Part shown: positions 1 to 64,000 of the stretch, piece by piece
How positions within the stretch are numbered: the first letter of the stretch is position 1
How the letters are laid out: each line of letters opens with the position of its first letter
Source of the DNA: Nitrospinia bacterium
GTDB taxonomy: Bacteria > Nitrospinota > Nitrospinia > Nitrospinales > JAJDAT01
Reading direction: 5' to 3'
Assembly (NCBI GenBank): GCA_029261715.1
Contig: JAJDAT010000031.1
Coordinates: 1-64,000, forward strand
DNA length: 64,000 bases
Notes under the pieces: generated by a model
Databases searched by the model: none
What the model was told of the DNA's origin: nothing
What the model saw: only the letters and a program-made list of their open reading frames with translations
Translations under genes and position numbers: made by a program

Positions 1-25
1 GACCGTCTCGCTGTTTTGAGTGCAT
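1..25 (-). CDS. 5' end of a gene running off the left edge
   Basis: On the minus strand an ATG lies at 25-23, preceded by a strong Shine-Dalgarno GGAGG (complement of 30-34) at a spacing of four bases. Eight codons are visible (MHSKQRDG) before the window ends. The ribosome binding site is the main evidence. Function cannot be judged. The gene would diverge from the pilin gene across about 770 bases. Confidence 0.5.
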
Positions 26-724
26 AAATCCTCCAGTTTTTGAACGCTGATTACAGTTTTCTTGCAATTTTACAACACTCAAAAGCACCTTTCACCCTTT
101 ATTCATAGGATTAGACTACTTTTTCAGGGACGACTAATTAGGGAGATGAAGCCTTTTTCTTTAACCTCAATTTAAATCGTTCAAAGTCTTTCTTTCCCGT
201 TATGGAATCCTCACGCCTTATTTAATTCCTCTCGACATCCAGTGAAGCTCATATTTCCAGCAATCTTAGCTATTTCCATTTGTGTGGAGGTGAGGTTTGG
301 TCAACTGGAAAAAATATTCAATCAAAAAAGCTGAATACAAATTATCTAACAAATATTTTTTATTTTGGAGTTTGTTTGATGCTTGGTTTTAGTTAAATAG
401 CTTGTTGTTTCTTTAATATTTCTTTTTCGAGTAAGGGGTGTTACCCAATGTGAATTCATTTACCCATCTTTATTCCATTATTTGGTAGTTTTGAAAAATG
501 TTCTTAATATTGATTTTGGCTCTGAGTTCAATAAAACATTAATTTTTAGATTTTAAGTAATTGTTTTTTATCGAATTATGCGTTTTTTTTGTTTTTTTCC
601 GTGGTTAAGTGTCCAAAACAAAAGGTTTTCGACGCATTTTAGTCTCTTTTTAAAAAACCATTGAAAACCGGTGAGTTAAAAGAAAAGTCAAAAAAAACCA
701 TTTTTTTTTCTTAATTTTTGTATT
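26..724. other. intergenic region, no gene seen
   Basis: Very AT-rich stretch of about 700 bases between the leftward gene at the edge and the pilin promoter. Stops are frequent in all frames, and no tRNA-like fold or long repeat is seen. It presumably holds promoters for both divergent genes and perhaps activator sites for the sigma-54 promoter, but no site can be named. Confidence 0.5.
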
Positions 725-740
725 TGGTCCTTTGTTTGCA
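725..740 (+). promoter_or_regulatory. sigma-54 (-24/-12) promoter of the pilin gene
   Basis: The sequence TGGTCC-N5-TTGCA has the invariant GG (726-727) and GC (738-739) spaced exactly ten bases apart, as RpoN promoters require, and matches the consensus TGGCAC-N5-TTGCW closely. Transcription would start near 751, leaving a leader of about 68 bases before the pilin start. Type IV pilin genes are classically RpoN/PilR dependent, which agrees. No PilR site was identified. Confidence 0.7.
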
Positions 741-818
741 TTAGTAATGGGAAAAAGCAAACTTATTAACGACTCATTTACTAAAACTTTTTAAATGCCT
801 TCGATAAAGGAGAAAATG

Positions 819-1202
819 ATGGAAAACACAGTAAAAAATGAAAAGGGTTTTACCCTTATTGAATTGATCATGGTGATCGTAATTTTAGGAATTTTGGCCG
901 CTACGGCAGTTCCTAAGTTTATCGACTTAAAAAGCGACGCTCTTGGCGCAAGACGAGATAACTTGTCTGGGGCTTTGAGAGCTTCTGTTAATATTCTGCA
1001 TGCTAACTATATTTTGAGAAACGCTTCAACTTATGACGTTACGACGGTTGTAGGTTCAGTAGACGCTCAAGGCTTGACTCCGGTTGTTGCCAGCGCAACA
1101 TCTGTCACCGCATCTGCGGATGGCGTTACTTATAGCTGGAGCTACAGCCCACATGCTGGCGTTCAAGACCCTGCTACGATTGGCGCCCCTGGTACCCTCT
1201 AA
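819..1202 (+). CDS. type IV major pilin-like protein
   Basis: Prepilin of about 127 residues. It has a short basic leader ending in KNEKG, then the class III cleavage/methylation site G|FTLIEL with Glu at +5, and a hydrophobic N-terminal helix ending near AVPKFIDL. The remaining globular part is short and has no cysteine pair. The start at 819 (or 816) is preferred because AAAGGAG lies at 806-812; the ATG at 795 has no ribosome binding site. A prepilin peptidase elsewhere would process it for assembly into a pilus or pseudopilus. It stands alone between a sigma-54 promoter and a terminator, so it is monocistronic and probably highly regulated. A type II secretion pseudopilin is the alternative. 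Confidence 0.88.
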   Translation: MENTVKNEKGFTLIELIMVIVILGILAATAVPKFIDLKSDALGARRDNLSGALRASVNILHANYILRNASTYDVTTVVGSVDAQGLTPVVASATSVTASADGVTYSWSYSPHAGVQDPATIGAPGTL

Positions 1203-1246
1203 TTTCGGTACTTAACCAACATGGTTTAAATAAACCAATAAGGAGA

Positions 1247-1279
1247 GCCCCCTTTCTAAAGAAAGGGGGCCTTTTATTT
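1247..1279 (+). terminator. Rho-independent terminator of the pilin gene
   Basis: Perfect 10-bp stem GCCCCCTTTC / GAAAGGGGGC (1247-1256 and 1261-1270) with a TAAA loop, followed by CTTTTATTT. It lies 45 bases after the pilin stop. Confidence 0.92.
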
Positions 1280-1366
1280 ATGAAAATTTCCCAAGCCGTA
1301 GAAGCAAGTATCGTTTTTTCCATTCTCGCCGTTTTTATTTTTGGAATTCTTTGGGGTCTAAATTGA
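1280..1366 (+). CDS. possible 28-residue single-pass membrane peptide
   Basis: ATG-initiated frame of 28 codons with a short polar start (MKISQAVEAS) and one strongly hydrophobic helix ending LWGLN, as in small membrane proteins. It begins inside the T-tract of the pilin terminator and has no clear ribosome binding site, so it would need read-through or its own promoter. Supported only by composition; it may be a chance frame. Confidence 0.25.
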   Translation: MKISQAVEASIVFSILAVFIFGILWGLN

Positions 1367-1568
1367 TAATTAGAAAATAAGGCAACTTTTTTTCATCTAT
1401 AATGCTTTATTAGATAAATTATCAAAAAACAACTAGCCCATTAGATTCTCTAAGAACATTTTATTCTTCCAATTAATTCCTAAAAGAAAATAACTTGTTG
1501 TACATTTATTTTTTAGTTAGGTTACTAGAAGAGATTAAAATTTTTTAGTATTAAAATCTAACTCATAC

Positions 1569-2738
1569 ATGTCCTCTACTTCATTAAATGCCAATAAAGC
1601 TTTAGTTGTTGGTTTTTTAGTTCTTTTCCTGTTTGGCATAACTCGACTATTAAATCTGTCGGGATTTCCCCTATTTACCGACGAAGCTATCTATATCCAT
1701 TGGGCGCAATTAATGCGTAGCGATTGGGATGATATTTTTATTTCCAAAATGGATGGAAAGCAGCCTTTATATATGTGGTTGGTTGCGTTAGCTCTTAACT
1801 TTAAGTTAGATCCTCTTATAACAGGAAGATGCATAACGATACTTGCATCCTTATGTTCTATCGCCGGTATATTTTATATAGGGAAAACGCTTTTTAATTA
1901 TCGCGTTGGTTTTTTTGCCGTTCTATCCTGGATATTTCTTCCATACCTTTTATTTTTTGATCGTTTGGCTTTGGCTGATGGATTGTTAACAGCTTGCGGA
2001 GTTTGGTCTGTAGCGATGGCCGTTTATATAATAAAAAATCCTAAGTCGGGAATATTGCCTTTTTTATTCTTAGGTGGTTTTCTTGGCTGCGCCTATATGA
2101 CTAAAGCTACAGCGCTTTTACTGGTTCCAATACCATTTGTTTTCTTGTTGTTAGGCAAAAAGCGAGGAGAACGACAATGGATTTATAGAAGTGTAGCGGC
2201 ATTAGGTTGCGCGGCTTTTGTAGCTTTGCCTTATTTCTTGTCGCAGACAGGATTAGCAATTTCAGATAGAGATTTAATAGTACATCGACAGGACTTGGTA
2301 TTAACTCCAAGTGAATTACTATCGCTGCCGTGGGCAATATGGTATAGAAACGCGGAAATAATATGGGAATTTTACTGCGCTTATATTACATGGCCCATAT
2401 TGACTCTTTTAGGCTTTGCAATAGGCTCAATATTTTTGGAAAAAAATTATATAGGAATTGGAGTGATTTTTTGGGCTGTATTTCCAACGCTCGCGATTGT
2501 CTTAGTTGCCAAGGGATTTTTTTCAAGATATTTCATTATCGCATTGCCTCCTTTAACTATTTTAGCGGCAGTGGCTTTTGAAAGGCTGGGCATCTTTATA
2601 AGCAAGTTAATGGAACGCGCTTCGCGCTTTGGAAATATGTCTGTAACGGCAAAACAAGTCGTCGCATTTTGCTTATTGTTTTTCATTACATTTCTTGACA
2701 GTTTTTTTTTGCCTGGAAATTTATCAAAGACCCGCTAA
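1569..2738 (+). CDS. GT39-family glycosyltransferase, N-terminal part (frame-disrupted)
   Basis: Integral membrane GT-C glycosyltransferase of the ArnT/PMT (GT39) superfamily. Residues 36-50 carry the acidic first-loop signature (FTDEAIYIHW) expected to hold the catalytic Asp/Glu, followed by about ten membrane helices. Such enzymes move a sugar from a polyprenyl-phosphate donor onto lipid or protein on the outer face of the inner membrane. The frame ends early at 2738 because of a shift at the T9 run at 2702-2710. Reading -1 there continues (AWKFIKDPLSAPIHELD...) into the frame ending at 3223, giving about 551 residues, like the 545-562-residue paralogue ending at 22141. The start has no convincing ribosome binding site. 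Confidence 0.8.
   Translation: MSSTSLNANKALVVGFLVLFLFGITRLLNLSGFPLFTDEAIYIHWAQLMRSDWDDIFISKMDGKQPLYMWLVALALNFKLDPLITGRCITILASLCSIAGIFYIGKTLFNYRVGFFAVLSWIFLPYLLFFDRLALADGLLTACGVWSVAMAVYIIKNPKSGILPFLFLGGFLGCAYMTKATALLLVPIPFVFLLLGKKRGERQWIYRSVAALGCAAFVALPYFLSQTGLAISDRDLIVHRQDLVLTPSELLSLPWAIWYRNAEIIWEFYCAYITWPILTLLGFAIGSIFLEKNYIGIGVIFWAVFPTLAIVLVAKGFFSRYFIIALPPLTILAAVAFERLGIFISKLMERASRFGNMSVTAKQVVAFCLLFFITFLDSFFLPGNLSKTR
2702..2710 (+). repeat. T9 homopolymer at a frame junction (candidate slippage site)
   Basis: Nine T in a row in the coding strand. In the upstream frame the bases 2705-2711 read U UUU UUG, an X XXY YYZ heptamer that permits -1 slippage. A one-base slip back joins the frame ending at 2738 to the one ending at 3223. 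Possible causes are ribosomal or transcriptional slippage, replication slippage (phase variation), a real mutation or a base-calling error. Confidence 0.6.
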
Positions 2739-2782
2739 GCGCTCCTATTCATGAACTAGATAGAATTCATTATCTTGAAGGC

Positions 2783-3223
2783 ATGAATTCTGGTTATGGT
2801 ATTAAGGAAGCTTCCAAGTTTCTTTTAGAGCAAGCGGAATTGGGAAAAATCGCAGTTATGTTTAGCTCAAAGCTTGGAAATCCTCAAGAAAGCATTGTGG
2901 TTTATTTATGGGACAAAAAGAAAGTTTTGTTGGCTCCAGTTCCGTGGTGGCCTAAACGTCCTTTGATACTACAGAACAAAGAAATTCCCATGTTTGCCCA
3001 CAAATATAAAAGGCGCCCTGAATATATGGAATCCATTGCGGGTCTAAAGAGTATATTTTTTATTTATCCCTTTATTGAATTTACGCAAGACGATTTCAAA
3101 AAGCAGAATCCGCAATTCCAAAAAGTTTTGACTATCCTCAAGCCCGATCCCAAGTACTCATTAGATATTTATAAATGGGACCTGGAGCTTCCTACCAAAA
3201 GTTTTCAAACAGAGCTTAGATAA
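2783..3223 (+). CDS. GT39-family glycosyltransferase, C-terminal part (other frame)
   Basis: Soluble C-terminal domain belonging to the gene that starts at 1569. The segment NSGYGIKEASKF matches YSGYGVPEAVKFF near residue 430 of the GT39 protein ending at 22141, and the whole stretch aligns with that paralogue's periplasmic C terminus. The frame is open back to the T9 run (from 2711), so the ATG at 2783 is probably not a real start: it is an internal Met and no ribosome binding site precedes it. Either the two pieces are joined by slippage at 2702-2710 or the gene is a pseudogene. The next gene starts five bases downstream. Confidence 0.6.
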   Translation: MNSGYGIKEASKFLLEQAELGKIAVMFSSKLGNPQESIVVYLWDKKKVLLAPVPWWPKRPLILQNKEIPMFAHKYKRRPEYMESIAGLKSIFFIYPFIEFTQDDFKKQNPQFQKVLTILKPDPKYSLDIYKWDLELPTKSFQTELR

Positions 3224-3228
3224 AAATA

Positions 3229-4935
3229 ATGCTCCGGGTTTTGGTTCTTGTTACTATCGCGATCATTACCCTCATCGGAAGCGATAATATTTATTTATCT
3301 CCAAAAGGCAATGAAACCGTTTGCCTCATTGCATACCTTTGTTTGACTTGTCTCTTTGTTACGTTTTTTTACAAAAGAACCTTGATAAAACAAACCACTG
3401 ATGTTGCTCCTTCTACCTTAGTTGGAGCTATATTTTTGATTTGGTCGGCTACAGTTTTTTTTTTCACGGTTAACTTAGACGATAGCCTGCCATTCATTGT
3501 TAAGTATCTAGGGGCGTTGTCTTGGTTTTTAGCTTTGACTTTCTATTTTGATAGCGAAACTCGCATATATGAAGCTCTTTGGGTGTTGCTTTTTCTTTCC
3601 ATACCTCTATCGATTGTTGCTTTAATCCAGCAGTATGATTTATCTGCTCTCAGATACCATGAAGATCATAGTTCGACTTCTATTTTTATCCAGATGAATC
3701 TTTTTTCCTGTTATTTAGTTTTCATAGCTCCCATTGCTATTTTGCTCTTTTTTAAATCGATAAATAACGTCCAAAAAATAGTTTCTGGTTGCGCTTTTTT
3801 GCTTTTGATACCTGCGTTGGGTTTTTCTGGGTCTCCAGGAGGGCAGTTTACTGTTGGGATTCAATTAGCTACTGTTTGCTTGTTTTGTTGGTATTTTTCC
3901 GAAAAGATTCATTTCAAAACCTTAGTTTTTGGGATGACGCTTGGGGTTTTAATTTATGTGGTTCTAGTTTTTGCTATTCAACCTAAAGATATGATTCCAA
4001 GTTCTGTTGAAGCGGACGAATCCGTATCGTTTTTGAGAAGAGCTTGGATTTGGGATCATATCCTCGCCCGGTTTGGGTTTTGGAAAGCGGCTTGGGGAAT
4101 TTTCAAAGATCATTGGATTGTTGGTAGCGGTCCTTGGACTTTTAATTTGTTATACCCTCAATACCTTGCAGAGAACGAAGCCGTGCACCCGCATGCGATC
4201 ACCGCTCATAACTTATTTATTCAAACGGCTTCAGATTATGGTCTTATTGGTTTGACGTTATTAATAGGTTTTGTGGTTTTTTGTTTAGTGTCTGCGTTTC
4301 CGATATTAAGGTCGAATTTTCAAAATCGCCGTTTTGTGGTTTTTTGTTTATTACTTTCAGTCGCCGGTTTTTTAATTCAAGGATTCATAGAGTACCTTTT
4401 GCCTGTATCCCTTTTTTTACATTATTTTATTTTATGGATGGCAGCTATTGCATTTTTAACAAGAAAAAACGACGTGAATAAAAAATTCAGTTTTCGTTTT
4501 CTTTATCCTGCGGGACTTGTTTCTGGAATAGCTACCATGGTCTTATTAGTATTATTTTATATTTATGATGATTTGATAAGTTATAAAGTTTTTGAATTTA
4601 AAAACGAGCAAGAGTTTTTCAAAACTATTTCAAAAGCAAAAGAAATATGTCCGCGTTGTGATCGTCCCTATGTATTAACTGCAGGGGCGCTTATAGAGAG
4701 TTATAAAAAAGACCAAAAACCAGAAAAGTTAAGACAGGCCGAAGAAGCTTTAGAAGAAGCCACTCGTTTAGGACATTTAGGTTATGAAATGGATTTTTTT
4801 AGAGCTCAAATAAGAGATTTACAAGGTGAAAAAGAGGAAGCTATTTTTTATAGGAAAAGGGCAAAGGAAAAATCAAGATTGGGAAACCGCAATATCTTTA
4901 CTGATTTTAATAAAATGGGTAATGACGCATTATGA
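3229..4935 (+). CDS. O-antigen ligase-like membrane protein with C-terminal TPR
   Basis: Protein of 568 residues in the Wzy_C/WaaL superfamily, with about ten to twelve predicted membrane helices. The large periplasmic loop carries the hallmark HNLFIQTASDYGLIGL near residues 323-340, matching the HNxFLxxLxxxGxxG motif of O-antigen ligases and oligosaccharyltransferases. After a last helix (about 430-450) comes a soluble tail with CPRC and helical repeats resembling TPRs (460-560). The family transfers an undecaprenyl-pyrophosphate-linked glycan onto lipid A-core or protein; which acceptor applies here cannot be read. It starts five bases after the GT39 gene and overlaps the next gene by four bases (ATGA), so the two are translationally coupled. 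Confidence 0.8.
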   Translation: MLRVLVLVTIAIITLIGSDNIYLSPKGNETVCLIAYLCLTCLFVTFFYKRTLIKQTTDVAPSTLVGAIFLIWSATVFFFTVNLDDSLPFIVKYLGALSWFLALTFYFDSETRIYEALWVLLFLSIPLSIVALIQQYDLSALRYHEDHSSTSIFIQMNLFSCYLVFIAPIAILLFFKSINNVQKIVSGCAFLLLIPALGFSGSPGGQFTVGIQLATVCLFCWYFSEKIHFKTLVFGMTLGVLIYVVLVFAIQPKDMIPSSVEADESVSFLRRAWIWDHILARFGFWKAAWGIFKDHWIVGSGPWTFNLLYPQYLAENEAVHPHAITAHNLFIQTASDYGLIGLTLLIGFVVFCLVSAFPILRSNFQNRRFVVFCLLLSVAGFLIQGFIEYLLPVSLFLHYFILWMAAIAFLTRKNDVNKKFSFRFLYPAGLVSGIATMVLLVLFYIYDDLISYKVFEFKNEQEFFKTISKAKEICPRCDRPYVLTAGALIESYKKDQKPEKLRQAEEALEEATRLGHLGYEMDFFRAQIRDLQGEKEEAIFYRKRAKEKSRLGNRNIFTDFNKMGNDAL

Positions 4936-6737
4936 AAAGTGGAATACACATCTTCGTTACAGGCGTTTTATTCTATTTAATGTTTGTAGCGAGTGAAAAT
5001 ATCTATTTGCCTTTTAATCCGGGGCAAATCATCGTTTTTTCGTCTTTTTTATTAGTTGTTTTTTTAATAGCGTGTTGGATTCAATCACCAAAAAATAAGA
5101 AAAATTTATTAAAACTACCAGGAATAATTTTGCTCATTTTTTTTCTTTGGGGAATTGTCGGGCAAAATTTTTCAATCGACTCAGAGTTATCTTATTACGG
5201 ATTTCTTAAGTATTTATCTGCCGCAATTTTTATAATAGCGGCTTCGCTTTATAGCAAAAACGAGAAAAATGTTTCATTCATTCTTTGGACTTGTTTAGTT
5301 TCTTCAATAATCCATGCTCTTATTGTCATAGGTCAGCATTACAGTCTTTCTTGGGTTCATTTGGAAAAATCTCTCTGGGGAAATGGGACAACCTATCTTA
5401 ATACTCATGGTATTGAAGCTAGAAAATGGGGTAATCCCTCCACTTTTTCAAACATAAACTATTTTAGCGGTTACCTCATTTTGCAGCTACCTATAGCTGC
5501 GTTACTGTTTTTTAAAGCGCAAAAACCATGGAAAAAAGGTTTAGCTGCTCTTACGTTTGGTCTGATAATTATCGGTTTGATCTATTCTAGATCGTTTGGG
5601 GGGCAAATTGTAGCGGCTTTAGAAACAGTATTATTACTATTGGTTTATTTGGGTTGGACTTCAAAAACTCGAAAAACAGCTATTTTGAGCGGAGCTACTA
5701 TTGGTTTTTTTTCAATTGCCCTAGTTATAGCGACCTCTTTACCGGAGGATTACAAACGTAAAATATTTGTAAATTCATTGGTGCCAGTTAAATTGTCGCG
5801 CGCAATTATGGATGGAAATATTTTAAGTCGGACAGTTTATTGGAGGGTAGCTTGGGAAATCGCCAAAGAAAAACCATTAACTGGTACTGGTTCTTTAACT
5901 TTTGGCGCTGTATATCCTTATTACAAATCAAAAATCGAAGATAATCTAAAACTCAGATACATCCAAAAATCTCCACCTCATGCTCATAATCTTTATTTCC
6001 AGATTCTTTCAGACCATGGATGGATTGGATTAATCATATTTACGGGCTTTTTATTTGTTTGGTTTATAAGAGTGTTTGAAGTGATTCGGGTTGCAGACAA
6101 GACTCCGTTTAAAAAAGAAGCATTGATTGTGGCGATTGCCTGCTTAGGTTTTTTAATTCAAAATTTTATGGAAGTTAATTGGCTGGTTTCTTCATTTATT
6201 TTCCACTTTACGCTCTTAATTATTATTTTTGATTTTTATTATTCTCAAATTTTCCCACAGAATCAAAAGGCGTCGCATAAAATATATTTTGGACTAAGCA
6301 TTACTTTATGTTTGATGGCGACTTTTTCTGCATATTATTTTCGACAATATAATCAAATTTTAAAAGTTGAAATATTAAAATCCGAGAGAGCGGAAACTTT
6401 TATTAAAACTGCGGAAAAAGCTGAAAAATTTTGTTCTAGTTGCGCTTCTGCTAAAGTTATTTTTGCTAAAACTTTATTGCAGGAATATAAAATTAATCCG
6501 AACCCTACATTTTTAGAAGAGGCTCAAAAAAAATTAGAAGGCGCTGTGCAGGAAAACCCCTATCATGTTCTTGTATTAACGTATTTAGGTAATATTTATG
6601 GTTTGCAGGGAAGAAAAGAAGAAGCTGTTCAAAAACTAAGCTTGGCTTTGAAATTATACCCAAATTCTCCCGAAGCTAAAGAAGGTTTTGCTAAATTAAG
6701 TATTAACGATTCAGTTTCAAATTCTAGCGAAAAATAA
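4932..6737 (+). CDS. O-antigen ligase-like membrane protein with C-terminal TPR (paralogue)
   Basis: Protein of 601 residues and a divergent paralogue of its upstream neighbour: the same multi-helix layout, and the same ligase motif in HNLYFQILSDHGWIGL (about residues 350-366) after a His-containing PPHA. A CSSC pair follows the last helix, matching the CPRC of the neighbour, then TPR units to the end. A conserved ligase motif in both copies suggests both are active, perhaps on different glycans or acceptors. The four-base overlap with the gene before it and the two-base gap to the next place it inside the same operon. Confidence 0.8.
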   Translation: MKSGIHIFVTGVLFYLMFVASENIYLPFNPGQIIVFSSFLLVVFLIACWIQSPKNKKNLLKLPGIILLIFFLWGIVGQNFSIDSELSYYGFLKYLSAAIFIIAASLYSKNEKNVSFILWTCLVSSIIHALIVIGQHYSLSWVHLEKSLWGNGTTYLNTHGIEARKWGNPSTFSNINYFSGYLILQLPIAALLFFKAQKPWKKGLAALTFGLIIIGLIYSRSFGGQIVAALETVLLLLVYLGWTSKTRKTAILSGATIGFFSIALVIATSLPEDYKRKIFVNSLVPVKLSRAIMDGNILSRTVYWRVAWEIAKEKPLTGTGSLTFGAVYPYYKSKIEDNLKLRYIQKSPPHAHNLYFQILSDHGWIGLIIFTGFLFVWFIRVFEVIRVADKTPFKKEALIVAIACLGFLIQNFMEVNWLVSSFIFHFTLLIIIFDFYYSQIFPQNQKASHKIYFGLSITLCLMATFSAYYFRQYNQILKVEILKSERAETFIKTAEKAEKFCSSCASAKVIFAKTLLQEYKINPNPTFLEEAQKKLEGAVQENPYHVLVLTYLGNIYGLQGRKEEAVQKLSLALKLYPNSPEAKEGFAKLSINDSVSNSSEK

Positions 6738-6739
6738 CA

Positions 6740-8755
6740 ATGATCTTTAATGATTTTAGAAAAAAGATTGAAGATTCTTATGTGTTTTACGGAGCCATTA
6801 TTTTCTTCGCTACTTTCTTAGTTTTTGGAAAAGCTACGAATAATGATTTTGTAAACTTTGACGACCCGGCTTTTGTTCTTGAAAACCCGATGGTCAGCGA
6901 GTTTTCAGTTGAAAACCTGAAAGAGATTTTCACTAGTCTGCATACCGCAAACTGGCAACCACTGACTTGGCTTTCGCACAGTTTAGATCATTTTTTGTTT
7001 GGGGTTAATCCCCAAGGGCATCACTTTACTAGCGCCTTTATCCATGGATTAAACGCTTTTTTAATTTTTCTTCTCTTCGAGTTGATTTCGCGAACTAGCT
7101 TCCCAGAAAATCGCCACAAAATACCGATACGGTATGTAGGCGTAGCCGTCGCAATACTATTTGCCATTCATCCATTGAGAGCCGAATCTGTTGCTTGGGT
7201 TTCCGAAAGAAAAGATCTTCTTTGCGCATTATTTGTATTATTAGCATATAGAAGCTACATTTCTTTTCATGCTCAAACAGCTGTAGAGACGCATCGTGGA
7301 TGGCCGATATCCGCCCTGCTTTTTTCCATGTTAGCTTTAATGGCTAAACCAATGGCGGTGACCATTCCGGTAGTTTTGTTGATTTTCGATTTATTTCCTT
7401 TAAGACGGGCCGTCAACGTTCGCGGTATTTTCTGCCTGGGTATAGAAAAATGGCCTTTCTTTATTCTTAGTTTGAGTGTTGGATTAATAACCATTTTTGG
7501 GCAAAAAAAAGTTGGGGCTTTAGCTCCTATAACGGATCTCTCGTTTTTTGAGCGAGGCATAAATTCTCTTTACAATGTTTTCTTTTATCTGGGGAAAACA
7601 CTTTTCCCGTTAAACTTGGCTCCTTTTTATCCATATGCTGAATCATTAACTATTTGGACTAGTAAGTTTGTCGTAGCGTTATTTTTCTTTTTTGGAATTT
7701 CCATTTTTTGCTTTATACGATGGAGACAGGGACAAAAATATTGGGGAGCGGCATGGTTATATTATTTAACGGTAGTAGCTCCTGTTATAGGGTTAATTCA
7801 AGTTGGTTCACAAGGAGCCGCAGATAGATATACCTATCTGCCGACGTTAAGCCTTTATTTTTTGTTTGGCTCTGCTTTGTTGTATCAAATAATTCTTTTA
7901 AAGTCTGATAGTCAAAAAAAGAGAACATTTTTTCTTGTTTCAACGATAGGAGTTTTTTTATTTATTTGTTTTGCGAGTGTTGCGATTAAACAAATAAAAA
8001 TTTGGAAAAATGGTGAATCGCTTTGGCGTAGAAATATAGAAGTTTTTCCAAAAAAACAGGCTGATGTATATCGAATGTTGGGCGATGTGCTGAGAATCAA
8101 AGAGCGATATCGAGAAGGAGAAGCGATGTTTAAAACCGCTTTAGAGATTAAGAAAGACTATTCTGCCGCTCTAAGTGGTTTAGGATTACTTTACTTAGAA
8201 CAAGGGCGTTGGGAAGAATCTGAACGCAACTTATCCTATGCAGTAGAAAAAGATCCTAAGAATGTTGAATCCAAAGTCAATCTTGGTTTGGTCTATTTAA
8301 ATATAAAAGATTATAAAAAATCACAATCCGCTTTTGAATCTGCATTAGAACTCGAGCCTGATCGTTTGGAAACTCTAAATAATTTAGGTAAATTGTTTAT
8401 TGAGATGAAAAAGTTTGAAGATGCCGAAAGTTTTCTTAAGAGAGCGGACGTTGTCAATAATAAGCGAGCGGAAGTTAAAGTTAATTTAGGATTGGTTTAC
8501 TATGAGATGGGAAGATTAGAAGAAGCGGAAATACAACTTGTAAACGCCTTAAAAATCAAACCTGAAAACTTAAAAAGTTATCTACTTTTGGCGGCAGTAT
8601 TTATTAAAGCAGGGTTATATGAGCAAGCTGAAAAGGAATTACATTTTGTTTTAAGTCAAGATGAGAAAAATGAAGTAGCGTTAAATAATCTTCAAATTAT
8701 TAATAAGAGGCGGCAGTTGGAATTATTGAAAAAAGGGAATGAGCCAAAAAACTAA
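6740..8755 (+). CDS. TMTC-like GT-C membrane protein with C-terminal TPR array
   Basis: Protein of 671 residues. The N-terminal 420 residues form a multi-pass GT-C fold with the first-loop acidic motif VNFDDPAF (about residue 37). It also has HPLRAESVAWVSERKDLL (about 147-164) and AADRYTYLP (about 358-366), signatures shared with eukaryotic TMTC O-mannosyltransferases and their bacterial relatives. Residues 430-660 hold about six TPRs. By analogy it would transfer a sugar from a polyprenyl-phosphate donor to extracytoplasmic protein, with the TPRs binding the acceptor; donor and acceptor are unknown. It overlaps the next paralogue by 17 bases. Such proteins are often annotated only as tetratricopeptide repeat proteins. 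Confidence 0.8.
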   Translation: MIFNDFRKKIEDSYVFYGAIIFFATFLVFGKATNNDFVNFDDPAFVLENPMVSEFSVENLKEIFTSLHTANWQPLTWLSHSLDHFLFGVNPQGHHFTSAFIHGLNAFLIFLLFELISRTSFPENRHKIPIRYVGVAVAILFAIHPLRAESVAWVSERKDLLCALFVLLAYRSYISFHAQTAVETHRGWPISALLFSMLALMAKPMAVTIPVVLLIFDLFPLRRAVNVRGIFCLGIEKWPFFILSLSVGLITIFGQKKVGALAPITDLSFFERGINSLYNVFFYLGKTLFPLNLAPFYPYAESLTIWTSKFVVALFFFFGISIFCFIRWRQGQKYWGAAWLYYLTVVAPVIGLIQVGSQGAADRYTYLPTLSLYFLFGSALLYQIILLKSDSQKKRTFFLVSTIGVFLFICFASVAIKQIKIWKNGESLWRRNIEVFPKKQADVYRMLGDVLRIKERYREGEAMFKTALEIKKDYSAALSGLGLLYLEQGRWEESERNLSYAVEKDPKNVESKVNLGLVYLNIKDYKKSQSAFESALELEPDRLETLNNLGKLFIEMKKFEDAESFLKRADVVNNKRAEVKVNLGLVYYEMGRLEEAEIQLVNALKIKPENLKSYLLLAAVFIKAGLYEQAEKELHFVLSQDEKNEVALNNLQIINKRRQLELLKKGNEPKN

Positions 8756-10688
8756 AATCATTAATGGTTACAAACCACCTTTATGGATGGTTTTATTTTT
8801 CCTTTCGATTGTGTCGGTTTTGGGTTTTTCGGAAAGCTTAAAAAACGATATTGTTTCCCTGGACGACCCAGAAATTTTATCCCAATCCATGATTCGCGCT
8901 TTTTCCTGGGAAAATTGGCGCGAAATGGTAACTAGTTTTAAAACGGGGAATTGGATTCCTATCGTATGGATTTCTTTTGCGATTGATTACAAACTGTTTG
9001 GACTGGCGCCTTGGGGATATCACTTAACTAGCGTTTTAATACACGGGTTTAATATATGTCTCGTTTTTTTCCTTTTTTTCAACATAACTCAACCTCTTTA
9101 TGGAGGAAATAGAGCTTATTGGGGCGGCGCCATTACCGCGTTATTATTTGGACTTCATCCTCTAAGAGTCGAATCAGTTGTTTGGATTGCGGAACGAAAG
9201 GATTTGCTTTGCGCATTTTTTTATTTGCTTGTTTTGACTCTCTATGTCAAGTGGATGGAAGTCGATAAAAGATTCCTTTCAAAAAAAAAATATTTTATTT
9301 TGTTAGTCTTTTTTGCGCTAAGTTTGATGTCCAAACCCATGGCTGTTTCACTCCCGATTATTCTCATCCTCTTGGACATTTATCCCTTAAACAAAATTAA
9401 GGACATTTCTGGTTTTTTGCTCTCTATCAGGGAAAAAATACTTTTCTTTGTGTTAAGTCTTATTATTGGATTGACGACTATACAAGCTCAAAAACAAGTG
9501 GGAGCAATGGAGCAAGTTTATAGAAATGGTTTAAGCGATCGCTTTATGAATTCAATTCATAATGTTTTTTTTTATGTTCAAAAAACATTTTGGCCCCAAT
9601 CTTTAACTCCTTTATATCCTTTTCAAGAACCTTGGAGTCCGTTTAGCGGATGGTTTATTATTTCTATTATTTTTTTTTCTGGAGCAACATTAATTTGCAT
9701 CAAAGCTTGGAAAAATGGAAATAAGGTTTTAAGCGTTGCATGGCTAGCATATTTAATAATTTTAATGCCAGTTTCTGGTTTTATTCAGGTTGGAAGCGCC
9801 GCTGCCGCTGATCGTTATTCTTATTTACCTACCATACCCATTTTTTTTCTCGCGGTTGGTTCGATTGTCGCCGTTTCCTCATATAGAGATCGATATATTT
9901 TAATAGGTAGTTTATTTTGTCTGATTTTCATTTTTACTTTTTATCTGACTCAAAAACAGATCGAAGTTTGGAAAAACTCTGAAAGTTTCTGGGCAAGAAC
10001 AGTTAAGTTTTATCCGAGGTCTATTCCACTAGCTCGTCGAAATTATGCTCGGGCTTTATTAGAAAATGGAAAATTTGAAAAAGCCGAGAATCAGCTGGAA
10101 ATAGCTTTAAAAGTTTCTCCAAATAATCCAGATATTTTGTCAGATTTAGGATATTTAAATATTTATTTAAAGAAGATATCTAATGCAGAAATTTATTTAA
10201 AGACCGCTCTAAAAGTTAATCCGTTTAACTTAGAAGTATTGATCAATATGGGAGTTTTAGAAAAAAATAAAAAACGATTAGGACCTGCGCAAATATATTT
10301 TCGTCGCGCTTTACAAATTAATAAGTACCGTTTTGACGTTTATAATTATTTAGGCGAAATTTTCACTGAATTGGGAAAATACAAGGATGCGGAATCTAAT
10401 TTTAAGAAAGCGATAGCCCTCAATTCGATTGCTCCAGATATCCATTTAAATCTTGGAAAACTTTATTTTAATTTTAAAAAATACAAAGATGCAGAAAGAG
10501 AAACCTTAATAGCTTTAAAAGAAGATCCAGTTTACCTTGAAGCGAGAATTAATTTAGGGGATATCTATCTGAAAATGAAATTAATCGATCAAGCAAAAGA
10601 AGAATATCAAAAGGCTTTAAAAATTGAGCCGACCTCTAAAAGAGTTTTAGAGCGATTATCAAGTTTAGTTTTGACTTTAAAAAGCTGA
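8739..10688 (+). CDS. TMTC-like GT-C membrane protein with C-terminal TPR array (paralogue)
   Basis: Protein of 649 residues with the layout of the preceding gene: SLDDPEIL in the first loop (about residue 41), HPLRVESVVWIAERKDLL (about 139-156), AAADRYSYLP (about 355) and six or so TPR units from about 430 to the end. The paralogues are clearly diverged, so the duplication is old. The start at 8739 overlaps the previous gene by 17 bases and is preceded by a weak AAAAGGGA. Retention of two active-looking copies suggests different acceptor or donor specificity. Confidence 0.8.
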   Translation: MSQKTKIINGYKPPLWMVLFFLSIVSVLGFSESLKNDIVSLDDPEILSQSMIRAFSWENWREMVTSFKTGNWIPIVWISFAIDYKLFGLAPWGYHLTSVLIHGFNICLVFFLFFNITQPLYGGNRAYWGGAITALLFGLHPLRVESVVWIAERKDLLCAFFYLLVLTLYVKWMEVDKRFLSKKKYFILLVFFALSLMSKPMAVSLPIILILLDIYPLNKIKDISGFLLSIREKILFFVLSLIIGLTTIQAQKQVGAMEQVYRNGLSDRFMNSIHNVFFYVQKTFWPQSLTPLYPFQEPWSPFSGWFIISIIFFSGATLICIKAWKNGNKVLSVAWLAYLIILMPVSGFIQVGSAAAADRYSYLPTIPIFFLAVGSIVAVSSYRDRYILIGSLFCLIFIFTFYLTQKQIEVWKNSESFWARTVKFYPRSIPLARRNYARALLENGKFEKAENQLEIALKVSPNNPDILSDLGYLNIYLKKISNAEIYLKTALKVNPFNLEVLINMGVLEKNKKRLGPAQIYFRRALQINKYRFDVYNYLGEIFTELGKYKDAESNFKKAIALNSIAPDIHLNLGKLYFNFKKYKDAERETLIALKEDPVYLEARINLGDIYLKMKLIDQAKEEYQKALKIEPTSKRVLERLSSLVLTLKS

Positions 10689-10705
10689 TTACGGATTTAG
10701 ACTGA

Positions 10706-12238
10706 ATGATTAAAGAAGACAAATTAAAAACCTGGATAATTTTTATTCTTTTAGCTGCCGCTACTGGGTTGATTCGATATCATTTTATTGAAGAACCGCT
10801 TGAGCGCGACATCACGGGTTATGCAATTTATGCAGATGAAATGCTTAATGGAAAATATTTATATTCTAATTTAACAAATCACCATCCGCCGGGAAGTTTT
10901 ATAACGTTTTATCTATTTCAGTCATTATTTGATTATGGCCCATTTACAGTTTTCCTAATAGGAATAACTTTTTCCTTATTAACGATGGTTGGAATCTACG
11001 CTACTCTTTCTAGGGTTGACCGATCAGCGGCGTTATGGGCCGCAGCATTTTGGGCTATTATTTCGTGCGATCCGATGATTCAGGCTAATCAACCTAATGC
11101 CGAATTATTTATGAATGCTTATCTCGCTGGAGCTTTTGCGTTTTTGATGCGAGATTCAGGGAAGGGATCGGGGCTTCAAACGGCGATAGGAGCGGGAGTT
11201 TTAATCGCGGTATCTTCTTTTTATAAGCCTATTACAGTTGTCGCAGCAGTATTTTTTTCAATAGGCCATTTTATTTCTGTCTCTGGGGCGAAACAAAAGA
11301 TTCGTGCGCTTAAGCAAGTTGGTGTTATGGCTTTTATTGGGTTTTTTTTATGGGGAGTAGCTTGGGGGTACTTTCATTTTATTGGAATATTTGACGATTA
11401 TTGGAAATTCTTTTTTGATTACAGCCAGTACTATTCGGGAAATTTTTTCGTTAATTTGCTTGAGGGTTTTTCGCCGGAATTTTTTATTCCAAAGAATATG
11501 TATGCCGTAATACCTTTAATAATGCTATCTCTGATCGGAATTATTTTTTCTAGTCAGGGAAAACTTGGAAGAAATGGCATATTAATAAGCGTTTACTCTT
11601 TATCAGTTGCGTTTATGATATTGCTTCCCGGGCAATTTTTTTTCCACTACTATCAATTGTGGTTACCTGTCTTAGCGATTGCAGGTGGATATGCGTTATT
11701 TTCTTTTAGACCTCAAATTAAAAATTATCCTGAAAAAACTACTCACTTATTAGGAGGAGTTTTTTTAGGGGCGTTAATTTTTTTCCAACTACCAAATTTA
11801 AATATTCCTTTGGATGAATTGGCAATCAAGAAGTATGGTCGAGATGGGGAGAACTTTGTTGCCAGCAAAAAACTAGCGCCATTAATAAATAAAATTTTAG
11901 CCCCTGAAGAGTATTTTTTTAATATTGGTATGGAAAATGGTTTGTATTTTTATAGCAAAAGACGTCCGCCTTCAGGTCAAATTTGGGTTTATTATTATTT
12001 AGACGGTCCGCTTTCTGATTTGTTAACAAAAAGGCTTCAAACTGATTTAAAAGAAAATCTTCCAGTTTTAATTTTAGTTACAAATTATGCTTTTCCAAAG
12101 CACCCAATTTGGAAGTGGTTATTGGAGCATTATCGGCCTTTATCAGACTCAAAAGCATTTGCTCCTTTTCATGCTTACTCACTCAAAGGGATTGATTTGG
12201 ATTCCAGATTAAAAGCTTTGACTGATTCCTCAATTTAG
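10706..12238 (+). CDS. GT39-like glycosyltransferase (tandem copy 1)
   Basis: Integral membrane protein of 510 residues. Residues 30-60 contain ERDITGYAIYADEML and HHPPGSF, with acidic residues in the first periplasmic loop as in GT39/PMT enzymes, followed by about ten helices and a periplasmic C-terminal part with GLYFYSKRRPPSGQ. The role is likely transfer of a sugar from a lipid-linked donor; substrate unknown. It follows the TPR gene by 17 bases. The gene at 12324 is a close tandem copy with stretches of near-identical DNA. Confidence 0.75.
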   Translation: MIKEDKLKTWIIFILLAAATGLIRYHFIEEPLERDITGYAIYADEMLNGKYLYSNLTNHHPPGSFITFYLFQSLFDYGPFTVFLIGITFSLLTMVGIYATLSRVDRSAALWAAAFWAIISCDPMIQANQPNAELFMNAYLAGAFAFLMRDSGKGSGLQTAIGAGVLIAVSSFYKPITVVAAVFFSIGHFISVSGAKQKIRALKQVGVMAFIGFFLWGVAWGYFHFIGIFDDYWKFFFDYSQYYSGNFFVNLLEGFSPEFFIPKNMYAVIPLIMLSLIGIIFSSQGKLGRNGILISVYSLSVAFMILLPGQFFFHYYQLWLPVLAIAGGYALFSFRPQIKNYPEKTTHLLGGVFLGALIFFQLPNLNIPLDELAIKKYGRDGENFVASKKLAPLINKILAPEEYFFNIGMENGLYFYSKRRPPSGQIWVYYYLDGPLSDLLTKRLQTDLKENLPVLILVTNYAFPKHPIWKWLLEHYRPLSDSKAFAPFHAYSLKGIDLDSRLKALTDSSI

Positions 12239-12323
12239 GAGGTTTATGTTTTAAATAAATCGAAAGATAATTTTTCCCAGACTTAGATCTAATTATTAAA
12301 AATCATCGATGAATTTAATCTGA

Positions 12324-13859
12324 ATGACAGATAAAGAAAAGTTAAAGACTTGGATAGTTTTTGTTCTATTAATTATCGTAGTCATTTGGACACGATATCA
12401 ATTTATCGACGAACCGCTTGAACGGGACATTACAGGTTATGCCGTTAATGCGAATGAAATGCTTAACGGGAAATACTTGTATTCTGACCTAACAGATCAT
12501 CACCCTCCGGGAAGTTATACTACATTTTATTTATTTCAATTATTCTTTGGCTTTGGACAATTTACAGTTTTTCTTATTGGAGTAACTTTTTCTTTATTGA
12601 CGATGACTGGAATTTATACGGCTCTTTCTCACATTGATCGTTCGGCGGCATTGTGGGCTGCGGCTTTTTGGGCGATCATTTCCTGCGATCCGATGATTCA
12701 GGCAAATCAACCAAACGCTGAGTTGTTTATGAATGCTTGTTTGGCTGGAGCTTTTGCTTTTTTGATGCGAGATTCAGGAAAAGGAACGGGTATTCGAACT
12801 GCAATAGGAGCTGGAGTTTTAATCGCAACATCTTCTTTTTATAAACCCATTACAGTCGTCGCCGCAGTATTTTTTTCAATAGGCCATTTTATTTCTGTCT
12901 CTGGGGCGCAACAAAAGATTCGTGCGTTTAAACAAGTTGCTGTTATGGCTTTTATTGGTTTTTTTTCATGGGGAATGGCCTGGGGATATTTAAATTTTAT
13001 TGGAGTCTTTGACGATTATTGGAAGTTTTTCTTTGATTACAGCCTTTATTATTCAGGAAATTTTTTTCTGAATTTATTTAAGGGATTGTCGGCTGAATAT
13101 TTTATTCCAGAAAAAATGTACGCTTTAATTCCTTTAATGATGCTATCTCTGATGGGAATGGTTTTTTCTAATCATGGGAAGATTGAGCGAAACGGTATAT
13201 TGATTAGTATTTATGCTTTATCAGCTTTTTTTATGATACTGATTCCCGGAAAATTTTTTTTACATTACTATCAATTTTGGCTACCTGTTTTATCTATTGG
13301 GGGAGGATATGGATTGTTTTCTCTAAGCTCTCAAATTAATAACAGCGCTGAAAAAACTGTAAACTTATTGGGTGGAGCTTTTATAGGGGCGTTGGTTTTT
13401 TTTCAGTTGCCTAATCTAAATATTCCTATAAATGAATTGTCGTTAAAGAAGTATGGTGGAGATGGAAATAATTTTATCGCAAGCAAAAAACTAGCTCCAT
13501 TACTTAATAAAGTTTTAACTCAGGAAGAATCGTTTTTTAATTTGGGAATGGAAAATGGTTTGTATTTTTATAGTGAAAGACGACCTCCTTCTGGGCAAAT
13601 GTGGATTTTTTATTATTTGCATGGACCACTTTCCGAGTTTTTAACAAAGAAACTTATGAATGACTTAAAAGAAAAACCTCCTATTTTGATTTTGGTGACT
13701 AATTACGTATTTCCAAAACATCTAATTTGGAAATGGTTATTGGATCGTTACCAACTGTTATCAGACCAAACGACTTTTGCTCCTTTTCATGCCTACTCGC
13801 TCAAAGGGGTTGATTTGGACTCTAGATTGAAAAATTTGAATAATCCTCAAAATTCGTAG
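12324..13859 (+). CDS. GT39-like glycosyltransferase (tandem copy 2)
   Basis: Protein of 511 residues, roughly three-quarters identical by eye to the preceding gene, with all signature stretches kept: ERDITGYAVNANEML, HHPPGSY, SCDPMIQANQPNAELFM and the GLYFYSERRPPSGQ tail. DNA around 12860-12905 matches the region around 11250-11295 almost base for base, and the bases just before each start are similar (TTTAGACTGAATGA and TTTAATCTGAATGA). The duplicated unit therefore includes the gene's 5' flank. Both copies are intact. Confidence 0.75.
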   Translation: MTDKEKLKTWIVFVLLIIVVIWTRYQFIDEPLERDITGYAVNANEMLNGKYLYSDLTDHHPPGSYTTFYLFQLFFGFGQFTVFLIGVTFSLLTMTGIYTALSHIDRSAALWAAAFWAIISCDPMIQANQPNAELFMNACLAGAFAFLMRDSGKGTGIRTAIGAGVLIATSSFYKPITVVAAVFFSIGHFISVSGAQQKIRAFKQVAVMAFIGFFSWGMAWGYLNFIGVFDDYWKFFFDYSLYYSGNFFLNLFKGLSAEYFIPEKMYALIPLMMLSLMGMVFSNHGKIERNGILISIYALSAFFMILIPGKFFLHYYQFWLPVLSIGGGYGLFSLSSQINNSAEKTVNLLGGAFIGALVFFQLPNLNIPINELSLKKYGGDGNNFIASKKLAPLLNKVLTQEESFFNLGMENGLYFYSERRPPSGQMWIFYYLHGPLSEFLTKKLMNDLKEKPPILILVTNYVFPKHLIWKWLLDRYQLLSDQTTFAPFHAYSLKGVDLDSRLKNLNNPQNS

Positions 13860-13936
13860 ACATTAAAATTCGTGTTTTGATTAAAATGTGATGGTAACTC
13901 ATCAAAACTTTATATAGTTGAAAATAGGAAAATAAT

Positions 13937-14890
13937 ATGGAAGTAAATGGGTCCGTATCTATCATAGTGCCAGTATATAACGAAGAGAAAAACCTTCCAT
14001 TATTACTAGAAGCTATTGATCAAGCCCTTTCTGAATTGAATAGAGATTCGGAAATAATAGCCGTCAATGATGGTAGTAGTGATGGATCGGGCGAGATATT
14101 GGATGAACTTTCCAACAAGTTTCCTGATTTAAAGCCTATTCATTTTACTCGTAACTTTGGTCAAACAGCGGCTTTGAGCGCGGGATTTGAGCATGCAAAA
14201 GGTGAAATTGTGATTCCTATGGATGCGGATTTACAGAATGACCCTCGCGATATTATTAAACTATTAAATAAAATGGAAGAAGGTTTTGACGTTGTAAGCG
14301 GTTGGAGAAAAAACCGTCAAGATAAATGGCTGACTCGTCGGTTACCTTCCACTGTTGCAAATAAATTCATTTCGTGGATGAGTGGGATTCAGTTGCATGA
14401 TTTTGGATGTACTCTTAAAGCTTATAAAAGAGAGTTTATCCAAGGTATTCATCTCTATGGAGAAATGCATCGGTTTGTACCGGTTTTTGCTTCTTGGCAG
14501 GGAGCAAAAGTAACAGAAATACCAGTTAACCATCATGCTCGAAAATTCGGCCATTCAAAATATGGATTAGTGAGAATTGTGAAGGTGATACTGGATTTAA
14601 TAGTGATCAAATTCCTTGTCGATTTTGCGGTGAAGCCAATTTATATTTTCGGAGGTTTTGGTCTACTTAATTTTGTAGGCGCTTTTTTGGCTGGATGTTG
14701 GGCTATTTATCTTAAATATTGGATAGGCGATTCTTTTATCCAAACACCCTTGCCGTTGCTTGTAGTGATGTGTACTTTAATCGGCTTTCTTTCTATTTTA
14801 ATTGGGTTATTAGCTGAGTTAATGATGCGTACATATTATGAATCCCAACAGAAACCTACTTTCATTATTAGAAAAAAGAATAAAAGTTAA
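13937..14890 (+). CDS. GT2 polyprenyl-phosphate glycosyltransferase (ArnC/GtrB/DPM1-like)
   Basis: Protein of 317 residues. An N-terminal GT-A domain has VPVYNEEKNLPLLLEAI (about 11-27), AVNDGSSDGS and the metal-binding MDADLQND (about 95-102). Two C-terminal membrane helices follow (about 230-260 and 275-297), typical of GtrB/ArnC/dolichyl-phosphate mannose synthase relatives. It should transfer a sugar from a nucleotide donor to undecaprenyl phosphate on the cytoplasmic face. The product is the type of donor GT39 and TMTC-like enzymes use, so it probably feeds the upstream genes. A 77-base gap precedes it. Confidence 0.87.
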   Translation: MEVNGSVSIIVPVYNEEKNLPLLLEAIDQALSELNRDSEIIAVNDGSSDGSGEILDELSNKFPDLKPIHFTRNFGQTAALSAGFEHAKGEIVIPMDADLQNDPRDIIKLLNKMEEGFDVVSGWRKNRQDKWLTRRLPSTVANKFISWMSGIQLHDFGCTLKAYKREFIQGIHLYGEMHRFVPVFASWQGAKVTEIPVNHHARKFGHSKYGLVRIVKVILDLIVIKFLVDFAVKPIYIFGGFGLLNFVGAFLAGCWAIYLKYWIGDSFIQTPLPLLVVMCTLIGFLSILIGLLAELMMRTYYESQQKPTFIIRKKNKS

Positions 14891-14908
14891 CCCGGTGTTA
14901 TTTTTTAT

Positions 14909-15667
14909 CTAAAGTAATGATGCCGCTTCTTGATCCAAGTACCAGATTAGGTTTTTGTTCGACGGTTGAATCCAGGAGGCGGGGTATGATTTGGATTCAG
15001 GATGTTTTTTAATAATCTTTGAAATTATAGAAGCTTTCTCTTTTCCGCAAGCTATAAAAATAATCTGAGAGGCGGCGTTAATTAAATTGTCGGTCAAAGT
15101 AATTCGTTCTTGGTTAGTTTGCGGTTGCCGGGAAACGCGGCACCAAGGCGGAGAGTTTTCTGATTTTTCATCGCCTGGAAATATGGAAGCGGTATGACCG
15201 TCTGTGCCAACTCCTAGAAGAACAGTATCCACCTGTGGAATTCCAAATGAGTTTTTGGATAATTTTTGCTCTAAGACTTCATTATATCTGATGGCTTCTT
15301 CTACAGCATTTCTCTCCCCTTGAATCCGCAAAATATTATTTTCTTTTAAATTAAGCTTTTTAAGCCATTCTTCATAGACCATCCTATAGTTACTTTCGGA
15401 GGAATCGGGAGGAACTTGTCTTTCATCTCCCCATAAAAACAGAACAGATTGCCAGTCGACTTTATCTCTAAAAGGAGGTTCTGAAAGTTTTCGATATAAT
15501 GTTTTAGGAGTACTTCCTCCAGACAAAGCTAAGGAAAATGGTTTTTTGTTTTTAAAGCTATTAAGAATAGTTTGGCAAAGATTACCCGCTAGCGTATCTA
15601 CTAGGGCATTTGCGCTAGGGAATACGCGAATATTTTTTTTTAAGTTAGAGTTCGCAGAATTTATCAT
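14909..15667 (-). CDS. pgl: 6-phosphogluconolactonase
   Basis: About 252 residues of the DevB/NagB-like lactonase family, with LALSGGSTPKTLY, the WGDERQVPPDSSESNY segment and GVGTDGHTASIFPG, the conserved phosphate- and substrate-binding motifs. It hydrolyses 6-phosphogluconolactone, the product of Zwf, in the cytoplasm. The start at 15667 (MINSAN) gives the usual length; an upstream in-frame start at 15709 would add 14 residues. It overlaps the end of zwf by 23 bases and ends convergently 18 bases from the GT2 gene. Confidence 0.9.
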   Translation of the reverse strand: MINSANSNLKKNIRVFPSANALVDTLAGNLCQTILNSFKNKKPFSLALSGGSTPKTLYRKLSEPPFRDKVDWQSVLFLWGDERQVPPDSSESNYRMVYEEWLKKLNLKENNILRIQGERNAVEEAIRYNEVLEQKLSKNSFGIPQVDTVLLGVGTDGHTASIFPGDEKSENSPPWCRVSRQPQTNQERITLTDNLINAASQIIFIACGKEKASIISKIIKKHPESKSYPASWIQPSNKNLIWYLDQEAASLL

Positions 15668-17180
15668 GACCTGTAATATTTTTACATGGGTATCGCCAAT
15701 CGGACTCATGTCCTTTCAATAGTTCAGTTGATTGAATAGGTCCCCACGTTGCGGCAGGGTATCCGTATAAAGGGGTTTCTCCATTGTCCCAAGAGTCTAT
15801 GATGGGTTGAACGAATGACCAGCATGCCTCGGCGGCGTCTCCTCTATAAAATAAGGTAGCGTCTCCTAAAAGAGCGTCCAAGAGAAGCCGTTCATATGCG
15901 TCTGGTAATCGATCGTTTGATAGGTCGGAGTAATGAAAATCCATTCCGACATTTTTGATTTGAAATCCACTTCCTGGTGATTTCATGCCGAAATTTAGAA
16001 GCATTCCTTCGTCCGGTTGAATTCTCATAATCAGGCGATTAGGCGCTTGGTAACTGGGGTTGTCCTTTGCAAAAAGAAAATGCGGCGCTGGTTTAAAGTT
16101 TATGGCTACTTCTGTTACCCGTGTTGGCATTCTTTTTCCCGTTCGTATAATAAAAGGAACTCCGCCCCACCGCCAACTATCCACAAAGACCTTTACTGCG
16201 GCAAACGTTTCCGTGCGTGAATCGGGATCTACTCCATCTTCCTGTCGATATCCTTTTAATGCATTACCGTTTAGATCACCTTTAATATATTGGCCTCGAA
16301 TTGAAAACTGAGAAACTTCAGAAGGAGAAATTTCCTGAAGAGAGCGAAAGATTTTTACCATTTCGTTTCGCACTGATTGCGGTTCAAAAGAACCTGGAGG
16401 TTCGATTGCTATAGTTCCAAGCAATTGGAGAAGATGGTTTTGAACCATATCTCGTAACGCTCCTATATGCTCGTAATACCCTCCTCGATTTTCAACTCCC
16501 AGTTGTTCTGCTGCGGTAATTTCTATGTAGTCGATGTAGTTACGATTCCAAAGAGGTTCGAAAATTCCGTTTGAAAATCGAAGAGCCAGAATATTTTGAA
16601 CTGTTTCTTTTCCCAGGTAATGGTCAATTCTATAAATCTGTTTTTCGCGAAAGACTTTGAGAAGATTCTTATTCAACGTTTTAGCGGAATCTAAATCTTG
16701 ACCAAAAGGTTTTTCTACAACTAACCTTTTCCAATTATGTTGATAGGTTTCTTCTCTTTGTAGATCGCAGGTTCCTAAGCCAGCAACAATCCGTTCATAT
16801 AGGCTGGGAGGAGATGATAGATAGAAAAGAAAATTACGATCGATATCGTAATCGGAGACAATAGACGTTAATTTTTGCTTTATTTTAGAATATTCAGGAA
16901 TAGAATTGGTATCGATTGAGCAAAAGTAAAAATTTTGAATAAATTGTTTTTCTACTAATTCGTCTATTTTTTCTAATTTTGTAAATATTTTTAAGTTTTC
17001 ACAAATGTATTTACGAAAACTTTCGTCGTCGAATGATTTGCGGCCGACTCCGAGTATTGCAAATTTTTCTGGCAATAATTTTTGTTCAAATAAGCTGAAT
17101 AAAGCTGGCACAAGTTTTCGTTTCGTCAAGTCGCCTGATGCGCCAAAGATTACTAAAACGCAGGATTGTGGTTTATCCAT
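15645..17180 (-). CDS. zwf: glucose-6-phosphate 1-dehydrogenase
   Basis: About 511 residues, full length for the family. The NAD(P)-binding motif FGASGDLTKRKLVPALF begins about ten residues in, followed by VEKPFG and the active-site signature RIDHYLGKETVQN with catalytic His. It oxidises glucose-6-phosphate to 6-phosphogluconolactone and makes NADPH. The start at 17180 (MDKPQSC) is chosen because the dinucleotide motif then sits at the usual distance and a GAGGA precedes it; another in-frame start lies at 17225 inside gnd. It is the middle gene of the leftward gnd-zwf-pgl operon. Confidence 0.95.
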   Translation of the reverse strand: MDKPQSCVLVIFGASGDLTKRKLVPALFSLFEQKLLPEKFAILGVGRKSFDDESFRKYICENLKIFTKLEKIDELVEKQFIQNFYFCSIDTNSIPEYSKIKQKLTSIVSDYDIDRNFLFYLSSPPSLYERIVAGLGTCDLQREETYQHNWKRLVVEKPFGQDLDSAKTLNKNLLKVFREKQIYRIDHYLGKETVQNILALRFSNGIFEPLWNRNYIDYIEITAAEQLGVENRGGYYEHIGALRDMVQNHLLQLLGTIAIEPPGSFEPQSVRNEMVKIFRSLQEISPSEVSQFSIRGQYIKGDLNGNALKGYRQEDGVDPDSRTETFAAVKVFVDSWRWGGVPFIIRTGKRMPTRVTEVAINFKPAPHFLFAKDNPSYQAPNRLIMRIQPDEGMLLNFGMKSPGSGFQIKNVGMDFHYSDLSNDRLPDAYERLLLDALLGDATLFYRGDAAEACWSFVQPIIDSWDNGETPLYGYPAATWGPIQSTELLKGHESDWRYPCKNITGHDKFCEL

Positions 17181-17193
17181 TACATTCAATTCC

Positions 17194-18093
17194 TCAAGTA
17201 TTTTTCTTGGTTGAATGTCCGCCAAATTGTTGTCGTAAAGCGGCTAGCATTTTTCCAGAAAACGTCTGTTCCTGTCTGGACCTAAAACGAGTAAATAAGG
17301 ATGCCGCAAGTACCGGAACAGGAGTATCGAAATCGATTGCCGATTGTAAAGCCCATCTTCCTTCTCCGCTATCTTGTACGTAATCTTTTATCGAGTCTAA
17401 TTTGGGGTCTTCTGACAAAGCGTTTCCGGCCAATTCAAGAAGCCAGGATCTAATAACGCTTCCATGCATCCAGGTTTTGGAAATTCCTTCGAGATTAAAA
17501 TCAAATTCCGAATTTTGCATTAATTCAAAACCTTCGGCGTAAGCTTGCATCATTCCATATTCTATTGCGTTATGAACCATTTTCGTAAAATGACCTGAAC
17601 CACATGGTCCACAATGAATAGAGCCATTTTCTGGAGCTAGGGTTTTAAATAAGGGTTCTAATATTTTTACGGGTTCTAGTTCTCCGCCATACATTAAGCA
17701 ATAACCGTTTTCTAAGCCCCAAATGCCGCCGCTTGTTCCACAATCGATAAAATAAATTCCGTCTTTTTCAGCATTAGTGGCTCTTTTTTGGCTCTCCCGC
17801 CAATTAGAATTACCTCCATCTATGATGATATCGCCCTTATTCATCATGGGTAATAAGATCTCAAGGTTTTCGTCAATTGGCTTACCAGAAGGAACCATTA
17901 ACCAAATAATTTTTTTTTCGGGAAGATTTTCAATTAAATCTTCCATGGAGGATGTGGCTATTGCGCCAATTTTTTGCATTTCTTTTATGCCGTCGGAACT
18001 TTTGTCGTAAACGGCTATTTCGTGACCCCCGTTCAAAAGACGTTCGGTCATTTTTGCTCCCATTTTACCCAGACCAACAAAGCCTATTTTCAT
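17194..18093 (-). CDS. gnd: 6-phosphogluconate dehydrogenase, decarboxylating (short type)
   Basis: Protein of 299 residues with an N-terminal Rossmann motif GFVGLGKMGAKM, GGNSNWRES in the substrate site, and the catalytic helix GSGHFTKMVHNAIEYGMMQ. The short class of about 300 residues lacks the duplicated helical domain of the 470-residue enzymes and is often NAD-preferring. It converts 6-phosphogluconate to ribulose-5-phosphate, CO2 and NAD(P)H. First gene of the operon; the promoter must lie in 18094-18297, which also drives the divergent YfhO-like gene. Confidence 0.92.
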   Translation of the reverse strand: MKIGFVGLGKMGAKMTERLLNGGHEIAVYDKSSDGIKEMQKIGAIATSSMEDLIENLPEKKIIWLMVPSGKPIDENLEILLPMMNKGDIIIDGGNSNWRESQKRATNAEKDGIYFIDCGTSGGIWGLENGYCLMYGGELEPVKILEPLFKTLAPENGSIHCGPCGSGHFTKMVHNAIEYGMMQAYAEGFELMQNSEFDFNLEGISKTWMHGSVIRSWLLELAGNALSEDPKLDSIKDYVQDSGEGRWALQSAIDFDTPVPVLAASLFTRFRSRQEQTFSGKMLAALRQQFGGHSTKKNT

Positions 18094-18297
18094 TTATAGC
18101 TCCCGTATTAAATAGTACGAAGATTATATTTAGTTTTTTGCCGTGTTTGTAAGCGGTCTTTATTAAAAACCCTTGAGAAATTTTATTAGAAACGGTTTAA
18201 TGCTTTCATAAGCAAGGAGTTCTACGCTTTATTCAAAGTTTATTGAGTGCAAAGCTGAAACGTCCCAACCTACTCTTCTCAATTATCGAGGCTCTTT

Positions 18298-20505
18298 TTG
18301 GATTTTTTTAGACGTGGTCTAATAATTAATTGTTCGGCCTTTGTTTTATTTTTAATATTATCGGGAGGCTTTTTTTTCGAAATCCTCGAGAATGAACATT
18401 GGTTAACCGAGGATTTCATCGCTCAAAATCTGCCTAACAGATTTTATGCGGACAAAGAAATTCGAGAAGGTTTCATTCCCCTCTGGAATCCTCATATGCT
18501 TGGAGGCGCTCCCTTTCAAGCTGATATTCAAACGGGTGTTTTCTATCCTTTGAATCTTGTTTTATCTTTATTTCCAAAAAAAGAAATTACTGAGTTTTAT
18601 GAATTATACCAGAGCCAAGTTATTTTTCATTTTACCTTAGCATCTTGGTTTACATTTATTTTTTTAAGAAAATTGAATTTAGACTTCGTAAGCTCCTTAT
18701 TAGGAGGGGCTGTCTATGCTTTTGGTGGATTTTTCTTTAGTCATGCGCATCACGCGAACATGGTACATTCCGGTATTTGGCTTCCCGCAGTTTTTTATTG
18801 TTGTCTTAAGGGGTTTGAAGACGATTCAAGATGGATTTGGGGATGTCCTTTACTTCTAGCGATATCTTTGTTTGGCGGGCACCCCCAGATGACGCTGTTT
18901 ATTTGCTATGCATTTTCCTTGTTTTACATTTTTTTAGCTTGGAGAAAATCAGATCTCATTATTTATTATTTAGTGAGATTTATAGTGATTATCGTTTCTT
19001 TTCTGCTCTTGAGCGCTGTTCAAATTTTACCAACAGCCGAATTTCTAAATCAAACAGCTCGTAATTCTATGGATTTTAGCGGGGCAGTTACCGACTCGTT
19101 GCCTATTTCAGCGCTTTGGTCCTTTTTATTACCCGATTGGAATATAGCGACTTATGAAAGTTGGCAAAGATGGGAATTTAGAAATTATCTGGGAGCGGGA
19201 ACTGTACTTCTAGCTATTTGTGGAATGTTAAACAGTCCCAAAAATATTGGTCGTTTTTTTTGTGGGGTTGGAATATTAGCCTTAATTCTTTCTTTTGGCG
19301 ACAATACTCCAATTTATAAATTATTTTATGATTTTGCTCCTGGGTTTTCTTTTTTCCGAGTTCCGGCAAGATTCCTTATGGTTTTAACTTTTTGCGTTGC
19401 AGTATTAGCCGCTTTTGGATGCTCCGATTTTATTTATAACTCTGACCAATTAAGTGGACGAAAAAATTTAAAACGTAAGGGTATTTATCCTGGAGTATTT
19501 ATTTTAGGACTAATTTTTCTTGCCCCAATTCCTGAAAAATTACCGGATGATTTTATGCGGTGGCAGTTGAGTAATAGCCTCATAATTGTTGGTTTAATTT
19601 TTTTGTTCTATTTACTAAAAGTATTCTTTCCTCGATGGGGGCGTTTATGTACATTAGCAATTCTCATAGTTGTCTTAACTGATATTTTTACTTATAGACC
19701 AATTTTTAATCAACAACGAGCTGCTAAAGAAAATTTTATTCAAGGTATCAAAATAAATCCAGCGGTAAAACTAGCTGAAAGTCAGCCGAAAGGCGCTCGA
19801 TTTTTAATACGTAGAAAATATTTAGTTTTAGGTAATTGGGGATTAGTTTATGGGTTCTCAAATATTGGTGGATACAATCCCTTTAAATTAAAAAGTTATT
19901 CGCAATTAGATCTTAGTTCTCAAAAATTCTTGAATATATTAGGCGTTAAGTTTACCGATGATTTTGACGAAAGAACTTTGGCCAAAAAATTTCCAGGGCA
20001 AACACATTTTAAAATTGTTAATGAATTTTTAGAGAACGAAGGTGCCTATCCTAGGGCTTTTTTTGTTACTGAATCTCGAACTGTGGATAAATTTGACTTA
20101 CGAAGATCATTGGAAGAAGAACAGTTTAATCCTTTGAAAATTGTTTATTTAGAAGGTGTTTCCGCTCTAACACAACTTGATAAAGTTGAAGCAGTTTATA
20201 AAGTATCTAATTTAGAGAATAATGGAGGGAGAATTTCTTTAGAATTACATACTGATAAAAAAGGTTATTTGGTCTTTACTGAGATGTATTACCCCGGTTG
20301 GAAAGCTGCTGTCAATGGAGATGAAACCAAAGTTTTAAAAGCCGATTCTATTTTTAGAGCGGTGGGTATTGAAAAAAACGTGAACAAAGTTGAGCTCTGG
20401 TTTAAGCCTTTCTCATTTGTGATGGGAGCCTGGATTTCAGGACTAACCTTTCTTGCTTTTATTTTGTTATTTAGTTTTCCAAAATTCTTTTTTCAACGGC
20501 AATGA
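18298..20505 (+). CDS. YfhO-like membrane protein (GT-C superfamily)
   Basis: Protein of 735 residues with about twelve hydrophobic helices and a C-terminal soluble domain containing YYPGWKAAVNGDETKVLKAD, the hallmark ending of the YfhO/uncharacterised membrane family. An early loop has LTEDFIAQNLPNRFYADKEIREGFIPLWNP, typical of the family. Relatives are implicated in glycosylation of lipoteichoic acid or other surface polymers; the substrate is unknown here. The start is a TTG at 18298, supported by GAGG six bases upstream; no in-frame ATG lies nearby. It overlaps or abuts the next GT39 gene. Confidence 0.8.
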   Translation: MDFFRRGLIINCSAFVLFLILSGGFFFEILENEHWLTEDFIAQNLPNRFYADKEIREGFIPLWNPHMLGGAPFQADIQTGVFYPLNLVLSLFPKKEITEFYELYQSQVIFHFTLASWFTFIFLRKLNLDFVSSLLGGAVYAFGGFFFSHAHHANMVHSGIWLPAVFYCCLKGFEDDSRWIWGCPLLLAISLFGGHPQMTLFICYAFSLFYIFLAWRKSDLIIYYLVRFIVIIVSFLLLSAVQILPTAEFLNQTARNSMDFSGAVTDSLPISALWSFLLPDWNIATYESWQRWEFRNYLGAGTVLLAICGMLNSPKNIGRFFCGVGILALILSFGDNTPIYKLFYDFAPGFSFFRVPARFLMVLTFCVAVLAAFGCSDFIYNSDQLSGRKNLKRKGIYPGVFILGLIFLAPIPEKLPDDFMRWQLSNSLIIVGLIFLFYLLKVFFPRWGRLCTLAILIVVLTDIFTYRPIFNQQRAAKENFIQGIKINPAVKLAESQPKGARFLIRRKYLVLGNWGLVYGFSNIGGYNPFKLKSYSQLDLSSQKFLNILGVKFTDDFDERTLAKKFPGQTHFKIVNEFLENEGAYPRAFFVTESRTVDKFDLRRSLEEEQFNPLKIVYLEGVSALTQLDKVEAVYKVSNLENNGGRISLELHTDKKGYLVFTEMYYPGWKAAVNGDETKVLKADSIFRAVGIEKNVNKVELWFKPFSFVMGAWISGLTFLAFILLFSFPKFFFQRQ

Positions 20506-20506
20506 T

Positions 20507-22141
20507 TTGAATATTAACTTGCGCGATAATTTTTTTTCATATTTAGTTAGTGTTTTCATTCCAATAGTCATTGTCGCTTCTTTTTTTGCTTCCCGTTTTT
20601 TTGATTTAACGCTGCTTCCAATATTTACAGACGAAGCGGTTTACCTCCATTGGGCAAAACTGGTCGAACAAGATTCGACTAATTTTTGGGTTTCGCTTTT
20701 AACTGACAATAAGAAACCTCTACAGGTATGGCTCGCGGCAATTAATTTTTATTTTTTTTCTGACCCATTATTTGCGGGTCGGGCTGTTTCAGTTCTTGCG
20801 GGAAGTTTATCTCTAATAGGTCTTTTTCAAATTGGTAAAGTCTTCCATTCAAGCCGATTAGGTTGGTTTTTAGCTTTTTTATATATTATCAGCCCGTATC
20901 ATCTGTTCTTTGATCGACTCGCGCACGAATCAAGTTTGCTGAATACATGTTTTATATGGACTATTTGGCAAACTATTAAGTTATTTGAGAAAGATAGAAT
21001 TCCTAAGTTAAAAGATTATATGTTTTTGTCTTTTTTAATGGGAATTGGATTTTTAACGTTAGCGACATCCTTATTGTTTTCGTTTTTACCTCTCGTTCTA
21101 AAAGTTCTTTTCTATAAAGAAGAGAATGGCCCCCAATGGAAACATTTAGTTTTTTGTTATGTGGGTGGATTGATTTGGATGACGTTTCCATATCTTGTCA
21201 TTTTGTTAACCCACGATAACAATCCTATTCAAAATATTATTCTTCCAAATACACATGGTCAGGGTAAAGAAGGGGTTGAGAGTTTACTTCTAGGAATCCC
21301 CAAGAAAGCTCTAGCCCATTTACCCGGGATTACAGCATATTTCACTACATATTTGACAATACCTATTTTGGTTTTATCAGTTCTTTATTTAGTAGTAAGG
21401 TTAAAAAAAGCGGATCGAAACGATGTTATTTTACTGGTTTATTTTTGTTTACCTTGTGTGGCTTTGGCTGGGACGGCTGGAACAGGATTTTCTAGATACT
21501 ATTTATTTTGCGCTACTCCGTTAATAATTTTGGCTGGAATGGCATGTGTTTGGATTTTGGATTGTTTTAAGGAAAATAAATTTAAAAATCCGATTGCTGT
21601 ATTGTTGATTATTATTTTGGCGGCGGTTTTATTTCCTGCAATAAGGTTTGATCTCCAAATAATTTCAAAACCGGATAAAGCTCCCTTGATAAGTTCTGAT
21701 CATTCGCAGTTTGTTGAAAGTGAATATTCAGGCTATGGGGTCCCCGAGGCGGTTAAGTTTTTTCGAAAAAAATCTAGAGACCAGAAAATTACAGTGTTAA
21801 CTTCCTCTAATTGGGGGAGTCCAGCAAACGCTATATTTGTGTATTTGATGAACAATCCAAATATTAGATTGATTCAAGCGTTTTGGATATTCGAGCGCGG
21901 GATTCTAGAACCTCAAATTAAAACTCTACCAAGCCATGAATTTTTTACGGGAAAGCATCTAGATCAGGTTAACGTTTCTGATTTAGGAGAGCTGTATTTG
22001 ATAAAAAGGACTTCGCCTCTTTTTTTAAACGAACCATTTATTTGGGCGAATCCCAATTTCGAAGTTGTAAAAGCTTTTCCAAAACCTGGCATGAATTATT
22101 TTGTCGTAATCTATAAATTGAAAAAAATGCCGATTAAATAA
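20507..22141 (+). CDS. GT39-family glycosyltransferase (intact paralogue)
   Basis: About 544 residues; first-loop signature LPIFTDEAVYLHWAKL, multiple helices, and a periplasmic C-terminal domain starting near YSGYGVPEAVKFF. It is the closest relative in the window of the frame-disrupted gene at 1569-3223 and serves as a template showing that gene should be one piece. The frame is open back to a TTG at 20453 inside the YfhO-like gene. A TTG at 20507 gives an N terminus matching the paralogue in length, but neither has a good ribosome binding site. Coupled translation with the upstream gene is likely. Confidence 0.78.
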   Translation: MNINLRDNFFSYLVSVFIPIVIVASFFASRFFDLTLLPIFTDEAVYLHWAKLVEQDSTNFWVSLLTDNKKPLQVWLAAINFYFFSDPLFAGRAVSVLAGSLSLIGLFQIGKVFHSSRLGWFLAFLYIISPYHLFFDRLAHESSLLNTCFIWTIWQTIKLFEKDRIPKLKDYMFLSFLMGIGFLTLATSLLFSFLPLVLKVLFYKEENGPQWKHLVFCYVGGLIWMTFPYLVILLTHDNNPIQNIILPNTHGQGKEGVESLLLGIPKKALAHLPGITAYFTTYLTIPILVLSVLYLVVRLKKADRNDVILLVYFCLPCVALAGTAGTGFSRYYLFCATPLIILAGMACVWILDCFKENKFKNPIAVLLIIILAAVLFPAIRFDLQIISKPDKAPLISSDHSQFVESEYSGYGVPEAVKFFRKKSRDQKITVLTSSNWGSPANAIFVYLMNNPNIRLIQAFWIFERGILEPQIKTLPSHEFFTGKHLDQVNVSDLGELYLIKRTSPLFLNEPFIWANPNFEVVKAFPKPGMNYFVVIYKLKKMPIK

Positions 22142-22192
22142 CTATTTTAAGTACGGGAAGATTGAGGCAGAATTTGTCGAAAGTTTACTAAT

Positions 22193-22834
22193 TCAAAATT
22201 TCCGAAAAATTGTTTTTAAAACACTTTCGATTCGCTCCGAAATCGAAGAGTTAGGATAAGGAGTTTCTCCTTGAAATCTTTTAAGAAGCCGCAAATAAGC
22301 CATAGGGTGTATACCAACTTTCTCGATAAATTCTAAAGCCAGCCGGTCCGCTTCCTTCTCTTGGTTTTTGCCAAAACCTTCGGCAACATAGCTGGAGGTT
22401 CCTTCTCCATAATGGCTCCCGGAGCTTTCTTCGTAATTTTTTTCTCCAGCGTATCCGTTTTTATCGACAATTATTATTCCTATCCGAGCGTAGTAATGAC
22501 CCATTTTTAAATGAGAGAGTTCATGAGCCGCGACACAGATTAGTTCTTCCTGAGAAATTGTAAAAAGTAACCCTTTTGTAATATTTATATTCCTACCTTT
22601 TGTTACCCAGGCATTGTCAAAGTCGTCATTCCAAATTATGGCTCGGTACTTGCCAAATTCTGATGGGAAGTTTGCCGACACAACAGAGTTGATTGCTTTT
22701 TGCCAGATTTTTCTTGCTTGGGAACATTCTGGGCTGTCTAAGCAAGGTTTTTGTGGACCAACGCAGGAAGTCAAAACCGTTAGAAAAAGTATCCAAACGA
22801 AAGTTCTTAATAAGGTTTGAAATGCGATTTGCAT
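22193..22834 (-). CDS. M48-family metallopeptidase lipoprotein
   Basis: About 213 residues with a lipoprotein signal whose lipobox LTSC places Cys near residue 24. The zinc site is AAHELSHLKMGH (HExxH), and the third ligand lies in EKEADRLALEF. This is the compact M48 (HtpX/Oma1/BepA-like) peptidase layout without membrane helices, so it is probably an envelope-anchored protease in quality control. Start 22834 is chosen for normal signal length; a TTG at 22867 would extend it. It lies eight to forty bases after lnt and is probably cotranscribed, which fits a lipoprotein-biogenesis neighbourhood. Confidence 0.82.
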   Translation of the reverse strand: MQIAFQTLLRTFVWILFLTVLTSCVGPQKPCLDSPECSQARKIWQKAINSVVSANFPSEFGKYRAIIWNDDFDNAWVTKGRNINITKGLLFTISQEELICVAAHELSHLKMGHYYARIGIIIVDKNGYAGEKNYEESSGSHYGEGTSSYVAEGFGKNQEKEADRLALEFIEKVGIHPMAYLRLLKRFQGETPYPNSSISERIESVLKTIFRKF

Positions 22835-22874
22835 TTTGTTTAACGCTAACTTTTGATTGTTAGACAATAGAACT

Positions 22875-24452
22875 TCAATTTTTTAATAAGTTCTTATTTC
22901 CGGTTCTAAAAGCAAAAAAAACTAAAACTATAGAAAGTCCAACACAAGAAAGGCTAAACACATCTCCATTTTGAGAATAATAGGTCGGTTTTCCTTGGCG
23001 AGGTTGAATAGAGGTTTGAACCGTATCTTCTACAAAAATTTTTGTTTCGTCATAAATTTTGCCTGAAGCGTCAATGGTTCCAGTGATTCCTGTATTTGCC
23101 GCTCTTAAAATAGGGGTTCTATTTTCTACCGCTCTTAATGCGGCAATAGCTATATGTTGATAGGAGGCGGCGCTATCTCCAAACCAAGCGTCGTTGGTAA
23201 TCGTTACCAAAAATTGGGCTCCTTTTTTCACAGACTTCCGAACTAAATCGGGAAATGTGATTTCATAACATATAGATACTCCAAACTTCCAAGAGGCTAG
23301 TTCAAATAAAGAAATTTTCTTCCCTCTGCCTAGTTCTCCTGGAACATACACAAGCTTTTTTATAAATGACAATATATCTGAGAATGGGATAAATTCGCCA
23401 AAGGGGACTAAATGAATTTTATCGTACCGTTGGACTTTATCAATTGAATCGGGATTTAATAAGTAAGCGCTGTTGTAATATATGTATTTCCCTAAATTAT
23501 TTTTTTCTAAGCGCTGACCGCCAACTAGCATTGGAATGCCAAGCGATTTATTGAGTTGATTTAGCCAAAGCGTTTCAGGGATTTCCATATTATAGAAAAA
23601 TGGCAACGAAGCTTCAGGCCAGATTACAATATCAGGTTTATTTTGAACTGACGTTATAGTAAGACGTTCGTAAATTTCTAGAATATTTTTGCGGTATTTC
23701 TTTTCCCACTTTAGTTTTTGTTCAATATTACCTTGAATCAAGGTTGCTTTGATTTGTTGACCTTCTTTATTAGCTGAACTTTTTAGATCATAAAATCCAT
23801 AGCTCAGACTTCCAATGAGGATAATTGAAGCGAAACTAACACTGGATATTAAGTATTTTTTAGAAAATGTGTCTTTCATGTTTCCAGAAAAAAACCATTC
23901 TCTTAGCGCCATATAAATTGCAGAATTAGTTAATATTATTAAAGCTGAAACACCATAAACCCCTGTAAATTCAGATATTTGAATGGAGGGAAGATTTTTA
24001 TATTGGGAATAACCCAACCCCAGCCAAGAAAAACCCAGTTCGGAGTGAGTGGATCGTAGGTATTCAAAACTTGTCCAAATTAATGGAGCTAATAAAATGT
24101 TTCGAGGATCTTTATGACTTAGAGAAGATATAATCCAGGAAAATAATCCAATATAAGTTGATAAGTAAGCTGCTAATAGAAAAAGTATTGGATATCCCAG
24201 GAAAGGAGAAATGTTGCCAAAGTTTACTAAAGTATTAATTATCCAATGTAAACCTATTAAATAAAAAAACAAACCCGCCAAAAAACCTAACCAAAATGAC
24301 TCGGAACCCTTGCGACCTTCGATGGCAAAAAGTAGGGGAACAAACCCAAACCAAGCTAAAAATTCAAAATCAAATTTGGGAAAAGAAAACGCTAATAAAA
24401 GGCCAGTTAGAATTGAAAAATAGATAGCGCCTGATTTTTTAATGATTTGCAC
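22875..24452 (-). CDS. lnt: apolipoprotein N-acyltransferase
   Basis: Protein of 525 residues with six to seven N-terminal membrane helices, then a nitrilase-like periplasmic domain. The triad is visible as Glu in IVIWPEASLPFF, Lys in RYDKIHLVPFGEFIPF and Cys in FGVSICYEITFPD. It adds the third acyl chain to lipoproteins after signal peptidase II. The last C-terminal helix anchors the domain. The gene immediately downstream is itself a lipoprotein. The 283-base region upstream (24453-24735) is AT-rich and separates it from the divergent ferredoxin gene. Confidence 0.95.
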   Translation of the reverse strand: MQIIKKSGAIYFSILTGLLLAFSFPKFDFEFLAWFGFVPLLFAIEGRKGSESFWLGFLAGLFFYLIGLHWIINTLVNFGNISPFLGYPILFLLAAYLSTYIGLFSWIISSLSHKDPRNILLAPLIWTSFEYLRSTHSELGFSWLGLGYSQYKNLPSIQISEFTGVYGVSALIILTNSAIYMALREWFFSGNMKDTFSKKYLISSVSFASIILIGSLSYGFYDLKSSANKEGQQIKATLIQGNIEQKLKWEKKYRKNILEIYERLTITSVQNKPDIVIWPEASLPFFYNMEIPETLWLNQLNKSLGIPMLVGGQRLEKNNLGKYIYYNSAYLLNPDSIDKVQRYDKIHLVPFGEFIPFSDILSFIKKLVYVPGELGRGKKISLFELASWKFGVSICYEITFPDLVRKSVKKGAQFLVTITNDAWFGDSAASYQHIAIAALRAVENRTPILRAANTGITGTIDASGKIYDETKIFVEDTVQTSIQPRQGKPTYYSQNGDVFSLSCVGLSIVLVFFAFRTGNKNLLKN

Positions 24453-24735
24453 TAGGTATTTACTTAAATATCCTCTATAGTATTTATTAAGGGGTTCAAA
24501 AGAAATTTTAATAACTTAGGATTTCTTTGAACAATTAATGGCCCTTTTTGACTAGAGCTTAAAAATTTGGCGATTGCTTTTTGGTGATTGTTACATATAC
24601 TGGCTAGTATATTATTATAATTATTTGAAATAGAACATTTACGAGATTTTAAATAGGATTTTACCTATTGGGGGTCAGTTTCTGTTTCTATGTTTGCTTA
24701 TAAGTTTTTGAAAAATAAAAGTCATCATTGATGAC

Positions 24736-24990
24736 TTGAAATTTAGGATATATATTGCTTTGGCTTCCCAAAGAGAGTTAATAGAGAATTTTAAAAAAGT
24801 ATGTATTTGCCGCAGTATTACTCAAGGTACCATCATGACAGCCATAAGAAAGGGCTGTCTATCTTTTGAAGCCCTTAGAAGGGAAATCAGGGTCGGTACG
24901 GGAAACTGTAAGGCAAAAAGATGTAGAGCGAAAATTGAGACTAAGGTTAAGGAGTATAAAGAATCCTTAAGAGAAGAATCTTCCCTGTAA
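24736..24990 (+). CDS. BFD-like [2Fe-2S]-binding protein
   Basis: Small protein of up to 84 residues with the four-cysteine pattern of bacterioferritin-associated ferredoxin domains: CxC in VCICRSITQGTIMTAI and CxxxxC in GTGNCKAKRC. Such domains pass electrons to bacterioferritin or occur in nitrite reductases. The start is uncertain: TTG at 24736, or TTG at 24760 with AGGA upstream. A basic C-terminal tail (KIETKVKEYKESLREE) is longer than in classical Bfd. A single-gene unit; no Fur-like site was recognised. Confidence 0.72.
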   Translation: MKFRIYIALASQRELIENFKKVCICRSITQGTIMTAIRKGCLSFEALRREIRVGTGNCKAKRCRAKIETKVKEYKESLREESSL

Positions 24991-25017
24991 ACGTATTTGG
25001 TTTACTAGTTTTTCTTA

Positions 25018-26211
25018 CTAGTTTAATTTTTCGAAAGCGCTCTTAATTCGACTTAAACCTTCTTCTAAAATTTCCATAGAGGTGGCATAAGAGAATCGCA
25101 TATTTGCATTCGCGCCAAATGCTACACCTGGAACTAGAGCAACTTTTGCCTCTTCTAGAAGAAACTCCCCAAGAGATAACGAGTCTTCGATTTTTCTACC
25201 GTTGAAAGACGCGCCCAAAATACCCGTAAAGTCTGGAAAACAGTAAAAAGTTCCCACCGGTTTGAAACAATCAACACCATTAATTGATTCTAGAGTCTTT
25301 AGAACAAAATCCCGACGTTTTTGAAATTCCTGAACTCTTTCAGGAATATAATCTTGCGGACCAGTTAAAGCTTCTGCCGCTGCCGCTTGCGAAATGGAGC
25401 AAGCTCCAGAAGTAATTTGCCCTTGAAGTTTCTTGGCTGATTTAATTATTTCAGGCTCCGCCGCTATATAGCCAATCCTCCAACCTGTCATGGAAAAGGC
25501 TTTTGAAACTCCATTAATGATTACCGAATTCTTTTTTGCCTCTTCTCCCAAAGAAGCAACGCTAACCTGTTCAAAACCGTCGAAAACGATTCTTTCGTAT
25601 ATTTCGTCAGAGACGATTAGCAAGTTGTTTTTCAGAGCGCATTCCACTAACGCTTCTAATTCTTTTTTATTGTAAGCAGACCCGGTAGGGTTGCTAGGAC
25701 TATTTATGACAATTGCTTTGGTATTTTTTGAAACTGCTTCTTTTAATTGATCAGGAGTCAGTTTATATCCATTAGAAATGGTTGTTTCTACAATTTTGGG
25801 TGTCGCCCCGCTTAGTAGGATCATATCAGGGTATGAAACCCAGTAAGGAGACGGCACAATTATTTCATCTCCTGGTTCCCAAAGCGTCTGAGCTAAGTTA
25901 TAAAACGATTGTTTGGCTCCGGTAGATACCAGGATTTGATCTGAATTGTAAGTAACCCCATTTTCCTTTTGAAATTTTTGAATAATGGCATTTTTAAGCT
26001 GGTCGGTTCCAGGAACAGGGGGATACTTAGTTTGGTTATTATTAATGGCTTTAATAGCCGCCTCTTTAATGTTTTCTGGGGTTGGGAAATCAGGTTCGCC
26101 AGTCCCAAAACCAATTACGTCGACACCTTGGGCTTTTAATTCTTTAGCCTTAGCGTCAATAGCTAAGGTCATTGAGGGCTTAATTGAATTTAAACGATTT
26201 GAAATTTTCAT
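25018..26211 (-). CDS. pyridoxal-phosphate aminotransferase (aspartate aminotransferase type I gamma)
   Basis: Protein of 397 residues. Visible motifs are GTGEPDFPTP near the N terminus, INSPSNPTGSAY, VSDEIYERIVFDG, and the PLP-lysine region NGVSKAFSMTGWRIGY with Lys in SKAF, plus the substrate-binding Arg in MRFSYATS near the C terminus. It would interconvert aspartate and oxaloacetate with glutamate/2-oxoglutarate; some relatives use prephenate. It overlaps coaD by four bases and is the second gene of a leftward pair. Confidence 0.9.
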   Translation of the reverse strand: MKISNRLNSIKPSMTLAIDAKAKELKAQGVDVIGFGTGEPDFPTPENIKEAAIKAINNNQTKYPPVPGTDQLKNAIIQKFQKENGVTYNSDQILVSTGAKQSFYNLAQTLWEPGDEIIVPSPYWVSYPDMILLSGATPKIVETTISNGYKLTPDQLKEAVSKNTKAIVINSPSNPTGSAYNKKELEALVECALKNNLLIVSDEIYERIVFDGFEQVSVASLGEEAKKNSVIINGVSKAFSMTGWRIGYIAAEPEIIKSAKKLQGQITSGACSISQAAAAEALTGPQDYIPERVQEFQKRRDFVLKTLESINGVDCFKPVGTFYCFPDFTGILGASFNGRKIEDSLSLGEFLLEEAKVALVPGVAFGANANMRFSYATSMEILEEGLSRIKSAFEKLN

Positions 26212-26693
26212 TTTCTAATAATTTGAAGTCCGTCATAAACGCATTTTGGGACTAAATGGCGAATATCGGCTCCATGTTGAGCGGTTTCTTTTATAAAACT
26301 AGAACTGAGAAATGAATACTCCTGACTTGGAATCATAAAAACAGTTTCTATTTGATTATTTAGATTTCGGTTCATCAATCCCATTTGTAGTTCGAATTCA
26401 AAATCTGATACTGCTCTCAAGCCTTTAATGATAACCGATGCTTTGTGTTCAAATGCAAAATCGATTAAAAGGTTATCGAATGAATGAACTTCAATTTTAT
26501 CCTGACCATTGAGAGCTTCTTTAATAAACCCAACACGCTCGGTCGTTGAGAACAATGGGTTTTTTTTAGGGCTCAAAGCAACGGCAACGATGAGTTTGTC
26601 AAACAGTGTGTTGGCTCGAACCATAATATCCAAATGACCATTCGTCACAGGATCGAAAGTGCCCGGATAAATTGCTATTTTTTTTTGATCCAT
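26208..26693 (-). CDS. coaD: phosphopantetheine adenylyltransferase
   Basis: About 161 residues, normal for CoaD. It has the nucleotidyltransferase motif YPGTFDPVTNGHLDIM (TxGH-type), RAVSDFEFELQMGLMNRNL, and the SSSFIKE motif near the C terminus. It adenylates 4'-phosphopantetheine in CoA synthesis. The start at MDQKK (26693) is preferred over 26705 because the first strand then starts normally. The four-base overlap with the aminotransferase gene indicates coupling. Confidence 0.95.
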   Translation of the reverse strand: MDQKKIAIYPGTFDPVTNGHLDIMVRANTLFDKLIVAVALSPKKNPLFSTTERVGFIKEALNGQDKIEVHSFDNLLIDFAFEHKASVIIKGLRAVSDFEFELQMGLMNRNLNNQIETVFMIPSQEYSFLSSSFIKETAQHGADIRHLVPKCVYDGLQIIRK

Positions 26694-26915
26694 GAATGAA
26701 TTCATTTGAAAAAAGAAGAGAGAATTATACCCGCTAAATTTAGGATACGCAAAACCAAAATTGAAGACTAAATTTAACTATAGATTGATAGGCAAGACTT
26801 TACAACCCATTAGAAAAAGGCTATAAAACAAACTTTTAGCGCTATCTTCAGGCCATAAAATTTCAAATCAAAAACGATCCATTTAGTTTTTCTAATCTTA
26901 ACCCTCTATTTTATT

Positions 26916-27854
26916 ATGATTGAAGATCTCAAAGCCGCTGGTCCTGTTTTTTCCGGAGACCATATCACCAATCTATATTACTTAAACCAATTGTATGGAA
27001 AAATCGCCTGCAATGTTTCAGAAAAAATGAAACTAGTGTTAGGAGTTGAAATTCCTATCTCGGCGGGAGTTTGGGGAGGAACATATCTAATATCTCACCC
27101 AAATGGTAACGCCAAAAGAAGGATTTGGCGTTTTTACAGTATTGTTAATTTGCCTCAAATTGAAGTATTGGATAATAAATCAAATATGGAAAAGTTGATT
27201 GGGCATTATTACTCAACTTTTGCAGAAGCATTTCGACCTTATGGTTTAGATTTGGATCTGAAAATGTGGGGTGGGAAATTGCCCTATAGCAATAAAACTA
27301 AACCTAGCGTCACCATGCATATGGAAGACTCAACCGAAACGGTACGCTGGTTGCGCGCTTTTTTTGTTTGGAATCAAGTCAGTTGGGAACAATCGATTAT
27401 CCATGACCTTGTTCGGAATATTAAGGTTTTAAAAGAGTCGTTAGATTTAAGAAAAAAGCCAGTGGGAAAAGCTCCTGACGAAACAAAATACTTGATGCAA
27501 GATATTATTATTACCTATGAGACGATTCGTGAGGCTTGTAACCCAGATTTTATTGAACATGCCGACTCAATAATCCAGGAGGTTAAAGATTGTTTCCTCA
27601 AAGGTTTACATGATTCTAATCTCATTCAGGAGCTTTATCTTAAGATTTTTCATGGAGCGATAATTTACGGTTTTGAAGAGGCCCTACAAGGCCCTTTTGG
27701 AAAAGAAGGTCTCAATATTCACAAAATCCAGGATTGGCCAGTGGAAAAAATTAATTGGGTGCCTGAAGAGCTTAAAGAAAAATTGATTCCTCCAATCCAA
27801 AATATTTTTGCTGGTTTTAAAGCCACGTTGGAAAAAGAGGGTAAACCTACCTAA
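26916..27854 (+). CDS. conserved-looking protein of unknown function
   Basis: Protein of 312 residues that I do not recognise. It has no signal peptide or membrane helix and is mixed alpha/beta in composition. It is rich in aromatic residues, with clusters SAGVWGGTYLI, RRIWRFYSIVNLP and TVRWLRAFFVWNQVSWEQS. The second half is helical and acidic. It stands alone, divergent from coaD and convergent with the secreted-protein gene. Even codon use and a complete frame support a real gene; no catalytic motif is evident. Confidence 0.75.
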   Translation: MIEDLKAAGPVFSGDHITNLYYLNQLYGKIACNVSEKMKLVLGVEIPISAGVWGGTYLISHPNGNAKRRIWRFYSIVNLPQIEVLDNKSNMEKLIGHYYSTFAEAFRPYGLDLDLKMWGGKLPYSNKTKPSVTMHMEDSTETVRWLRAFFVWNQVSWEQSIIHDLVRNIKVLKESLDLRKKPVGKAPDETKYLMQDIIITYETIREACNPDFIEHADSIIQEVKDCFLKGLHDSNLIQELYLKIFHGAIIYGFEEALQGPFGKEGLNIHKIQDWPVEKINWVPEELKEKLIPPIQNIFAGFKATLEKEGKPT

Positions 27855-27869
27855 AAAGTCTTACTGGAT

Positions 27870-28466
27870 TTACTTTTTGGAAGGTTTTTTAGGGTCCCAA
27901 GCGCGTTTTTTTTCCCAAGCTGGAGTAACGTCGGTTCTTCTTGAATTAGGAAGATCTTGACCAAACATTGTCACGCTTTTATCGGGCGTTGAATATTTTT
28001 TGACCAGGTTTTGAAACTCAATGTCGCTTAATGCTGGGTTTCTTAGTGAATTTAATTGTTCTTCAGTGATTGTTTTTTGGGAATGTTCGTCAAACGCCAT
28101 GGTGCCAATTCCTACCCAATAAGGCGAAATAATTTGCTGATCCACCATTGTTCCAACGCCGCCCGCGTATTTTAGGGATTGCTCAATAGAGTGACGGCCT
28201 ATAGCGGCGGTAACGCAACGCCCAATTCCGATGACATTTTGGGGGTCTTTCATTGGATAAACTCGTAAATTTAACTTGGTTCCTTCAACACCTCCCATTT
28301 CTTTTTTGATAGTTCTTTTATTTTTCCGATGTTTCTTTGAAATCCAAGCCTCAATTTTTATGGTTTTTTCCTGTAAAGACTTACAATCCACTAAGCCTTC
28401 AGTGGCCCATCCGTTTTGACATGTAAAAGCTAAAAAAATGATAATAAAAATACTTTTTTTGAACAT
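27870..28466 (-). CDS. secreted protein of unknown function
   Basis: About 198 residues with a clear Sec signal peptide (MFKKSIFIIIFLAFTCQNGWA) and predicted cleavage before TEGLVDCKSLQEK. The mature part is basic, contains two Cys and motifs such as GIGRCVTAAIGRHSIEQSLKYAGGVGTMVDQQ, and ends in a Lys-rich tail. The start at 28466 fits the signal; an in-frame upstream Met at 28502 would add a hydrophilic extension. Function unknown; probably periplasmic. Confidence 0.75.
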   Translation of the reverse strand: MFKKSIFIIIFLAFTCQNGWATEGLVDCKSLQEKTIKIEAWISKKHRKNKRTIKKEMGGVEGTKLNLRVYPMKDPQNVIGIGRCVTAAIGRHSIEQSLKYAGGVGTMVDQQIISPYWVGIGTMAFDEHSQKTITEEQLNSLRNPALSDIEFQNLVKKYSTPDKSVTMFGQDLPNSRRTDVTPAWEKKRAWDPKKPSKK

Positions 28467-28659
28467 AGTTTTCTTTCTGAATTCGAGTTTTTTTTGTCCC
28501 AAATGCTAGACGCGTTTGATATTTCTTACAAAAGGTTTTCCTGCTACAATAGAACCTAAAAAAATCTCCCATCATGCCATATTCGTTGGAAATAGAAGGT
28601 AGTAGGTATTTCTAATTTTTTTTAGGCAAATATTATAGAATCAATAACTTGTGACCAAT

Positions 28660-28896
28660 TTAAATATTTTCTCGGTATTGTCGCGCACAGCTTTCCCCAC
28701 AGAAAAATAAGTTTTTCTTGTCGGGCATTTCTTGATAAGTTCCCTCCTTTCTGGGAACGTAAACTTTGCACTGGGCGCATTCGACCATATCCATTGATCC
28801 CGAAGTTTCTTCCTCGGCATTCGGGTTCAAAAAATAAGAACGAACCAAGTAGTACACCAAACCAATGAGCAAAACAAAAATAATGAAACGGATCAT
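28660..28896 (-). CDS. PP0621-family small membrane protein
   Basis: About 78 residues. One N-terminal helix (MIRFIIFVLLIGLVYYLVRSY) is followed by an acidic linker and a zinc-ribbon-like C-terminal part with CAQC and CGESCARQYRENI, the layout of the PP0621/preprotein-translocase-associated family. Four cysteines probably bind a metal. The start at 28896 puts the helix at the very N terminus; the frame extends to 28932 with weaker support. It diverges from rpoH. Confidence 0.75.
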   Translation of the reverse strand: MIRFIIFVLLIGLVYYLVRSYFLNPNAEEETSGSMDMVECAQCKVYVPRKEGTYQEMPDKKNLFFCGESCARQYRENI

Positions 28897-28931
28897 GAAC
28901 GCTATTGTAATTTCCAGGTAATAGGAATTCA

Positions 28932-29957
28932 ATGAATTTTAAGTCACAGAGAAAAACCTCTGAGGAAAACATGATGGACGAGTCTACAGAATTTGAGATG
29001 GATGTCGATTCGGAGATGGAGATAGAACCCGAAGTTCTACCAGCCGAAGATAAAGATTTGTCTGAAAATTCGGAGCGTTTGCTCCCAGCTGTTCAAGGTA
29101 AACGCTCTGTTGAGCCGATAGATATTCTTAACGCTTACCTCAGCCAAGTGCGTAAATATCAGGTGTTGTCTGAAGAAGAAGAACGGGAATTGGCTGTTGA
29201 ATATCAAGAAACTGGCGATCCCACCGCTGTTTATAAATTAGTCACTTCTAATTTAAAAGTCGTTGTACAGGTTGCGATGAGATTTAAGAGGGAGTGGGAA
29301 AATATGATGGATTTGATTCAAGAAGGTAATGTTGGGCTCATGCACGCAATTAAAAACTTCGATCCCTTTAGAGGTGTCAGGTTACCCGCTTACGCTACAT
29401 GGTGGATCAAGGCTTATATGCTTAAATATATTTTGGATAATTGGCGATTAGTTCGGGTGGGCACAACAAATGCTCGCAGAAAATTACTTTATAACCTGAC
29501 CAAGGAGAAAGAAAAACTAGAAAGAGAAGGATATGCGCCAACAACCAAACTTTTAGCAGAGCGATTTAACGTTAACGAACGCGATGTAATAGATGTCGAA
29601 ACTAGTTTGGGCGCCGCCGATATGTCTATGGACACGCCTACTAACGACGAAAGCTCTTTAACGCCTGCCCAATATTTAACCGAAGGATCGCATCCTGAAG
29701 TTGAAGTGGAAAAAAACCAATTTTTTGACTTACTCCGGGAAAAAGTTGCAACGTTTTCGGAAACTGTCAAACCGATGGAAAAATCCATCATTGAAAATAG
29801 GGTTTTGTCTGATAATCCCAAATCGCTTCAAGAAATTGGAGACGCCCACAAAGTTACTCGCGAAGCTGTGCGGCAAGCTGAACAACGATTATTAAAAAAA
29901 CTAAGGGCTTTTTTAGCCGAACATATGCCAGAAGCGGCCGACAAATTCACGCTTTGA
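28932..29957 (+). CDS. rpoH: RNA polymerase sigma-32-type factor
   Basis: Protein of 341 residues, longer than typical RpoH because of an acidic N-terminal extension (about 1-55). Region 2 includes VTSNLKVVVQVAMRFKREWENMMDLIQEGNVGLMHAIKNFDPFRGVRLPAYATWWIKAYM, and region 4 has a helix-turn-helix in SLQEIGDAHKVTREAVRQAEQRLLKKLR. The spacing and the WENMMDLIQEGN variant match RpoH rather than RpoD, and no region 1.1 is seen. It would direct transcription of stress or heat-shock genes. Start: ATG 28932; an internal Met pair at about residue 14 is an alternative. fumC follows after 30 bases. Confidence 0.85.
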   Translation: MNFKSQRKTSEENMMDESTEFEMDVDSEMEIEPEVLPAEDKDLSENSERLLPAVQGKRSVEPIDILNAYLSQVRKYQVLSEEEERELAVEYQETGDPTAVYKLVTSNLKVVVQVAMRFKREWENMMDLIQEGNVGLMHAIKNFDPFRGVRLPAYATWWIKAYMLKYILDNWRLVRVGTTNARRKLLYNLTKEKEKLEREGYAPTTKLLAERFNVNERDVIDVETSLGAADMSMDTPTNDESSLTPAQYLTEGSHPEVEVEKNQFFDLLREKVATFSETVKPMEKSIIENRVLSDNPKSLQEIGDAHKVTREAVRQAEQRLLKKLRAFLAEHMPEAADKFTL

Positions 29958-29987
29958 TTTTTTAAAAAATAAAAAGGAGAAAGAAAC

Positions 29988-31388
29988 ATGGACTACCGCG
30001 TAGAAACGGACAGCATGGGAGAAATTCAAGTGCCTGCCGACCGTTATTACGGCGCTCAAACCGCTCGTTCTTTGATTCATTTTGATATTGGAATTGAAAC
30101 CATGCCAAGAGAGATTATTCGAGGGATGGGTATTCTCAAAAAAGCGTCTGCAATTGTAAATTGTGATTTAGGTCTTTTAGATGAGGGTGTAAAGGATTTA
30201 ATTTCTCAGTCCGCAGATGAAGTGATTGAAGGAAAGCTGGACGAGCATTTTCCTTTACGTGTTTGGCAAACTGGTAGCGGTACTCAATCGAACATGAATT
30301 CAAACGAAGTAATAGCAAATAGAGGAATTGAGATCGCTGGCGGCAAAATGGGAAGTAAAGATCCCGTTCATCCTAATGACGACGTCAATAAAGGCCAATC
30401 CTCAAACGACACTTTTCCTACCGCTATGCATATCGCGGCAGTTGAACAGATTGAAGATCATTTAATTCCCGCAGTGACCGGTCTTCGAGATACGCTTGGG
30501 GAAAAAGCGAAAGAATTTAATGAAATTATTAAAATTGGTCGTACTCATTTGATGGATGCAACCCCTTTAACTCTTGGGCAAGAGTTTAGCGGTTATAAAA
30601 CTCAACTGGATTACGCCTTAGATAGAATTCAAGGATGTTTGCCAAGGTTAAGACAAATTGCCCTTGGCGGTACCGCTGTCGGAACTGGGTTGAATTCGCA
30701 CCCGGATTTTCCAGAAAAAGTAGCCGCAGAAATTTCAAAAATCTCTGGGCATGATTTTGTTACGGCTCCAAATAAGTTTGAAGCGCTGGCAGCTCATGAT
30801 GCAATTGTGGAAGCTAGCGGAGTGATGAAGACAATCGCTTGTTCTTTGATGAAAATAGCTAACGATATCCGTTGGCTAGGGTCCGGACCTCGTTGTGGCA
30901 TTGGAGAATTGGTTTTGCCCGCTAATGAGCCAGGGAGTTCTATTATGCCTGGTAAAGTAAACCCTACACAATCCGAGGCAATGACCATGGTAGCGGCTCA
31001 AGTTATGGGCAATGACGCAGCGGTAAATGTTGGGGGAGCTTCTGGAAACTTTGAGCTAAACGTTTTTAAACCGGTAATGATTTATAATTTGTTGCAATCG
31101 GTTCGACTGATTGCCGATTCTTGTCGATCTTTTAACGACCATTGCGCAAAGGGTATCGAGCCCAGCCCAAAATCAATTGCGGATCATTTAAAAAATTCTT
31201 TGATGTTAGTTACTGCGCTGAATCCGCATATTGGATATGATAACGCGGCAAAAGTGGCGAAAAAAGCCTATGTTGACGATAGCACTTTAAAAGAGGCCGC
31301 AGTGGCTTTGAATTTGTTGACTGCAGAAGAATTTGATGAAAAAGTTCGACCGGAAAAAATGACAGGACCATCAAAACCAAAAAGTTAA
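29988..31388 (+). CDS. fumC: class II fumarate hydratase
   Basis: Protein of 466 residues. The superfamily signature [15 protein letters not shown] is present, along with [11 protein letters not shown] and [14 protein letters not shown], which form the active site with the catalytic Ser in the signature loop. It interconverts fumarate and malate without an iron-sulfur cluster. A strong AAAAAGGAG precedes the ATG. It lies 30 bases after rpoH in the same direction, so co-expression is likely. Confidence 0.95.
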
Positions 31389-31468
31389 GTTATTTTTTTA
31401 TAAAGTTAAATCAATCTTAAATTTAAGTATTTTAAATATAAACACTAAATTAAATAGGGTAATAAGAG

Positions 31469-33136
31469 CTAACTGGAAGTTTCTTCGAATTTATATTCAT
31501 GAAAAATGACACTGGGGTTGTTTTTTTGTATTTCTTCGAATTTAGAAAAATTTTTCTTTGCCAGATATAGCTTCCCTAATGCTCTTATTGCCGTTTTAGA
31601 TGGTTTTTTATTTAAAATTTCTTTTTCAAGAGAATTGAAAAAACTCTTATAAATGAAAAAATAAGATAGATTATCAAAAATATATTTTTCTAGTTCAAAT
31701 TTTACAATAGGCAAGCTTGGTTCGGCTGAGGTAAAAACGGTATTTTCAAAAACCTTTGGATCTCTAAAAAAATCCTCTTGTTCAATTTCTAATCTTTGAA
31801 AAGATCCCTCGATTAAATACCTAAGCGAAAATATTTTGTTGGTTGCCTCGATTTTTTCTCTATTTTTTAGGGTTCCTCCACTAACGAAATTTTTCCCATC
31901 CTTAAACTTATTTTGAGCAAAATAAGTATTAGAATCATTTTCTTTATGAAAAATTATTTCACTTTCTTTAAAGCCGCCTTTTTCATTTAGTATGATTTTA
32001 TAAGTTGTCGATTTTTTATTTTCAAGGACTGTGTCTAGAAAATGTAAATTTCCGTCCTTTTTTTTGATTTCCAGTTTTTCATTCCCTGATATAAATTTTA
32101 TAGTTTCGTTATCTTCTAACTTATTGAAATTTTGATCGGTCTTTTTGACCAGTTGTTTTTGATTTAAGAGTTCGTTTAGATCGAAGGCTGCGCTAAATTT
32201 TGAAAGATATCTATATTCTTTTAGTGATTTAAGCCTTTTAAATAAGGATTGAGCTGCAATTTCGGTCCCAGCTTCATTAAAGTGAGGATCTGTTATTGAG
32301 ACCCTTACCGAAGAAGCGTTTAATCCTTTGAAACCTTCAAAATATAAATCCAGACATTCAATTTCTCTTTTCTTGCAATACGCCTTAATTTTCATATGAG
32401 CTTTCTTTAGAGGATAGTCATCTCCAAGTTTGTTCAATAAAGGAAGCGTGGTTAGCATGAAATGAATATTTTTTATTTGTGCAAATTTAAGAATAGTGTC
32501 TAGATAAATTTCTTCCATAAACCATCCGAGGGATTCAAAACGTTTATTAACGCAGTCTGCATATTCTGGTCTATGTTCAAGTTTATCGAATAGACGATTT
32601 AGGCGAGGTTCAATCAATTTGTAAATTTTTGAATTATTTCTAAACCAGTTAATGATTTTTGAGTCCGGAAAAAACTTGATATCACTGTCATAACATTTAG
32701 TGGAAGAGGGGGCAGGAACATCGTCGTGATTAAAGCCGAGAAGAATTAGATCGGGATTATATTTTATACCTTTTCCAAACAGTTCATAGAGTTGAGTATC
32801 AGTATTCCAGCCTTGACCGGCCAAAGTGATGATTTCAAACTTTGGTTGATCCAAGCCTAGGTTCATTTTAGTTTCTAACTTTTTATGCCACGTATGTTGG
32901 ACATCTTTTATTCCCAGGCCGAGAGTTTGAGAATCCCCCAAGACTAAAATGCGAAAAATATTTTCTGGTTTTTTATATGAATATTCCCTATCGCGAGAAC
33001 TATGAGGATTAAGAGGGATGCTATCTTTCCAGAAATAAACTTCTAATAATTCAAAAATAAAAAGAACTAGGAAAAACGAAGCTACAAACTTAAAAAAGTT
33101 CGCTATTGTTGAAAGTAGGAGTCTTCTAGGAACCAA
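31469..33136 (-). CDS. membrane-anchored SGNH/GDSL hydrolase-like protein
   Basis: Protein of 555 residues. After an N-terminal helix (about 10-28) comes an SGNH hydrolase fold: LVLGDSQTLGLGIKD (block I, nucleophile Ser in GDS), GFNHDD (block III position), and DPHFNEAGTEIAA with the catalytic Asp-x-x-His. The last 250 residues have no recognised domain and resemble beta-rich then helical sequence. Relatives remove or add O-acetyl groups on polysaccharides. The start is TTG at 33136 with AGGA about ten bases upstream. It lies just outside the integrated element. Confidence 0.75.
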   Translation of the reverse strand: MVPRRLLLSTIANFFKFVASFFLVLFIFELLEVYFWKDSIPLNPHSSRDREYSYKKPENIFRILVLGDSQTLGLGIKDVQHTWHKKLETKMNLGLDQPKFEIITLAGQGWNTDTQLYELFGKGIKYNPDLILLGFNHDDVPAPSSTKCYDSDIKFFPDSKIINWFRNNSKIYKLIEPRLNRLFDKLEHRPEYADCVNKRFESLGWFMEEIYLDTILKFAQIKNIHFMLTTLPLLNKLGDDYPLKKAHMKIKAYCKKREIECLDLYFEGFKGLNASSVRVSITDPHFNEAGTEIAAQSLFKRLKSLKEYRYLSKFSAAFDLNELLNQKQLVKKTDQNFNKLEDNETIKFISGNEKLEIKKKDGNLHFLDTVLENKKSTTYKIILNEKGGFKESEIIFHKENDSNTYFAQNKFKDGKNFVSGGTLKNREKIEATNKIFSLRYLIEGSFQRLEIEQEDFFRDPKVFENTVFTSAEPSLPIVKFELEKYIFDNLSYFFIYKSFFNSLEKEILNKKPSKTAIRALGKLYLAKKNFSKFEEIQKNNPSVIFHEYKFEETSS

Positions 33137-33542
33137 AATATAAATTTCCTATTAATTTCAAAACTTTGATGATTCTCATGTTTTTTATGATGTTTTCCAA
33201 ATACTAGATGCCGCCTCTATAATTTTTATCTTAATATTACTTTAAAACTGAACATTTTTCTTATATGTTAAATCTGTTACAAGCCATAGTTGCTGGAGAC
33301 GGTTAATTACAAAAAAATAATGTTAAATGGATGGTAGTTCGTTTTTGAAATTAGAAGCCTTGAAACTCGAATTTTTAATTGTCCAAGATAATTAAAGGTC
33401 GAAAAAATATTAATTTGTTGTACAATGCCTGGCTTGATAATTTGAGCGCTGCTAAGTCCACTAGCTATAGTATTTTTGAGGGATAATTTTTTGGTATCAG
33501 TATTCCCAAAATTTACTTTTTTATAAGTTTTAGAGAAAGTTT
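33137..33542. other. intergenic region upstream of tRNA-Leu
   Basis: About 400 AT-rich chromosomal bases between the SGNH gene and tRNA-Leu. No independent gene is seen. The minus strand of 33307-33542 is open, but only as the accidental continuation of the recombinase frame from the element. A tRNA promoter must lie here; several TATAAT-like hexamers exist and none stands out. Confidence 0.5.
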
Positions 33543-35154
33543 GCCGAAGTGGTGAAACTGGTAGACGCGCTGGACTCAAAATCCAGTGAGGGCAACCTCG
33601 TGTCGGTTCGACTCCGACCTTCGGCACCAATTCGGACTCACCCCCCTTCAGGTCCTCTAGAAGCCTGAAGGGGAGCGAGTTTGCAGCGGTTCGAAACCCA
33701 CCGTTTCGGTAGTAAGGTAATTTGGTGCAAAACACCAACCGCAGCACAATTCTTTTGTCCTCTAGTCTGTCGGAAGCCCATAATTTACAAGGGTTTGCGA
33801 GGAATCCAAAAGCGGTTCGAAAAGTTTCACCAAAGTCTTTGAGTGGACGACCACAATTTTCGATTTTTTCCTTCAATCCGGTCTTTTCCTCTTCCAGTTT
33901 TTTGATCTGATTTTCATAGGTCTTAAGCAAAACCGGACTATCAGCCTCAACAATCCGTTCTAAAAACTGTACAATTTTGTGCTCAGTTTTAGAGATTTCA
34001 GCTTTCAAAGACCGTCCCTGCAATTTTGATTTTTGCAACTGATCTTCCCAGAACGCTTTAAGCAACTCAAATGCCATAGAAAACAGTTTTTGTGAAGGGG
34101 AGAGGTTTTCCAACAATTCCTGAAATTCTCCCTCTATTTGCTCTTTGCGGACGGATTTCCGGTAATCCGGGCACTCTTTACTTCTGCAAAGATAGTAAGG
34201 GTATCTTTCCTTACGCCCTTTGGACCAGCACGCTGTCATGGGATGATCGCAATTACCGCAGGTCACAAAGCCCCGGAGCGGAAAATCCGCATTAATATCC
34301 TTTCTCACAGGAGCGCGGGCCTGTTCCTTATCGCGGTTCTGGACTTTTTGCCAGGTTTCGAAGCTGATAAGAGGTTCGTGCTTTCCGGGTTGCAGACGAA
34401 TATTCCATTTGGGAACGTCAATATATCCAGCATAAAGGACCCGGTCCAGGATTTCCCTGATCCGCTCGAACTGAACCTCGCCTTTTCTGTCTTTGGGATA
34501 TATGGAGCAGTTTTCTAAAAACCGTTTGATCTCGCTATGCGTTTCGAAACGGCCCGAAGCATAGCCTTCAAAAACCTCCTGAATAACGGAGGCCATAGGT
34601 TCGTCACGAACAAGCACTTTTCCGGAATGACCGGAAACGCCTTTTTCGTAGCGATAGCCCGGAGGTGCATTAAAGGGCCAATAACCGTTCAATATCCGGC
34701 CCCGCATGCGGTTTTTTGTTTGCTCTGCGTTTTTTTGACGATGATGTTGCGCCACGCTGGCGAGAAGATTTTCTACCAATTGGCTGTCGGAATCCTCGCC
34801 GAATTCGATAGAAGGCGATTCCAGCTTTCCGCCTGTTTCGCCGATGGCCAGCCGGAGGTCGACATGGGCTTTCATACCCCGCGCCAGACGGCTGATATCG
34901 TCGATAATAACAGCGTATTCCCCCTCTTTACTTTTTCTAAGAAAAGAGAGCATATCCTGCATGCCGGGGCGGTCGATCAAAGAGCCGGATACGCCTTTAT
35001 CCTGGAAAACCTGGATGATATTGTAGCCCTTGTTTTCGGCGAACTGACGGCAACGTACCTCTTGAGAGCCGAGGCCGTCTCCTTCTTCCACCTGCGTAAC
35101 GCTGGAAACGCGGCAGTAAATGACAGCTTTTTGGTTTATGGCATCATCGGGCAT
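33307..35154 (-). CDS. large serine recombinase (integrase) with host-derived C-terminal tail
   Basis: Order of domains: an N-terminal resolvase domain with the catalytic Ser in YCRVSS and Arg in DDISRLARG; a recombinase domain (about 170-290); a zinc ribbon with CGNC and CRSKEC (about 300-340); a coiled coil (about 370-430); and a family-typical end FRTAANSLPFRLL. Residues from about 510 (VPKVGVEPTRGCPHW...) are the antisense translation of tRNA-Leu and upstream chromosome, reaching 615. Joined to the other element end, the frame would instead end after 33 different codons at 61043 (542 residues). The start follows AAAGGAAG. It integrates and, with a directionality factor, excises the element. 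Confidence 0.9.
   Translation of the reverse strand: MPDDAINQKAVIYCRVSSVTQVEEGDGLGSQEVRCRQFAENKGYNIIQVFQDKGVSGSLIDRPGMQDMLSFLRKSKEGEYAVIIDDISRLARGMKAHVDLRLAIGETGGKLESPSIEFGEDSDSQLVENLLASVAQHHRQKNAEQTKNRMRGRILNGYWPFNAPPGYRYEKGVSGHSGKVLVRDEPMASVIQEVFEGYASGRFETHSEIKRFLENCSIYPKDRKGEVQFERIREILDRVLYAGYIDVPKWNIRLQPGKHEPLISFETWQKVQNRDKEQARAPVRKDINADFPLRGFVTCGNCDHPMTACWSKGRKERYPYYLCRSKECPDYRKSVRKEQIEGEFQELLENLSPSQKLFSMAFELLKAFWEDQLQKSKLQGRSLKAEISKTEHKIVQFLERIVEADSPVLLKTYENQIKKLEEEKTGLKEKIENCGRPLKDFGETFRTAFGFLANPCKLWASDRLEDKRIVLRLVFCTKLPYYRNGGFRTAANSLPFRLLEDLKGGESELVPKVGVEPTRGCPHWILSPARLPVSPLRQTFSKTYKKVNFGNTDTKKLSLKNTIASGLSSAQIIKPGIVQQINIFSTFNYLGQLKIRVSRLLISKTNYHPFNIIFL
33543..33629 (+). tRNA. tRNA-Leu (anticodon CAA)
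   Basis: Folds as a class II tRNA. The acceptor stem is GCCGAAG/CTTCGGC, and the anticodon arm CTGGA-CTCAAAA-TCCAG gives anticodon CAA. A long variable arm (TGAGGGCAACCTCGTG) is followed by the T-arm GTCGG-TTCGACT-CCGAC, discriminator A and an encoded CCA. The last bases lie at the left junction of the integrated element, so part of the CCA end may be supplied by the element. Confidence 0.97.
33624..33627. other. attL core (proposed)
   Basis: GCAC at the tRNA 3' end, shared with 61141-61144. Upstream of it the tRNA sequence CGACCTTCGGCAC matches the right-end CGCCTATCCGCAC at 9 of 13 positions, as expected for related attB and attP half-sites. Joining the ends here restores a longer native recombinase frame. 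The exact crossover dinucleotide is unproven. Confidence 0.55.
33643..33673. repeat. 10-bp perfect inverted repeat beside the attachment site
   Basis: CCCCTTCAGG (33643-33652) and CCTGAAGGGG (33664-33673) with an 11-base spacer, sixteen bases inside the proposed left end and within the 3' coding part of the recombinase. No T-tract follows, so it is not a typical terminator. It could be part of the attP recognition region or an mRNA hairpin in the recombinase transcript. Confidence 0.6.
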
Positions 35155-35169
35155 GGTTCTTCCTTTCTG

Positions 35170-35448
35170 TTACTTACCTGGCGTTTTACGCGCCTTCTTT
35201 TTACCCGCCGTTTGCGAACTAAACTTTTTTGTTAGTTTGTTATTTTTCGAGTCTATAGTTTTGTCCGGACTCTGTAAATTCTTCTTTGAAGCTTCTTTGA
35301 GGCTGAGTTGCACCGGATCGATTCCAAAAGCCTGATCAACAAAGCTCTGCATGATAGCAGCAAGATCGTGAAGAAATTCGATCTTTTGTTCTTCCGTCAT
35401 ATCGTACTCATCCATGTATTTTCGGTATTTTTCTATGTCTATACTCAT
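35170..35448 (-). CDS. small acidic/basic protein of the integration module
   Basis: Protein of 92 residues. It has a helical acidic N-terminal half (MSIDIEKYRKYMDEYDMTEEQKIEFLHDLAAIMQSFVDQAFGIDP) and a Lys-rich C terminus. It ends 15 bases before the recombinase start and is preceded by AAGGA, so it is cotranscribed with the integrase. The position and size would suit a recombination accessory or directionality factor, but no helix-turn-helix is obvious; the function is open. Confidence 0.7.
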   Translation of the reverse strand: MSIDIEKYRKYMDEYDMTEEQKIEFLHDLAAIMQSFVDQAFGIDPVQLSLKEASKKNLQSPDKTIDSKNNKLTKKFSSQTAGKKKARKTPGK

Positions 35449-35551
35449 AATATGTTCCTTATCGCTGCATGAATAGGCTGGCGTGTTTGTTGTTAAGAAT
35501 ATTTCCTGATTTGTATCACGCGGCTGCTTGTAATTCGGGAAACAGCGGACA

Positions 35552-35576
35552 TAAAAAAACCGGCTGGGGGCCGGTT
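35552..35576 (-). terminator. Rho-independent terminator, leftward
   Basis: On the minus strand, ACCGGC / GCCGGT pairs around a CCCCA-type loop and is followed by seven T (complement of 35552-35558). It closes the resolvase transcript and separates it from the integrase pair. Confidence 0.85.
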
Positions 35577-35578
35577 GA

Positions 35579-35680
35579 TTAGGAAAACAACTGAAAGAGT
35601 TTTCCGTAATAGATTATGGTCTGCGCAATGGTAGGAATTTGATCCCAACCTACATGATTAATTTCAACATGGCGAGTCAT
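35579..35680 (-). CDS. possible 33-residue peptide downstream of the resolvase
   Basis: ATG at 35680 opens 33 codons (MTRHVEINHVGWDQIPTIAQ and on to KLFQLFS) beginning 11 bases after the resolvase stop and ending just before the terminator stem. It fills the space between the two exactly, and its composition is protein-like. No strong ribosome binding site is seen; translation could be coupled to the resolvase. No relative recognised. Confidence 0.4.
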   Translation of the reverse strand: MTRHVEINHVGWDQIPTIAQTIIYYGKLFQLFS

Positions 35681-35691
35681 TTTTTATTTTT

Positions 35692-36255
35692 TTAAACTTC
35701 CAGTCCTATCCGCTTAAAGGCTTTGGGAAGGGTGTCGCGGCAACATCCCAATTCCAATGCTAAAGTTTCGATGGTTGCTTTGCCTGTCGTTACTTTGGCA
35801 TGAGCCTTCCGCAAATCTTTATCGTCGAACAGAGGGGGTCTTCCCAAACGCTTCCCGCGCCGCCTTGCGGCTTCCATGCCTTCTTTGGTGCGCTTGCTTA
35901 AGTAACGCCTTTCCAGTTGTCCCTGCGCGGCCATGATCGTATAAACATATTCGCCTTCCGGCGTAGAGGTGTCCAGATGCATGGTCACGATTTGGAACTC
36001 CACGCCGCGTTTCCGCAATTTATTGGCTTCCAGTAAGGCATCAATCGTGGAGCGGAAAGCACGGTCTAAATCCCAGACGACAAGAGTATCGCCGGGTTTT
36101 AATTTCCGGATGACTTTTTTAAACACTGGGCGCTTTTTAGCCGTGGCGGAGAGTTTTTCAATATGGATTTCATCACAGATATTTTTTAAACCGTCAATTT
36201 GGCGGTCAGGTTTTTGCTCGTTTGTGGAAACGCGTAAATAGCCGATTTTTTTCAT
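35692..36255 (-). CDS. resolvase/invertase-type serine recombinase
   Basis: Protein of 187 residues. The catalytic domain has YLRVSTNEQ with the active Ser, then VWDLDRAFRSTIDAL and the long E-helix (TIMAAQGQLERRYLSKRTKEGMEAARRRGKRLGRPP). A short C-terminal helix-turn-helix region follows (TIETLALELGCCRDTLPKAFKRIG). This is the Tn3-resolvase/Hin family size and order. It may resolve multimers of the circular element or invert a segment. It has an excellent ribosome binding site, GGGGAGG. No clear paired res or inversion sites were found in the 197-base upstream region. Confidence 0.9.
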   Translation of the reverse strand: MKKIGYLRVSTNEQKPDRQIDGLKNICDEIHIEKLSATAKKRPVFKKVIRKLKPGDTLVVWDLDRAFRSTIDALLEANKLRKRGVEFQIVTMHLDTSTPEGEYVYTIMAAQGQLERRYLSKRTKEGMEAARRRGKRLGRPPLFDDKDLRKAHAKVTTGKATIETLALELGCCRDTLPKAFKRIGLEV

Positions 36256-36452
36256 AGAAATTTCCTCCCCTTGCTAACGAAAAACCAGAGATTTTTTTCA
36301 GAAAAATGGAACCTCTTTTCGAAGTTCCAAAATAGCAAAAATTTAGGTCCTCGGAAATCTCTAAAATATTAAAAACATGAGATTTTATAGAATCGGCCTG
36401 TTTATTATGGTAATAATAGCATAAAGGTTCCCTTTTTCTGAAAGGGGCTTTT

Positions 36453-36923
36453 ATGCGTTCTATCCCGCTTCATTACTGGCTTTCCCGCGTTTTTCTAATC
36501 GTCTTTTTAACTCTGTTCTCCTTTCACTTTTCCGATCTCAAGGCCGCAGAAAAAAACGACGAAACAACAAAAATTTCAAAGATTTTACCCTCTCAAAAGA
36601 AAGAAGCTTGGCAGAAAGCGGGATTATTTTCAGAAAGTCATCCCGTTATTGTTTTTGCGGTATATGGCAAAACTCCTAAATTTACGACCCTGCAAGTCGC
36701 AGAAAAAATCAAAGGCTTATTTAAGAAGGTCAATAACCTTAATTCAGAATATTTTCTAGGAAAAGAAGAGCGAATGGGTGTCAGTGTTTCATTTTTTATC
36801 AAAGGGGTTGCCTATGGACCAGTACCCGTAAGTAATGCTGTGCCTCTTATGCGTCAGGTAGCGGATCATTACCCGCAAGCCTGGCCGAATCAGGTAGCGG
36901 GTAATACACCTCCTCCTTCTTAA
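36453..36923 (+). CDS. secreted element-encoded protein, unknown function
   Basis: Protein of 156 residues with a signal peptide (RVFLIVFLTLFSFHFSDLKAAEKN, cleavage near DLKAA). The mature part has an alpha/beta look around VIVFAVYGKTPKFTTLQVAEKIKGLF and ends in a proline-rich tail. AAAGGGG lies five bases before the ATG. Its stop abuts, tail to tail with zero gap, that of the next gene on the other strand. No family recognised; a periplasmic component related to mobilisation is possible. Confidence 0.75.
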   Translation: MRSIPLHYWLSRVFLIVFLTLFSFHFSDLKAAEKNDETTKISKILPSQKKEAWQKAGLFSESHPVIVFAVYGKTPKFTTLQVAEKIKGLFKKVNNLNSEYFLGKEERMGVSVSFFIKGVAYGPVPVSNAVPLMRQVADHYPQAWPNQVAGNTPPPS

Positions 36924-37778
36924 TCAGGAGTGTGTAAAGTCCTGTATCAGGTGTTTGTGATTTTTTAAAGCACTGTCAGGTCCACTTATTACCGGATCAG
37001 CACTAGCCGTGAAATGCTTGTTAATTGGAATATCCTTGTTCTGGTTTTCTATGACCGGAATAGGATCATCAAGACTTGCAGCAACAGATGACGTTTCATA
37101 CACATCCAACGAGAAAACAGATAAGTCAGCTTCATCATGGACCTTGCTAAACTTATTCTCTCCGATGTTTTTCATCTCCTCATCAGAAGATGAGTGCCAC
37201 ATTTTGTATGAAACCGCAGGGTCGGTTTCGTTCATAAACGCCTCGAATTTTTCAGGATGGTTATCTTTTATGTCCTGGCCTTCTTTAAGTTTTTGATCGA
37301 TCCAGGCTTTTCTTGCTTCAAAGTCGTTTTTCTTTTCCTGAAGGATCGTATCCCCGTTTTCCCCTAAGAACTGACCTGTGGTCATACCCAATAGAGCCAG
37401 GTCTTTTTTATCCTGATCACTGTTGTTAAAAGTGCCATCACGCTTTCTTTTTTGTAGCCGTTCAATAGCAGATAAGCCCTCATCTACTTTTTGTCTTTCT
37501 TCTCTCAACCACGTCATACGGGCTTCAAGTTGTTTTAGGGCCTCTTCCCCCAACCGCTCGATAGTTTTCTTATGATCGTCTTCTGCTTTTTTCGCGTCAT
37601 TATTTGTAGCGGACATGGAGGCCCCAGCCCCAGTTGCAATTCTTCCATTGGCAAGGGTGCCGTTTTTGCCGCCTTCTTGGGCGGTACTTTGGTTATGATC
37701 TCGAAGTTTATTCTGACGTTCGATTTCACGAAGTTTTTCAAGTGCTTCGTCAAATCCGTCTCGTGGTGGTATAGACAT
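36924..37778 (-). CDS. coiled-coil hydrophilic protein, unknown function
   Basis: About 284 highly charged residues, without signal peptide or membrane helix. Long predicted coiled coil lies at about 60-190 (KTIERLGEEALKQLEARMTWLREERQKVDEGL and following) and a less ordered C-terminal third after it. The start at 37778 is chosen because AGGGGA lies eight bases upstream; the frame extends to 37796. It is more GC-rich than the chromosome, like other backbone genes. It might be a structural or accessory protein of transfer. Confidence 0.7.
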   Translation of the reverse strand: MSIPPRDGFDEALEKLREIERQNKLRDHNQSTAQEGGKNGTLANGRIATGAGASMSATNNDAKKAEDDHKKTIERLGEEALKQLEARMTWLREERQKVDEGLSAIERLQKRKRDGTFNNSDQDKKDLALLGMTTGQFLGENGDTILQEKKNDFEARKAWIDQKLKEGQDIKDNHPEKFEAFMNETDPAVSYKMWHSSSDEEMKNIGENKFSKVHDEADLSVFSLDVYETSSVAASLDDPIPVIENQNKDIPINKHFTASADPVISGPDSALKNHKHLIQDFTHS

Positions 37779-37861
37779 ATTACGTTTCCCCTGCATTAAC
37801 TCTACAGGGATTCCGTAAATATATTGTTAATGTCTAAAGAGTAAGGGGAAAGATCAGTAAA

Positions 37862-37899
37862 AAAGTGCCGGACTCGATTGGCAAAGAGTCCGGCACTTT
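37862..37899. terminator. bidirectional hairpin terminator
   Basis: Perfect 14-bp stem AAAGTGCCGGACTC / GAGTCCGGCACTTT (37862-37875 and 37886-37899) with a ten-base loop and A/T-rich ends. It lies between two leftward genes, just after the stop of the one at 37910-38299. Confidence 0.85.
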
Positions 37900-37909
37900 A
37901 GGTTAAGGA

Positions 37910-38299
37910 TTATTTATAAGAACTTGAAATAGTGACAGGAAAAGCGATCTGAAAGAATAAGTCGATAAACCTGATACGCTCGTAGGTTTGTGGACTTGGT
38001 GTCCTTAGTCGATTTCCATCCCAATCTTTTGCCAAAAAGCAATTATCCAACCATCTAAAATCAGGATCATCACCAAATATCTCATCGTAATCAGGTAGAT
38101 GATAATCTGACCCATCCAGATTCTTGAACGCAGCATTAGAGGCACATATTTTCTCCCACCCCTTCTTTTGAAACTCTCGGCGGGACAGGACACTCCTCAC
38201 CTCAGCCGTTGCTGTCCATAGACCATCTAGAATGTCTGAATCTCCGATTTCCTCGTAAGACAATACGTAATAAACCTCATTTTCTTGTTTATTTGACAT
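37910..38299 (-). CDS. small acidic protein, unknown function
   Basis: About 129 residues from MSNKQ (an in-frame Met at 38314 is alternative). Acidic and aromatic-rich, with DYHLPDYDEIFGDDPDFRWLDNCFLAKDWDGN. No signal peptide or membrane helix. It is the last gene of a possible leftward group with the metallopeptidase and ankyrin genes, about 150 bases downstream of the metallopeptidase. Its acidity could suit an inhibitor or immunity role, but that is only a guess. Confidence 0.65.
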   Translation of the reverse strand: MSNKQENEVYYVLSYEEIGDSDILDGLWTATAEVRSVLSRREFQKKGWEKICASNAAFKNLDGSDYHLPDYDEIFGDDPDFRWLDNCFLAKDWDGNRLRTPSPQTYERIRFIDLFFQIAFPVTISSSYK

Positions 38300-38451
38300 G
38301 ATGTCCTCCAACAAAGTTGAAGGACTGGCCAGTCCGTTAATTATTGTCGACTGACCAAAAATAGCATTGGCAAGAGGGAGTGCTAACTCACGAAAACGTC
38401 ACTTTTGGGGAAATTTAAGTCACTCGATTAAAAGGCTTTAAAAAGGCGGAA

Positions 38452-39954
38452 TTAGGATTTCTTGGAGGGAGAAACTATCGCAAGGAATTCCGAGATAAAT
38501 TCATTTGAGAGGTCACTAGAACCAAGGCATGATTGTTTCTGGAAAATTTTATCAATATCCATATTGAGCATCTCTGAAGATTTCAGGATATCTTCTACCT
38601 TAGTGGAGTTTTCTAAAATAAATTTTCTTATCTGAGTAGCAATGGCCTTCATCTCTTTATCAATGCCCATTAAGATTTTTGTTATAGGAGAATCTTTGAA
38701 GTTTTCATGTAATAACAGCATACTCAATCTGGTGAGTGGTGAGGGATGTTCACCTCTAAACAGGATATTGCGCAATACGGGATGGGTTGAGTAGTAAACT
38801 TTAGCCAACTTTGAACCGGAATGGTGTATGACAGAAAGACAGTCATAAATTTCCATTACCGTAAAAGTTGCTATAGCCCCAATATACACACAAAGACTTT
38901 TTTGATCATCCAAGTCATTGTCTGCGCAATATTTTGAAATGCAATGAAAACCATGAGCATCTGCCTCTTCTTCAATAGGTTGATGGATGCAAAAATTCCG
39001 GTTGTCAACAGAGGCACCCTCTATTTGTGAAAGTTTATTTTTAAAATGCAAAGAAAGGTCTTTTATCATTTTTGGGTCTCTTAAATTAATTCCTTCCATT
39101 ACCTTTATCTCTGCATGATTGTTGTAAGAATGTGAAAGTTCGTGTCCAATCAAATAAACATAAGCTCCTCTACAGGCGAGAAAATGTGCCATCTTATCAT
39201 TAAGTGGGACGTCAACCGGATGGTTCAGTGAATTTTCCTCATTGGTCTCTGGGTTATCCTTGGGATTTTTGCTTTTCAAGTTGTTTTTCTCGATTCTCCT
39301 CATGAGGAAGTCTTGAACTAGCCAAGTTTCATTTGCATGGGGAAATTTGACATCCCGGTCTTCCCGCAATTGTTTATACATTTTTTTTGATAAACATAAA
39401 CTTGTGATGATATCTAGAACATTCGGGAGGTTATTTTTCCTGCTACCTTTCCCAAATAGCAATGGATTAAGGATTGGAAGGAGATATCTATAAATTTTAG
39501 GCAATATTGAAAGTATCCCCTCATTGATGAAAACAATATCTGTATCTGGGTTATTTCTTAAACAAATTCCATTTACATTTAGAAAAGGCAATGTGGTCAA
39601 TATGATATTCTTTTTTTGAGATGGGTCTCCGTCCGTAAAGACTTCATGGCATAGTTGGATTATATTTGTGAACCGTTGCAGAAAAGGTATGCGGTCATAC
39701 TTTGTGGCCCCGCATGAATGAAGAAACTTGAAGTATTCAAGGGAAGTGTCATAATGATGTTCTGGCATGAACAAATGAAAGCTTTCAAGCTTGGCATATT
39801 CCTCCTCCAAACTCATTTTTTTCTTTTGAGCGGACTTATGGTTTCTTTCCTTATTATGTTCGAGAACATCATCAGGGTTGATATTTAAAGAAAGAAATGC
39901 GGCAGTTTGTATGCCCTCAATTTTTTGGCCCAATTCTTCTGTCAATTGGAACAT
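38452..39954 (-). CDS. cytoplasmic zinc metallopeptidase-like protein
   Basis: Protein of 500 residues. In the middle, YLIGHELSHSYNNH gives an HExxH zinc site, and EEEADAHGFHCI supplies a third Glu ligand at a gluzincin-like distance (about 60 residues). Near the C terminus HPSPLTRLSML resembles the conserved His-Pro segment of M48 peptidases. There is no signal peptide and no clear membrane helix, so it acts in the cytoplasm. Long flanking regions without known domains make it an unusual architecture. It is AT-rich and pairs with the upstream ankyrin gene (118-base gap) on the same strand. Confidence 0.75.
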   Translation of the reverse strand: MFQLTEELGQKIEGIQTAAFLSLNINPDDVLEHNKERNHKSAQKKKMSLEEEYAKLESFHLFMPEHHYDTSLEYFKFLHSCGATKYDRIPFLQRFTNIIQLCHEVFTDGDPSQKKNIILTTLPFLNVNGICLRNNPDTDIVFINEGILSILPKIYRYLLPILNPLLFGKGSRKNNLPNVLDIITSLCLSKKMYKQLREDRDVKFPHANETWLVQDFLMRRIEKNNLKSKNPKDNPETNEENSLNHPVDVPLNDKMAHFLACRGAYVYLIGHELSHSYNNHAEIKVMEGINLRDPKMIKDLSLHFKNKLSQIEGASVDNRNFCIHQPIEEEADAHGFHCISKYCADNDLDDQKSLCVYIGAIATFTVMEIYDCLSVIHHSGSKLAKVYYSTHPVLRNILFRGEHPSPLTRLSMLLLHENFKDSPITKILMGIDKEMKAIATQIRKFILENSTKVEDILKSSEMLNMDIDKIFQKQSCLGSSDLSNEFISEFLAIVSPSKKS

Positions 39955-40072
39955 AAGAAATTTTAAAAAGGAAAATTTTTAAGAAAGTATTGATGCTGCT
40001 TTTTTGTGTCTAGAATCTAAGAATATTTGGAATGCAAGGCGATTTATTGTCGTCGAAAATATATACTTGGGT

Positions 40073-41512
40073 TTATTTCATGTCGAGTTCCAGCGCGTCA
40101 GCTTTCTTGATCAGTTCGCTGTAATCTAACCCTAGTGCCCTTGCTTCCGCCATTTCTTTCTTTTGCAAAAATGTGCCAATAACGGGGTCTTCGCCTGTCT
40201 CCCAGGCAAGCTGAGAGGGTAATCTGTTTTCATTATCAAAAACTAGGTATTGCAGGTTTTCCGCTTTGATCAATTCCTTTAAAGCAAGTTCTGCGCAAGA
40301 AGCTGCTACAAGATGAAGAGCCCTTAAGCCCATTTCTGGGTCTCTGTAATTGACATCCGCCCCTGATTTTATGTGCTCCGCAACCTGCAAAAACTCTCCC
40401 ATGAAACATGCGTGGAGAAACGTCTCATTTAATTTATCGTCATTCAACTTTCCAACCTTCTCTGCCTGTATTTCTCCGCCAACGGCCTTCTCATGAAATT
40501 GCTTCAAATTATCTAGCAAAAGGCCACTACTCTGAAAAGATAAGGGTTGATGGCCTTCATCTTTTTCCCGACCATCCTTGATCCTATCATCCTTTTCATC
40601 TTGAGGGCAAACTTCACCAAAATTTCGATGGAAATGCAAAGAGTTAATGTCATTGCTGTCGGGAGTGATTTCTTCCAAATTTTCCCTTGGAAATGATTTG
40701 ACGGTTGGCAGTGGGGACAACCCTAAAAAACTGACTCCATCAAGGGAAGTTTTTATCTGCTGGAGGGAATAGATATGATCATTGGATTGATAATCTTTCT
40801 TTTTTAAATCAATTGTTCGTTTGAGAAAAATTAAAAGGCCTCCATCATTCAATAAAATTGCCCAGCCGAAGAAAATTTCTTTCCGCATTTTTTTCCGCGT
40901 GATCTTGTGAATATATGAGATGTATTCGTTAATTAGAAAGAAAGGTGCATCCGGCGAGGATAGTATAGCCAAATTCCTTTCCTGAATAGGATTTTCGGTC
41001 TCGGTGATATGCCTATAGTCTCCATTAAATAAAATGGGGTCCAATTCGGATTGTACGGCTTCAGGCCAACCCAGATAATCAGACATGGAGTATGCCGCAG
41101 CATATAAAAATTCTTCCTTATCAATATTGAGGAAATTGGATGACAAGTATTTTTTTTCTTGTAAAAAAGCGCATAGAGCTTTCAGTTTTATTCGATGTAG
41201 TCCCTTTAATTTTCTTTCCCCAGTGGTTTTGTCCAATACCCCATCAACAAAGCGCCTTAAATCTTGAGACTGAATAGGCCAGCTTAAGTCTTGTTTTTCA
41301 CGCGAATCCTCTCCTTCCAAATCAATATGATGAACTTCATCCAATCTTTTTTCATCCTCCGGAGATTCATCAGGGAACAGGAAATCATTTGTTTCCGAAA
41401 GAATGATTTCCTCGGCAACATCTAACCATCCGTAGTCATTGATTAACTTAAAGGATTTCAGACGCGCCCGCATACGATGTAAATGCCAGTGTGAAAGTTT
41501 TTTTCTCTTCAT
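40073..41512 (-). CDS. ankyrin-repeat protein
   Basis: Protein of 479 residues. The first 350 residues match no domain I know; they include an acidic stretch near 50-80 and YLSSNFLNIDKEEFLYAAAYSMSDYLGWPEAVQ. Residues 355-440 contain two to three ankyrin units: LNETFLHACFMGEFLQVAEHIKSGADVNYRDPEMGLRALHLVAAS, then RLPSQLAWETGEDPVIGTFL. No signal peptide. Ankyrin units bind protein partners; the adjacent metallopeptidase is the obvious candidate. No ribosome binding site is evident. AT-rich cargo. Confidence 0.75.
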   Translation of the reverse strand: MKRKKLSHWHLHRMRARLKSFKLINDYGWLDVAEEIILSETNDFLFPDESPEDEKRLDEVHHIDLEGEDSREKQDLSWPIQSQDLRRFVDGVLDKTTGERKLKGLHRIKLKALCAFLQEKKYLSSNFLNIDKEEFLYAAAYSMSDYLGWPEAVQSELDPILFNGDYRHITETENPIQERNLAILSSPDAPFFLINEYISYIHKITRKKMRKEIFFGWAILLNDGGLLIFLKRTIDLKKKDYQSNDHIYSLQQIKTSLDGVSFLGLSPLPTVKSFPRENLEEITPDSNDINSLHFHRNFGEVCPQDEKDDRIKDGREKDEGHQPLSFQSSGLLLDNLKQFHEKAVGGEIQAEKVGKLNDDKLNETFLHACFMGEFLQVAEHIKSGADVNYRDPEMGLRALHLVAASCAELALKELIKAENLQYLVFDNENRLPSQLAWETGEDPVIGTFLQKKEMAEARALGLDYSELIKKADALELDMK

Positions 41513-41742
41513 TATATCGTTTGTGCGTATGTTACGTCATATTTTCTGGTGGAGATTATGCAATCCCATAAATCAGAAAAAGCCTTGAAAATCAAAACCG
41601 GATTATAACAAAACCACACAATGTTTGTGCAGATTCGCCGACTCATCGGAGAAAAGATCAGGTGCTCTCGAATATTTTAACAATAAGTGTTGGAGTTTCC
41701 CAATATCCCTTGAGACTTAAAAGAGGGTGGAGAACATGGTGA

Positions 41743-42003
41743 ATGGATTTAAAAATGGGGGTAGTGATGAAGTCAAACAAAGGAAGGGATTGGCTCAAAG
41801 AGGCGATTAAGGTGAATGTGGATTTGAATGGAATGTCATTCTTGTGCCTCTTGGTCGACCATTTAGATCAAGAGAAGGCTAATAAACTGGTTCGTCTGCA
41901 ATACTGGGATGGAAAGCCTTTTGAAATCCTCGATGTAAATTTGCTCGTGGGCAATGTGATATGGCAGGTTTCGGCCTATTTCCAATTATCTGTAAGCAGA
42001 TGA
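41743..42003 (+). CDS. short protein, possibly remnant
   Basis: Frame of 86 residues (MKSNKGRDWLKEAIKVNVDLNGMSFLCLLVDHLDQEK...) with no recognised family. A ribosome-binding-like GGTGGAG sits nearer an out-of-frame ATG at 41736 that opens only 24 codons. The region may therefore be a decayed or frameshifted gene. It precedes another short frame and a strong terminator. Confidence 0.45.
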   Translation: MDLKMGVVMKSNKGRDWLKEAIKVNVDLNGMSFLCLLVDHLDQEKANKLVRLQYWDGKPFEILDVNLLVGNVIWQVSAYFQLSVSR

Positions 42004-42004
42004 A

Positions 42005-42115
42005 ATGGGTCTGAAACCGAAACGCATCACCGAAAAGGTGAAGCTGTTCCAGATGACAGACTTTACCGCACGGGCCAACGATGCGGTGTTTGCATTTGTA
42101 AAGAAACAAATCTGA
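42005..42115 (+). CDS. possible 36-residue basic peptide
   Basis: ATG at 42005 opens 36 codons beginning MGLKPKRITEKVKLFQM and ending AFVKKQI. It starts one base after the stop of the preceding frame and ends 31 bases before a terminator. Composition is protein-like and basic. It may be the tail of the same disrupted gene. Weak ribosome binding site. Confidence 0.35.
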   Translation: MGLKPKRITEKVKLFQMTDFTARANDAVFAFVKKQI

Positions 42116-42146
42116 AAAAACATTTTCCCATTTCCCAGAAATGAGG

Positions 42147-42179
42147 AAGCCATGGTCAATCATTGACCATGGCTTTTTT
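42147..42179 (+). terminator. Rho-independent terminator
   Basis: Stem AAGCCATGGTCAAT / ATTGACCATGGCTT around a single-base loop centre (42147-42175), followed by TTTT. Nearly perfect; it isolates the 42301 operon from upstream transcription. Confidence 0.9.
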
Positions 42180-42300
42180 GTTTTCATTGTTTGTTTGAAA
42201 ACTGTGATTTCAAAAAATTCCAAAATTAATTCTCAGTTTCCCGGATTTAGTTAAGTGGGAATTTACCATGAAGGCAGATCAAAATTTAAAAGGAGGTTTT

Positions 42301-43314
42301 ATGAAGCCGCGCAAGCGTAGAAACAAAAGTGAGGCTAAACCTGTCGATTACGGGTTTCTTATTCCAATGGCTTTGGAGTTTATTCGAAGGCTTTTGAATC
42401 ACCCGAAAGTCAATGAAGCTCTTGAAATTATTCAGGATCAGGTAGGTTCCATTTTCGATAAAGAGTTTGGAGCAGAATTAAAAAAACTTAAACGTAATCA
42501 GGAAGATTTTCTAGAAGAGTTTAAACAGTCTCAAAAGGAAAAAGTCAAACTGCGGACAAAGCGTGACAACACCCATCGCCGTATCAGTATTTCCACCGAA
42601 AGCGGAAAAAACGGCAAGAAAAGAACATCCGTTCCTAACTGGGATTGGAAAGATCAATTCATCTTTTACTCTTCTCTTTTCGGAATGTTCGTTGTGCTTG
42701 GCGCCGGATCGGCCAACATCTATGCCAACGTCATGGGGGCTAATATCCCGATCTTCTTGGAGAAGGAACTTTTGATTTACTTCATGATGATTTTACTACC
42801 CACAGGATCGTATGCCCTGAAGCAATTCTTTGATCAAGTCAAAACTGACAAGGGCAAAGACCGCTTCACTTTAGGTTTATATGTGATTACAGCCATTTCC
42901 CTGTTGGCCTGGATCATTTTGTTTTCCATTAATTTCCATGGGGCGTCTGGTGGCGACATCGATTGGAACAACTTGGAAGAAGTTGATTCTTCCTCTTTTA
43001 CCGACATTTTGTTTGTAGCGGTTCAACTCATTGGCGAAACAGTTGTAGGAGGTCTTTTATTCATTGCCGCTTCGAATATCTATTCAAAATACGAACCCGG
43101 GTCTCACAAAGATAATCCAGAATTCGCGGAGGCGGATAAAGCCTTTTTAGACCATTGTGAAATTCACAGCAAGACTCAGGATCAATTAGCCGAAGTGGAG
43201 GGCCGGTTGGAAGAACTTGAAGCGGCCCGCAAAACTTTTATTGGCGAAATGGTGGCCCGATACCTTCGGGAACGCGGACGTTGGGATGCATCCGACTCAG
43301 ATCAAACTGCCTAA
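42301..43314 (+). CDS. element membrane protein with coiled coils
   Basis: About 337 residues. A basic N-terminal region (KPRKRRNKSEAK) is followed by a coiled coil to about residue 95. Three or four membrane helices lie between about 125 and 265 (FIFYSSLFGMFVVLGAGS, LLIYFMMILLPTGSYAL, LYVITAISLLAWIILF, IAASNIYS region), and a C-terminal coiled coil (HSKTQDQLAEVEGRLEELEAARK) ends the protein. The start at 42301 is fixed by AAAGGAGG; the frame opens at 42268. First gene of an operon with the secreted protein and the coupling protein, so it may assist transfer at the inner membrane. Confidence 0.78.
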   Translation: MKPRKRRNKSEAKPVDYGFLIPMALEFIRRLLNHPKVNEALEIIQDQVGSIFDKEFGAELKKLKRNQEDFLEEFKQSQKEKVKLRTKRDNTHRRISISTESGKNGKKRTSVPNWDWKDQFIFYSSLFGMFVVLGAGSANIYANVMGANIPIFLEKELLIYFMMILLPTGSYALKQFFDQVKTDKGKDRFTLGLYVITAISLLAWIILFSINFHGASGGDIDWNNLEEVDSSSFTDILFVAVQLIGETVVGGLLFIAASNIYSKYEPGSHKDNPEFAEADKAFLDHCEIHSKTQDQLAEVEGRLEELEAARKTFIGEMVARYLRERGRWDASDSDQTA

Positions 43315-43333
43315 TCTTAACAGGAGATACATT

Positions 43334-44671
43334 ATGAGAAAAAGAAGCTTAGTCTTTGGATTGATAGTTTGGATGGTTTTTGTGAGTAGCAATGGTTTTG
43401 CCGGGAATTGTGCGGTTGGTTTATCGCCATATCAAAACCCGGATGCCGCTAAGATTCAGGTACAAAAGGTAATTCGGTTTATGGCGGAATCCTTGGGGCC
43501 CGGCGAAAGCTGTTATGTATTTGATGCTTTTAACTTGTCCACGTTGGGAACTTTTTCCGTTCCTGATAAGAAGTCGTTTTCTCATCCGAAAGCTCGACTT
43601 GCCATGAATAAAAAGTTGGTGGTGGGGCTTTTGAAATTCGCTAAAAAAGCTACCAGACCGGATGGAAAGGTATCTGTTTCCGGAGCCGTACTCTTGCCCA
43701 AGGCATTGCGCTTTGTTAGTGGACGTTATTCGGGGAAGGAGACTTCTGTAATCATCTTAGGTTCGCCGATCTTTGACGACCCTAAAGACCCCGGCTTTAC
43801 CATGGCCGATGGACGGGTGCCTAACGACACTCACTTTACAAAAAATTTAGGTGAAACGCCCTTTGGGGTGGCCGGACAAGACCAGGCATTGGCCCAATTT
43901 AGAGTTCATCTGGGATTCCCGGATAGGTCCTGGGTTCGTGACACGACTCATGAGTTCTATGTGAAACGATTCTGGACCCTTTTTATTGAAAATCAGGGCG
44001 GTCAACTGGGTGCCTTCACCGATGATTTGCCAACCTTGTTCGATAATTTTATGGCCAATTCCCAAGTTCAAGTAAATGATTATCAATTGGAGGTCGGTGG
44101 TGAGGAATTGAAGATGGTATTGAGGCAACCTCCAGAAGTACAGGAAGAGAAAACCGAGATACCGGTTGCTAAAGAGGAAGTCTCCATTTATGACCGTCTG
44201 GTTAGTACCCAGCCGGTATCCATATCTCAGATAGAGAAGGCTTCGGACGTAATGATAGGCGTTTCCTGGAAGTGCCGCTGTGACCTCGACGTGTATGCCA
44301 GGCCGTCTCCCGATTCTGAAACTCTTTACTTTGGTCATAAGCGGTCTAAAGAAGGACGCTACTTTAAGGATTTTATGAATAGCCCGAGGAACACCAATGG
44401 GTTCGAGACCATTGCCTTCGATATTCCTATAAATTTGAAGGACTTGTTGCTGGTCGTCAATCTGTATTCGGGAAGCATTTCTAGTTCAGTAGAAGGAGAA
44501 ATTCGCATTGCCTTTAATGGAAAAACCTATGCGAATAGTTTCAAGATTCAGGCACGTCAGGGTAATAGCGGTCACGGGCGTCATAACACCATCCGAAAGC
44601 GCAAAGCCGCTAATGCTAATTGGACCGTTATCGATCCAATGAAAATCGTGACTTTGATTAACCCTCTTTAA
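43334..44671 (+). CDS. secreted protein of the coupling-protein operon
   Basis: About 445 residues. A signal peptide (MRKRSLVFGLIVWMVFVSSNGFAG) is cleaved near GFAG-NCAVG. The start is set by AGGAGA at 43322-43327. The first domain (about 40-240) has a Rossmann/VWA-like alternation with ETSVIILGSPIFDDPKDPG. A linker rich in Glu/Pro follows. The C-terminal domain (about 310-430) with GVSWKCRCDLDVYARPSPDSETLYFGHKRS is reminiscent of TerD/DUF2135-like beta sandwiches, though I cannot prove it. Periplasmic or surface role; sits between the membrane protein and the VirD4-like gene. Confidence 0.75.
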   Translation: MRKRSLVFGLIVWMVFVSSNGFAGNCAVGLSPYQNPDAAKIQVQKVIRFMAESLGPGESCYVFDAFNLSTLGTFSVPDKKSFSHPKARLAMNKKLVVGLLKFAKKATRPDGKVSVSGAVLLPKALRFVSGRYSGKETSVIILGSPIFDDPKDPGFTMADGRVPNDTHFTKNLGETPFGVAGQDQALAQFRVHLGFPDRSWVRDTTHEFYVKRFWTLFIENQGGQLGAFTDDLPTLFDNFMANSQVQVNDYQLEVGGEELKMVLRQPPEVQEEKTEIPVAKEEVSIYDRLVSTQPVSISQIEKASDVMIGVSWKCRCDLDVYARPSPDSETLYFGHKRSKEGRYFKDFMNSPRNTNGFETIAFDIPINLKDLLLVVNLYSGSISSSVEGEIRIAFNGKTYANSFKIQARQGNSGHGRHNTIRKRKAANANWTVIDPMKIVTLINPL

Positions 44672-44691
44672 CTCTGTTTCTTGAGGATGTC

Positions 44692-46701
44692 ATGAAACAA
44701 TCAGACCAACGAAGTAAACCTTCCTCCACCCTGGCCACTCTATGGAGTGGCCTTTTTTTCTACGCCACATATAGAACATGGTTCCTGTATGGAACACCTT
44801 ATAGCTGGGTGCCGGTTACTTTTGCCGTTATAGCTGGTGTGAATTCTCTGACTGCTTTAAGCGGTTTGATTTCTTTTCTTCACAATATCTTCCTTTTAAT
44901 GGAAGCCTTTGGGAAAACGGTATCGAAGGGTAGCAGCGCCTGGGCCACTTCAGCCGAAATCAGAAGAGCCGGACTTTATAAAACCGACGGGCTTTTCTTT
45001 GGATGCGATCAAACAGGACATCCGCTTTTTTATTCGGCAGAAAGTCATGGTCTTACCCTGGCTGCTTCAGGATATGGAAAAACGCAATGTTTTACATTAC
45101 CGGCGCTCTGTAAACATGAAGGATCAGCAATTGTCATGGACTTCAAAGGGGTTCTGGCAGTACAGGTAAAACATTTATTAGAAAAGAAGTACGGAAAAAA
45201 AGTTTACATTTTAAACCCCGCAGGTTTGTACGAAGATATATTAGGTCCTTCCGATCATTTAAATCCCATAGAGTATTTAATTGATGATTGGAAAGATGAA
45301 TCTAAACATCCTTTTTTAATTCCTCATACAAAAGGATTTGCTTTCCAATTATCACCCGACCCAAAAGTAATAGGGGACAACCAATATTTTATAAATGCTT
45401 CAAGACGCTTGGTTGTCTTTGGAATGCTTTTTTTAGTTACGCATGATGACTGTGAAAATGCCAATCTATGTGAAGTATTACGTTTACTCCAAAATGAAGA
45501 CCGCTTGTTGGATGCGCTATCCATTGCCTCCGCCTCGGAATTGTTAAATGGAGAGCTTGTGGATATGGCGTCAGACTTTTTGAAAAAGTTTGAGGTGTCT
45601 GATCGGCGGCAGATTGAAAGCATCAGGGAAGGAGCAATCCAGGCCGTAGAGCATTATTCTCCCAGTTCTATGCTATCAAAAATTTCCAGAAAAAGTTCGT
45701 TTCGTTTTAAAGACCTTAAAAAAGAAAATGCTGTTGTATTTGTAATTACTGATGCCGCCAGTGGAAAAGCAATGAATGCCTGGCAAGGGGAGGTGGGATT
45801 TAGCTCTATTACTGAATTAACCATGTGTCGAAATAATAAGCCGGTGTTGTATCTATTTGACGAGGCTACTAATTTCAAAATTGAAAATTTACCAAATTCT
45901 TTAACAACCATGCGTGAATACGGGTTAAGAGCCCATTTCGTGATTCAGGAACTAAGCGAATGGAGCCGGGTCTATGGTAAGGAAGCATTGGACACACTTC
46001 TTTCCCAAACTGAAATAAAACAAATTTTCGGAATTCAGAGCCAGAAAACGGCTGAATTAGTGAGCCAGATGTTGGGTGAGGAGACTTTGAAATTGCCGAA
46101 CTATAATCTGGGACATGACCATAATGACAAGGTTCAAAAGTCTTTGAATGAAAGCGTTCGTAGACTACTTACCCCAGACGAAGTAAGACGTTTCACGGAT
46201 TCTATTTTGTTTGTTAAGAATATGAAACCAATCAGAGCCAAATTAATAGGAGTGCACGAAGTTAAGCCTTGGTCCCGTTGGCTAAAAGTGAATCCTTTAC
46301 ACGGGAAAAAACTTAAAGGTAAAACCCATGTTTGGCTCAGTTATTTCTGGCGTTTTATCACGGGTCGTCCGAGTGTTTCAAAATATTTAAGAATTAAGCC
46401 CCAAGCAGGAAAAGGAAAACCCTTAGTCTATTCTCTGCAAATGGGACTGGCTTTATTTAGAGGAGGTCTGGCTTTGGTTCCGTTGGTTGCCATTATCATT
46501 ACGTTTTCGTTGCCAAAGACACCTCACGTTTTGACCTATTACGAGAGATACGGATCTTATTCCGCGTGTACTTATTTTGGAAAGAACGGAAAAGTAGAAT
46601 TGCCTTCGGCCCATGATTGCTCGGTTATTACCTTCATTGGCGAGGAAAGTCAGTTCGACTTGTCGTCATATATGCGTTCGATTTCATCGATTTTTAATTG
46701 A
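44692..46701 (+). CDS. type IV coupling protein, VirD4/TraG family
   Basis: Protein of 669 residues. Two N-terminal membrane helices (about 15-65) precede the ATPase domain. Walker A is AASGYGKTQCFTLPAL (about 122-137), followed by VMDFKGVLAVQV, and Walker B lies in KPVLYLFDEATNF (about 382-394). It would carry the relaxase-DNA complex to a secretion channel. Unusually, after the ATPase core a third hydrophobic segment (about 585-610) and an extracytoplasmic tail of about 60 residues follow. GAGG precedes the ATG. The element has no channel genes, so it likely docks with a helper's system. Confidence 0.9.
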   Translation: MKQSDQRSKPSSTLATLWSGLFFYATYRTWFLYGTPYSWVPVTFAVIAGVNSLTALSGLISFLHNIFLLMEAFGKTVSKGSSAWATSAEIRRAGLYKTDGLFFGCDQTGHPLFYSAESHGLTLAASGYGKTQCFTLPALCKHEGSAIVMDFKGVLAVQVKHLLEKKYGKKVYILNPAGLYEDILGPSDHLNPIEYLIDDWKDESKHPFLIPHTKGFAFQLSPDPKVIGDNQYFINASRRLVVFGMLFLVTHDDCENANLCEVLRLLQNEDRLLDALSIASASELLNGELVDMASDFLKKFEVSDRRQIESIREGAIQAVEHYSPSSMLSKISRKSSFRFKDLKKENAVVFVITDAASGKAMNAWQGEVGFSSITELTMCRNNKPVLYLFDEATNFKIENLPNSLTTMREYGLRAHFVIQELSEWSRVYGKEALDTLLSQTEIKQIFGIQSQKTAELVSQMLGEETLKLPNYNLGHDHNDKVQKSLNESVRRLLTPDEVRRFTDSILFVKNMKPIRAKLIGVHEVKPWSRWLKVNPLHGKKLKGKTHVWLSYFWRFITGRPSVSKYLRIKPQAGKGKPLVYSLQMGLALFRGGLALVPLVAIIITFSLPKTPHVLTYYERYGSYSACTYFGKNGKVELPSAHDCSVITFIGEESQFDLSSYMRSISSIFN

Positions 46702-46952
46702 AGCCGGTCGCGGAAGCGGTGCAACTGCGAAAACCATGTAGTCGCGGTTGCCGTTGTGATCGGATCATCCGGTTCCATTTCGAGCATGGCGTAGTCGAAG
46801 AGAATTTCCGCAAGGAGTTGCGGGTGAATACCCGATTGTTCCAGTTGATACAAAACTGTAGCCAACTCGCCACTGGCATGTTCGCGTTGAGGGTTTCGGG
46901 TCAATTCAGCAAAGGAACGATTTTGATTAGCGGGTGTGGTTTCATCAAGCAT
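46650..46952 (-). CDS. small protein convergent with the coupling gene
   Basis: About 100 residues from MLDETTPANQNRSFAEL (frame open to 47027). Helical, with GELATVLYQLEQSGIHPQLLAEILFDYAMLEMEPDDP and a C-terminal helix HRFRDRLQLKIDEIERIYDDKSN. Its last 52 bases overlap the 3' end of the coupling-protein gene on the other strand. Composition is convincing compared with the Cys/Arg-rich opposite frame. No good ribosome binding site is visible. Unknown function. Confidence 0.55.
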   Translation of the reverse strand: MLDETTPANQNRSFAELTRNPQREHASGELATVLYQLEQSGIHPQLLAEILFDYAMLEMEPDDPITTATATTWFSQLHRFRDRLQLKIDEIERIYDDKSN

Positions 46953-47007
46953 GGAACCACACTGACAGAAAAATTTAAAAACTGCAAATTTCACCAAAGG
47001 AGGCGTT

Positions 47008-47493
47008 ATGACTTCCACAAATTCCAAAAAATTGGAAACAATAAAGCATCAGGCAAAAAGCAATTTTGAAAAATCCAATCCAAAAATCTGGGGCGAGTTT
47101 GTCGGGGATGCGGATGCAATAGCTAAGGCTCGAAACGTTGAAGAACGGGCATTGGTTATTCGCAAAAATCTGGCCGCACATTGCAAAAAGCATCGGGCCA
47201 ACTGGGTGTCCCGTGAAGCGGTCAAGGTTTATGAGGAGCGACAACAGCGAAACAAATATCCGGCTCCAAGGCCAAGTTGGGCTTCACCTCATCAAAATAT
47301 TCAACCCATTATGGAAGAAGCTCGTAACCGGGTTCAACAGAGGATTCAAAACCGGATCAAAAGGGTAGGCGAGATCGAGCGCAGTATGAAAGTAAAAATC
47401 GCCCAGACCATGGATTCCAGGCGACAACGCCAGTCTCTTTCACAGGCGAAAAAGCCATCCCTCCAACAGGATTTTAGTCAGTCGGTGGGTTAG
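47008..47493 (+). CDS. basic helical protein, unknown function
   Basis: Protein of 161 residues, strongly basic, with helices such as HQAKSNFEKSNPKIWGEF and ARNRVQQRIQNRIKRVGEIERSMKVKIAQTMDSRRQRQ. A perfect AAAGGAGG lies eight bases before the ATG, making the gene secure. A nucleic-acid-binding or relaxosome role would fit its charge and its position after the coupling gene, but no family is recognised. The 274 bases downstream (47494-47767) contain no gene but several short GC-rich hairpins. Confidence 0.78.
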   Translation: MTSTNSKKLETIKHQAKSNFEKSNPKIWGEFVGDADAIAKARNVEERALVIRKNLAAHCKKHRANWVSREAVKVYEERQQRNKYPAPRPSWASPHQNIQPIMEEARNRVQQRIQNRIKRVGEIERSMKVKIAQTMDSRRQRQSLSQAKKPSLQQDFSQSVG

Positions 47494-47767
47494 GGAGATT
47501 GCCTAGAGTTTTTAGTTATATCTCAAAAATCTTTCTTCCCTTTGAAACGGCTTTCAACCATTTCCAGCTTTAATGGCGACACTGGCGGATACGCGGTCCG
47601 CTTCAACGAGTTTTTCCCGTAAGCCGTTCTAAGATTCGCTAAAGCTCACCCAAGAACGGGCTAAACGGTCCCCCACAAAACACCGTTGACCCGTCCCTTC
47701 ATCGTACCCGCCGAACGTTTTGCCAAGGCTGGAATAAGCCAGCCGTTCAAAACAAAGGAGAAAGACC

Positions 47768-47995
47768 ATGACGACCAACAACCAAAACACCAAAGGTAAC
47801 CCGAAGCCGGACTACATCGCCAAAACCCGCGAAGGAATAGGCAAAAACGCCAGCTTCAATTGGGTTGGCGCCGCCTGGAACCGGGAAAGCGGATCAATCT
47901 ACTTCAAACCTTACGGCAAGCAGATCATTGATAGTCCCGTTTACCTGTTCATCAATAAAGAACAGGAACCGTTTCCCGGACCTACCGAAAGCTAA
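47768..47995 (+). CDS. small conserved-type element protein
   Basis: Protein of 75 residues with ASFNWVGAAWNRESGSIYFKPYGKQIID, a compact beta-rich pattern of a kind seen in small plasmid and ICE proteins, though I cannot name its family. It is preceded by AAAGGAG and followed within 25 bases by a terminator. Independently expressed; its GC-rich codon use matches the backbone. Confidence 0.72.
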   Translation: MTTNNQNTKGNPKPDYIAKTREGIGKNASFNWVGAAWNRESGSIYFKPYGKQIIDSPVYLFINKEQEPFPGPTES

Positions 47996-48018
47996 TCTTT
48001 CTTGACCGGAAAATAAAA

Positions 48019-48048
48019 AGCCCGTCACCTAACGGTGGCGGGCTTTTA
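48019..48048 (+). terminator. Rho-independent terminator
   Basis: AGCCCGTCACC-TAAC-GGTGGCGGGCT (one wobble pair) followed by TTTTATC, 23 bases after the stop of the small gene. Confidence 0.88.
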
Positions 48049-48347
48049 TCTTGTCTTTCCAAAATTGTTCGGTTCTAAAACTGAGGGTAAACTCTTGGTT
48101 TACATGACGCCTTATTGTAGATTTTATGTCAAAAAACATAGAATTTTGTTTCCCTCTTAGGTTCCGTCTTCGAAAAAATTTACAAGCTATATTAAAAATT
48201 CGCAGCAACCGATGCTAAGACATGCAAGAAGAAACTGAGAAGTTTGTTTTCACTTTTTAGGGCCGTATAATTTTATGAAAAAAATCAAATTTATCCTATA
48301 ATTTGAGAGCCAAAAAATTCTAACTTAAATCTTATTTTTATTGGGTT
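48049..48347 (+). promoter_or_regulatory. leader region of the PDZ/toxin-like gene with candidate promoter
   Basis: About 300 AT-rich bases without a gene. Two TATAAT hexamers occur, at 48266-48271 and 48297-48302. The first has TTGTTT sixteen bases upstream (48244-48249) as a weak -35. Either could drive the large gene starting at 48348. Base composition changes sharply here from GC-rich backbone to AT-rich cargo, so a cassette boundary probably lies in this stretch. Confidence 0.35.
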
Positions 48348-51300
48348 ATGAAAATTTATTCTCAAAAAACCAAACTAAATTTCATATTTACTTTCCTGAT
48401 ATTTCTACTTTTTAGTGCTACTCCTAGCTCCTTTGGTTCTCAAGTACCTATAGGTAAAACGGTAAAAATTCAAGAATTAGGGATAGCGCTCATCCCAGGA
48501 ATAGAAACGTTCAAGGAAAATGTACCAATCCCCCAAAAAATAAGAGGGTCCAGGGTTATTGATGTAACCATTAATAGCCCTGCCTATAAAGCAGGACTAA
48601 GGAAAGGTGACCTGATTACAGGAGTAGGTCCCTCAGATAATAACTCTCAGCTTTGGTTTCCACGCAACCCTAAGGATTTTCTAAACACTTTAGCTAAAAA
48701 TTACAGGAGTGGAGATAGAGTTAATTTTTCTATAAGTAAATTTGAGTCGGATGGAACGGTTCAATCCCAAAAATTAAAAATCGATTTTTTTGACCAGATA
48801 AAAATTCCCGAAGACACAATAGTTGCGAAAAATAATCCAATTGATACGCAACCAAATTCAAAGATTTCAGAAAAAAAAATATTTTCTAAAAATAAATCAA
48901 TTGATATGGAATCTCACCTGGAAGAAAGCTCTAAAAAGGCAAACCAACTATCACCGCCTTCTACATCCAATGTAAAGACTAAAAAAAAATTACTAGGAAT
49001 ATTAGTTCAAGATTATTTGCAATATGGAAAGAATGAAGGCGTATTGGTAGCCAATATAATGAGGAATACACCTGCGGAGGAAATATTTAGACCCGATGAC
49101 GTTATAACGCATATTGATGGCGTTAAAGTAAATTCTTCCAATGAATTAATAAAATTCCTTCAAAAAATGCCTGAGTATCAGCAAACCTCTTCACTCGCAA
49201 TTTTAAGAAATAGAAGATGGTTATCAGTCGTTGCTAAACTGCTTAATACTTTGGAAGGACAGAACGATCTAGTTCGCCAAAATCGATACTGTGGAGTCCG
49301 AGGGGCAAAAGACTACAATGGAAATATGTTATTTATTGTACCTACCGAATATGTAATCCGACTCAATCAGAGTGGTACTTTAAGAAAAACTATTAAAAAC
49401 TTTAGTGATATCCAAACAACCGGATTATTTCATCAACTTCTCCAAAATAAATGGTGTAAGCAAGAAAGTCCCGAAATTATCATTCCAATAGAATTCTTGA
49501 ACGATCAATATTTTAAAAAACTATTGGAAATAATTAACTTAATACCATCCTCAAACTCGAGTTCCTATAAAACAGCGAATAATTATCTTATAAGAAATAC
49601 AGGGCAAGACTTCAATTTAGAATTGATGGAATATAAAAAAAATAGAAAAAATGATAATTGGCTCTTGAGTGAGAAATTAATTTTAGAAAACGATCCCAAT
49701 CTTCGCCTCGGTATTAGCGTTTCAAACTATGTACAATTTTGGGAGAATAAGGGAGCAATTATTTTAGCTGTAGAAAAAACCGCAAATGCTAGCGGAAAAT
49801 TAAAAAAAGATGACGTAATTTTAAAAATAGATAACGAAGAGATATTTTCCTCCAAAGATGTCGTTCAATTCATTGAAAATCTTCCTAAAGAAAAAGATGA
49901 AGTATCAATTCTCCTTCTTAGAGGCGATGAAGGTTTAAATATTAATTTGAAGCTTACCCCAAACTATAAGCTAAATTATAAAAATAAAGGAATAAATTGT
50001 TCTCTTAGGGTGGCAAAAGATAAAAACCTAAACCGTATATTAATTGGTCCCATCGCTTATCTATATCATTTAAGCTCTAAAAACCCTAGCGAGTTAAAGC
50101 AAGTTTTTGATCTTGCAGAAGATTCTAATCATGGTGAAGGGGCATTCCATACTCTGGAACAAAATAAATGGTGTTTTAAGGGAATTCATGAAATTTATAT
50201 TCCTACCGCACTTTTTAATCCTAATTCTACCACCGGATTAAAGGCTCAGATAAATACAGCTTTTTTAGCCTCTAAATTTTCTAAAGATAAACAAATCGCT
50301 TTTGTTATTAAGAATACCCCTAAGGGAAATTTGAATAATTTTGAAAAGAATGAGCTACAAGAAAATGATAAATGGTTATCAGCTCATAATTTGGTTTATA
50401 AAAAAAAATATCAACCATCACCGCCAACGTCAAGTTACAGTGATTATCGGAATAAATATCGATCTTCACCAAAAACATATAATTATCCAAACTATCTGAA
50501 CCAATACCAGTCTCCACAACAAACGTATAAATATCCAAACTATTTGAATAAATATCAATCTCCACCATCTGCATATGGTTTACCTGGTTACTCCTCTCCC
50601 AATCAAAAACAACCTCGCGTAAATCCACTTTATTCATCTCCTACATATAAACAATCAAAGCCTTACGAAAGAAATGAATCCTACAAAATAGATAATGAAC
50701 CCAAAAACTCGATAACGAGTAATCCCTTCGATTCCTTCTTTTGGTTTTTCGCAAATTCAGGAGTATTTCTTGAATTTGGGGATGAGATTTTTTGTTCAAT
50801 TAAATCTGCAATAAAAAAAGATGCGAGTGAGGACCTGTTTGATTCGGCTTCCTTCAAATCATGCCGAAACTACGCAAGACAAAAAATTGCTCATATTGAA
50901 GAAAACCACCCTTTTGCTTCTTTAATAGGAGCTAGCCTTGGCTATATATTTTGTGCCCCCGCAGCTTGGCTGTTCTTTATTTTTTATGGAAAATGGGGGT
51001 ACAATGCTAGTTTCAGCGAAGTATTTAAAAAGGTTTTTCAGGCTGAGCTGTTTGAGTCAGGAATTTGCGTTTTCGGTCAAGTGTTTACTGATGGAAACTT
51101 TGGACTAGCATTATTATCAGTTGGGTACGGTGCAGTTTCTGGGATAATCAGAGGAGGAGGAGTGGCTTTTATGTATAAATACAAAAGGGACTCGGTGTTT
51201 AGGTTTAACGTTGGGATAATTATCGCAGCTGTTATTTTTGCTTTTTGTTATTTTGTAAGCCTTTCCAATGAAGCGCACGCCGGGGGTATGGGAGGGGCAT

Positions 51301-52289
51301 TAAAAAATTCACTTCGCAATTCGGGTGATCTGGGCAAGGTTTTTAAACCTCAAGCCGCTCCCCCTCGTCCTCAGTACCCTGCACCCTCATCGACGCCTAA
51401 ACTCAGAGTGCCCATTCAAAAAATTTCACCACCCCCTGTCCGAACTTTGCCTATTCAACAACCAAAATTTCCTAAAGTCTCACAAAACCTGAATATAAAA
51501 CCAACAAAACAACTTAAGCCTAATATTCCAAATAAAGCATTGGAGGCCAAGAAACAAACCCGATCAGATTTTATTGAAAACATTAGAAAAAATGGCAACT
51601 CAAACCAGAGCCAAACTAAAAAAGCCTTAAAGGAAACTGCGTCTCTTCCGCAAAAACCTGAAGGACATTTAGCTAATGTCGATAAATTAAAACGGAATAT
51701 GGGGCAACTTCCTAATGGAAGATTGAAAAATGAAGCTGGCTCTAAAATTAGGAGTGAAACACAAAAAGCCGCAACCTTAAAATCAAAAAATGAAAAAATA
51801 ATTTCAGATAAAAAATGGCAAGAAAAGCAAGCCATTAATCAAAAAGTTATTGCCAAACGAAAAGAAAATGATAAAAGGTTTTTTGAAAATAAAAAACGAA
51901 ATGAAGAATTTGCTCGGACAAAAAAAGCAAATAACGAAAAACTTCTTGCAAAGAAAGAAAAAACAACAACCGGCCTTGAAACTAGAGGATATAAAGCCAA
52001 ACCTGGTGAGCGTACCATACAGGGGCAAGTGGATGCAGCAGTTCAGCAAGGAGGTGGGAATCCAACTATTCAGAGAGGAGGGCAAGACTTGTTTCGGTTA
52101 AGAAAAAAAGGACATGGGTTTTCAGGAGTCTCGGCCACCCCTCAAAATGTACGAAATCTAACACCTGAGGGAGAAGCGATCTTTGGTAAAGGAGCTGATA
52201 GGTCTGTTTCTTCAAGAGATATTCGAGAGCTCTATAAAGCACAAACAGGGCAAGGGTCAAGCAAGATCCGTACTAAATCAGGGAATTAG
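48348..52289 (+). CDS. 1313-residue triple-PDZ membrane protein with toxin-like C terminus
   Basis: Signal peptide (FIFTFLIFLLFSATPSSFGSQ). Three PDZ domains lie at about 35-145, 212-300 and 449-540. The second and third are each followed by a repeated 90-residue module with two conserved cysteines (YCGV...NKWC at about 314-370; NCSL...NKWC at about 550-610). Three 16-residue repeats of the type NKYQSPP..Y.YPNYL follow (about 702-749). Three hydrophobic segments (about 857-880, 905-945, 952-975), a proline-rich stretch, a Lys/Glu/Asn-rich coiled coil and a compact 100-residue end (about 1214-1313, GYKAKPGERTIQ to RTKSGN) complete it. That end, with an immunity-like gene three bases downstream, resembles a polymorphic toxin. 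Toxin activity is inferred. Confidence 0.75.
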   Translation: MKIYSQKTKLNFIFTFLIFLLFSATPSSFGSQVPIGKTVKIQELGIALIPGIETFKENVPIPQKIRGSRVIDVTINSPAYKAGLRKGDLITGVGPSDNNSQLWFPRNPKDFLNTLAKNYRSGDRVNFSISKFESDGTVQSQKLKIDFFDQIKIPEDTIVAKNNPIDTQPNSKISEKKIFSKNKSIDMESHLEESSKKANQLSPPSTSNVKTKKKLLGILVQDYLQYGKNEGVLVANIMRNTPAEEIFRPDDVITHIDGVKVNSSNELIKFLQKMPEYQQTSSLAILRNRRWLSVVAKLLNTLEGQNDLVRQNRYCGVRGAKDYNGNMLFIVPTEYVIRLNQSGTLRKTIKNFSDIQTTGLFHQLLQNKWCKQESPEIIIPIEFLNDQYFKKLLEIINLIPSSNSSSYKTANNYLIRNTGQDFNLELMEYKKNRKNDNWLLSEKLILENDPNLRLGISVSNYVQFWENKGAIILAVEKTANASGKLKKDDVILKIDNEEIFSSKDVVQFIENLPKEKDEVSILLLRGDEGLNINLKLTPNYKLNYKNKGINCSLRVAKDKNLNRILIGPIAYLYHLSSKNPSELKQVFDLAEDSNHGEGAFHTLEQNKWCFKGIHEIYIPTALFNPNSTTGLKAQINTAFLASKFSKDKQIAFVIKNTPKGNLNNFEKNELQENDKWLSAHNLVYKKKYQPSPPTSSYSDYRNKYRSSPKTYNYPNYLNQYQSPQQTYKYPNYLNKYQSPPSAYGLPGYSSPNQKQPRVNPLYSSPTYKQSKPYERNESYKIDNEPKNSITSNPFDSFFWFFANSGVFLEFGDEIFCSIKSAIKKDASEDLFDSASFKSCRNYARQKIAHIEENHPFASLIGASLGYIFCAPAAWLFFIFYGKWGYNASFSEVFKKVFQAELFESGICVFGQVFTDGNFGLALLSVGYGAVSGIIRGGGVAFMYKYKRDSVFRFNVGIIIAAVIFAFCYFVSLSNEAHAGGMGGALKNSLRNSGDLGKVFKPQAAPPRPQYPAPSSTPKLRVPIQKISPPPVRTLPIQQPKFPKVSQNLNIKPTKQLKPNIPNKALEAKKQTRSDFIENIRKNGNSNQSQTKKALKETASLPQKPEGHLANVDKLKRNMGQLPNGRLKNEAGSKIRSETQKAATLKSKNEKIISDKKWQEKQAINQKVIAKRKENDKRFFENKKRNEEFARTKKANNEKLLAKKEKTTTGLETRGYKAKPGERTIQGQVDAAVQQGGGNPTIQRGGQDLFRLRKKGHGFSGVSATPQNVRNLTPEGEAIFGKGADRSVSSRDIRELYKAQTGQGSSKIRTKSGN
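50451..50594 (+). repeat. three tandem 48-bp coding repeats
   Basis: Units 50451-50498, 50499-50546 and 50547-50594 encode N(K/Q)Y(Q/R)S(P/S)..YxYPNYL-type 16-residue repeats. The third is degenerate. They form a Tyr/Pro/Ser-rich linker between the PDZ region and the membrane segments and may vary in copy number. Confidence 0.8.
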
Positions 52290-52292
52290 ATT

Positions 52293-52805
52293 ATGAGCAC
52301 TACAATTGGTTTTGGGTATTCTACTGATAATAATACTGATTTGTATGATGATCTAAAAATTTTGGCAGATAAATTTGGATATGGATTGGTAAATGGGCCT
52401 AATTTTGCTGAACCAGATGTGAAAGATGGGGTGGAGGTTGCTCAAAAAAATAAAGGCTGGAAGTACATCCATCTTTTACAGTCTCCAAAAAATAATGAGG
52501 CCAGTTTAGCTTTTGGAATACACGAAGAATTAAATACCTATGAAACAATTAGAGAACGCCCTAAATTCTTTAATTTTCTTTCAGAATTAGAGTCTTTCTC
52601 CTCTGGGAAATGCAAAAAATTGGGGGTGTTTTTTTCTGGTGAATGGTCTTCCAAAGACCGAGTCCGCTATAGTTGTGGAAACACCTCAGACTTGATCACG
52701 TTATTATCTATGCCCGGTAATTGGGGAATTAGGTATTTGATTCCAGAGACAGGTCGGTTGCAAGATTCCGATGAAACCCCTCTCATATTTGATCTAAAGA
52801 ACTAA
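52293..52805 (+). CDS. probable immunity protein for the upstream toxin-like gene
   Basis: Protein of 170 residues, cytoplasmic and mildly acidic, starting three bases after the stop of the 1313-residue protein. No family recognised. Visible segments are GYSTDNNTDLYDDLKILADKFGYGLVNG, FFNFLSELESFSSGKCKKLGVFFSGEWSS and a C-terminal NWGIRYLIPETGRL. Size, acidity and immediate linkage to the last exposed domain of a large secreted protein are the classic arrangement of toxin-immunity pairs. The role is inferred from context only. Confidence 0.65.
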   Translation: MSTTIGFGYSTDNNTDLYDDLKILADKFGYGLVNGPNFAEPDVKDGVEVAQKNKGWKYIHLLQSPKNNEASLAFGIHEELNTYETIRERPKFFNFLSELESFSSGKCKKLGVFFSGEWSSKDRVRYSCGNTSDLITLLSMPGNWGIRYLIPETGRLQDSDETPLIFDLKN

Positions 52806-52879
52806 TATTGTTAGTCAATGAGGGGGATCTATTAATGAAAACTTGATAGCTACCCTAAATGAATATATTAAGTGTCAGC

Positions 52880-53272
52880 CTAATTTATAACATTGTGGCC
52901 TCGATTTCTCATGCAGGTTCTATAGGCTTCTTTAAAGTTTTCATCTTCGCTTAAGCCTTGTTTGATGGCACCTCCTATTCCTCCTGCGACGGCACCTATT
53001 GCCGCACCTTCACCAGCATCACCCAAAGCTGCTCCAATGGCCGCTCCAGTTGCTCCTCCAACCGCACCTCCCTTTAAGGTTTCTTCTGTTACTTTTTTGC
53101 CTTTATCTTTCGAAGCCTGATTTGCTAATTCTTTACATTCTGCTAAATCTTGTGAAATAGAGTCCGCTTGTGCATCACCAAGAGTATCAATGGTAGGTGT
53201 CCAGCCCATTTGAGAAGCACAACCCGAAAACATAAAAAAAGAAAATATCACCCCGTAAAATTTCGTTTTCAT
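52880..53272 (-). CDS. glycine-zipper lipoprotein
   Basis: Protein of 130 residues with a lipoprotein signal (MKTKFYGVIFSFFMFSGCAS, lipobox FSGC). The second half has a glycine-zipper segment (GGAVGGATGAAIGAALGDAGEGAAIGAVAGGIGGAIKQG), as in Rick_17kDa/YMGG-Gly outer-membrane lipoproteins, and ends in YRTCMRNRGHNVIN. Such proteins insert in or stabilise the outer membrane. It is convergent with the immunity-like gene. It may be host-derived cargo. Confidence 0.82.
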   Translation of the reverse strand: MKTKFYGVIFSFFMFSGCASQMGWTPTIDTLGDAQADSISQDLAECKELANQASKDKGKKVTEETLKGGAVGGATGAAIGAALGDAGEGAAIGAVAGGIGGAIKQGLSEDENFKEAYRTCMRNRGHNVIN

Positions 53273-53645
53273 TAGAAATTCCTATAAAAATAGTCTAAAT
53301 AAATATTTTTAAATTTGTCTCTTGATATTGGTTTTAAGTTATTAACGTGGAAGTATTTTTTCCAAAAACTCCAAACATTATTAACTTTAATTAGTATTTT
53401 TCCTTGAGCATTCAACCTATTTCTTTAAGTGAAAAATTTATCGACATAATACCAAAATATAGACGCTTTTGCATTGGGTTTTGGGTAATGGTTGAATTCT
53501 TTCGATACCTGCCATTGAAATGAATTACACAACAATTTTCTTATTGGAGTCAGTAGTGTGTCAAATAGGGTTCACATGACACATGAATGAACCGGAAAAC
53601 CGATCATTTTAATTTATGAAAAAAGAAATGCGTTAAGGATGATCG
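53273..53645. other. AT-rich intergenic stretch
   Basis: Between the lipoprotein gene and the hairpin array. No gene, RNA fold or repeat is recognised. The lipoprotein promoter presumably lies near 53280-53340. Confidence 0.4.
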
Positions 53646-54000
53646 CAAGATGTGCGCTGTATTACATTCAGCGCGATCTTGACAAGGGAGACGCTGCCGC
53701 TCTCCCGTTGTATCCCTCTAGGCTTTGACGCATTCAGGCATTGAACCTTTCTGCGCCAGTAAAACGTTTCGCCGTTTCATCACGAGCCGGAGGAGCGTTC
53801 CTGCTCCCCCCGCGCCCCCATGACCAACGGGAGATTTCGCTCTCCCTTTGGAAGCCCTTCGACCGGATGTCTCGTCACCCGGCACACGAGCAAAGGGAGA
53901 CTTCCGTTCTCCCTTGTGCAATCCCATCCACCAACCCTGCGCGGATTGGATGCCGCCAACGCTTCCGCCGTTGGATCACGACCAGCGTTTCGACTGCTGG
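53646..54000. other. GC-rich array of seven hairpins (candidate structured RNA or DNA)
   Basis: Successive stem-loops at 53646-53681, 53683-53710, 53792-53807, 53824-53851, 53893-53915, 53956-53974 and 53982-54000. Three of them share the stem GGGAGA/TCTCCC and most have short loops with TTCG or TTCC. Short open frames cross the region on both strands but look like artefacts of the inverted repeats. It abruptly interrupts AT-rich DNA and lies against the 3' end of the nuclease/methyltransferase cassette. The function is unknown. Confidence 0.55.
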
Positions 54001-54095
54001 ACTTTGTGGCTAGCTTTTAAATTGCCATCGCAAAAAATAAAAATGGCGTGATGATTTCTGGAAAAAGCTATTTTACCCATATTTGATAGCTATTA

Positions 54096-54797
54096 TTATG
54101 GGTTAAAAAAAGTTAAAAAAATATGGGCAATTGAAATATTTGGGAAATACGATTCAGAGTTTACTGTTCGTTTATGTTCTGTATCAAAGTTTGCGACTGA
54201 TGGAAAAACAGCTGAAGGATAACGAATAAGTTTACCTTTCAAGCAGGGAACTATTTTTAATTCTTTTGTGATTTTTTCTTGAGTTATATAATTTTTTAGC
54301 TTGTTTAGACATACCTCTTTATCTCCAACAATCATGGCCACCATTGCGGCTATTGGTTCGTTTTCACCATAACGTCTATCGACAAATCGTTGCATTCCAT
54401 CTTGTCTTACATAAGCTCGTATACTTTTTGAAGCGTTACAGAGTTTTTTAAATTCGAAGATCAATACTAATCTCATTTTCCCAGAATTTGAAAAATAAGT
54501 AATATCTTTCCTAGTCCTTTCGATTATTTCACCAGTTTTTTTGTCGATTTTAATTTGAGGATTTTCATTTATCCAAAATCCGGTTAATCTACCTTTTGAT
54601 TTCGAAAAGTTGTCGATGTAATAATGTAATCTTTCGGTAAGATAGTTCTCTCTTTTAGAAAGGTCGAAAAACTGTGGCTGAGAGCTAGCCATTTCTTGCC
54701 ACGTTTGAAATAAAAACTCCGCTGCCCGGCGTGCCTCATCAAATGGAAATACCTTTTTCCAAACATCGGGTTTGGAAGAGGTTAATTGCTCACTCAA
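54096..54797 (-). CDS. PD-(D/E)xK-like nuclease partner of the methyltransferase
   Basis: Protein of 233 residues. A candidate nuclease core reads KDITYFSN (Asp about 99) then RLVLIFEFKKL (Glu-x-Lys about 114-116), the D...ExK pattern of restriction endonuclease folds; an upstream Glu in the helix ENYLTERLHYYID would complete it. Its start overlaps the methyltransferase stop by four bases (ATGA), so expression is coupled. Probably the cleavage or accessory subunit of a restriction-modification or related defence system. The fold assignment rests on motif spacing only. Confidence 0.6.
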   Translation of the reverse strand: MSEQLTSSKPDVWKKVFPFDEARRAAEFLFQTWQEMASSQPQFFDLSKRENYLTERLHYYIDNFSKSKGRLTGFWINENPQIKIDKKTGEIIERTRKDITYFSNSGKMRLVLIFEFKKLCNASKSIRAYVRQDGMQRFVDRRYGENEPIAAMVAMIVGDKEVCLNKLKNYITQEKITKELKIVPCLKGKLIRYPSAVFPSVANFDTEHKRTVNSESYFPNISIAHIFLTFFNP

Positions 54798-57700
54798 TAT
54801 GAATTTACCTCCTGAATGAAGCGAACAATTCGTTCTGCATCTTGATAAGCTTCACCTCTTAACCAAAGACGACGTATAAGTGGTTTTATAAGATATAGAG
54901 AATCTTGATGCCTAATAACTGTATCCGCAATAAGGTAGAGATTATCTTGTGTTTTTAGAGGCAGAATATCTTCTTTTCTAAGTTTGTTAAGAACAGCTAT
55001 AACAGCACTATCCGTTATTTTTCGGTTCCACAGGTCGGAGGAGTTTCCATGTTGTGTTGTCTCCAATTTGATAATCCCTAACCTTCCAACATCTTGATCA
55101 GAGCCTCTTAGAAATGAAATTTTAAAAGAGCCTTCTCCATTCATTGCATCCCTCCATTCATTAAGCTCATTCAAAAACGTATCGGCGTAATCGGAAATTA
55201 TTTTTTTGGAGACAGGGGCCTGTAAAGGTGTTTGCAAATCGGAATATGAAGATGGTTGTATGCTTGGAAGAATGTATTTTATAACTTCCTTAATACGGGC
55301 ACGTTCGCTTTTTTTTAGTTCAAAATAATCCCAAATTTTTTCCTCTGCTTCTATTCTCCAACGCTCATATAAATATTTTTGTTCTAAAACATGTTCCTTC
55401 TCTAGGTTTTTGGTAAATAGTGCAATTTCCGAAATTATTTCTTTCGCTTTTTTAGGATTAGAATGATTATTCGGAGCAAAGAAGGGAAAATTTTTTATAT
55501 CGTTTAGACTTACGCGTTCACGTTCAAAAACAACTTGATAGGCTGTCATTATGAGGAAATAACGGGCTAAGTCAGAATGAAGATAAACTGATATAAAACG
55601 GAGTAAATCATTGTCTATTTTATGAGCTACTATCGCAGCAATGCTACTTGAAAATGAAAATGGTTTAGAACTGTATGCGGCCATTATTTCACGATTTGAA
55701 TTAAGGCCATCGGTAAAGACAATTCGTGCCTCATTAAAAGCTTCTGGAAATGATTTTGGTAACCTGGCTATAGTTTCGATTTCATCTGGAAAAGCTCGAA
55801 GAACTTGGTGGTCTAACAATGGTCCATTAGTTTCAAAGTGTTTGGCATTTAGATAAGGCCATTGATGCAGTTCCTCTGTAGAGACTGGAGATGGTTGCGA
55901 TACGTCTTTCTTATGAAAACCCTTGGCAATACTCCATCCCTCAGTTTTTTTTATAAAATCTCCTAAAGTCCCTGATATCTTAAGACGGGTAATTGTTCCA
56001 AGATCATGTTGTGTTCCCCAAAAGAGTGTAGTCAAAAGTGAATTATTACTCGAAAGAGAAGAAGCTGGAATAACATGACGGTCAGTTCCATGTAGAGCTA
56101 ATCGTCCGAAGGATAAACTTACATCTGCTTTTGGTACCCTGTATTCAATCGTTTGTTGAATACTATTATCATTTTTTAAAGCACGAGGTTTTGCAACTAA
56201 AATTAGAGTTGGTTGCTTTGCATCATCAAAAAGTAATTTTCTTATATCTCCAAAATTGATTATGGTTTCAATTTGATAGTGTCTTAGCAAAAGCTTTATG
56301 AATTTTTGACTTGTATGGGCCGCAAGCAGACTTACTGGAAGAATAAAACAAACTATCCCATCCTTTTTAAGACTATTTAAGGACCTTAACAAAAATGCTG
56401 CGGAAACTTGTCTTCTTGGAATTTTATAGCCTTTTTGCTTTGCCCAGATGTCTGAGGAAAGTTCGGAGTTGCTAGGAGGCTCTACCCAAGGTGGGTTACA
56501 AAGGAAAAGGGAAAACTGTTGAGAATTTACAAGTGGATTTTGCTTTGAAAAGAGATCGCCTTCTTTTTTTCCTACTCTGATATTTCCACCGAGAAGATGG
56601 GGCAAACGAGCTTTACCTGATTTATAAAGTTCTGCAATATCAGATGGCTGAAGATTTTCAAGTACTGATAAATATAGGCTGAATGCGGTGACACGACATG
56701 CAGACTCATTTATATCGGAGCCATAAATATTCTGTTTAAGTAGACGAGTTCGTTCTGAGAACGATAATTGACGATTTCTTTCGGATTCTGCATGAGCCAA
56801 CATCCTACGAAAAGCGGTTGTCAGCAAAATTCCGGAACCACAAGCACCATCGTAGATTTTTTCTTTTAGAATATTCTTTGATCCCAGAAAAGCTTGGTTG
56901 ACGACTAGGTTAGCAAGATGCCTCGGTGTGTAATAGGCACCTATTATACGTTTTTCATCTGACAAAAAAGATTCATAAATTCCAGAAATAAGTTCAACGG
57001 GAATAAATCTAAAATCATAATTCCATAAATCCTGCTGCCCGGTTTCAAGGTTTACACGGCTTAAAAAATCATCTAATTGCTGTAGAGCATTGTTTGATAA
57101 TTGAGCCCAAATATCGGCTCTTTCATTTGGTGCATCTAACAAATCTCCGTTAAAATCGTTTTTTAACCGTTCGAGTAAACGGATAATACCGTTTTTATCT
57201 TTACTCTTTATAAGATCATGTAATAAGCCAACTTTCCTTTTCTCTCTGTAAGAATTTCCAACTATTTGCCTATGCTCCAGATAAGAAATGAACATTATTT
57301 GGGCCATAAGAAATTGAGCTTTTAAACGTGACAACCCAAATTTCTCAATATTTTTCACAACGACAAAAAGATTTCTAAGAAGTTGGCGGTCCACTCTGTT
57401 TTCAGGTTGGAACCAATCAATATGGCGGGAAAAAATCTCACCTGATTGAAAGTCTGCTTTAGAGTAGGGGCTAAATAAATGAGCTTCAGAATATTGAATA
57501 GTCTTGGGGGTTACATCTCGTTGACTAACAGGAAGAGCTGAAGCTTTTGATGCATCGATTGTAAGAACCACAGAAATTAAATTCTGATTCCATATTTTTT
57601 GTCGAATTTCTTCTAAATCCAGTCGAGTACTTTTATGCTCTCCTTCAAAGAAGCAGACAGTAGGAACTCCTTCAATATCAAAGACAGCATGAGCTTGAAT

Positions 57701-57841
57701 TTCTCCGTCAGTCCTTAAAAGCTCTTTAAGCTCCCTATGGTAAGGGTGAGCTATAGGAAGATCTTGGTTGGCTAAATGCAAATTACTTGAGGAATTACTA
57801 TATCCCCAAGTTTTAAGCCATTTTTTTAGATTAGTTTTCAT
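54794..57841 (-). CDS. N6-adenine DNA methyltransferase (Eco57I/type IIG-like)
   Basis: Protein of 1015 residues. The N-terminal 130 residues contain GVPTVCFFEGEHKS and may be a degenerate nuclease-like region. A helical region follows, then YYTPRHLANLVV and methyltransferase motif I DGACGSGILL (about 330-339), GSDINESACRVTAFSLYLS, and catalytic motif IV NPPW (about 450-453). The last 400 residues should hold the target-recognition domain and a helical end. It methylates adenine in double-stranded DNA. Size and order resemble Eco57I-type or PglX-like enzymes. AT-rich cargo next to ardA; paired with the 233-residue gene. Confidence 0.85.
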   Translation of the reverse strand: MKTNLKKWLKTWGYSNSSSNLHLANQDLPIAHPYHRELKELLRTDGEIQAHAVFDIEGVPTVCFFEGEHKSTRLDLEEIRQKIWNQNLISVVLTIDASKASALPVSQRDVTPKTIQYSEAHLFSPYSKADFQSGEIFSRHIDWFQPENRVDRQLLRNLFVVVKNIEKFGLSRLKAQFLMAQIMFISYLEHRQIVGNSYREKRKVGLLHDLIKSKDKNGIIRLLERLKNDFNGDLLDAPNERADIWAQLSNNALQQLDDFLSRVNLETGQQDLWNYDFRFIPVELISGIYESFLSDEKRIIGAYYTPRHLANLVVNQAFLGSKNILKEKIYDGACGSGILLTTAFRRMLAHAESERNRQLSFSERTRLLKQNIYGSDINESACRVTAFSLYLSVLENLQPSDIAELYKSGKARLPHLLGGNIRVGKKEGDLFSKQNPLVNSQQFSLFLCNPPWVEPPSNSELSSDIWAKQKGYKIPRRQVSAAFLLRSLNSLKKDGIVCFILPVSLLAAHTSQKFIKLLLRHYQIETIINFGDIRKLLFDDAKQPTLILVAKPRALKNDNSIQQTIEYRVPKADVSLSFGRLALHGTDRHVIPASSLSSNNSLLTTLFWGTQHDLGTITRLKISGTLGDFIKKTEGWSIAKGFHKKDVSQPSPVSTEELHQWPYLNAKHFETNGPLLDHQVLRAFPDEIETIARLPKSFPEAFNEARIVFTDGLNSNREIMAAYSSKPFSFSSSIAAIVAHKIDNDLLRFISVYLHSDLARYFLIMTAYQVVFERERVSLNDIKNFPFFAPNNHSNPKKAKEIISEIALFTKNLEKEHVLEQKYLYERWRIEAEEKIWDYFELKKSERARIKEVIKYILPSIQPSSYSDLQTPLQAPVSKKIISDYADTFLNELNEWRDAMNGEGSFKISFLRGSDQDVGRLGIIKLETTQHGNSSDLWNRKITDSAVIAVLNKLRKEDILPLKTQDNLYLIADTVIRHQDSLYLIKPLIRRLWLRGEAYQDAERIVRFIQEVNSY

Positions 57842-58147
57842 CGCTGAAAAAGTTACAGTAGAACAGTAAATAATTTTTAAAATTGTATCAGAGAAGCCAT
57901 TCTATGTAATAGAAAACCTAAAGTATTTTTTCATAATTTTCATTTGAGCTCTCAGAATATTTATCTAATTGATAAAAAATAAGATTTCCTAAGGGACTTC
58001 GCCCCTCGCGCTCGCAAGGCATCCAAACGTATCCCTGAAGGGAGCCCTCGTTCGGAGCCTCCTTGCCCTTGCTACCCCCATCCTCGCCGGAAGCACGGTT
58101 GCATGTCAGCAACCCGCTTTTAATTAGTAAAGGTAAAGGAGAGGATT
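57842..58147. other. intergenic region with GC-rich hairpins
   Basis: The left half is AT-rich and should hold the methyltransferase promoter. The right half (about 57990-58120) is GC-rich with inverted repeats: AGGG/CCCT near 57992-58006, TCCCT/AGGGA near 58032-58043 and a perfect GGTTGC/GCAACC at 58097-58114. Together with the array at 53646-54000 this puts hairpin-rich DNA on both sides of the methyltransferase-nuclease cassette. No gene is supported. Confidence 0.45.
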
Positions 58148-58654
58148 ATGTCCAGTTTTTATGCGCAGCCTTATGATATTTCTGCAACAGGATTTTATTT
58201 TGAAATCTTGGAAGAGTACGAAGAAAAATCTAGTAAATTAGTTAATGACGCAGGATTTCCCGTAGAAGAATTTGAAATTCAGTTTATCGATGGGGAGGAT
58301 ATTGATTGTAAATTATTTGATGCGCTGGGTTTAAGTCAGTGTAATATCGGCCCCCTTATTGATGCGGCGGAAAGCTGGGGCGAGTGGCAGAAAATAATCG
58401 TCATTCTTGCCGTAGGGGAATGCGGCTATGATTTTGACCCCGAAGACGGTAACCCGGATGATTTTGACATTGATATTTATGAAATGGATTCCATGAAGGA
58501 ATTAGCAGAGCATTTTGTTGATGAAGGACTGTTTGGAGAAATTCCTGAAAGTCTCATTCACTATATTGATTATGATGCGATAGCCCGCGATTTAAGTACA
58601 GAATATAGCGAGGCAAGAATTACCGGAAGAAGGTTTATCTATCGATACGTTTGA
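58148..58654 (+). CDS. ardA: antirestriction protein ArdA
   Basis: Protein of 168 residues, the usual length, strongly acidic. The start (FYAQPYDISATGFYF) and the characteristic C-terminal part (ELAEHFVDEGLFGEIPESLIHYIDYDAIARDL ... ITGRRFIYRYV) match ArdA. It mimics B-form DNA and blocks type I restriction enzymes, protecting incoming element DNA. AAAGGAGAGG precedes the ATG. It is typically expressed early from the leading region of conjugative DNA, consistent with its place near the mobilisation genes. Confidence 0.93.
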   Translation: MSSFYAQPYDISATGFYFEILEEYEEKSSKLVNDAGFPVEEFEIQFIDGEDIDCKLFDALGLSQCNIGPLIDAAESWGEWQKIIVILAVGECGYDFDPEDGNPDDFDIDIYEMDSMKELAEHFVDEGLFGEIPESLIHYIDYDAIARDLSTEYSEARITGRRFIYRYV

Positions 58655-58708
58655 AAAATTTTCCCTGAGCCGGGTTTCCCAGCTCAGGTTTGCGGCAATG
58701 AGAATGAA

Positions 58709-58975
58709 TTAATTATTTTTAATCCAGTCAAATGTACCTTTTAAGGGCTTGAATGCCTCTATTTGGTCAATGTTGGTTCTCACCACTATTAAGGTATCGT
58801 CTTTATCTATAAAATTTTTAAAATGCTCTAAAAGATCTTCAGTAGTCTCATTAAGATTACAAAGCCAGAATGATCTAGCTGCCCTATGGCAACCAAGTCT
58901 CTTAAGCTCGTCCGTCAATTTTGTGTAATCTTTTTCTTCATTGTTCAAATCGTAGGTAATAACAAAAATAGACAA
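58709..58975 (-). CDS. orphan Cas2/VapD-like small protein
   Basis: Protein of 88 residues with a ferredoxin-like pattern: strand MSIFVITYDLNNEEKDYTKLTDELKRLG (Asp in YDL as in Cas2), then AARSFWLCNLNETTEDLLEHFKNFI and DTLIVVRTNIDQ. There is no cas1 or other cas gene and no CRISPR array in the window. Related stand-alone Cas2/VapD proteins are RNases or toxins. Its role on this element is unknown. It lies convergently after ardA. Confidence 0.65.
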   Translation of the reverse strand: MSIFVITYDLNNEEKDYTKLTDELKRLGCHRAARSFWLCNLNETTEDLLEHFKNFIDKDDTLIVVRTNIDQIEAFKPLKGTFDWIKNN

Positions 58976-59231
58976 TTCTAATCTCTCCTAATTGAATGGA
59001 ATAAAAATAAAAACGATCTTGAGGTAGGGGAATTTTTGAGAAAAAGTCCCTGAAAATTATGTTTTCTGCTCAAAATCTAGTTTTTAGGGCGGATAGTTCT
59101 GGTTCTTTTTGAGGGAGAAACCTGTATTTTCCAACCATATATTTAATTAAGTTCTTCAAAAATATTTTTGCCACTTTAATTTGAAAAGCGGGATGTTAAT
59201 GGCTTAATTTTTTTCGGTTAAATAAAGCAAG

Positions 59232-60515
59232 TTAATAAAGCTCTTGCCCATGACCTTTTTCAAAAGCCTGGGTTAAAGCTTTCTCTTTTGGGGGAGGTGG
59301 AGTTCCGCCGATCTCGACATAATGCGCAATAGTTTCCCTCAATTCCAGCATTTGGTTTTGATAACGTTCTTTAAATTCGTTAAGTGATTTTTGAAGTCTC
59401 TGGCGTTCCTGGAGCTGGCGATTGATGAGATTTTGTTTTTCGTCACGATCGCGCAACTGACAGTTTTCTGTTTCCCGCTCGTTCTCGGCACGGATTTTTT
59501 TGTATTTTCCGGTAATGCGATACCAGATTCCTTTAAAGCCTCTTGGCAGTCTTTGGAAACGTTCAGTTTCTTCCTTTTTCCACCGCTCTTCCTGGCGTTC
59601 TTTCAAATTCTGTCTTTGTTTACGGTGATGGTTTCTGATCACCTGTTTCCGGCGTAACAGAGGTTCTTTTTCTTTCTGGGTTTGGTTTTTGACTTCCTGT
59701 ACGTAATTCTCAAGTTTTCCTGTCATGCGCCGGACCAGATCCACTTTGACCTCTGCCACAGAGGGTAGGTCTTTCGGATCGCCTAGACAGCTTTTTAACT
59801 CTTTGGGTTTTATATCCAGTTTGCGGCTCAGGGAAAATATCTCCCCGCGATAATCGACGGCGACAAAGCCGCGCCTGTCACCTTTTGCCAGGGTAAAACC
59901 TCTTTCTTTTAGTGCTTGCGCAAAAGCGTTTTTACTGTCTGATACGGCCCAGCATTCCCTGAATAACTCTATAAGTGCTTGGGGGTCTTCATTAAGGCGT
60001 TTAGCCTGTTGCCATTCTGAAAGGCTAAAATTGAGAGGATCACGCTTCTTACTATCCATCATGCCACGCGGCATTTGCCAGCCATATTTATAGTAAAGTT
60101 CTTTGGAAATCTCCCGCAGTTTTAATTTATAGAAAGAAAGACTAACGGCCTTCATTTCCTGCGTATTAATGCGCGACCAGACACAATGCGCGTGACGCCG
60201 CCCTTCCTTTTCATGAAAGACGATGGCGCGAGGTTGTCCTTCCAACCCCGTTTCTTTTTCAATTTTCGCAAGAGCGTTTTCAAAATATTCTACGGGAACG
60301 TTTTCCGTTTGCGGTGGGTTCAGGCTTACGGAAAACATAAATTGCCTGCACTTTGTTCCCTGACTTACGGCGTAAATCTCCTGTAAAGCATCATGAATAT
60401 TATCAGACATAAAACCGCTGATTTCATGAATTTCGACGTGTTCGTTTTCTTCAGTCTTCAGTAGGTGGCGTGCTAATTGTCTGGCACCGCCGCGCTGGCT
60501 TGCCTTAAGAATCAT
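59232..60515 (-). CDS. mobA: relaxase of the MobA/VirD2 (MOBP-like) type
   Basis: About 427 residues. The N-terminal 170 residues form the relaxase domain: KASQRGGARQLARHLL, then RAIVFHEKEGRRHAHCVWSRI with the metal-binding HxH near residue 110. The C-terminal half (about 230-400) is a long charged coiled coil. The protein nicks oriT and pilots the strand through the coupling protein. The start at 60515 (MILKAS) fits; the frame opens at 60533. It overlaps the upstream RHH gene by 11 bases. More GC-rich than the chromosome. Confidence 0.88.
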   Translation of the reverse strand: MILKASQRGGARQLARHLLKTEENEHVEIHEISGFMSDNIHDALQEIYAVSQGTKCRQFMFSVSLNPPQTENVPVEYFENALAKIEKETGLEGQPRAIVFHEKEGRRHAHCVWSRINTQEMKAVSLSFYKLKLREISKELYYKYGWQMPRGMMDSKKRDPLNFSLSEWQQAKRLNEDPQALIELFRECWAVSDSKNAFAQALKERGFTLAKGDRRGFVAVDYRGEIFSLSRKLDIKPKELKSCLGDPKDLPSVAEVKVDLVRRMTGKLENYVQEVKNQTQKEKEPLLRRKQVIRNHHRKQRQNLKERQEERWKKEETERFQRLPRGFKGIWYRITGKYKKIRAENERETENCQLRDRDEKQNLINRQLQERQRLQKSLNEFKERYQNQMLELRETIAHYVEIGGTPPPPKEKALTQAFEKGHGQELY

Positions 60516-60903
60516 GATTGTTTTTAACCGCAAGACCGAGGGCTTTAATCAAGGCATAACGAATCCATTTAATATCAAGGCAGCAATCGGCAATGGCTTT
60601 TTCCGTTTCCGGCGAAACGATGAGGGAGCCTGATTTAACGGAATTCGCGAGATGGTTTAAGTTTTCGGATATTTTCATGCGCCCCAACTCGCCTAAAATT
60701 TGTCCTAATTCCTTGTGGTCCTTAACAGGGAATTTTCCCCGTGTTTTTCTTTTCGAAGCATCCGGTCCAAACAAACTGGAACGGACATAATCGCTTAAGG
60801 ACATACCGGCGGCATTACGCTCAACCCGTGCATACTCTTCGAGTCTTAGGCGCAGAGTAATAACCCGTGTCCTGTTGTTTTGTTTTTCAATCATATTTTT
60901 CAT
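60505..60903 (-). CDS. MobC-like ribbon-helix-helix relaxosome accessory protein
   Basis: About 132 residues (start MKNMIEKQ; frame open to 60948). The N-terminal segment RTRVITLRLRLEEYARVERNAAGMSLSDYVRSSLFG is a ribbon-helix-helix DNA-binding domain as in MobC/TraJ-like accessory factors. The rest is helical (ELGQILGELGRMKISENLNHLANSVKSG). It would bind oriT and help the relaxase. First gene of the mob pair; the start codon is not certain. Confidence 0.82.
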   Translation of the reverse strand: MKNMIEKQNNRTRVITLRLRLEEYARVERNAAGMSLSDYVRSSLFGPDASKRKTRGKFPVKDHKELGQILGELGRMKISENLNHLANSVKSGSLIVSPETEKAIADCCLDIKWIRYALIKALGLAVKNNHDS

Positions 60904-60979
60904 TCTGTAAATAAAATACACCCTCATCCCCCGTATTTTGGGAAACAAAGGGCAAAAAAGCTTTAAATCTGAGGGAGTT
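60904..60979. promoter_or_regulatory. candidate oriT/mob promoter region
   Basis: Short region directly upstream of the mob genes, where MOBP oriT sites usually lie. It contains CCCC-GTATTTT-GGG (about 60939-60952), an imperfect inverted repeat, and no gene. This is placement by convention; no nic sequence is recognised with confidence. Confidence 0.3.
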
Positions 60980-61026
60980 AAAAAAGAACAAGCCCTCGGA
61001 GGAAGAACCTCCGAGGGCTTGTTTTT
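60980..61026. terminator. bidirectional terminator, proposed end of the circular-form integrase gene
   Basis: Perfect 16-bp stem AACAAGCCCTCGGAGG / CCTCCGAGGGCTTGTT (60987-61002, 61008-61023). TTT follows on the plus strand and CTTTTTT on the minus strand. Read leftward it lies about 20 bases after the stop codon at 61043-61045 of the stranded recombinase tail. Confidence 0.9.
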
Positions 61027-61042
61027 GTGGTAGTATTATTTT

Positions 61043-61144
61043 CTAGGGATCAAATGTTAGATCAATGGAAGCATCCTTGAGAATGGTGTTCCAGTCCTCT
61101 AAAGTCTGGAAAATTTGATTTGACTCTTCTCCGCCTATCCGCAC
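61043..61144 (-). other. stranded native 3' end of the recombinase gene
   Basis: From GTG at 61144 the minus strand is open for 33 codons (VRIGGEESNQIF ... LKDASIDLTFDP) to a TAG at 61045-61043. Joined at GCAC to 33628, it continues the recombinase frame exactly in register after ...GGESEL, giving 542 residues. The terminator follows. In the integrated state it has no start codon or promoter of its own. Confidence 0.65.
61141..61144. other. attR core (proposed)
   Basis: GCAC shared with the tRNA end at 33624-33627. Chromosomal sequence would resume at 61145 (TCAAACAATAAAAGG) and lead directly into a terminator hairpin, as expected just downstream of an unoccupied tRNA gene. Confidence 0.5.
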
Positions 61145-61153
61145 TCAAACAAT

Positions 61154-61190
61154 AAAAGGTTGTGGGAGAAATCCCACAACCTTTTTTGTT
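61154..61190 (+). terminator. Rho-independent terminator, probably original tRNA-Leu terminator
   Basis: AAAAGGTTGTGGGA-GAAA-TCCCACAACCTTTT (61154-61185) followed by TTGTTTTT. No plus-strand gene precedes it inside the element. Removing the element puts it about 10 bases after the tRNA-Leu 3' end, where it makes sense. Confidence 0.88.
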
Positions 61191-61254
61191 TTTATTCTAT
61201 CCAAAAGTTCCTTCCGTTCTTCCCTACTTCCCTCAGGTTGATTATAATCCTGCT

Positions 61255-62685
61255 ATGACAGAACCGACTGGTATCATTGCGATCATTTTTGTCCTTTATA
61301 TGGCTGGTATGCTTGGGGTTGGCATTTGGTCGTCCAGAAGGGCCCATACTGCCGTAGACTTTTTTCTGGCAAACCGCTCTTTGGGGCCTTGGTTAACGGC
61401 CATTTCGGCTACATCGAGTTCAGAAAGCGCTTGGGCTGTTATGGGCACTGTGGGTATGGCTTATAAACAAGGACTTTCGGCCTGGTGGTTCTTGCCAGGG
61501 TGTCTCTTGGGTTACGCATTAAATTGGCTTTTTGTAGGCGATCGCTTACGTAAGCGAGCTTTGGAAACGGGTAGTCTTACTGTTTCAGATTTTTTAGAGT
61601 CGCATTTTAAAGATCCTGCGTATTTAATTCGAATTCTTTCCGCATTCATTATTTTTTCCTGCATGTTGGCTTATGTTGCCGCCCAATTCACTGCCGCTGG
61701 TAAAGCTTTCAACGCAATTTTTGGGATAGAACACTCCATAAGCGTTCCTCTGAGCGCTTTGATCGTAGTATCCTATACGTTGCTTGGTGGTTTCTTAGCG
61801 GTTGCTTGGACTGATTTAGTGCAAGGTTTGATCATGGTTGGAGGATTAGTTGTTTTATCTTTAGTTGCCCTTGGCGAGGTAGGAGGCTTTTCGGAATTGT
61901 TGCAGAAAACGGCGACTGTCTCTCCAGATTTTTTAAGTTGGGATGGCGGTAAAAGCGGTTCTACAATGTGGGGAGGAATTGTTGGATTACTGGGAATTGG
62001 ATTAGGCTATCCGGGGCAACCTCATGTGTTGACACGATTTATGGCGGCTCGTGATTCTAAGGCAATTCGCGACGGTTGGAAGATTTCTTTAAGTTGGGGG
62101 TTTCTTGTTTATTCTTCGGGGATTTTATTGGGAGTTTGCGGAAAAGCGTTGATGCCGGAATTGAATGATCCTGAACAACTATTTCCGAAAGCCGCAATAA
62201 GTCTATTAGATCCATTACTTTCTGGTATTGTTCTAGCCGCTATTTTAGCGGCTATTATGTCTACGGCAGATTCTCAGTTGCTCGTGGCGGCTTCGACAGT
62301 TGTGCGAGATATTTATGAGAAGGTTCTTTCTAAAAAAGTATCGCAAAAGCAGACGTTGATTCTTAGCAGGACAGTTATTGCTTTATTGGGGGTAGCCGCA
62401 ATGGCTTTTGCATTAACTGACGTGCGCGTTATTTTTTGGTTTGTTTTATTTGCTTGGTCAGGTCTAGGAGCTAGCTTTGGTCCTGCGATTTTATTTGTCT
62501 TGTATTGGGAGAAAACTACACGACAAGGTGTTTTAGCTGGAATGTTAACGGGTTTCATTACCACTCTAGTCTGGAAAATTTCTGGACTTTCGGATTCCCT
62601 TTACGAATTACCGCCAGCATTTTTGATTTCCTGTGCGTCAATCTTTTTGGTGAGCCGAATGACTCAGGACTCGACTCTAGAATAA
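61255..62685 (+). CDS. sodium:solute symporter family (SSS) transporter
   Basis: About 476 residues with thirteen or so helices. Early motif VDFFLANRSLGPWLTAISATSSSESAWAVMG, then GYPGQPHVLTRFMAARD and AAIMSTADSQLLVAASTVVRDIYEKV, which match the PutP-like branch of the solute:Na+ symporters (proline or similar substrates). The Na+-site Ser/Thr in STADSQLL is kept. The start at 61255 (MTEPTG) gives a normal N terminus; an upstream in-frame ATG at 61162 lies inside the terminator. No Shine-Dalgarno is obvious. First chromosomal gene right of the element. Confidence 0.88.
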   Translation: MTEPTGIIAIIFVLYMAGMLGVGIWSSRRAHTAVDFFLANRSLGPWLTAISATSSSESAWAVMGTVGMAYKQGLSAWWFLPGCLLGYALNWLFVGDRLRKRALETGSLTVSDFLESHFKDPAYLIRILSAFIIFSCMLAYVAAQFTAAGKAFNAIFGIEHSISVPLSALIVVSYTLLGGFLAVAWTDLVQGLIMVGGLVVLSLVALGEVGGFSELLQKTATVSPDFLSWDGGKSGSTMWGGIVGLLGIGLGYPGQPHVLTRFMAARDSKAIRDGWKISLSWGFLVYSSGILLGVCGKALMPELNDPEQLFPKAAISLLDPLLSGIVLAAILAAIMSTADSQLLVAASTVVRDIYEKVLSKKVSQKQTLILSRTVIALLGVAAMAFALTDVRVIFWFVLFAWSGLGASFGPAILFVLYWEKTTRQGVLAGMLTGFITTLVWKISGLSDSLYELPPAFLISCASIFLVSRMTQDSTLE

Positions 62686-62729
62686 ATTTTGTGTTAAAAT
62701 TAGACACAAATTAACTTCCAGGGTTACCG

Positions 62730-63194
62730 ATGTTTTTCGAAGATAATTCCTTAATGGGACTTTTTAGCGTAATGGCTGCTTTATATGCCCTTCACTTAGT
62801 TTTGAAGCGTGGTCAAAGCGAAAAGTTGCATGGCGACCAGAAAAACCAAGATCTTGAAACTCTTTCTGATTTGAGAGAAGAATGGGAATACAACTTACGG
62901 CTTTGCGAAGGAATTTCCCAAGGAATAGCAGAGTTTAGAGAAGACGCTCATTTTAGGACTCAAATTTGGGAACGCTATGGAGGAGAATTTCCTTTAACTC
63001 TTGAAGAATTAGATAGAATCGAAAAGACCTACGAATTTTTAATGGAGATGCAAGGAGAGTTGGAAGCTTCTTCGTCTATGGCAACAGGTTCTCTTCCACT
63101 TGACGCACTAGTTCCTTTAATTGAAAGCGAAAAAGATTCTGTTGCCGAGGCTTTAGGCATTATAGACCATGCCATTAAGGAACTTAGATTATAG
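62730..63194 (+). CDS. small membrane-anchored protein, unknown function
   Basis: Protein of 154 residues with one N-terminal hydrophobic segment (SLMGLFSVMAALYALHLVL) and an acidic helical remainder (LETLSDLREEWEYNLRLCEGISQGIAEFRED ... IESEKDSVAEALGIIDHAIKELRL). No known domain. It lies 44 bases after the transporter and converges on waaA. Confidence 0.72.
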   Translation: MFFEDNSLMGLFSVMAALYALHLVLKRGQSEKLHGDQKNQDLETLSDLREEWEYNLRLCEGISQGIAEFREDAHFRTQIWERYGGEFPLTLEELDRIEKTYEFLMEMQGELEASSSMATGSLPLDALVPLIESEKDSVAEALGIIDHAIKELRL

Positions 63195-63206
63195 AAAAGA
63201 TAATCT

Positions 63207-64000
63207 CTAATTTTGATTAAGTTCTTCCATAATTAATTCGACCATTTTTTGAGTTGCTCCTCGCGATTCTTGAACTAATTTTTGAGCCTTTTCTCCAAGG
63301 TCTTTTCTTCTAGCAGGTTCTTGCAGTAAACCCTCGATTATATTTTCCAAATCTTCAGAACCTTGTACTTCGATAGTCGCTCCGATTTTCCCAAAAGATT
63401 CGGCCATATCGCGCTGATATTCCATATAAGGGCCATGACAGGTCGGGACGCCATGAGCTGCGGGCTCGGCTAAGCTGTGGCCTCCGCCAGGTTGGAACAA
63501 ACTCTTGCCCACAAATGCCACAGTAGCAATCGAATAAATATCTGCCAACTCACCCATAGTGTCTAATAAAATGATAGCTTGACTCTCCTTCTCAGACAGC
63601 AAAGACTTTTGGACAAAATCTAAATTTTTTGACTCAATCTCAGAAACCACATCTTGTAAGCGTTCCAAACGTCTCGGGGCTAAAATCAGAACCAAATCGG
63701 GAAATTTATCTTTAAGCTGAGAGAAAGCTTCTAAAATGACACTTTCTTCTCCTTCATGAGTGCTGCCAGCTACCCACACTGGAGCGGATGGATTTATTTT
63801 TAATTGGGATAACAGGTTTCCCCATTGCTCGTCTGAAACTGTTTCTAAGCCGTCAAACTTAGAATTGCCTAACACCTTAATTTTTTCTTGCGACACCCCC
63901 AACGATTTTAGCTTAGATTCCCCATCGTTACTTTGAACGCATAAGGTCTTAAAGCAACTGAACATCTCTTTTGATAGAGAAGGCAGTTTTTTATAAGTCT
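63207..64000 (-). CDS. waaA: Kdo transferase, C-terminal part (runs off the window)
   Basis: The visible 263 codons (open to 64000, with YKKLPSLSKEMFSCFKTLCVQS at the edge) cover the end of the N-terminal lobe and the whole C-terminal Rossmann lobe of WaaA/KdtA (GT30). Motifs are GNSKFDG, VAGSTHEGEESVILEAF, LILAPRRLERL, FVGKSLFQPGGGHSLAEPAAHGVPTCHGPYM. It transfers Kdo from CMP-Kdo to lipid A precursor. The Met at 63965 is internal. It confirms an outer membrane with LPS-type lipid A. Confidence 0.93.
   Translation of the reverse strand, partial: TYKKLPSLSKEMFSCFKTLCVQSNDGESKLKSLGVSQEKIKVLGNSKFDGLETVSDEQWGNLLSQLKINPSAPVWVAGSTHEGEESVILEAFSQLKDKFPDLVLILAPRRLERLQDVVSEIESKNLDFVQKSLLSEKESQAIILLDTMGELADIYSIATVAFVGKSLFQPGGGHSLAEPAAHGVPTCHGPYMEYQRDMAESFGKIGATIEVQGSEDLENIIEGLLQEPARRKDLGEKAQKLVQESRGATQKMVELIMEELNQN

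Follow-up and report, generated by a model that had tools for sequence, protein, structure and literature searches.

That an attachment (att) site can lie within a serine integrase gene, with exchange of the enzyme's C terminus, and that such an enzyme might work only on the circle, are ideas already published. In the streptococcal rumA ICEs (2016), the att site is in the serine integrase gene, the C terminus is exchanged, and a functional difference was proposed (PMC4701971); IMEs with related serine integrases occupy the same rumA site (PMC5704250). The dsiB gene of Dehalococcoides (2011) overlaps attL at ssrA, and the authors suggested that DsiB is possibly fully functional only on the circle (PMC3146451). 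In the integrase of Mx8 (Tojo 1996; Magrini 1999), as summarized in PMC4701971 and PMC6070905, attP is in int and the C terminus changes from 112 to 13 residues; the re-tailed enzyme is described in these summaries as less active or of altered specificity. Mycobacteriophage integration-dependent immunity also has attP in a gene whose C terminus is changed by integration (PMC8092301). An earlier note on the DNA studied here knew of no such case for a mobilizable element with a large serine recombinase (LSR), a statement refuted by the rumA ICEs and IMEs (PMC4701971, PMC5704250) and by DsiB (PMC3146451).

Results

The Integrated Recombinase Gene Reads through tRNA-Leu

We analyzed a 64,000-nucleotide stretch of DNA (hereafter the window) from a Nitrospinia bacterium (contig JAJDAT010000031.1). 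It contains an element spanning about 33,628–61,144 (~27.5 kb), whose target is tRNA-Leu(CAA). The features at the integrase end are as follows.

33307–35154, minus strand: LSR ORF, integrated form, 615 aa (ORF call and domain search)
33543–33629, plus strand: tRNA-Leu(CAA), the target gene, with the CCA at 33627–33629 coming from the element side
33624–33627: attL copy of the shared core (GTGC on the minus strand, 33627–33624; end comparison)
33606–33612, minus strand: T-arm motif GTCGAAC, candidate zinc-domain motif, at +17 from the TGG position in attB

The LSR frame passes the element boundary at the tRNA-Leu CCA, continues through the tRNA in antisense, and stops in the chromosome. Residues 1–510 (to 33625) are element-coded or core, and the remainder is antisense tRNA-Leu and chromosome. 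The protein has a Resolvase domain (Pfam E = 2e-25), a Recombinase domain (PF07508), and a zinc ribbon (PF13408), and it resembles CcrB; the Y, R, and S of the Y-x-R-x-S motif are invariant in a 34-sequence alignment. A model of a relative from Cerasicoccus (L023) matches the Bxb1, phiC31, and Listeria integrases in fold (Foldseek) and contains long helices (357–405 and 409–435; coiled coil).

Seven base pairs beyond the tRNA CCA, inside integrase codons, lies a 17-nt inverted repeat (88%; 33636–33652/33664–33680). A similar repeat is seemingly also present in a second element of the host (contig C32) and in others. The repeat may end transcription of the tRNA after integration or form part of the att site.

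A Native Tail Is Stranded at the Other End of the Element

The far end of the element carries the following features.

61043–61144, minus strand: stranded native C-terminal tail, VRIGGEESNQIFQTLEDWNTILKDASIDLTFDP plus TAG (33 open codons, closing in TAG)
61141–61144: attR copy of the shared core (GTGC on the minus strand; end comparison)
61118–61124, minus strand: attP counterpart of the T-arm motif, GTCAAAT, degenerate (3/7 mismatches), at +22, i.e., 5 bp further out
60987–61023, minus strand: intrinsic terminator behind the native tail, 16-pair stem and T run (terminator search)
61154–61185, plus strand: former tRNA-Leu terminator, now 27.5 kb away from the tRNA, in the chromosomal flank of attR

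When both ends were joined at GTGC computationally, one frame of exactly 542 aa was obtained, with its own stop codon and terminator. The predicted circle junction, reconstructed from the two ends, would read ...GAATTGGTGCGGATAGG... By this reconstruction, integration would replace the last 32 residues of the 542-aa LSR with antisense tRNA-Leu-derived sequence. Because the chromosomal flank of attR is the former terminator of the tRNA, attB can be read as tRNA-Leu...GGCAC followed by TCAAACA; the CCA of the present tRNA-Leu is contributed by the element. The tail itself (61144–61043) has no start codon in the window and an in-frame TGA stands just upstream of the core, and we therefore rejected its being a separate gene. 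The earlier note had described a 615-residue frame running antisense through tRNA-Leu, 33 open codons ending in TAG ahead of a terminator, and an in-frame 542-residue join at the shared GTGC/GCAC; the ORF and tRNA calls, the 16-pair stem (61023–60987), and the computed join, respectively, bear out these claims.

Relatives Carry the Same Tail, Either Uninterrupted or Stranded

LSR relatives (roughly 45%–65% identity) were gathered by a scan of genome contigs and a search of related genomes, which included none of the host's genus or family. Judging by record titles, the hosts belong to Nitrospirales, Alphaproteobacteria, Gamma- and Betaproteobacteria, Polarisedimenticolaceae, and Cerasicoccus. 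In phage and plasmid collections there were no close LSR relatives (best matches below 30% identity), nor were any detected in a scan of viral contigs. In nearly all close relatives, the LSR ORF terminates antisense within a gene for tRNA (Leu, Arg, Ser, Met, Thr, Phe, Glu, or Ala) or tmRNA (L039 and L041). The exception is the Cerasicoccus locus L023, where there is no tRNA and the LSR continues unbroken into MARIDGNSSSELFNALADWEIQLKHLEEDI and a stop codon, followed by a terminator and mob genes. This gene order (LSR, native tail, terminator, mob) is the one predicted for the circle of the window. In a remnant (L009), the LSR end and the tail are likewise contiguous. Homologous recombinases thus do not all end before the att site without such a tail, an outcome the earlier note had named as contrary to its reading: L023 is uninterrupted, and stranded homologous tails are many.

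A profile built from nine tails found a stranded tail in the host's own second element (C32:30645, with the LSR at 39831, 9.2 kb apart). Tails were also found in the genomes of most relatives, on the LSR strand and upstream of the LSR, at distances of about 3.5–46 kb where contig identity could be checked. The frames of LSR end and tail agree in 19/19 pairs with an assignable core, these pairs being related and not independent trials. The variable core trinucleotide is identical in 18 of the 19 related pairs, compared with a shuffle mean of 6.6 (0/20,000 shuffles as good). L010 was counted despite its core mismatch; L013 (one core base missing) and the second tail of L007, having no assignable core, were excluded. 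In L014, both halves are displaced by one base and still fit in frame. We conclude that the presence of homologous tails, one in an unbroken gene and many others stranded opposite integrated LSRs, together with the 19 agreeing frames and 18 agreeing cores, excludes chance.

One 9,849-bp contig (L017), with the tail at one end and the LSR at the other, was considered as proof of a circle and rejected: the direct junction is out of frame, bases apparently being missing. Within positions 1–110 of this contig, the tail stop codon and the ATG of the following mob gene overlap; integrase and mobilization genes could therefore be translationally coupled on the circle and not when integrated. Two further tails in the genome of the window (L116, G000:C16:273157; L117, G000:C20:89424), on contigs without an LSR match in the genome search, are probably remnants of earlier elements. 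Another genome (G152) has tandem tails 0.7–0.8 kb apart (C1 1229453/1230181 and 877881/878670), a pattern that suggests repeated insertions with loss of the elements between.

Attachment Sites Share a T-Arm Motif

The family pairs have the core TGG[CT]G[CG] at the CCA end of tRNA or tmRNA genes. Counted from the core TGG, a TTCGAAC-like motif stands at +17 on the tRNA side (attB) and at +22 on the tail side (attP) in most pairs. The attP motif is degenerate in both the window and C32 (3/7 mismatches), with the copy in the window still at +22. The left arm of attB is not conserved. An outward shift of the zinc-domain motif by 5 bp in attP versus attB is a signature of LSRs (PMC3783163), and across the relatives we found both the short core and the 5-bp motif shift that LSRs should have. 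The attB motif is the T-arm common to tRNAs and tmRNA, and this may explain why so many genes serve as targets. The genome of Methylorubrum rhodinum also contains an uninterrupted site to which its joined flanks align across the junction (91%, query 1–477); in two other genomes, matches across the junction are weaker.

The computed join, the relatives, the frames, and the cores together strongly support attP being inside the integrase gene throughout the family, with circle and integrated forms predicted to encode different C termini and, as the earlier note proposed, different mRNA 3' ends.

The Tail Evolves as Part of a Protein

The tails share the motif SN-x-[LI]F-x-x-L-x-x-W-x-x-x-L, of which the Trp and Leu are near-invariant across several phyla. 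For 35 tails, we measured substitutions in codons W-7 to W+4, outside the roughly 25-bp att half-site. Divergence at codon positions 1, 2, and 3 was 0.41, 0.25, and 0.63, and pN/pS was 0.43 in frame versus 0.83 and 1.49 in the shifted frames. Hence the tail is a selected part of a protein, and the codon-position test beyond the half-site rejects conservation from attP DNA alone. Since the tail has no start codon in the integrated copy of the window, the simplest view is that selection sees it as part of the integrase, i.e., on the circle. In the AlphaFold model of the L023 enzyme, the tail is a helix (low confidence, pLDDT about 44–51) and is unplaced; the native tail is probably amphipathic-helical. 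Its conservation indicates that the native tail matters to the protein, and the keeping of a tail that is lost upon integration, in relatives from many bacteria, suggests that the exchange matters too.

Gene Content of the Element

Other genes of the element include the following.

35170–35448, minus strand: small conserved ORF directly upstream of the LSR, candidate directionality factor (homologue in 24/30 relatives)
44692–46701, plus strand: TraG/TraD-type coupling protein (domain search)
59232–60533, minus strand: MobA/VirD2-like relaxase (domain search)
60505–60948, minus strand: NikA-like mobilization protein, behind the tail and terminator on the inferred circle

The small upstream protein follows the pattern KYxxxxxxFDLTxxQKxELIxxLWxIMxSFVDxAFGxHPxQ and has no Pfam or NCBIfam match. 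Beyond the coupling protein, no further T4SS genes were found in the portion of ORFs scanned. A small serine recombinase consisting of the catalytic domain only (35692–36255, minus strand) lies near the LSR and is reminiscent of DsiA in the Dehalococcoides islands. The cargo includes a type IIG restriction-modification enzyme (54794–57841, minus strand) and an ArdA-like antirestriction protein (58148–58654, plus strand). Between the tail terminator and the mob genes (60921–60951) there is a conserved stretch of GTTTCCC, then ACGGG or similar, then GATG and GTAT. It is present at three tails of this genome (window, L115, and L116) and could be an oriT.

Discussion

What stops serine integrases from reversing integration is a central question, and the usual answer is separate directionality factors. 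In the family described here, whether the DNA is circular or integrated would determine the sequence of the enzyme itself, and the tail that is lost is a defined and conserved stretch open to experimental test. We propose that the element carries attP in the 3' end of its own LSR gene, about 32 codons ahead of the stop. On the circle, the gene would encode the native 542-residue enzyme and finish at its own terminator. The partner of attP in recombination would be a tRNA or tmRNA gene, at its CCA end, where the enzyme would recognize the conserved T-arm TTCGAA to one side. Crossover within the core TGG[CT]G[CG] would keep the frame, replace the tail with antisense tRNA-encoded residues, and strand the native tail at the far end. 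The native-tail form would be integration-proficient and the re-tailed form altered, most likely reduced, in activity or stability, and such a reduction would help to hold the integrated state.

For the anatomical part of this reading (site position, frame, tail conservation, and generality), which is drawn from comparison of sequences, we estimate a probability of roughly 0.85. The functional part, a native tail for integration and an altered re-tailed form, seems to us evenly balanced; since the re-tailed Mx8 enzyme is described as less active, analogy favors reduced or altered activity after integration. A bolder version, held only tentatively, is that in this T-arm-targeted family, found across several phyla, the helix exchange would be a one-step switch: the circle isoform would integrate, and the rewritten form could not reverse the reaction unaided.

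The best-surviving alternative is that attP is in the gene only through a compact attP-next-to-int layout, the C terminus being exchanged without regulatory effect. The enzyme does seem tolerant of many ends, as the re-tailed ends run from 12 to over 100 residues past the core, and the tail DNA is in part conserved for its role as an attP arm. However, codon-level purifying selection extends beyond the half-site, the Trp and Leu are kept across several phyla, and the compensated frame shift of L014 leaves the tail in frame; we consider this alternative unlikely. Somewhat less probable still is a switch of direction, in which integration would be the task of the native-tail form and excision that of the re-tailed isoform, perhaps aided by the small upstream protein acting as a directionality factor. 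C-terminal parts of LSRs control directionality (PMC3783163) and the small conserved ORF precedes the LSR in 24/30 loci, but the re-tailed ends are without a selected conserved feature, and the xxGxEP stretch that they share stems from the tRNA T-arm itself. By the geometry of mycobacteriophage integration-dependent immunity, where attP is in a gene and the C terminus is exchanged (PMC8092301), the native tail might instead be a degradation tag removed by integration. We find this improbable, given that the tails end in FDP, SST, EDI, SEN, or PQP, which are not ssrA-like, and that conservation is in the internal helix and not at the very end. Finally, the tail is short and without its own start codon, but a chance open frame of 33 codons can be rejected with near certainty given that many genomes contain homologous tails (lowest E 2e-15, whole-genome search) and that these show a coding-type substitution pattern.

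If the native tail is exchanged as we propose, C termini annotated from integrated copies in this LSR family are not those of the native protein. The att sites also offer a simple rule for tRNA targeting, a T-arm motif shifted by 5 bp between attB and attP. What appears to be new is the conserved native tail under coding selection and the T-arm targeting by serine integrases; we found no report of either in the open-access literature searched. We also considered PMC11476347 as a precedent and set it aside: a serine recombinase close to a tRNA site is mentioned there, but the integrases are described as tyrosine-type.

Among the known systems, Mx8 resembles the window, in the summaries cited, in having attP in int and a replaced C terminus, and differs in being a phage with a tyrosine recombinase. 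In mycobacteriophage immunity, it is the repressor gene that contains attP; the viral tail serves as a degradation tag, and the integrase belongs to the tyrosine type (PMC8092301). Closer are the rumA ICEs and IMEs, in which the att site is inside the serine integrase gene and integration swaps the integrase C terminus, as in the window. According to the sections cited, they insert into a protein gene that itself also ends up with an exchanged C terminus, and the reading frame is not kept; a conserved tail and T-arm targeting, both found in the family of the window, are not among the features reported in those sections. DsiB, by its published description (PMC3146451), is a CcrB-like serine integrase, about 540 aa long and encoded by putative IMEs; its gene always overlaps attL at the tmRNA gene. 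The LSR of the window likewise resembles CcrB. For DsiB, the T-loop was given as the place of crossover, with a repeat of 20 bp, and a native tail was not demonstrated, whereas in the family of the window the core is the CCA end, the targets are many tRNA genes as well as tmRNA, and the native tail is identified and under coding selection.

Follow-up and report, generated by a model that had tools for sequence, protein, structure and literature searches.

Nick sites at an oriT are usually single-stranded and lie beside the inverted repeat. In the leading region of F, the single-strand promoters Frpo/ssi are formed by the folded transferred strand, which is the template of the adjoining genes. 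For MOBP relaxases, PMC3772185 describes cutting at (C/T)ATCCTG^(C/T) beside an inverted repeat (^ marks the cut), and PMC7755788 gives, among others, the nick sites CTTG^CA, TGCTTG^CCA and RYGCTTG^C. Single-strand origins (sso) are orientation-specific hairpins in which structure counts more than sequence, and most rolling-circle plasmids carry them upstream of the nick; sso1 of ICEBs1 works in one orientation only and is located downstream of oriT (PMC4595007). According to a 2017 review, oriT and nick position have been identified for only some of the integrative mobilizable elements of Bacteroidetes and Firmicutes (PMC5704250).

Here we describe a row of hairpins in a contig of a Nitrospinia bacterium; the window, i.e. 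the whole stretch of DNA analysed, comprises 64,000 nucleotides. Judged from its sequence, the region is probably an extended oriT of an integrative mobilizable element, which would occupy about 33.3-61 kb of the window (Table 1). This reading is based on a conserved core with an attached array, on the fixed polarity of both to relaxase, coupling protein and recombinase genes, and on nick variants that track the relaxase tree.

Table 1. Features of the putative mobilizable element and its hairpin array in the window
Feature	Position	Strand	Remark
Large serine recombinase, presumed integrase	33307..35154	-	ORF runs through tRNA-Leu 33543-33629
T4SS coupling protein (PF02534)	44692..46701	+	
HP1: inverted repeat and nick-like arm CACATCTTG	53646..53681	-	predicted nick between 53646 and 53645
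HP1 upper stem (inverted repeat 5' of nick-like arm)	53654..53674	-	
HP2	53681..53715	-	closing stem ACAA/TTGT here, GCAA/TTGC in most relatives
HP2 linker GGAT	5' side of HP2	-	
Array hairpin with internal loop, GGCGCAG..CTGAATGCGTC	53727..53757	-	
Array hairpin, loop GCGAAA region	53760..53779	-	
Array hairpin	53786..53813	-	
Array hairpin, GGGAGA/TCTCCC stem	53824..53851	-	
Array hairpin	53862..53883	-	
Array hairpin, GGGAGA/TCTCCC stem	53893..53915	-	
Array hairpin CCAA..TTGG	53931..53949	-	
Array hairpin CCAACG..CGTTGG	53956..53974	-	
Last recognisable array hairpin CCAGC..GCTGG	53982..54000	-	cargo-side end of array
Cargo: 233-aa protein	54096..54797	-	ORF with 4-base overlap with type IIG gene
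Cargo: type IIG restriction enzyme-methyltransferase	54794..57841	-	
ArdA-like antirestriction protein (PF07275)	58148..58654	+	
MobA, relaxase (PF03432)	59232..60533	-	
NikA-like mobilization protein (PF21983)	60505..60948	-	called MobC here

Some further genes of the window were noted. A small resolvase (PF00239; 35692-36255, - strand) adjoins the large serine recombinase, and a similar one is present on the contig of the second array copy described below. A stand-alone Cas2-like protein (58709-58975, - strand; best PADLOC Cas2 match with E 1.7e-7) is encoded between ArdA and MobA, and no further cas gene was noticed beside it among the window ORFs read. The 233-aa protein, a possible partner of the type IIG enzyme, had no match in Pfam, PADLOC or NCBIfam. 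Searches of MobA against solved structures returned unrelated proteins (best E 0.013).

The GC content of positions 53640-54010 is 0.58, compared with 0.38 in the whole window and 0.31-0.33 in the 600-base flanks. This bears out the preliminary description, which had reported GC-rich hairpins within AT-rich DNA; the conserved end indeed begins at 53646 as given there, and the three GGGAGA/TCTCCC stems are present at 53686-53706, 53824-53851 and 53893-53915. By one scoring rule, positions 53632-54020 contain eight strong hairpins on the - strand and six on the + strand. For the - strand, 161 other segments of the same length had a mean of 1.73 hairpins (maximum 6), and 200 mononucleotide shuffles a mean of 2.31 (maximum 7). 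The - strand count is thus higher than both controls, whereas the + strand count merely equals the maximum found elsewhere. Fold z-scores were -3.5 (RNA) and -3.9 (DNA) for the + strand and -5.7 (RNA) and -4.4 (DNA) for the - strand, and for either strand 0 of 100 shuffles folded equally well. The hairpin row is real and above chance, and the better structure is on the - strand, which had been missed before.

A second copy of the array is located on another contig of the window's own genome, and six further genomes of its order carry relatives, five recognised in one search and G007 in a second. The first search matched 6 of 61 genomes, the window's own included, one of them (G046) by 26 bases only. 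Among 77 genomes of the class, the exact HP1 pattern was present in 6, again with the window's own included, and the reversed pattern in none. A scan of named genomes yielded at least 119 stretches. Among the matches listed (80 of at least 119), Alphaproteobacteria prevailed, accompanied by Nitrospirales, Planctomycetota, Verrucomicrobiales, Pseudomonas and other Gammaproteobacteria, Oxalobacteraceae, a cyanobacterium and Nitrospina; some of these labels may be wrong because many matched genomes are metagenome bins. A covariance model of the core reached E <= 1e-4 in 24 of 385 genomes of Alphaproteobacteria (27 at 0.01), a set that includes the centre genome and overlaps an earlier one (17 of 241). 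Among Gammaproteobacteria, 7 of 276 genomes, centre included, reached this level (12 at 0.01). Five contigs of viral collections carry array relatives, too. BLAST with the array gave no match in phages or E. coli genomes and few in plasmids; such searches yield little because the array sequence is poorly kept. At locus L095 (Nitrospina sp. MSP), the bases before HP1 are the same as in G003, which belongs to the window's order.

Across the copies, positions 53646-53715 (HP1 and HP2) are the best-kept part, and a modular array of varying length extends beyond them. Every copy has HP1 because the search required it; its pattern fixes much of this hairpin, and model R1 and most loci derive from that pattern. 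HP2 adjoins HP1 in nearly all copies read. Shared 10-mers fade 17 to 539 bases out (median 273, 92 copies), a measure that underestimates the extent of divergent arrays. Before HP1 conservation is weak, with TTAAG near -13 to -9 and none farther out. Arrays often break off mid-way with genes starting directly behind, and many copies have a short array only, suggesting that the array is not essential.

Several loci depart from this plan or add to it. In L071, an element with an IS110-family-like transposase (by eye) is located inside the array, about 68-1180 bases after HP1 and just behind HP2. L216 has two cores, 9055-9131 (+) and 10576-10652 (-), 1.44 kb apart with their HP1 ends facing, and L033, a viral-collection contig, has, 3.6 kb after HP1, a further array fragment that lacks HP1 and points the same way. 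GTANTAC palindromes resembling the HP1 loop were seen by eye about 60 bases before HP1 in L037, L041, L054, L087, L102 and others; they are perhaps sites of a DNA-binding protein. Behind the array, L045, L048, L049 and L108 share a second inverted-repeat block, AAAGGGTGGG..CTTTGATCC (by eye), which is followed or overlapped by an ArdA-like ORF, and in L050, L070 and L115 a box resembling a palindrome, TGTATCC..GGCTACA or GGATACACT, precedes the first gene (by eye).

To compare the two strands, hairpins with one internal mismatch were counted in 88 of 94 array records, leaving out L095 and L030 as repeats and four that were too short. The + strand had 108 A.C and 38 G.T mismatches, compared with 49/39, 51/48 and 50/44 in three shuffles and 47/45 and 43/52 in the flanks. 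As A.C on the + strand corresponds to G.T on the - strand, selection acts on the - strand. With RNA parameters the - strand was the more stable one in 79 of 88 arrays, with DNA parameters in 78; in the flank controls this applied to 44 of 72 and 41 of 79 (RNA parameters). The mismatch bias was 23 to 8 in 19 arrays found later by the model (- strand more stable in 15), 21 to 4 in 13 arrays preceding relaxase genes (13 of 13) and 17 to 9 in 12 arrays of the window's type (10 of 12), the latter two sets overlapping the 88 arrays. These strand tests fit RNA and single-stranded DNA alike and do not separate them.

Covariation was assessed in 63 cores, namely three plasmid loci and 60 of the 79 sequences that remained after L095, L030, L078 and L106 as well as seven cores failing the end pattern had been left out and identical ones merged. 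In 12 of 21 core pairs both sides had changed with pairing kept in some sequences, for example G-C 37 / A-U 25 in HP2 and U-A 33 / C-G 27 in HP1. Together with the strand bias of the mismatches, this supports the suspicion of the preliminary description that selection acts at the level of RNA or single-stranded DNA; the compensatory changes in relatives on which it had made this idea depend were found. Since HP1 is partly fixed by the pattern, 36 model-found genome cores were inspected as well (36 of 50 rows, without three opposite-strand echoes and 11 rows of otherwise known loci). The model was trained on pattern-found cores, and a bias thus remains in this set.

HP1 consists of an inverted repeat followed by GCACATCTTG^CG, an arm that is nearly invariant and resembles MOBP nick sites. 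In the 36 model-found cores the 3' arm reads C36 T35 T36 G36 and then C32/T4; the pairing arm varies more (A 33, A 31, G 34 of 36). CTTG^C or CTTG^T occurs in 35 of these cores, and L254 carries CATCCTG^C, the exact MOBP consensus. Deviating arms are found in two plasmids, which have CTGG for CTTG in an HP1-like hairpin not matched by model R1, and in L157, which has CGCG there. These deviations and the pairing of CTTG with CAAG inside HP1 count against the nick-site reading.

In the flanking sequence covered, 28 of 137 cores have a relaxase gene, and all but one of these genes are found on the array side (27 of 28; 25 of 26 without two repeats). On a tree of 23 relaxases, six nick variants need five changes, which is the minimum possible; shuffled labels needed 10.7 on average, and 0 of 200 shuffles were as low as five. 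This tree comprised L159, L160 and 21 of 24 relaxases (three fragments were left out), the set of 24 having been compiled without L058 and L109 (fragments) and L079 and L096 (repeats), and for L086 and L260, where the automatic pattern had picked a wrong position, the labels were assigned by hand from the sequences. Nick variants and relaxase side may match through common descent of whole elements. PF03432 and PF21983 were both detected in the window, L159 and L160, and the accessory gene of L017 remained below the cut-off. MOBP family models stay under their cut-offs for these relaxases, with E from 1.3e-4 (window) to 1e-22 (L160) for NF041893. PLSDB typing assigned L159 and L160 to MOBP and the pSymB relaxase to MOBQ. 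The low model scores and the MOBQ typing speak against the oriT reading, and membership of these relaxases in MOBP is tentative.

Other genes of the elements also keep their side. Among the 137 cores, the coupling protein is on the non-array side in 31 of 36 cases and the serine recombinase in 47 of 55; repeats were not removed from these counts, and the recombinases may include small resolvases. There are two arrangements of the mobilization genes. In the first (13 loci, including Sinorhizobium meliloti pSymB and the plasmids Labrenzia p1BIR and pPla133_1), the relaxase gene is + oriented and starts less than 1 kb behind the core. In these three, an annotated small gene precedes the relaxase; it is NikA-like in both of the small plasmids (19 and 45 kb) and below the cut-off in pSymB. 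The second arrangement, to which the window belongs, has the mob genes kilobases away from HP1 and facing the array, with cargo in between; this distance speaks against the oriT reading. In seven of eight window-type elements a short conserved coding end precedes the mob genes and therefore leaves little room for an oriT there; the amino-acid pattern used for it was devised after such sequences had been viewed. Genes on the array side include HsdM in 14 of 15 cases, 13 of them + oriented, and a second methylase family in all 10, nine of them + oriented; ArdA-like genes are + oriented on that side in 6 of 9. In the window the cargo beside the array is a - oriented type IIG enzyme gene. A search near 61 kb for an attachment site gave no convincing copy of the tRNA region, and the right end of the element is therefore not fixed.

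On this basis we propose that MobA and the NikA-like protein would nick the - strand after CACATCTTG (53646/53645) and that the nicked strand would leave 5' to 3' toward the coupling protein and integrase side. With the predicted nick at this position, the array, the cargo or restriction genes and the mob genes would enter last. Being 5' of the predicted nick on the transferred strand, the array would fold when single-stranded. If the region is an oriT, the array could start complementary-strand synthesis like a single-strand origin, one of the options named in the preliminary description. This is a tentative guess that we rate somewhat short of even, and it is made because sso share structure-kept, strand-specific hairpins 5' of the nick. 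Orientation-specific hairpins are indeed located near the predicted nick, on what we infer to be the displaced strand. The next-best roles of the array are helping the relaxase to end a round of transfer and binding of the relaxosome.

Covariation, wobble bias and the stronger RNA fold of the - strand are marks of a folded RNA as well, and loops such as GCGAAA look GNRA-like. Nevertheless, the structured non-coding RNA considered in the preliminary description is in our opinion unlikely; as we picture it, it would be large and transcribed from the - strand, with HP2-HP1 as its conserved 3' end and a function in trans. The 5' end of the structured strand is variable, and two plasmids leave just some 20-50 bases between the array and the start codon of mobC on the other strand, which disfavours a transcribed RNA, albeit a promoter inside mobC is possible. 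Moreover, a search of the window and ten related loci against Rfam matched tRNAs only, with weak chance-level matches at a relaxed threshold, a common promoter was not seen in the six full-length copies inspected, and constraint is stronger on the nick-like arm than on the arm pairing with it. Transcription of the opposite strand, with the array as the leader (5' UTR) of the following genes, is the least probable reading of all. Two plasmids have TTGACA/TTGACG some 60 bases ahead of HP1 (by eye), and + strand genes follow in many loci, both of which would suit a leader, yet even the 13 arrays preceding relaxase genes favour the - strand in wobble bias and stability. The leader was rejected, as the strand bias points to the other strand.

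A single-strand promoter resembling Frpo of F, in which the folded transferred - strand would drive early transcription of + strand genes, is no more probable than the RNA. The + strand genes next to the array have the structured strand as their template, and HsdM, the second methylase family and ArdA-like genes are mostly + oriented on the array side (13/15, 9/10 and 6/9). By the predicted nick, however, these genes would enter last rather than first, restriction genes are unlikely as early genes, and the first array-side gene of the window is on the - strand. A folded site for attC-like recombination, or a landing pad, at which defence cargo would come and go is in our view very improbable. 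It could explain why cargo begins directly behind arrays that end at arbitrary points, and the IS110-family element within the array of L071 would agree with it, but no genes were found between hairpins in the copies read. Array pieces past an insert were seen in just 3 of 92 loci, two of the inserts being insertion sequences; this possibility, raised in the preliminary description, was thus left unsupported and rejected.

The best reading of the region remains that of an unusual oriT, new as a variant within Rfam and the literature searched, and with a putative mechanism. Such hairpin arrays were not recognised in that literature, which covered few subscription journals and did not extend to bioRxiv. 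More doubtful is the wider picture of a widespread, unnamed oriT family in which a fast-evolving hairpin array on the transferred strand would prime the second strand by its structure, and in which mobilizable elements of unrelated bacteria would gather restriction systems on the late-entering side. If the oriT reading is right, HP1-HP2 would be a recognisable mark by which mobilizable defence islands are found in Alphaproteobacteria and beyond, the direction of transfer is predicted and elements are paired with their relaxases. An array whose structure is kept on one strand only would also make the conversion of the incoming single strand of such elements to double-stranded DNA testable.

Compared with known systems, the array shares with integron attC arrays that one strand folds and the sequence is variable; it differs in having no cassettes between the hairpins, and the recurring recombinase is a serine recombinase some kilobases away. 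Frpo/ssi of F differ in position, as the array here is on the side predicted to enter late. The MOBP oriT (RP4, VirD2, tfs4, pRJ6, Tn1549 and others) are similar in combining an inverted repeat with a YATCCTG^Y or CTTG^C nick sequence and a PF03432 relaxase with a NikA-like accessory gene. Here, in contrast, the nick-like sequence sits in the base of a longer hairpin, up to about 500 bases of hairpins are located on its 5' side, and the relaxases match MOBP family models only weakly. From rolling-circle sso the array, whose sso activity is putative, differs by many more and modular hairpins. The sso1 of ICEBs1 is placed downstream of oriT, unlike the array, which is 5' of the predicted nick; in this upstream position and in its orientation-specific, structured hairpins the array resembles the sso of rolling-circle plasmids.
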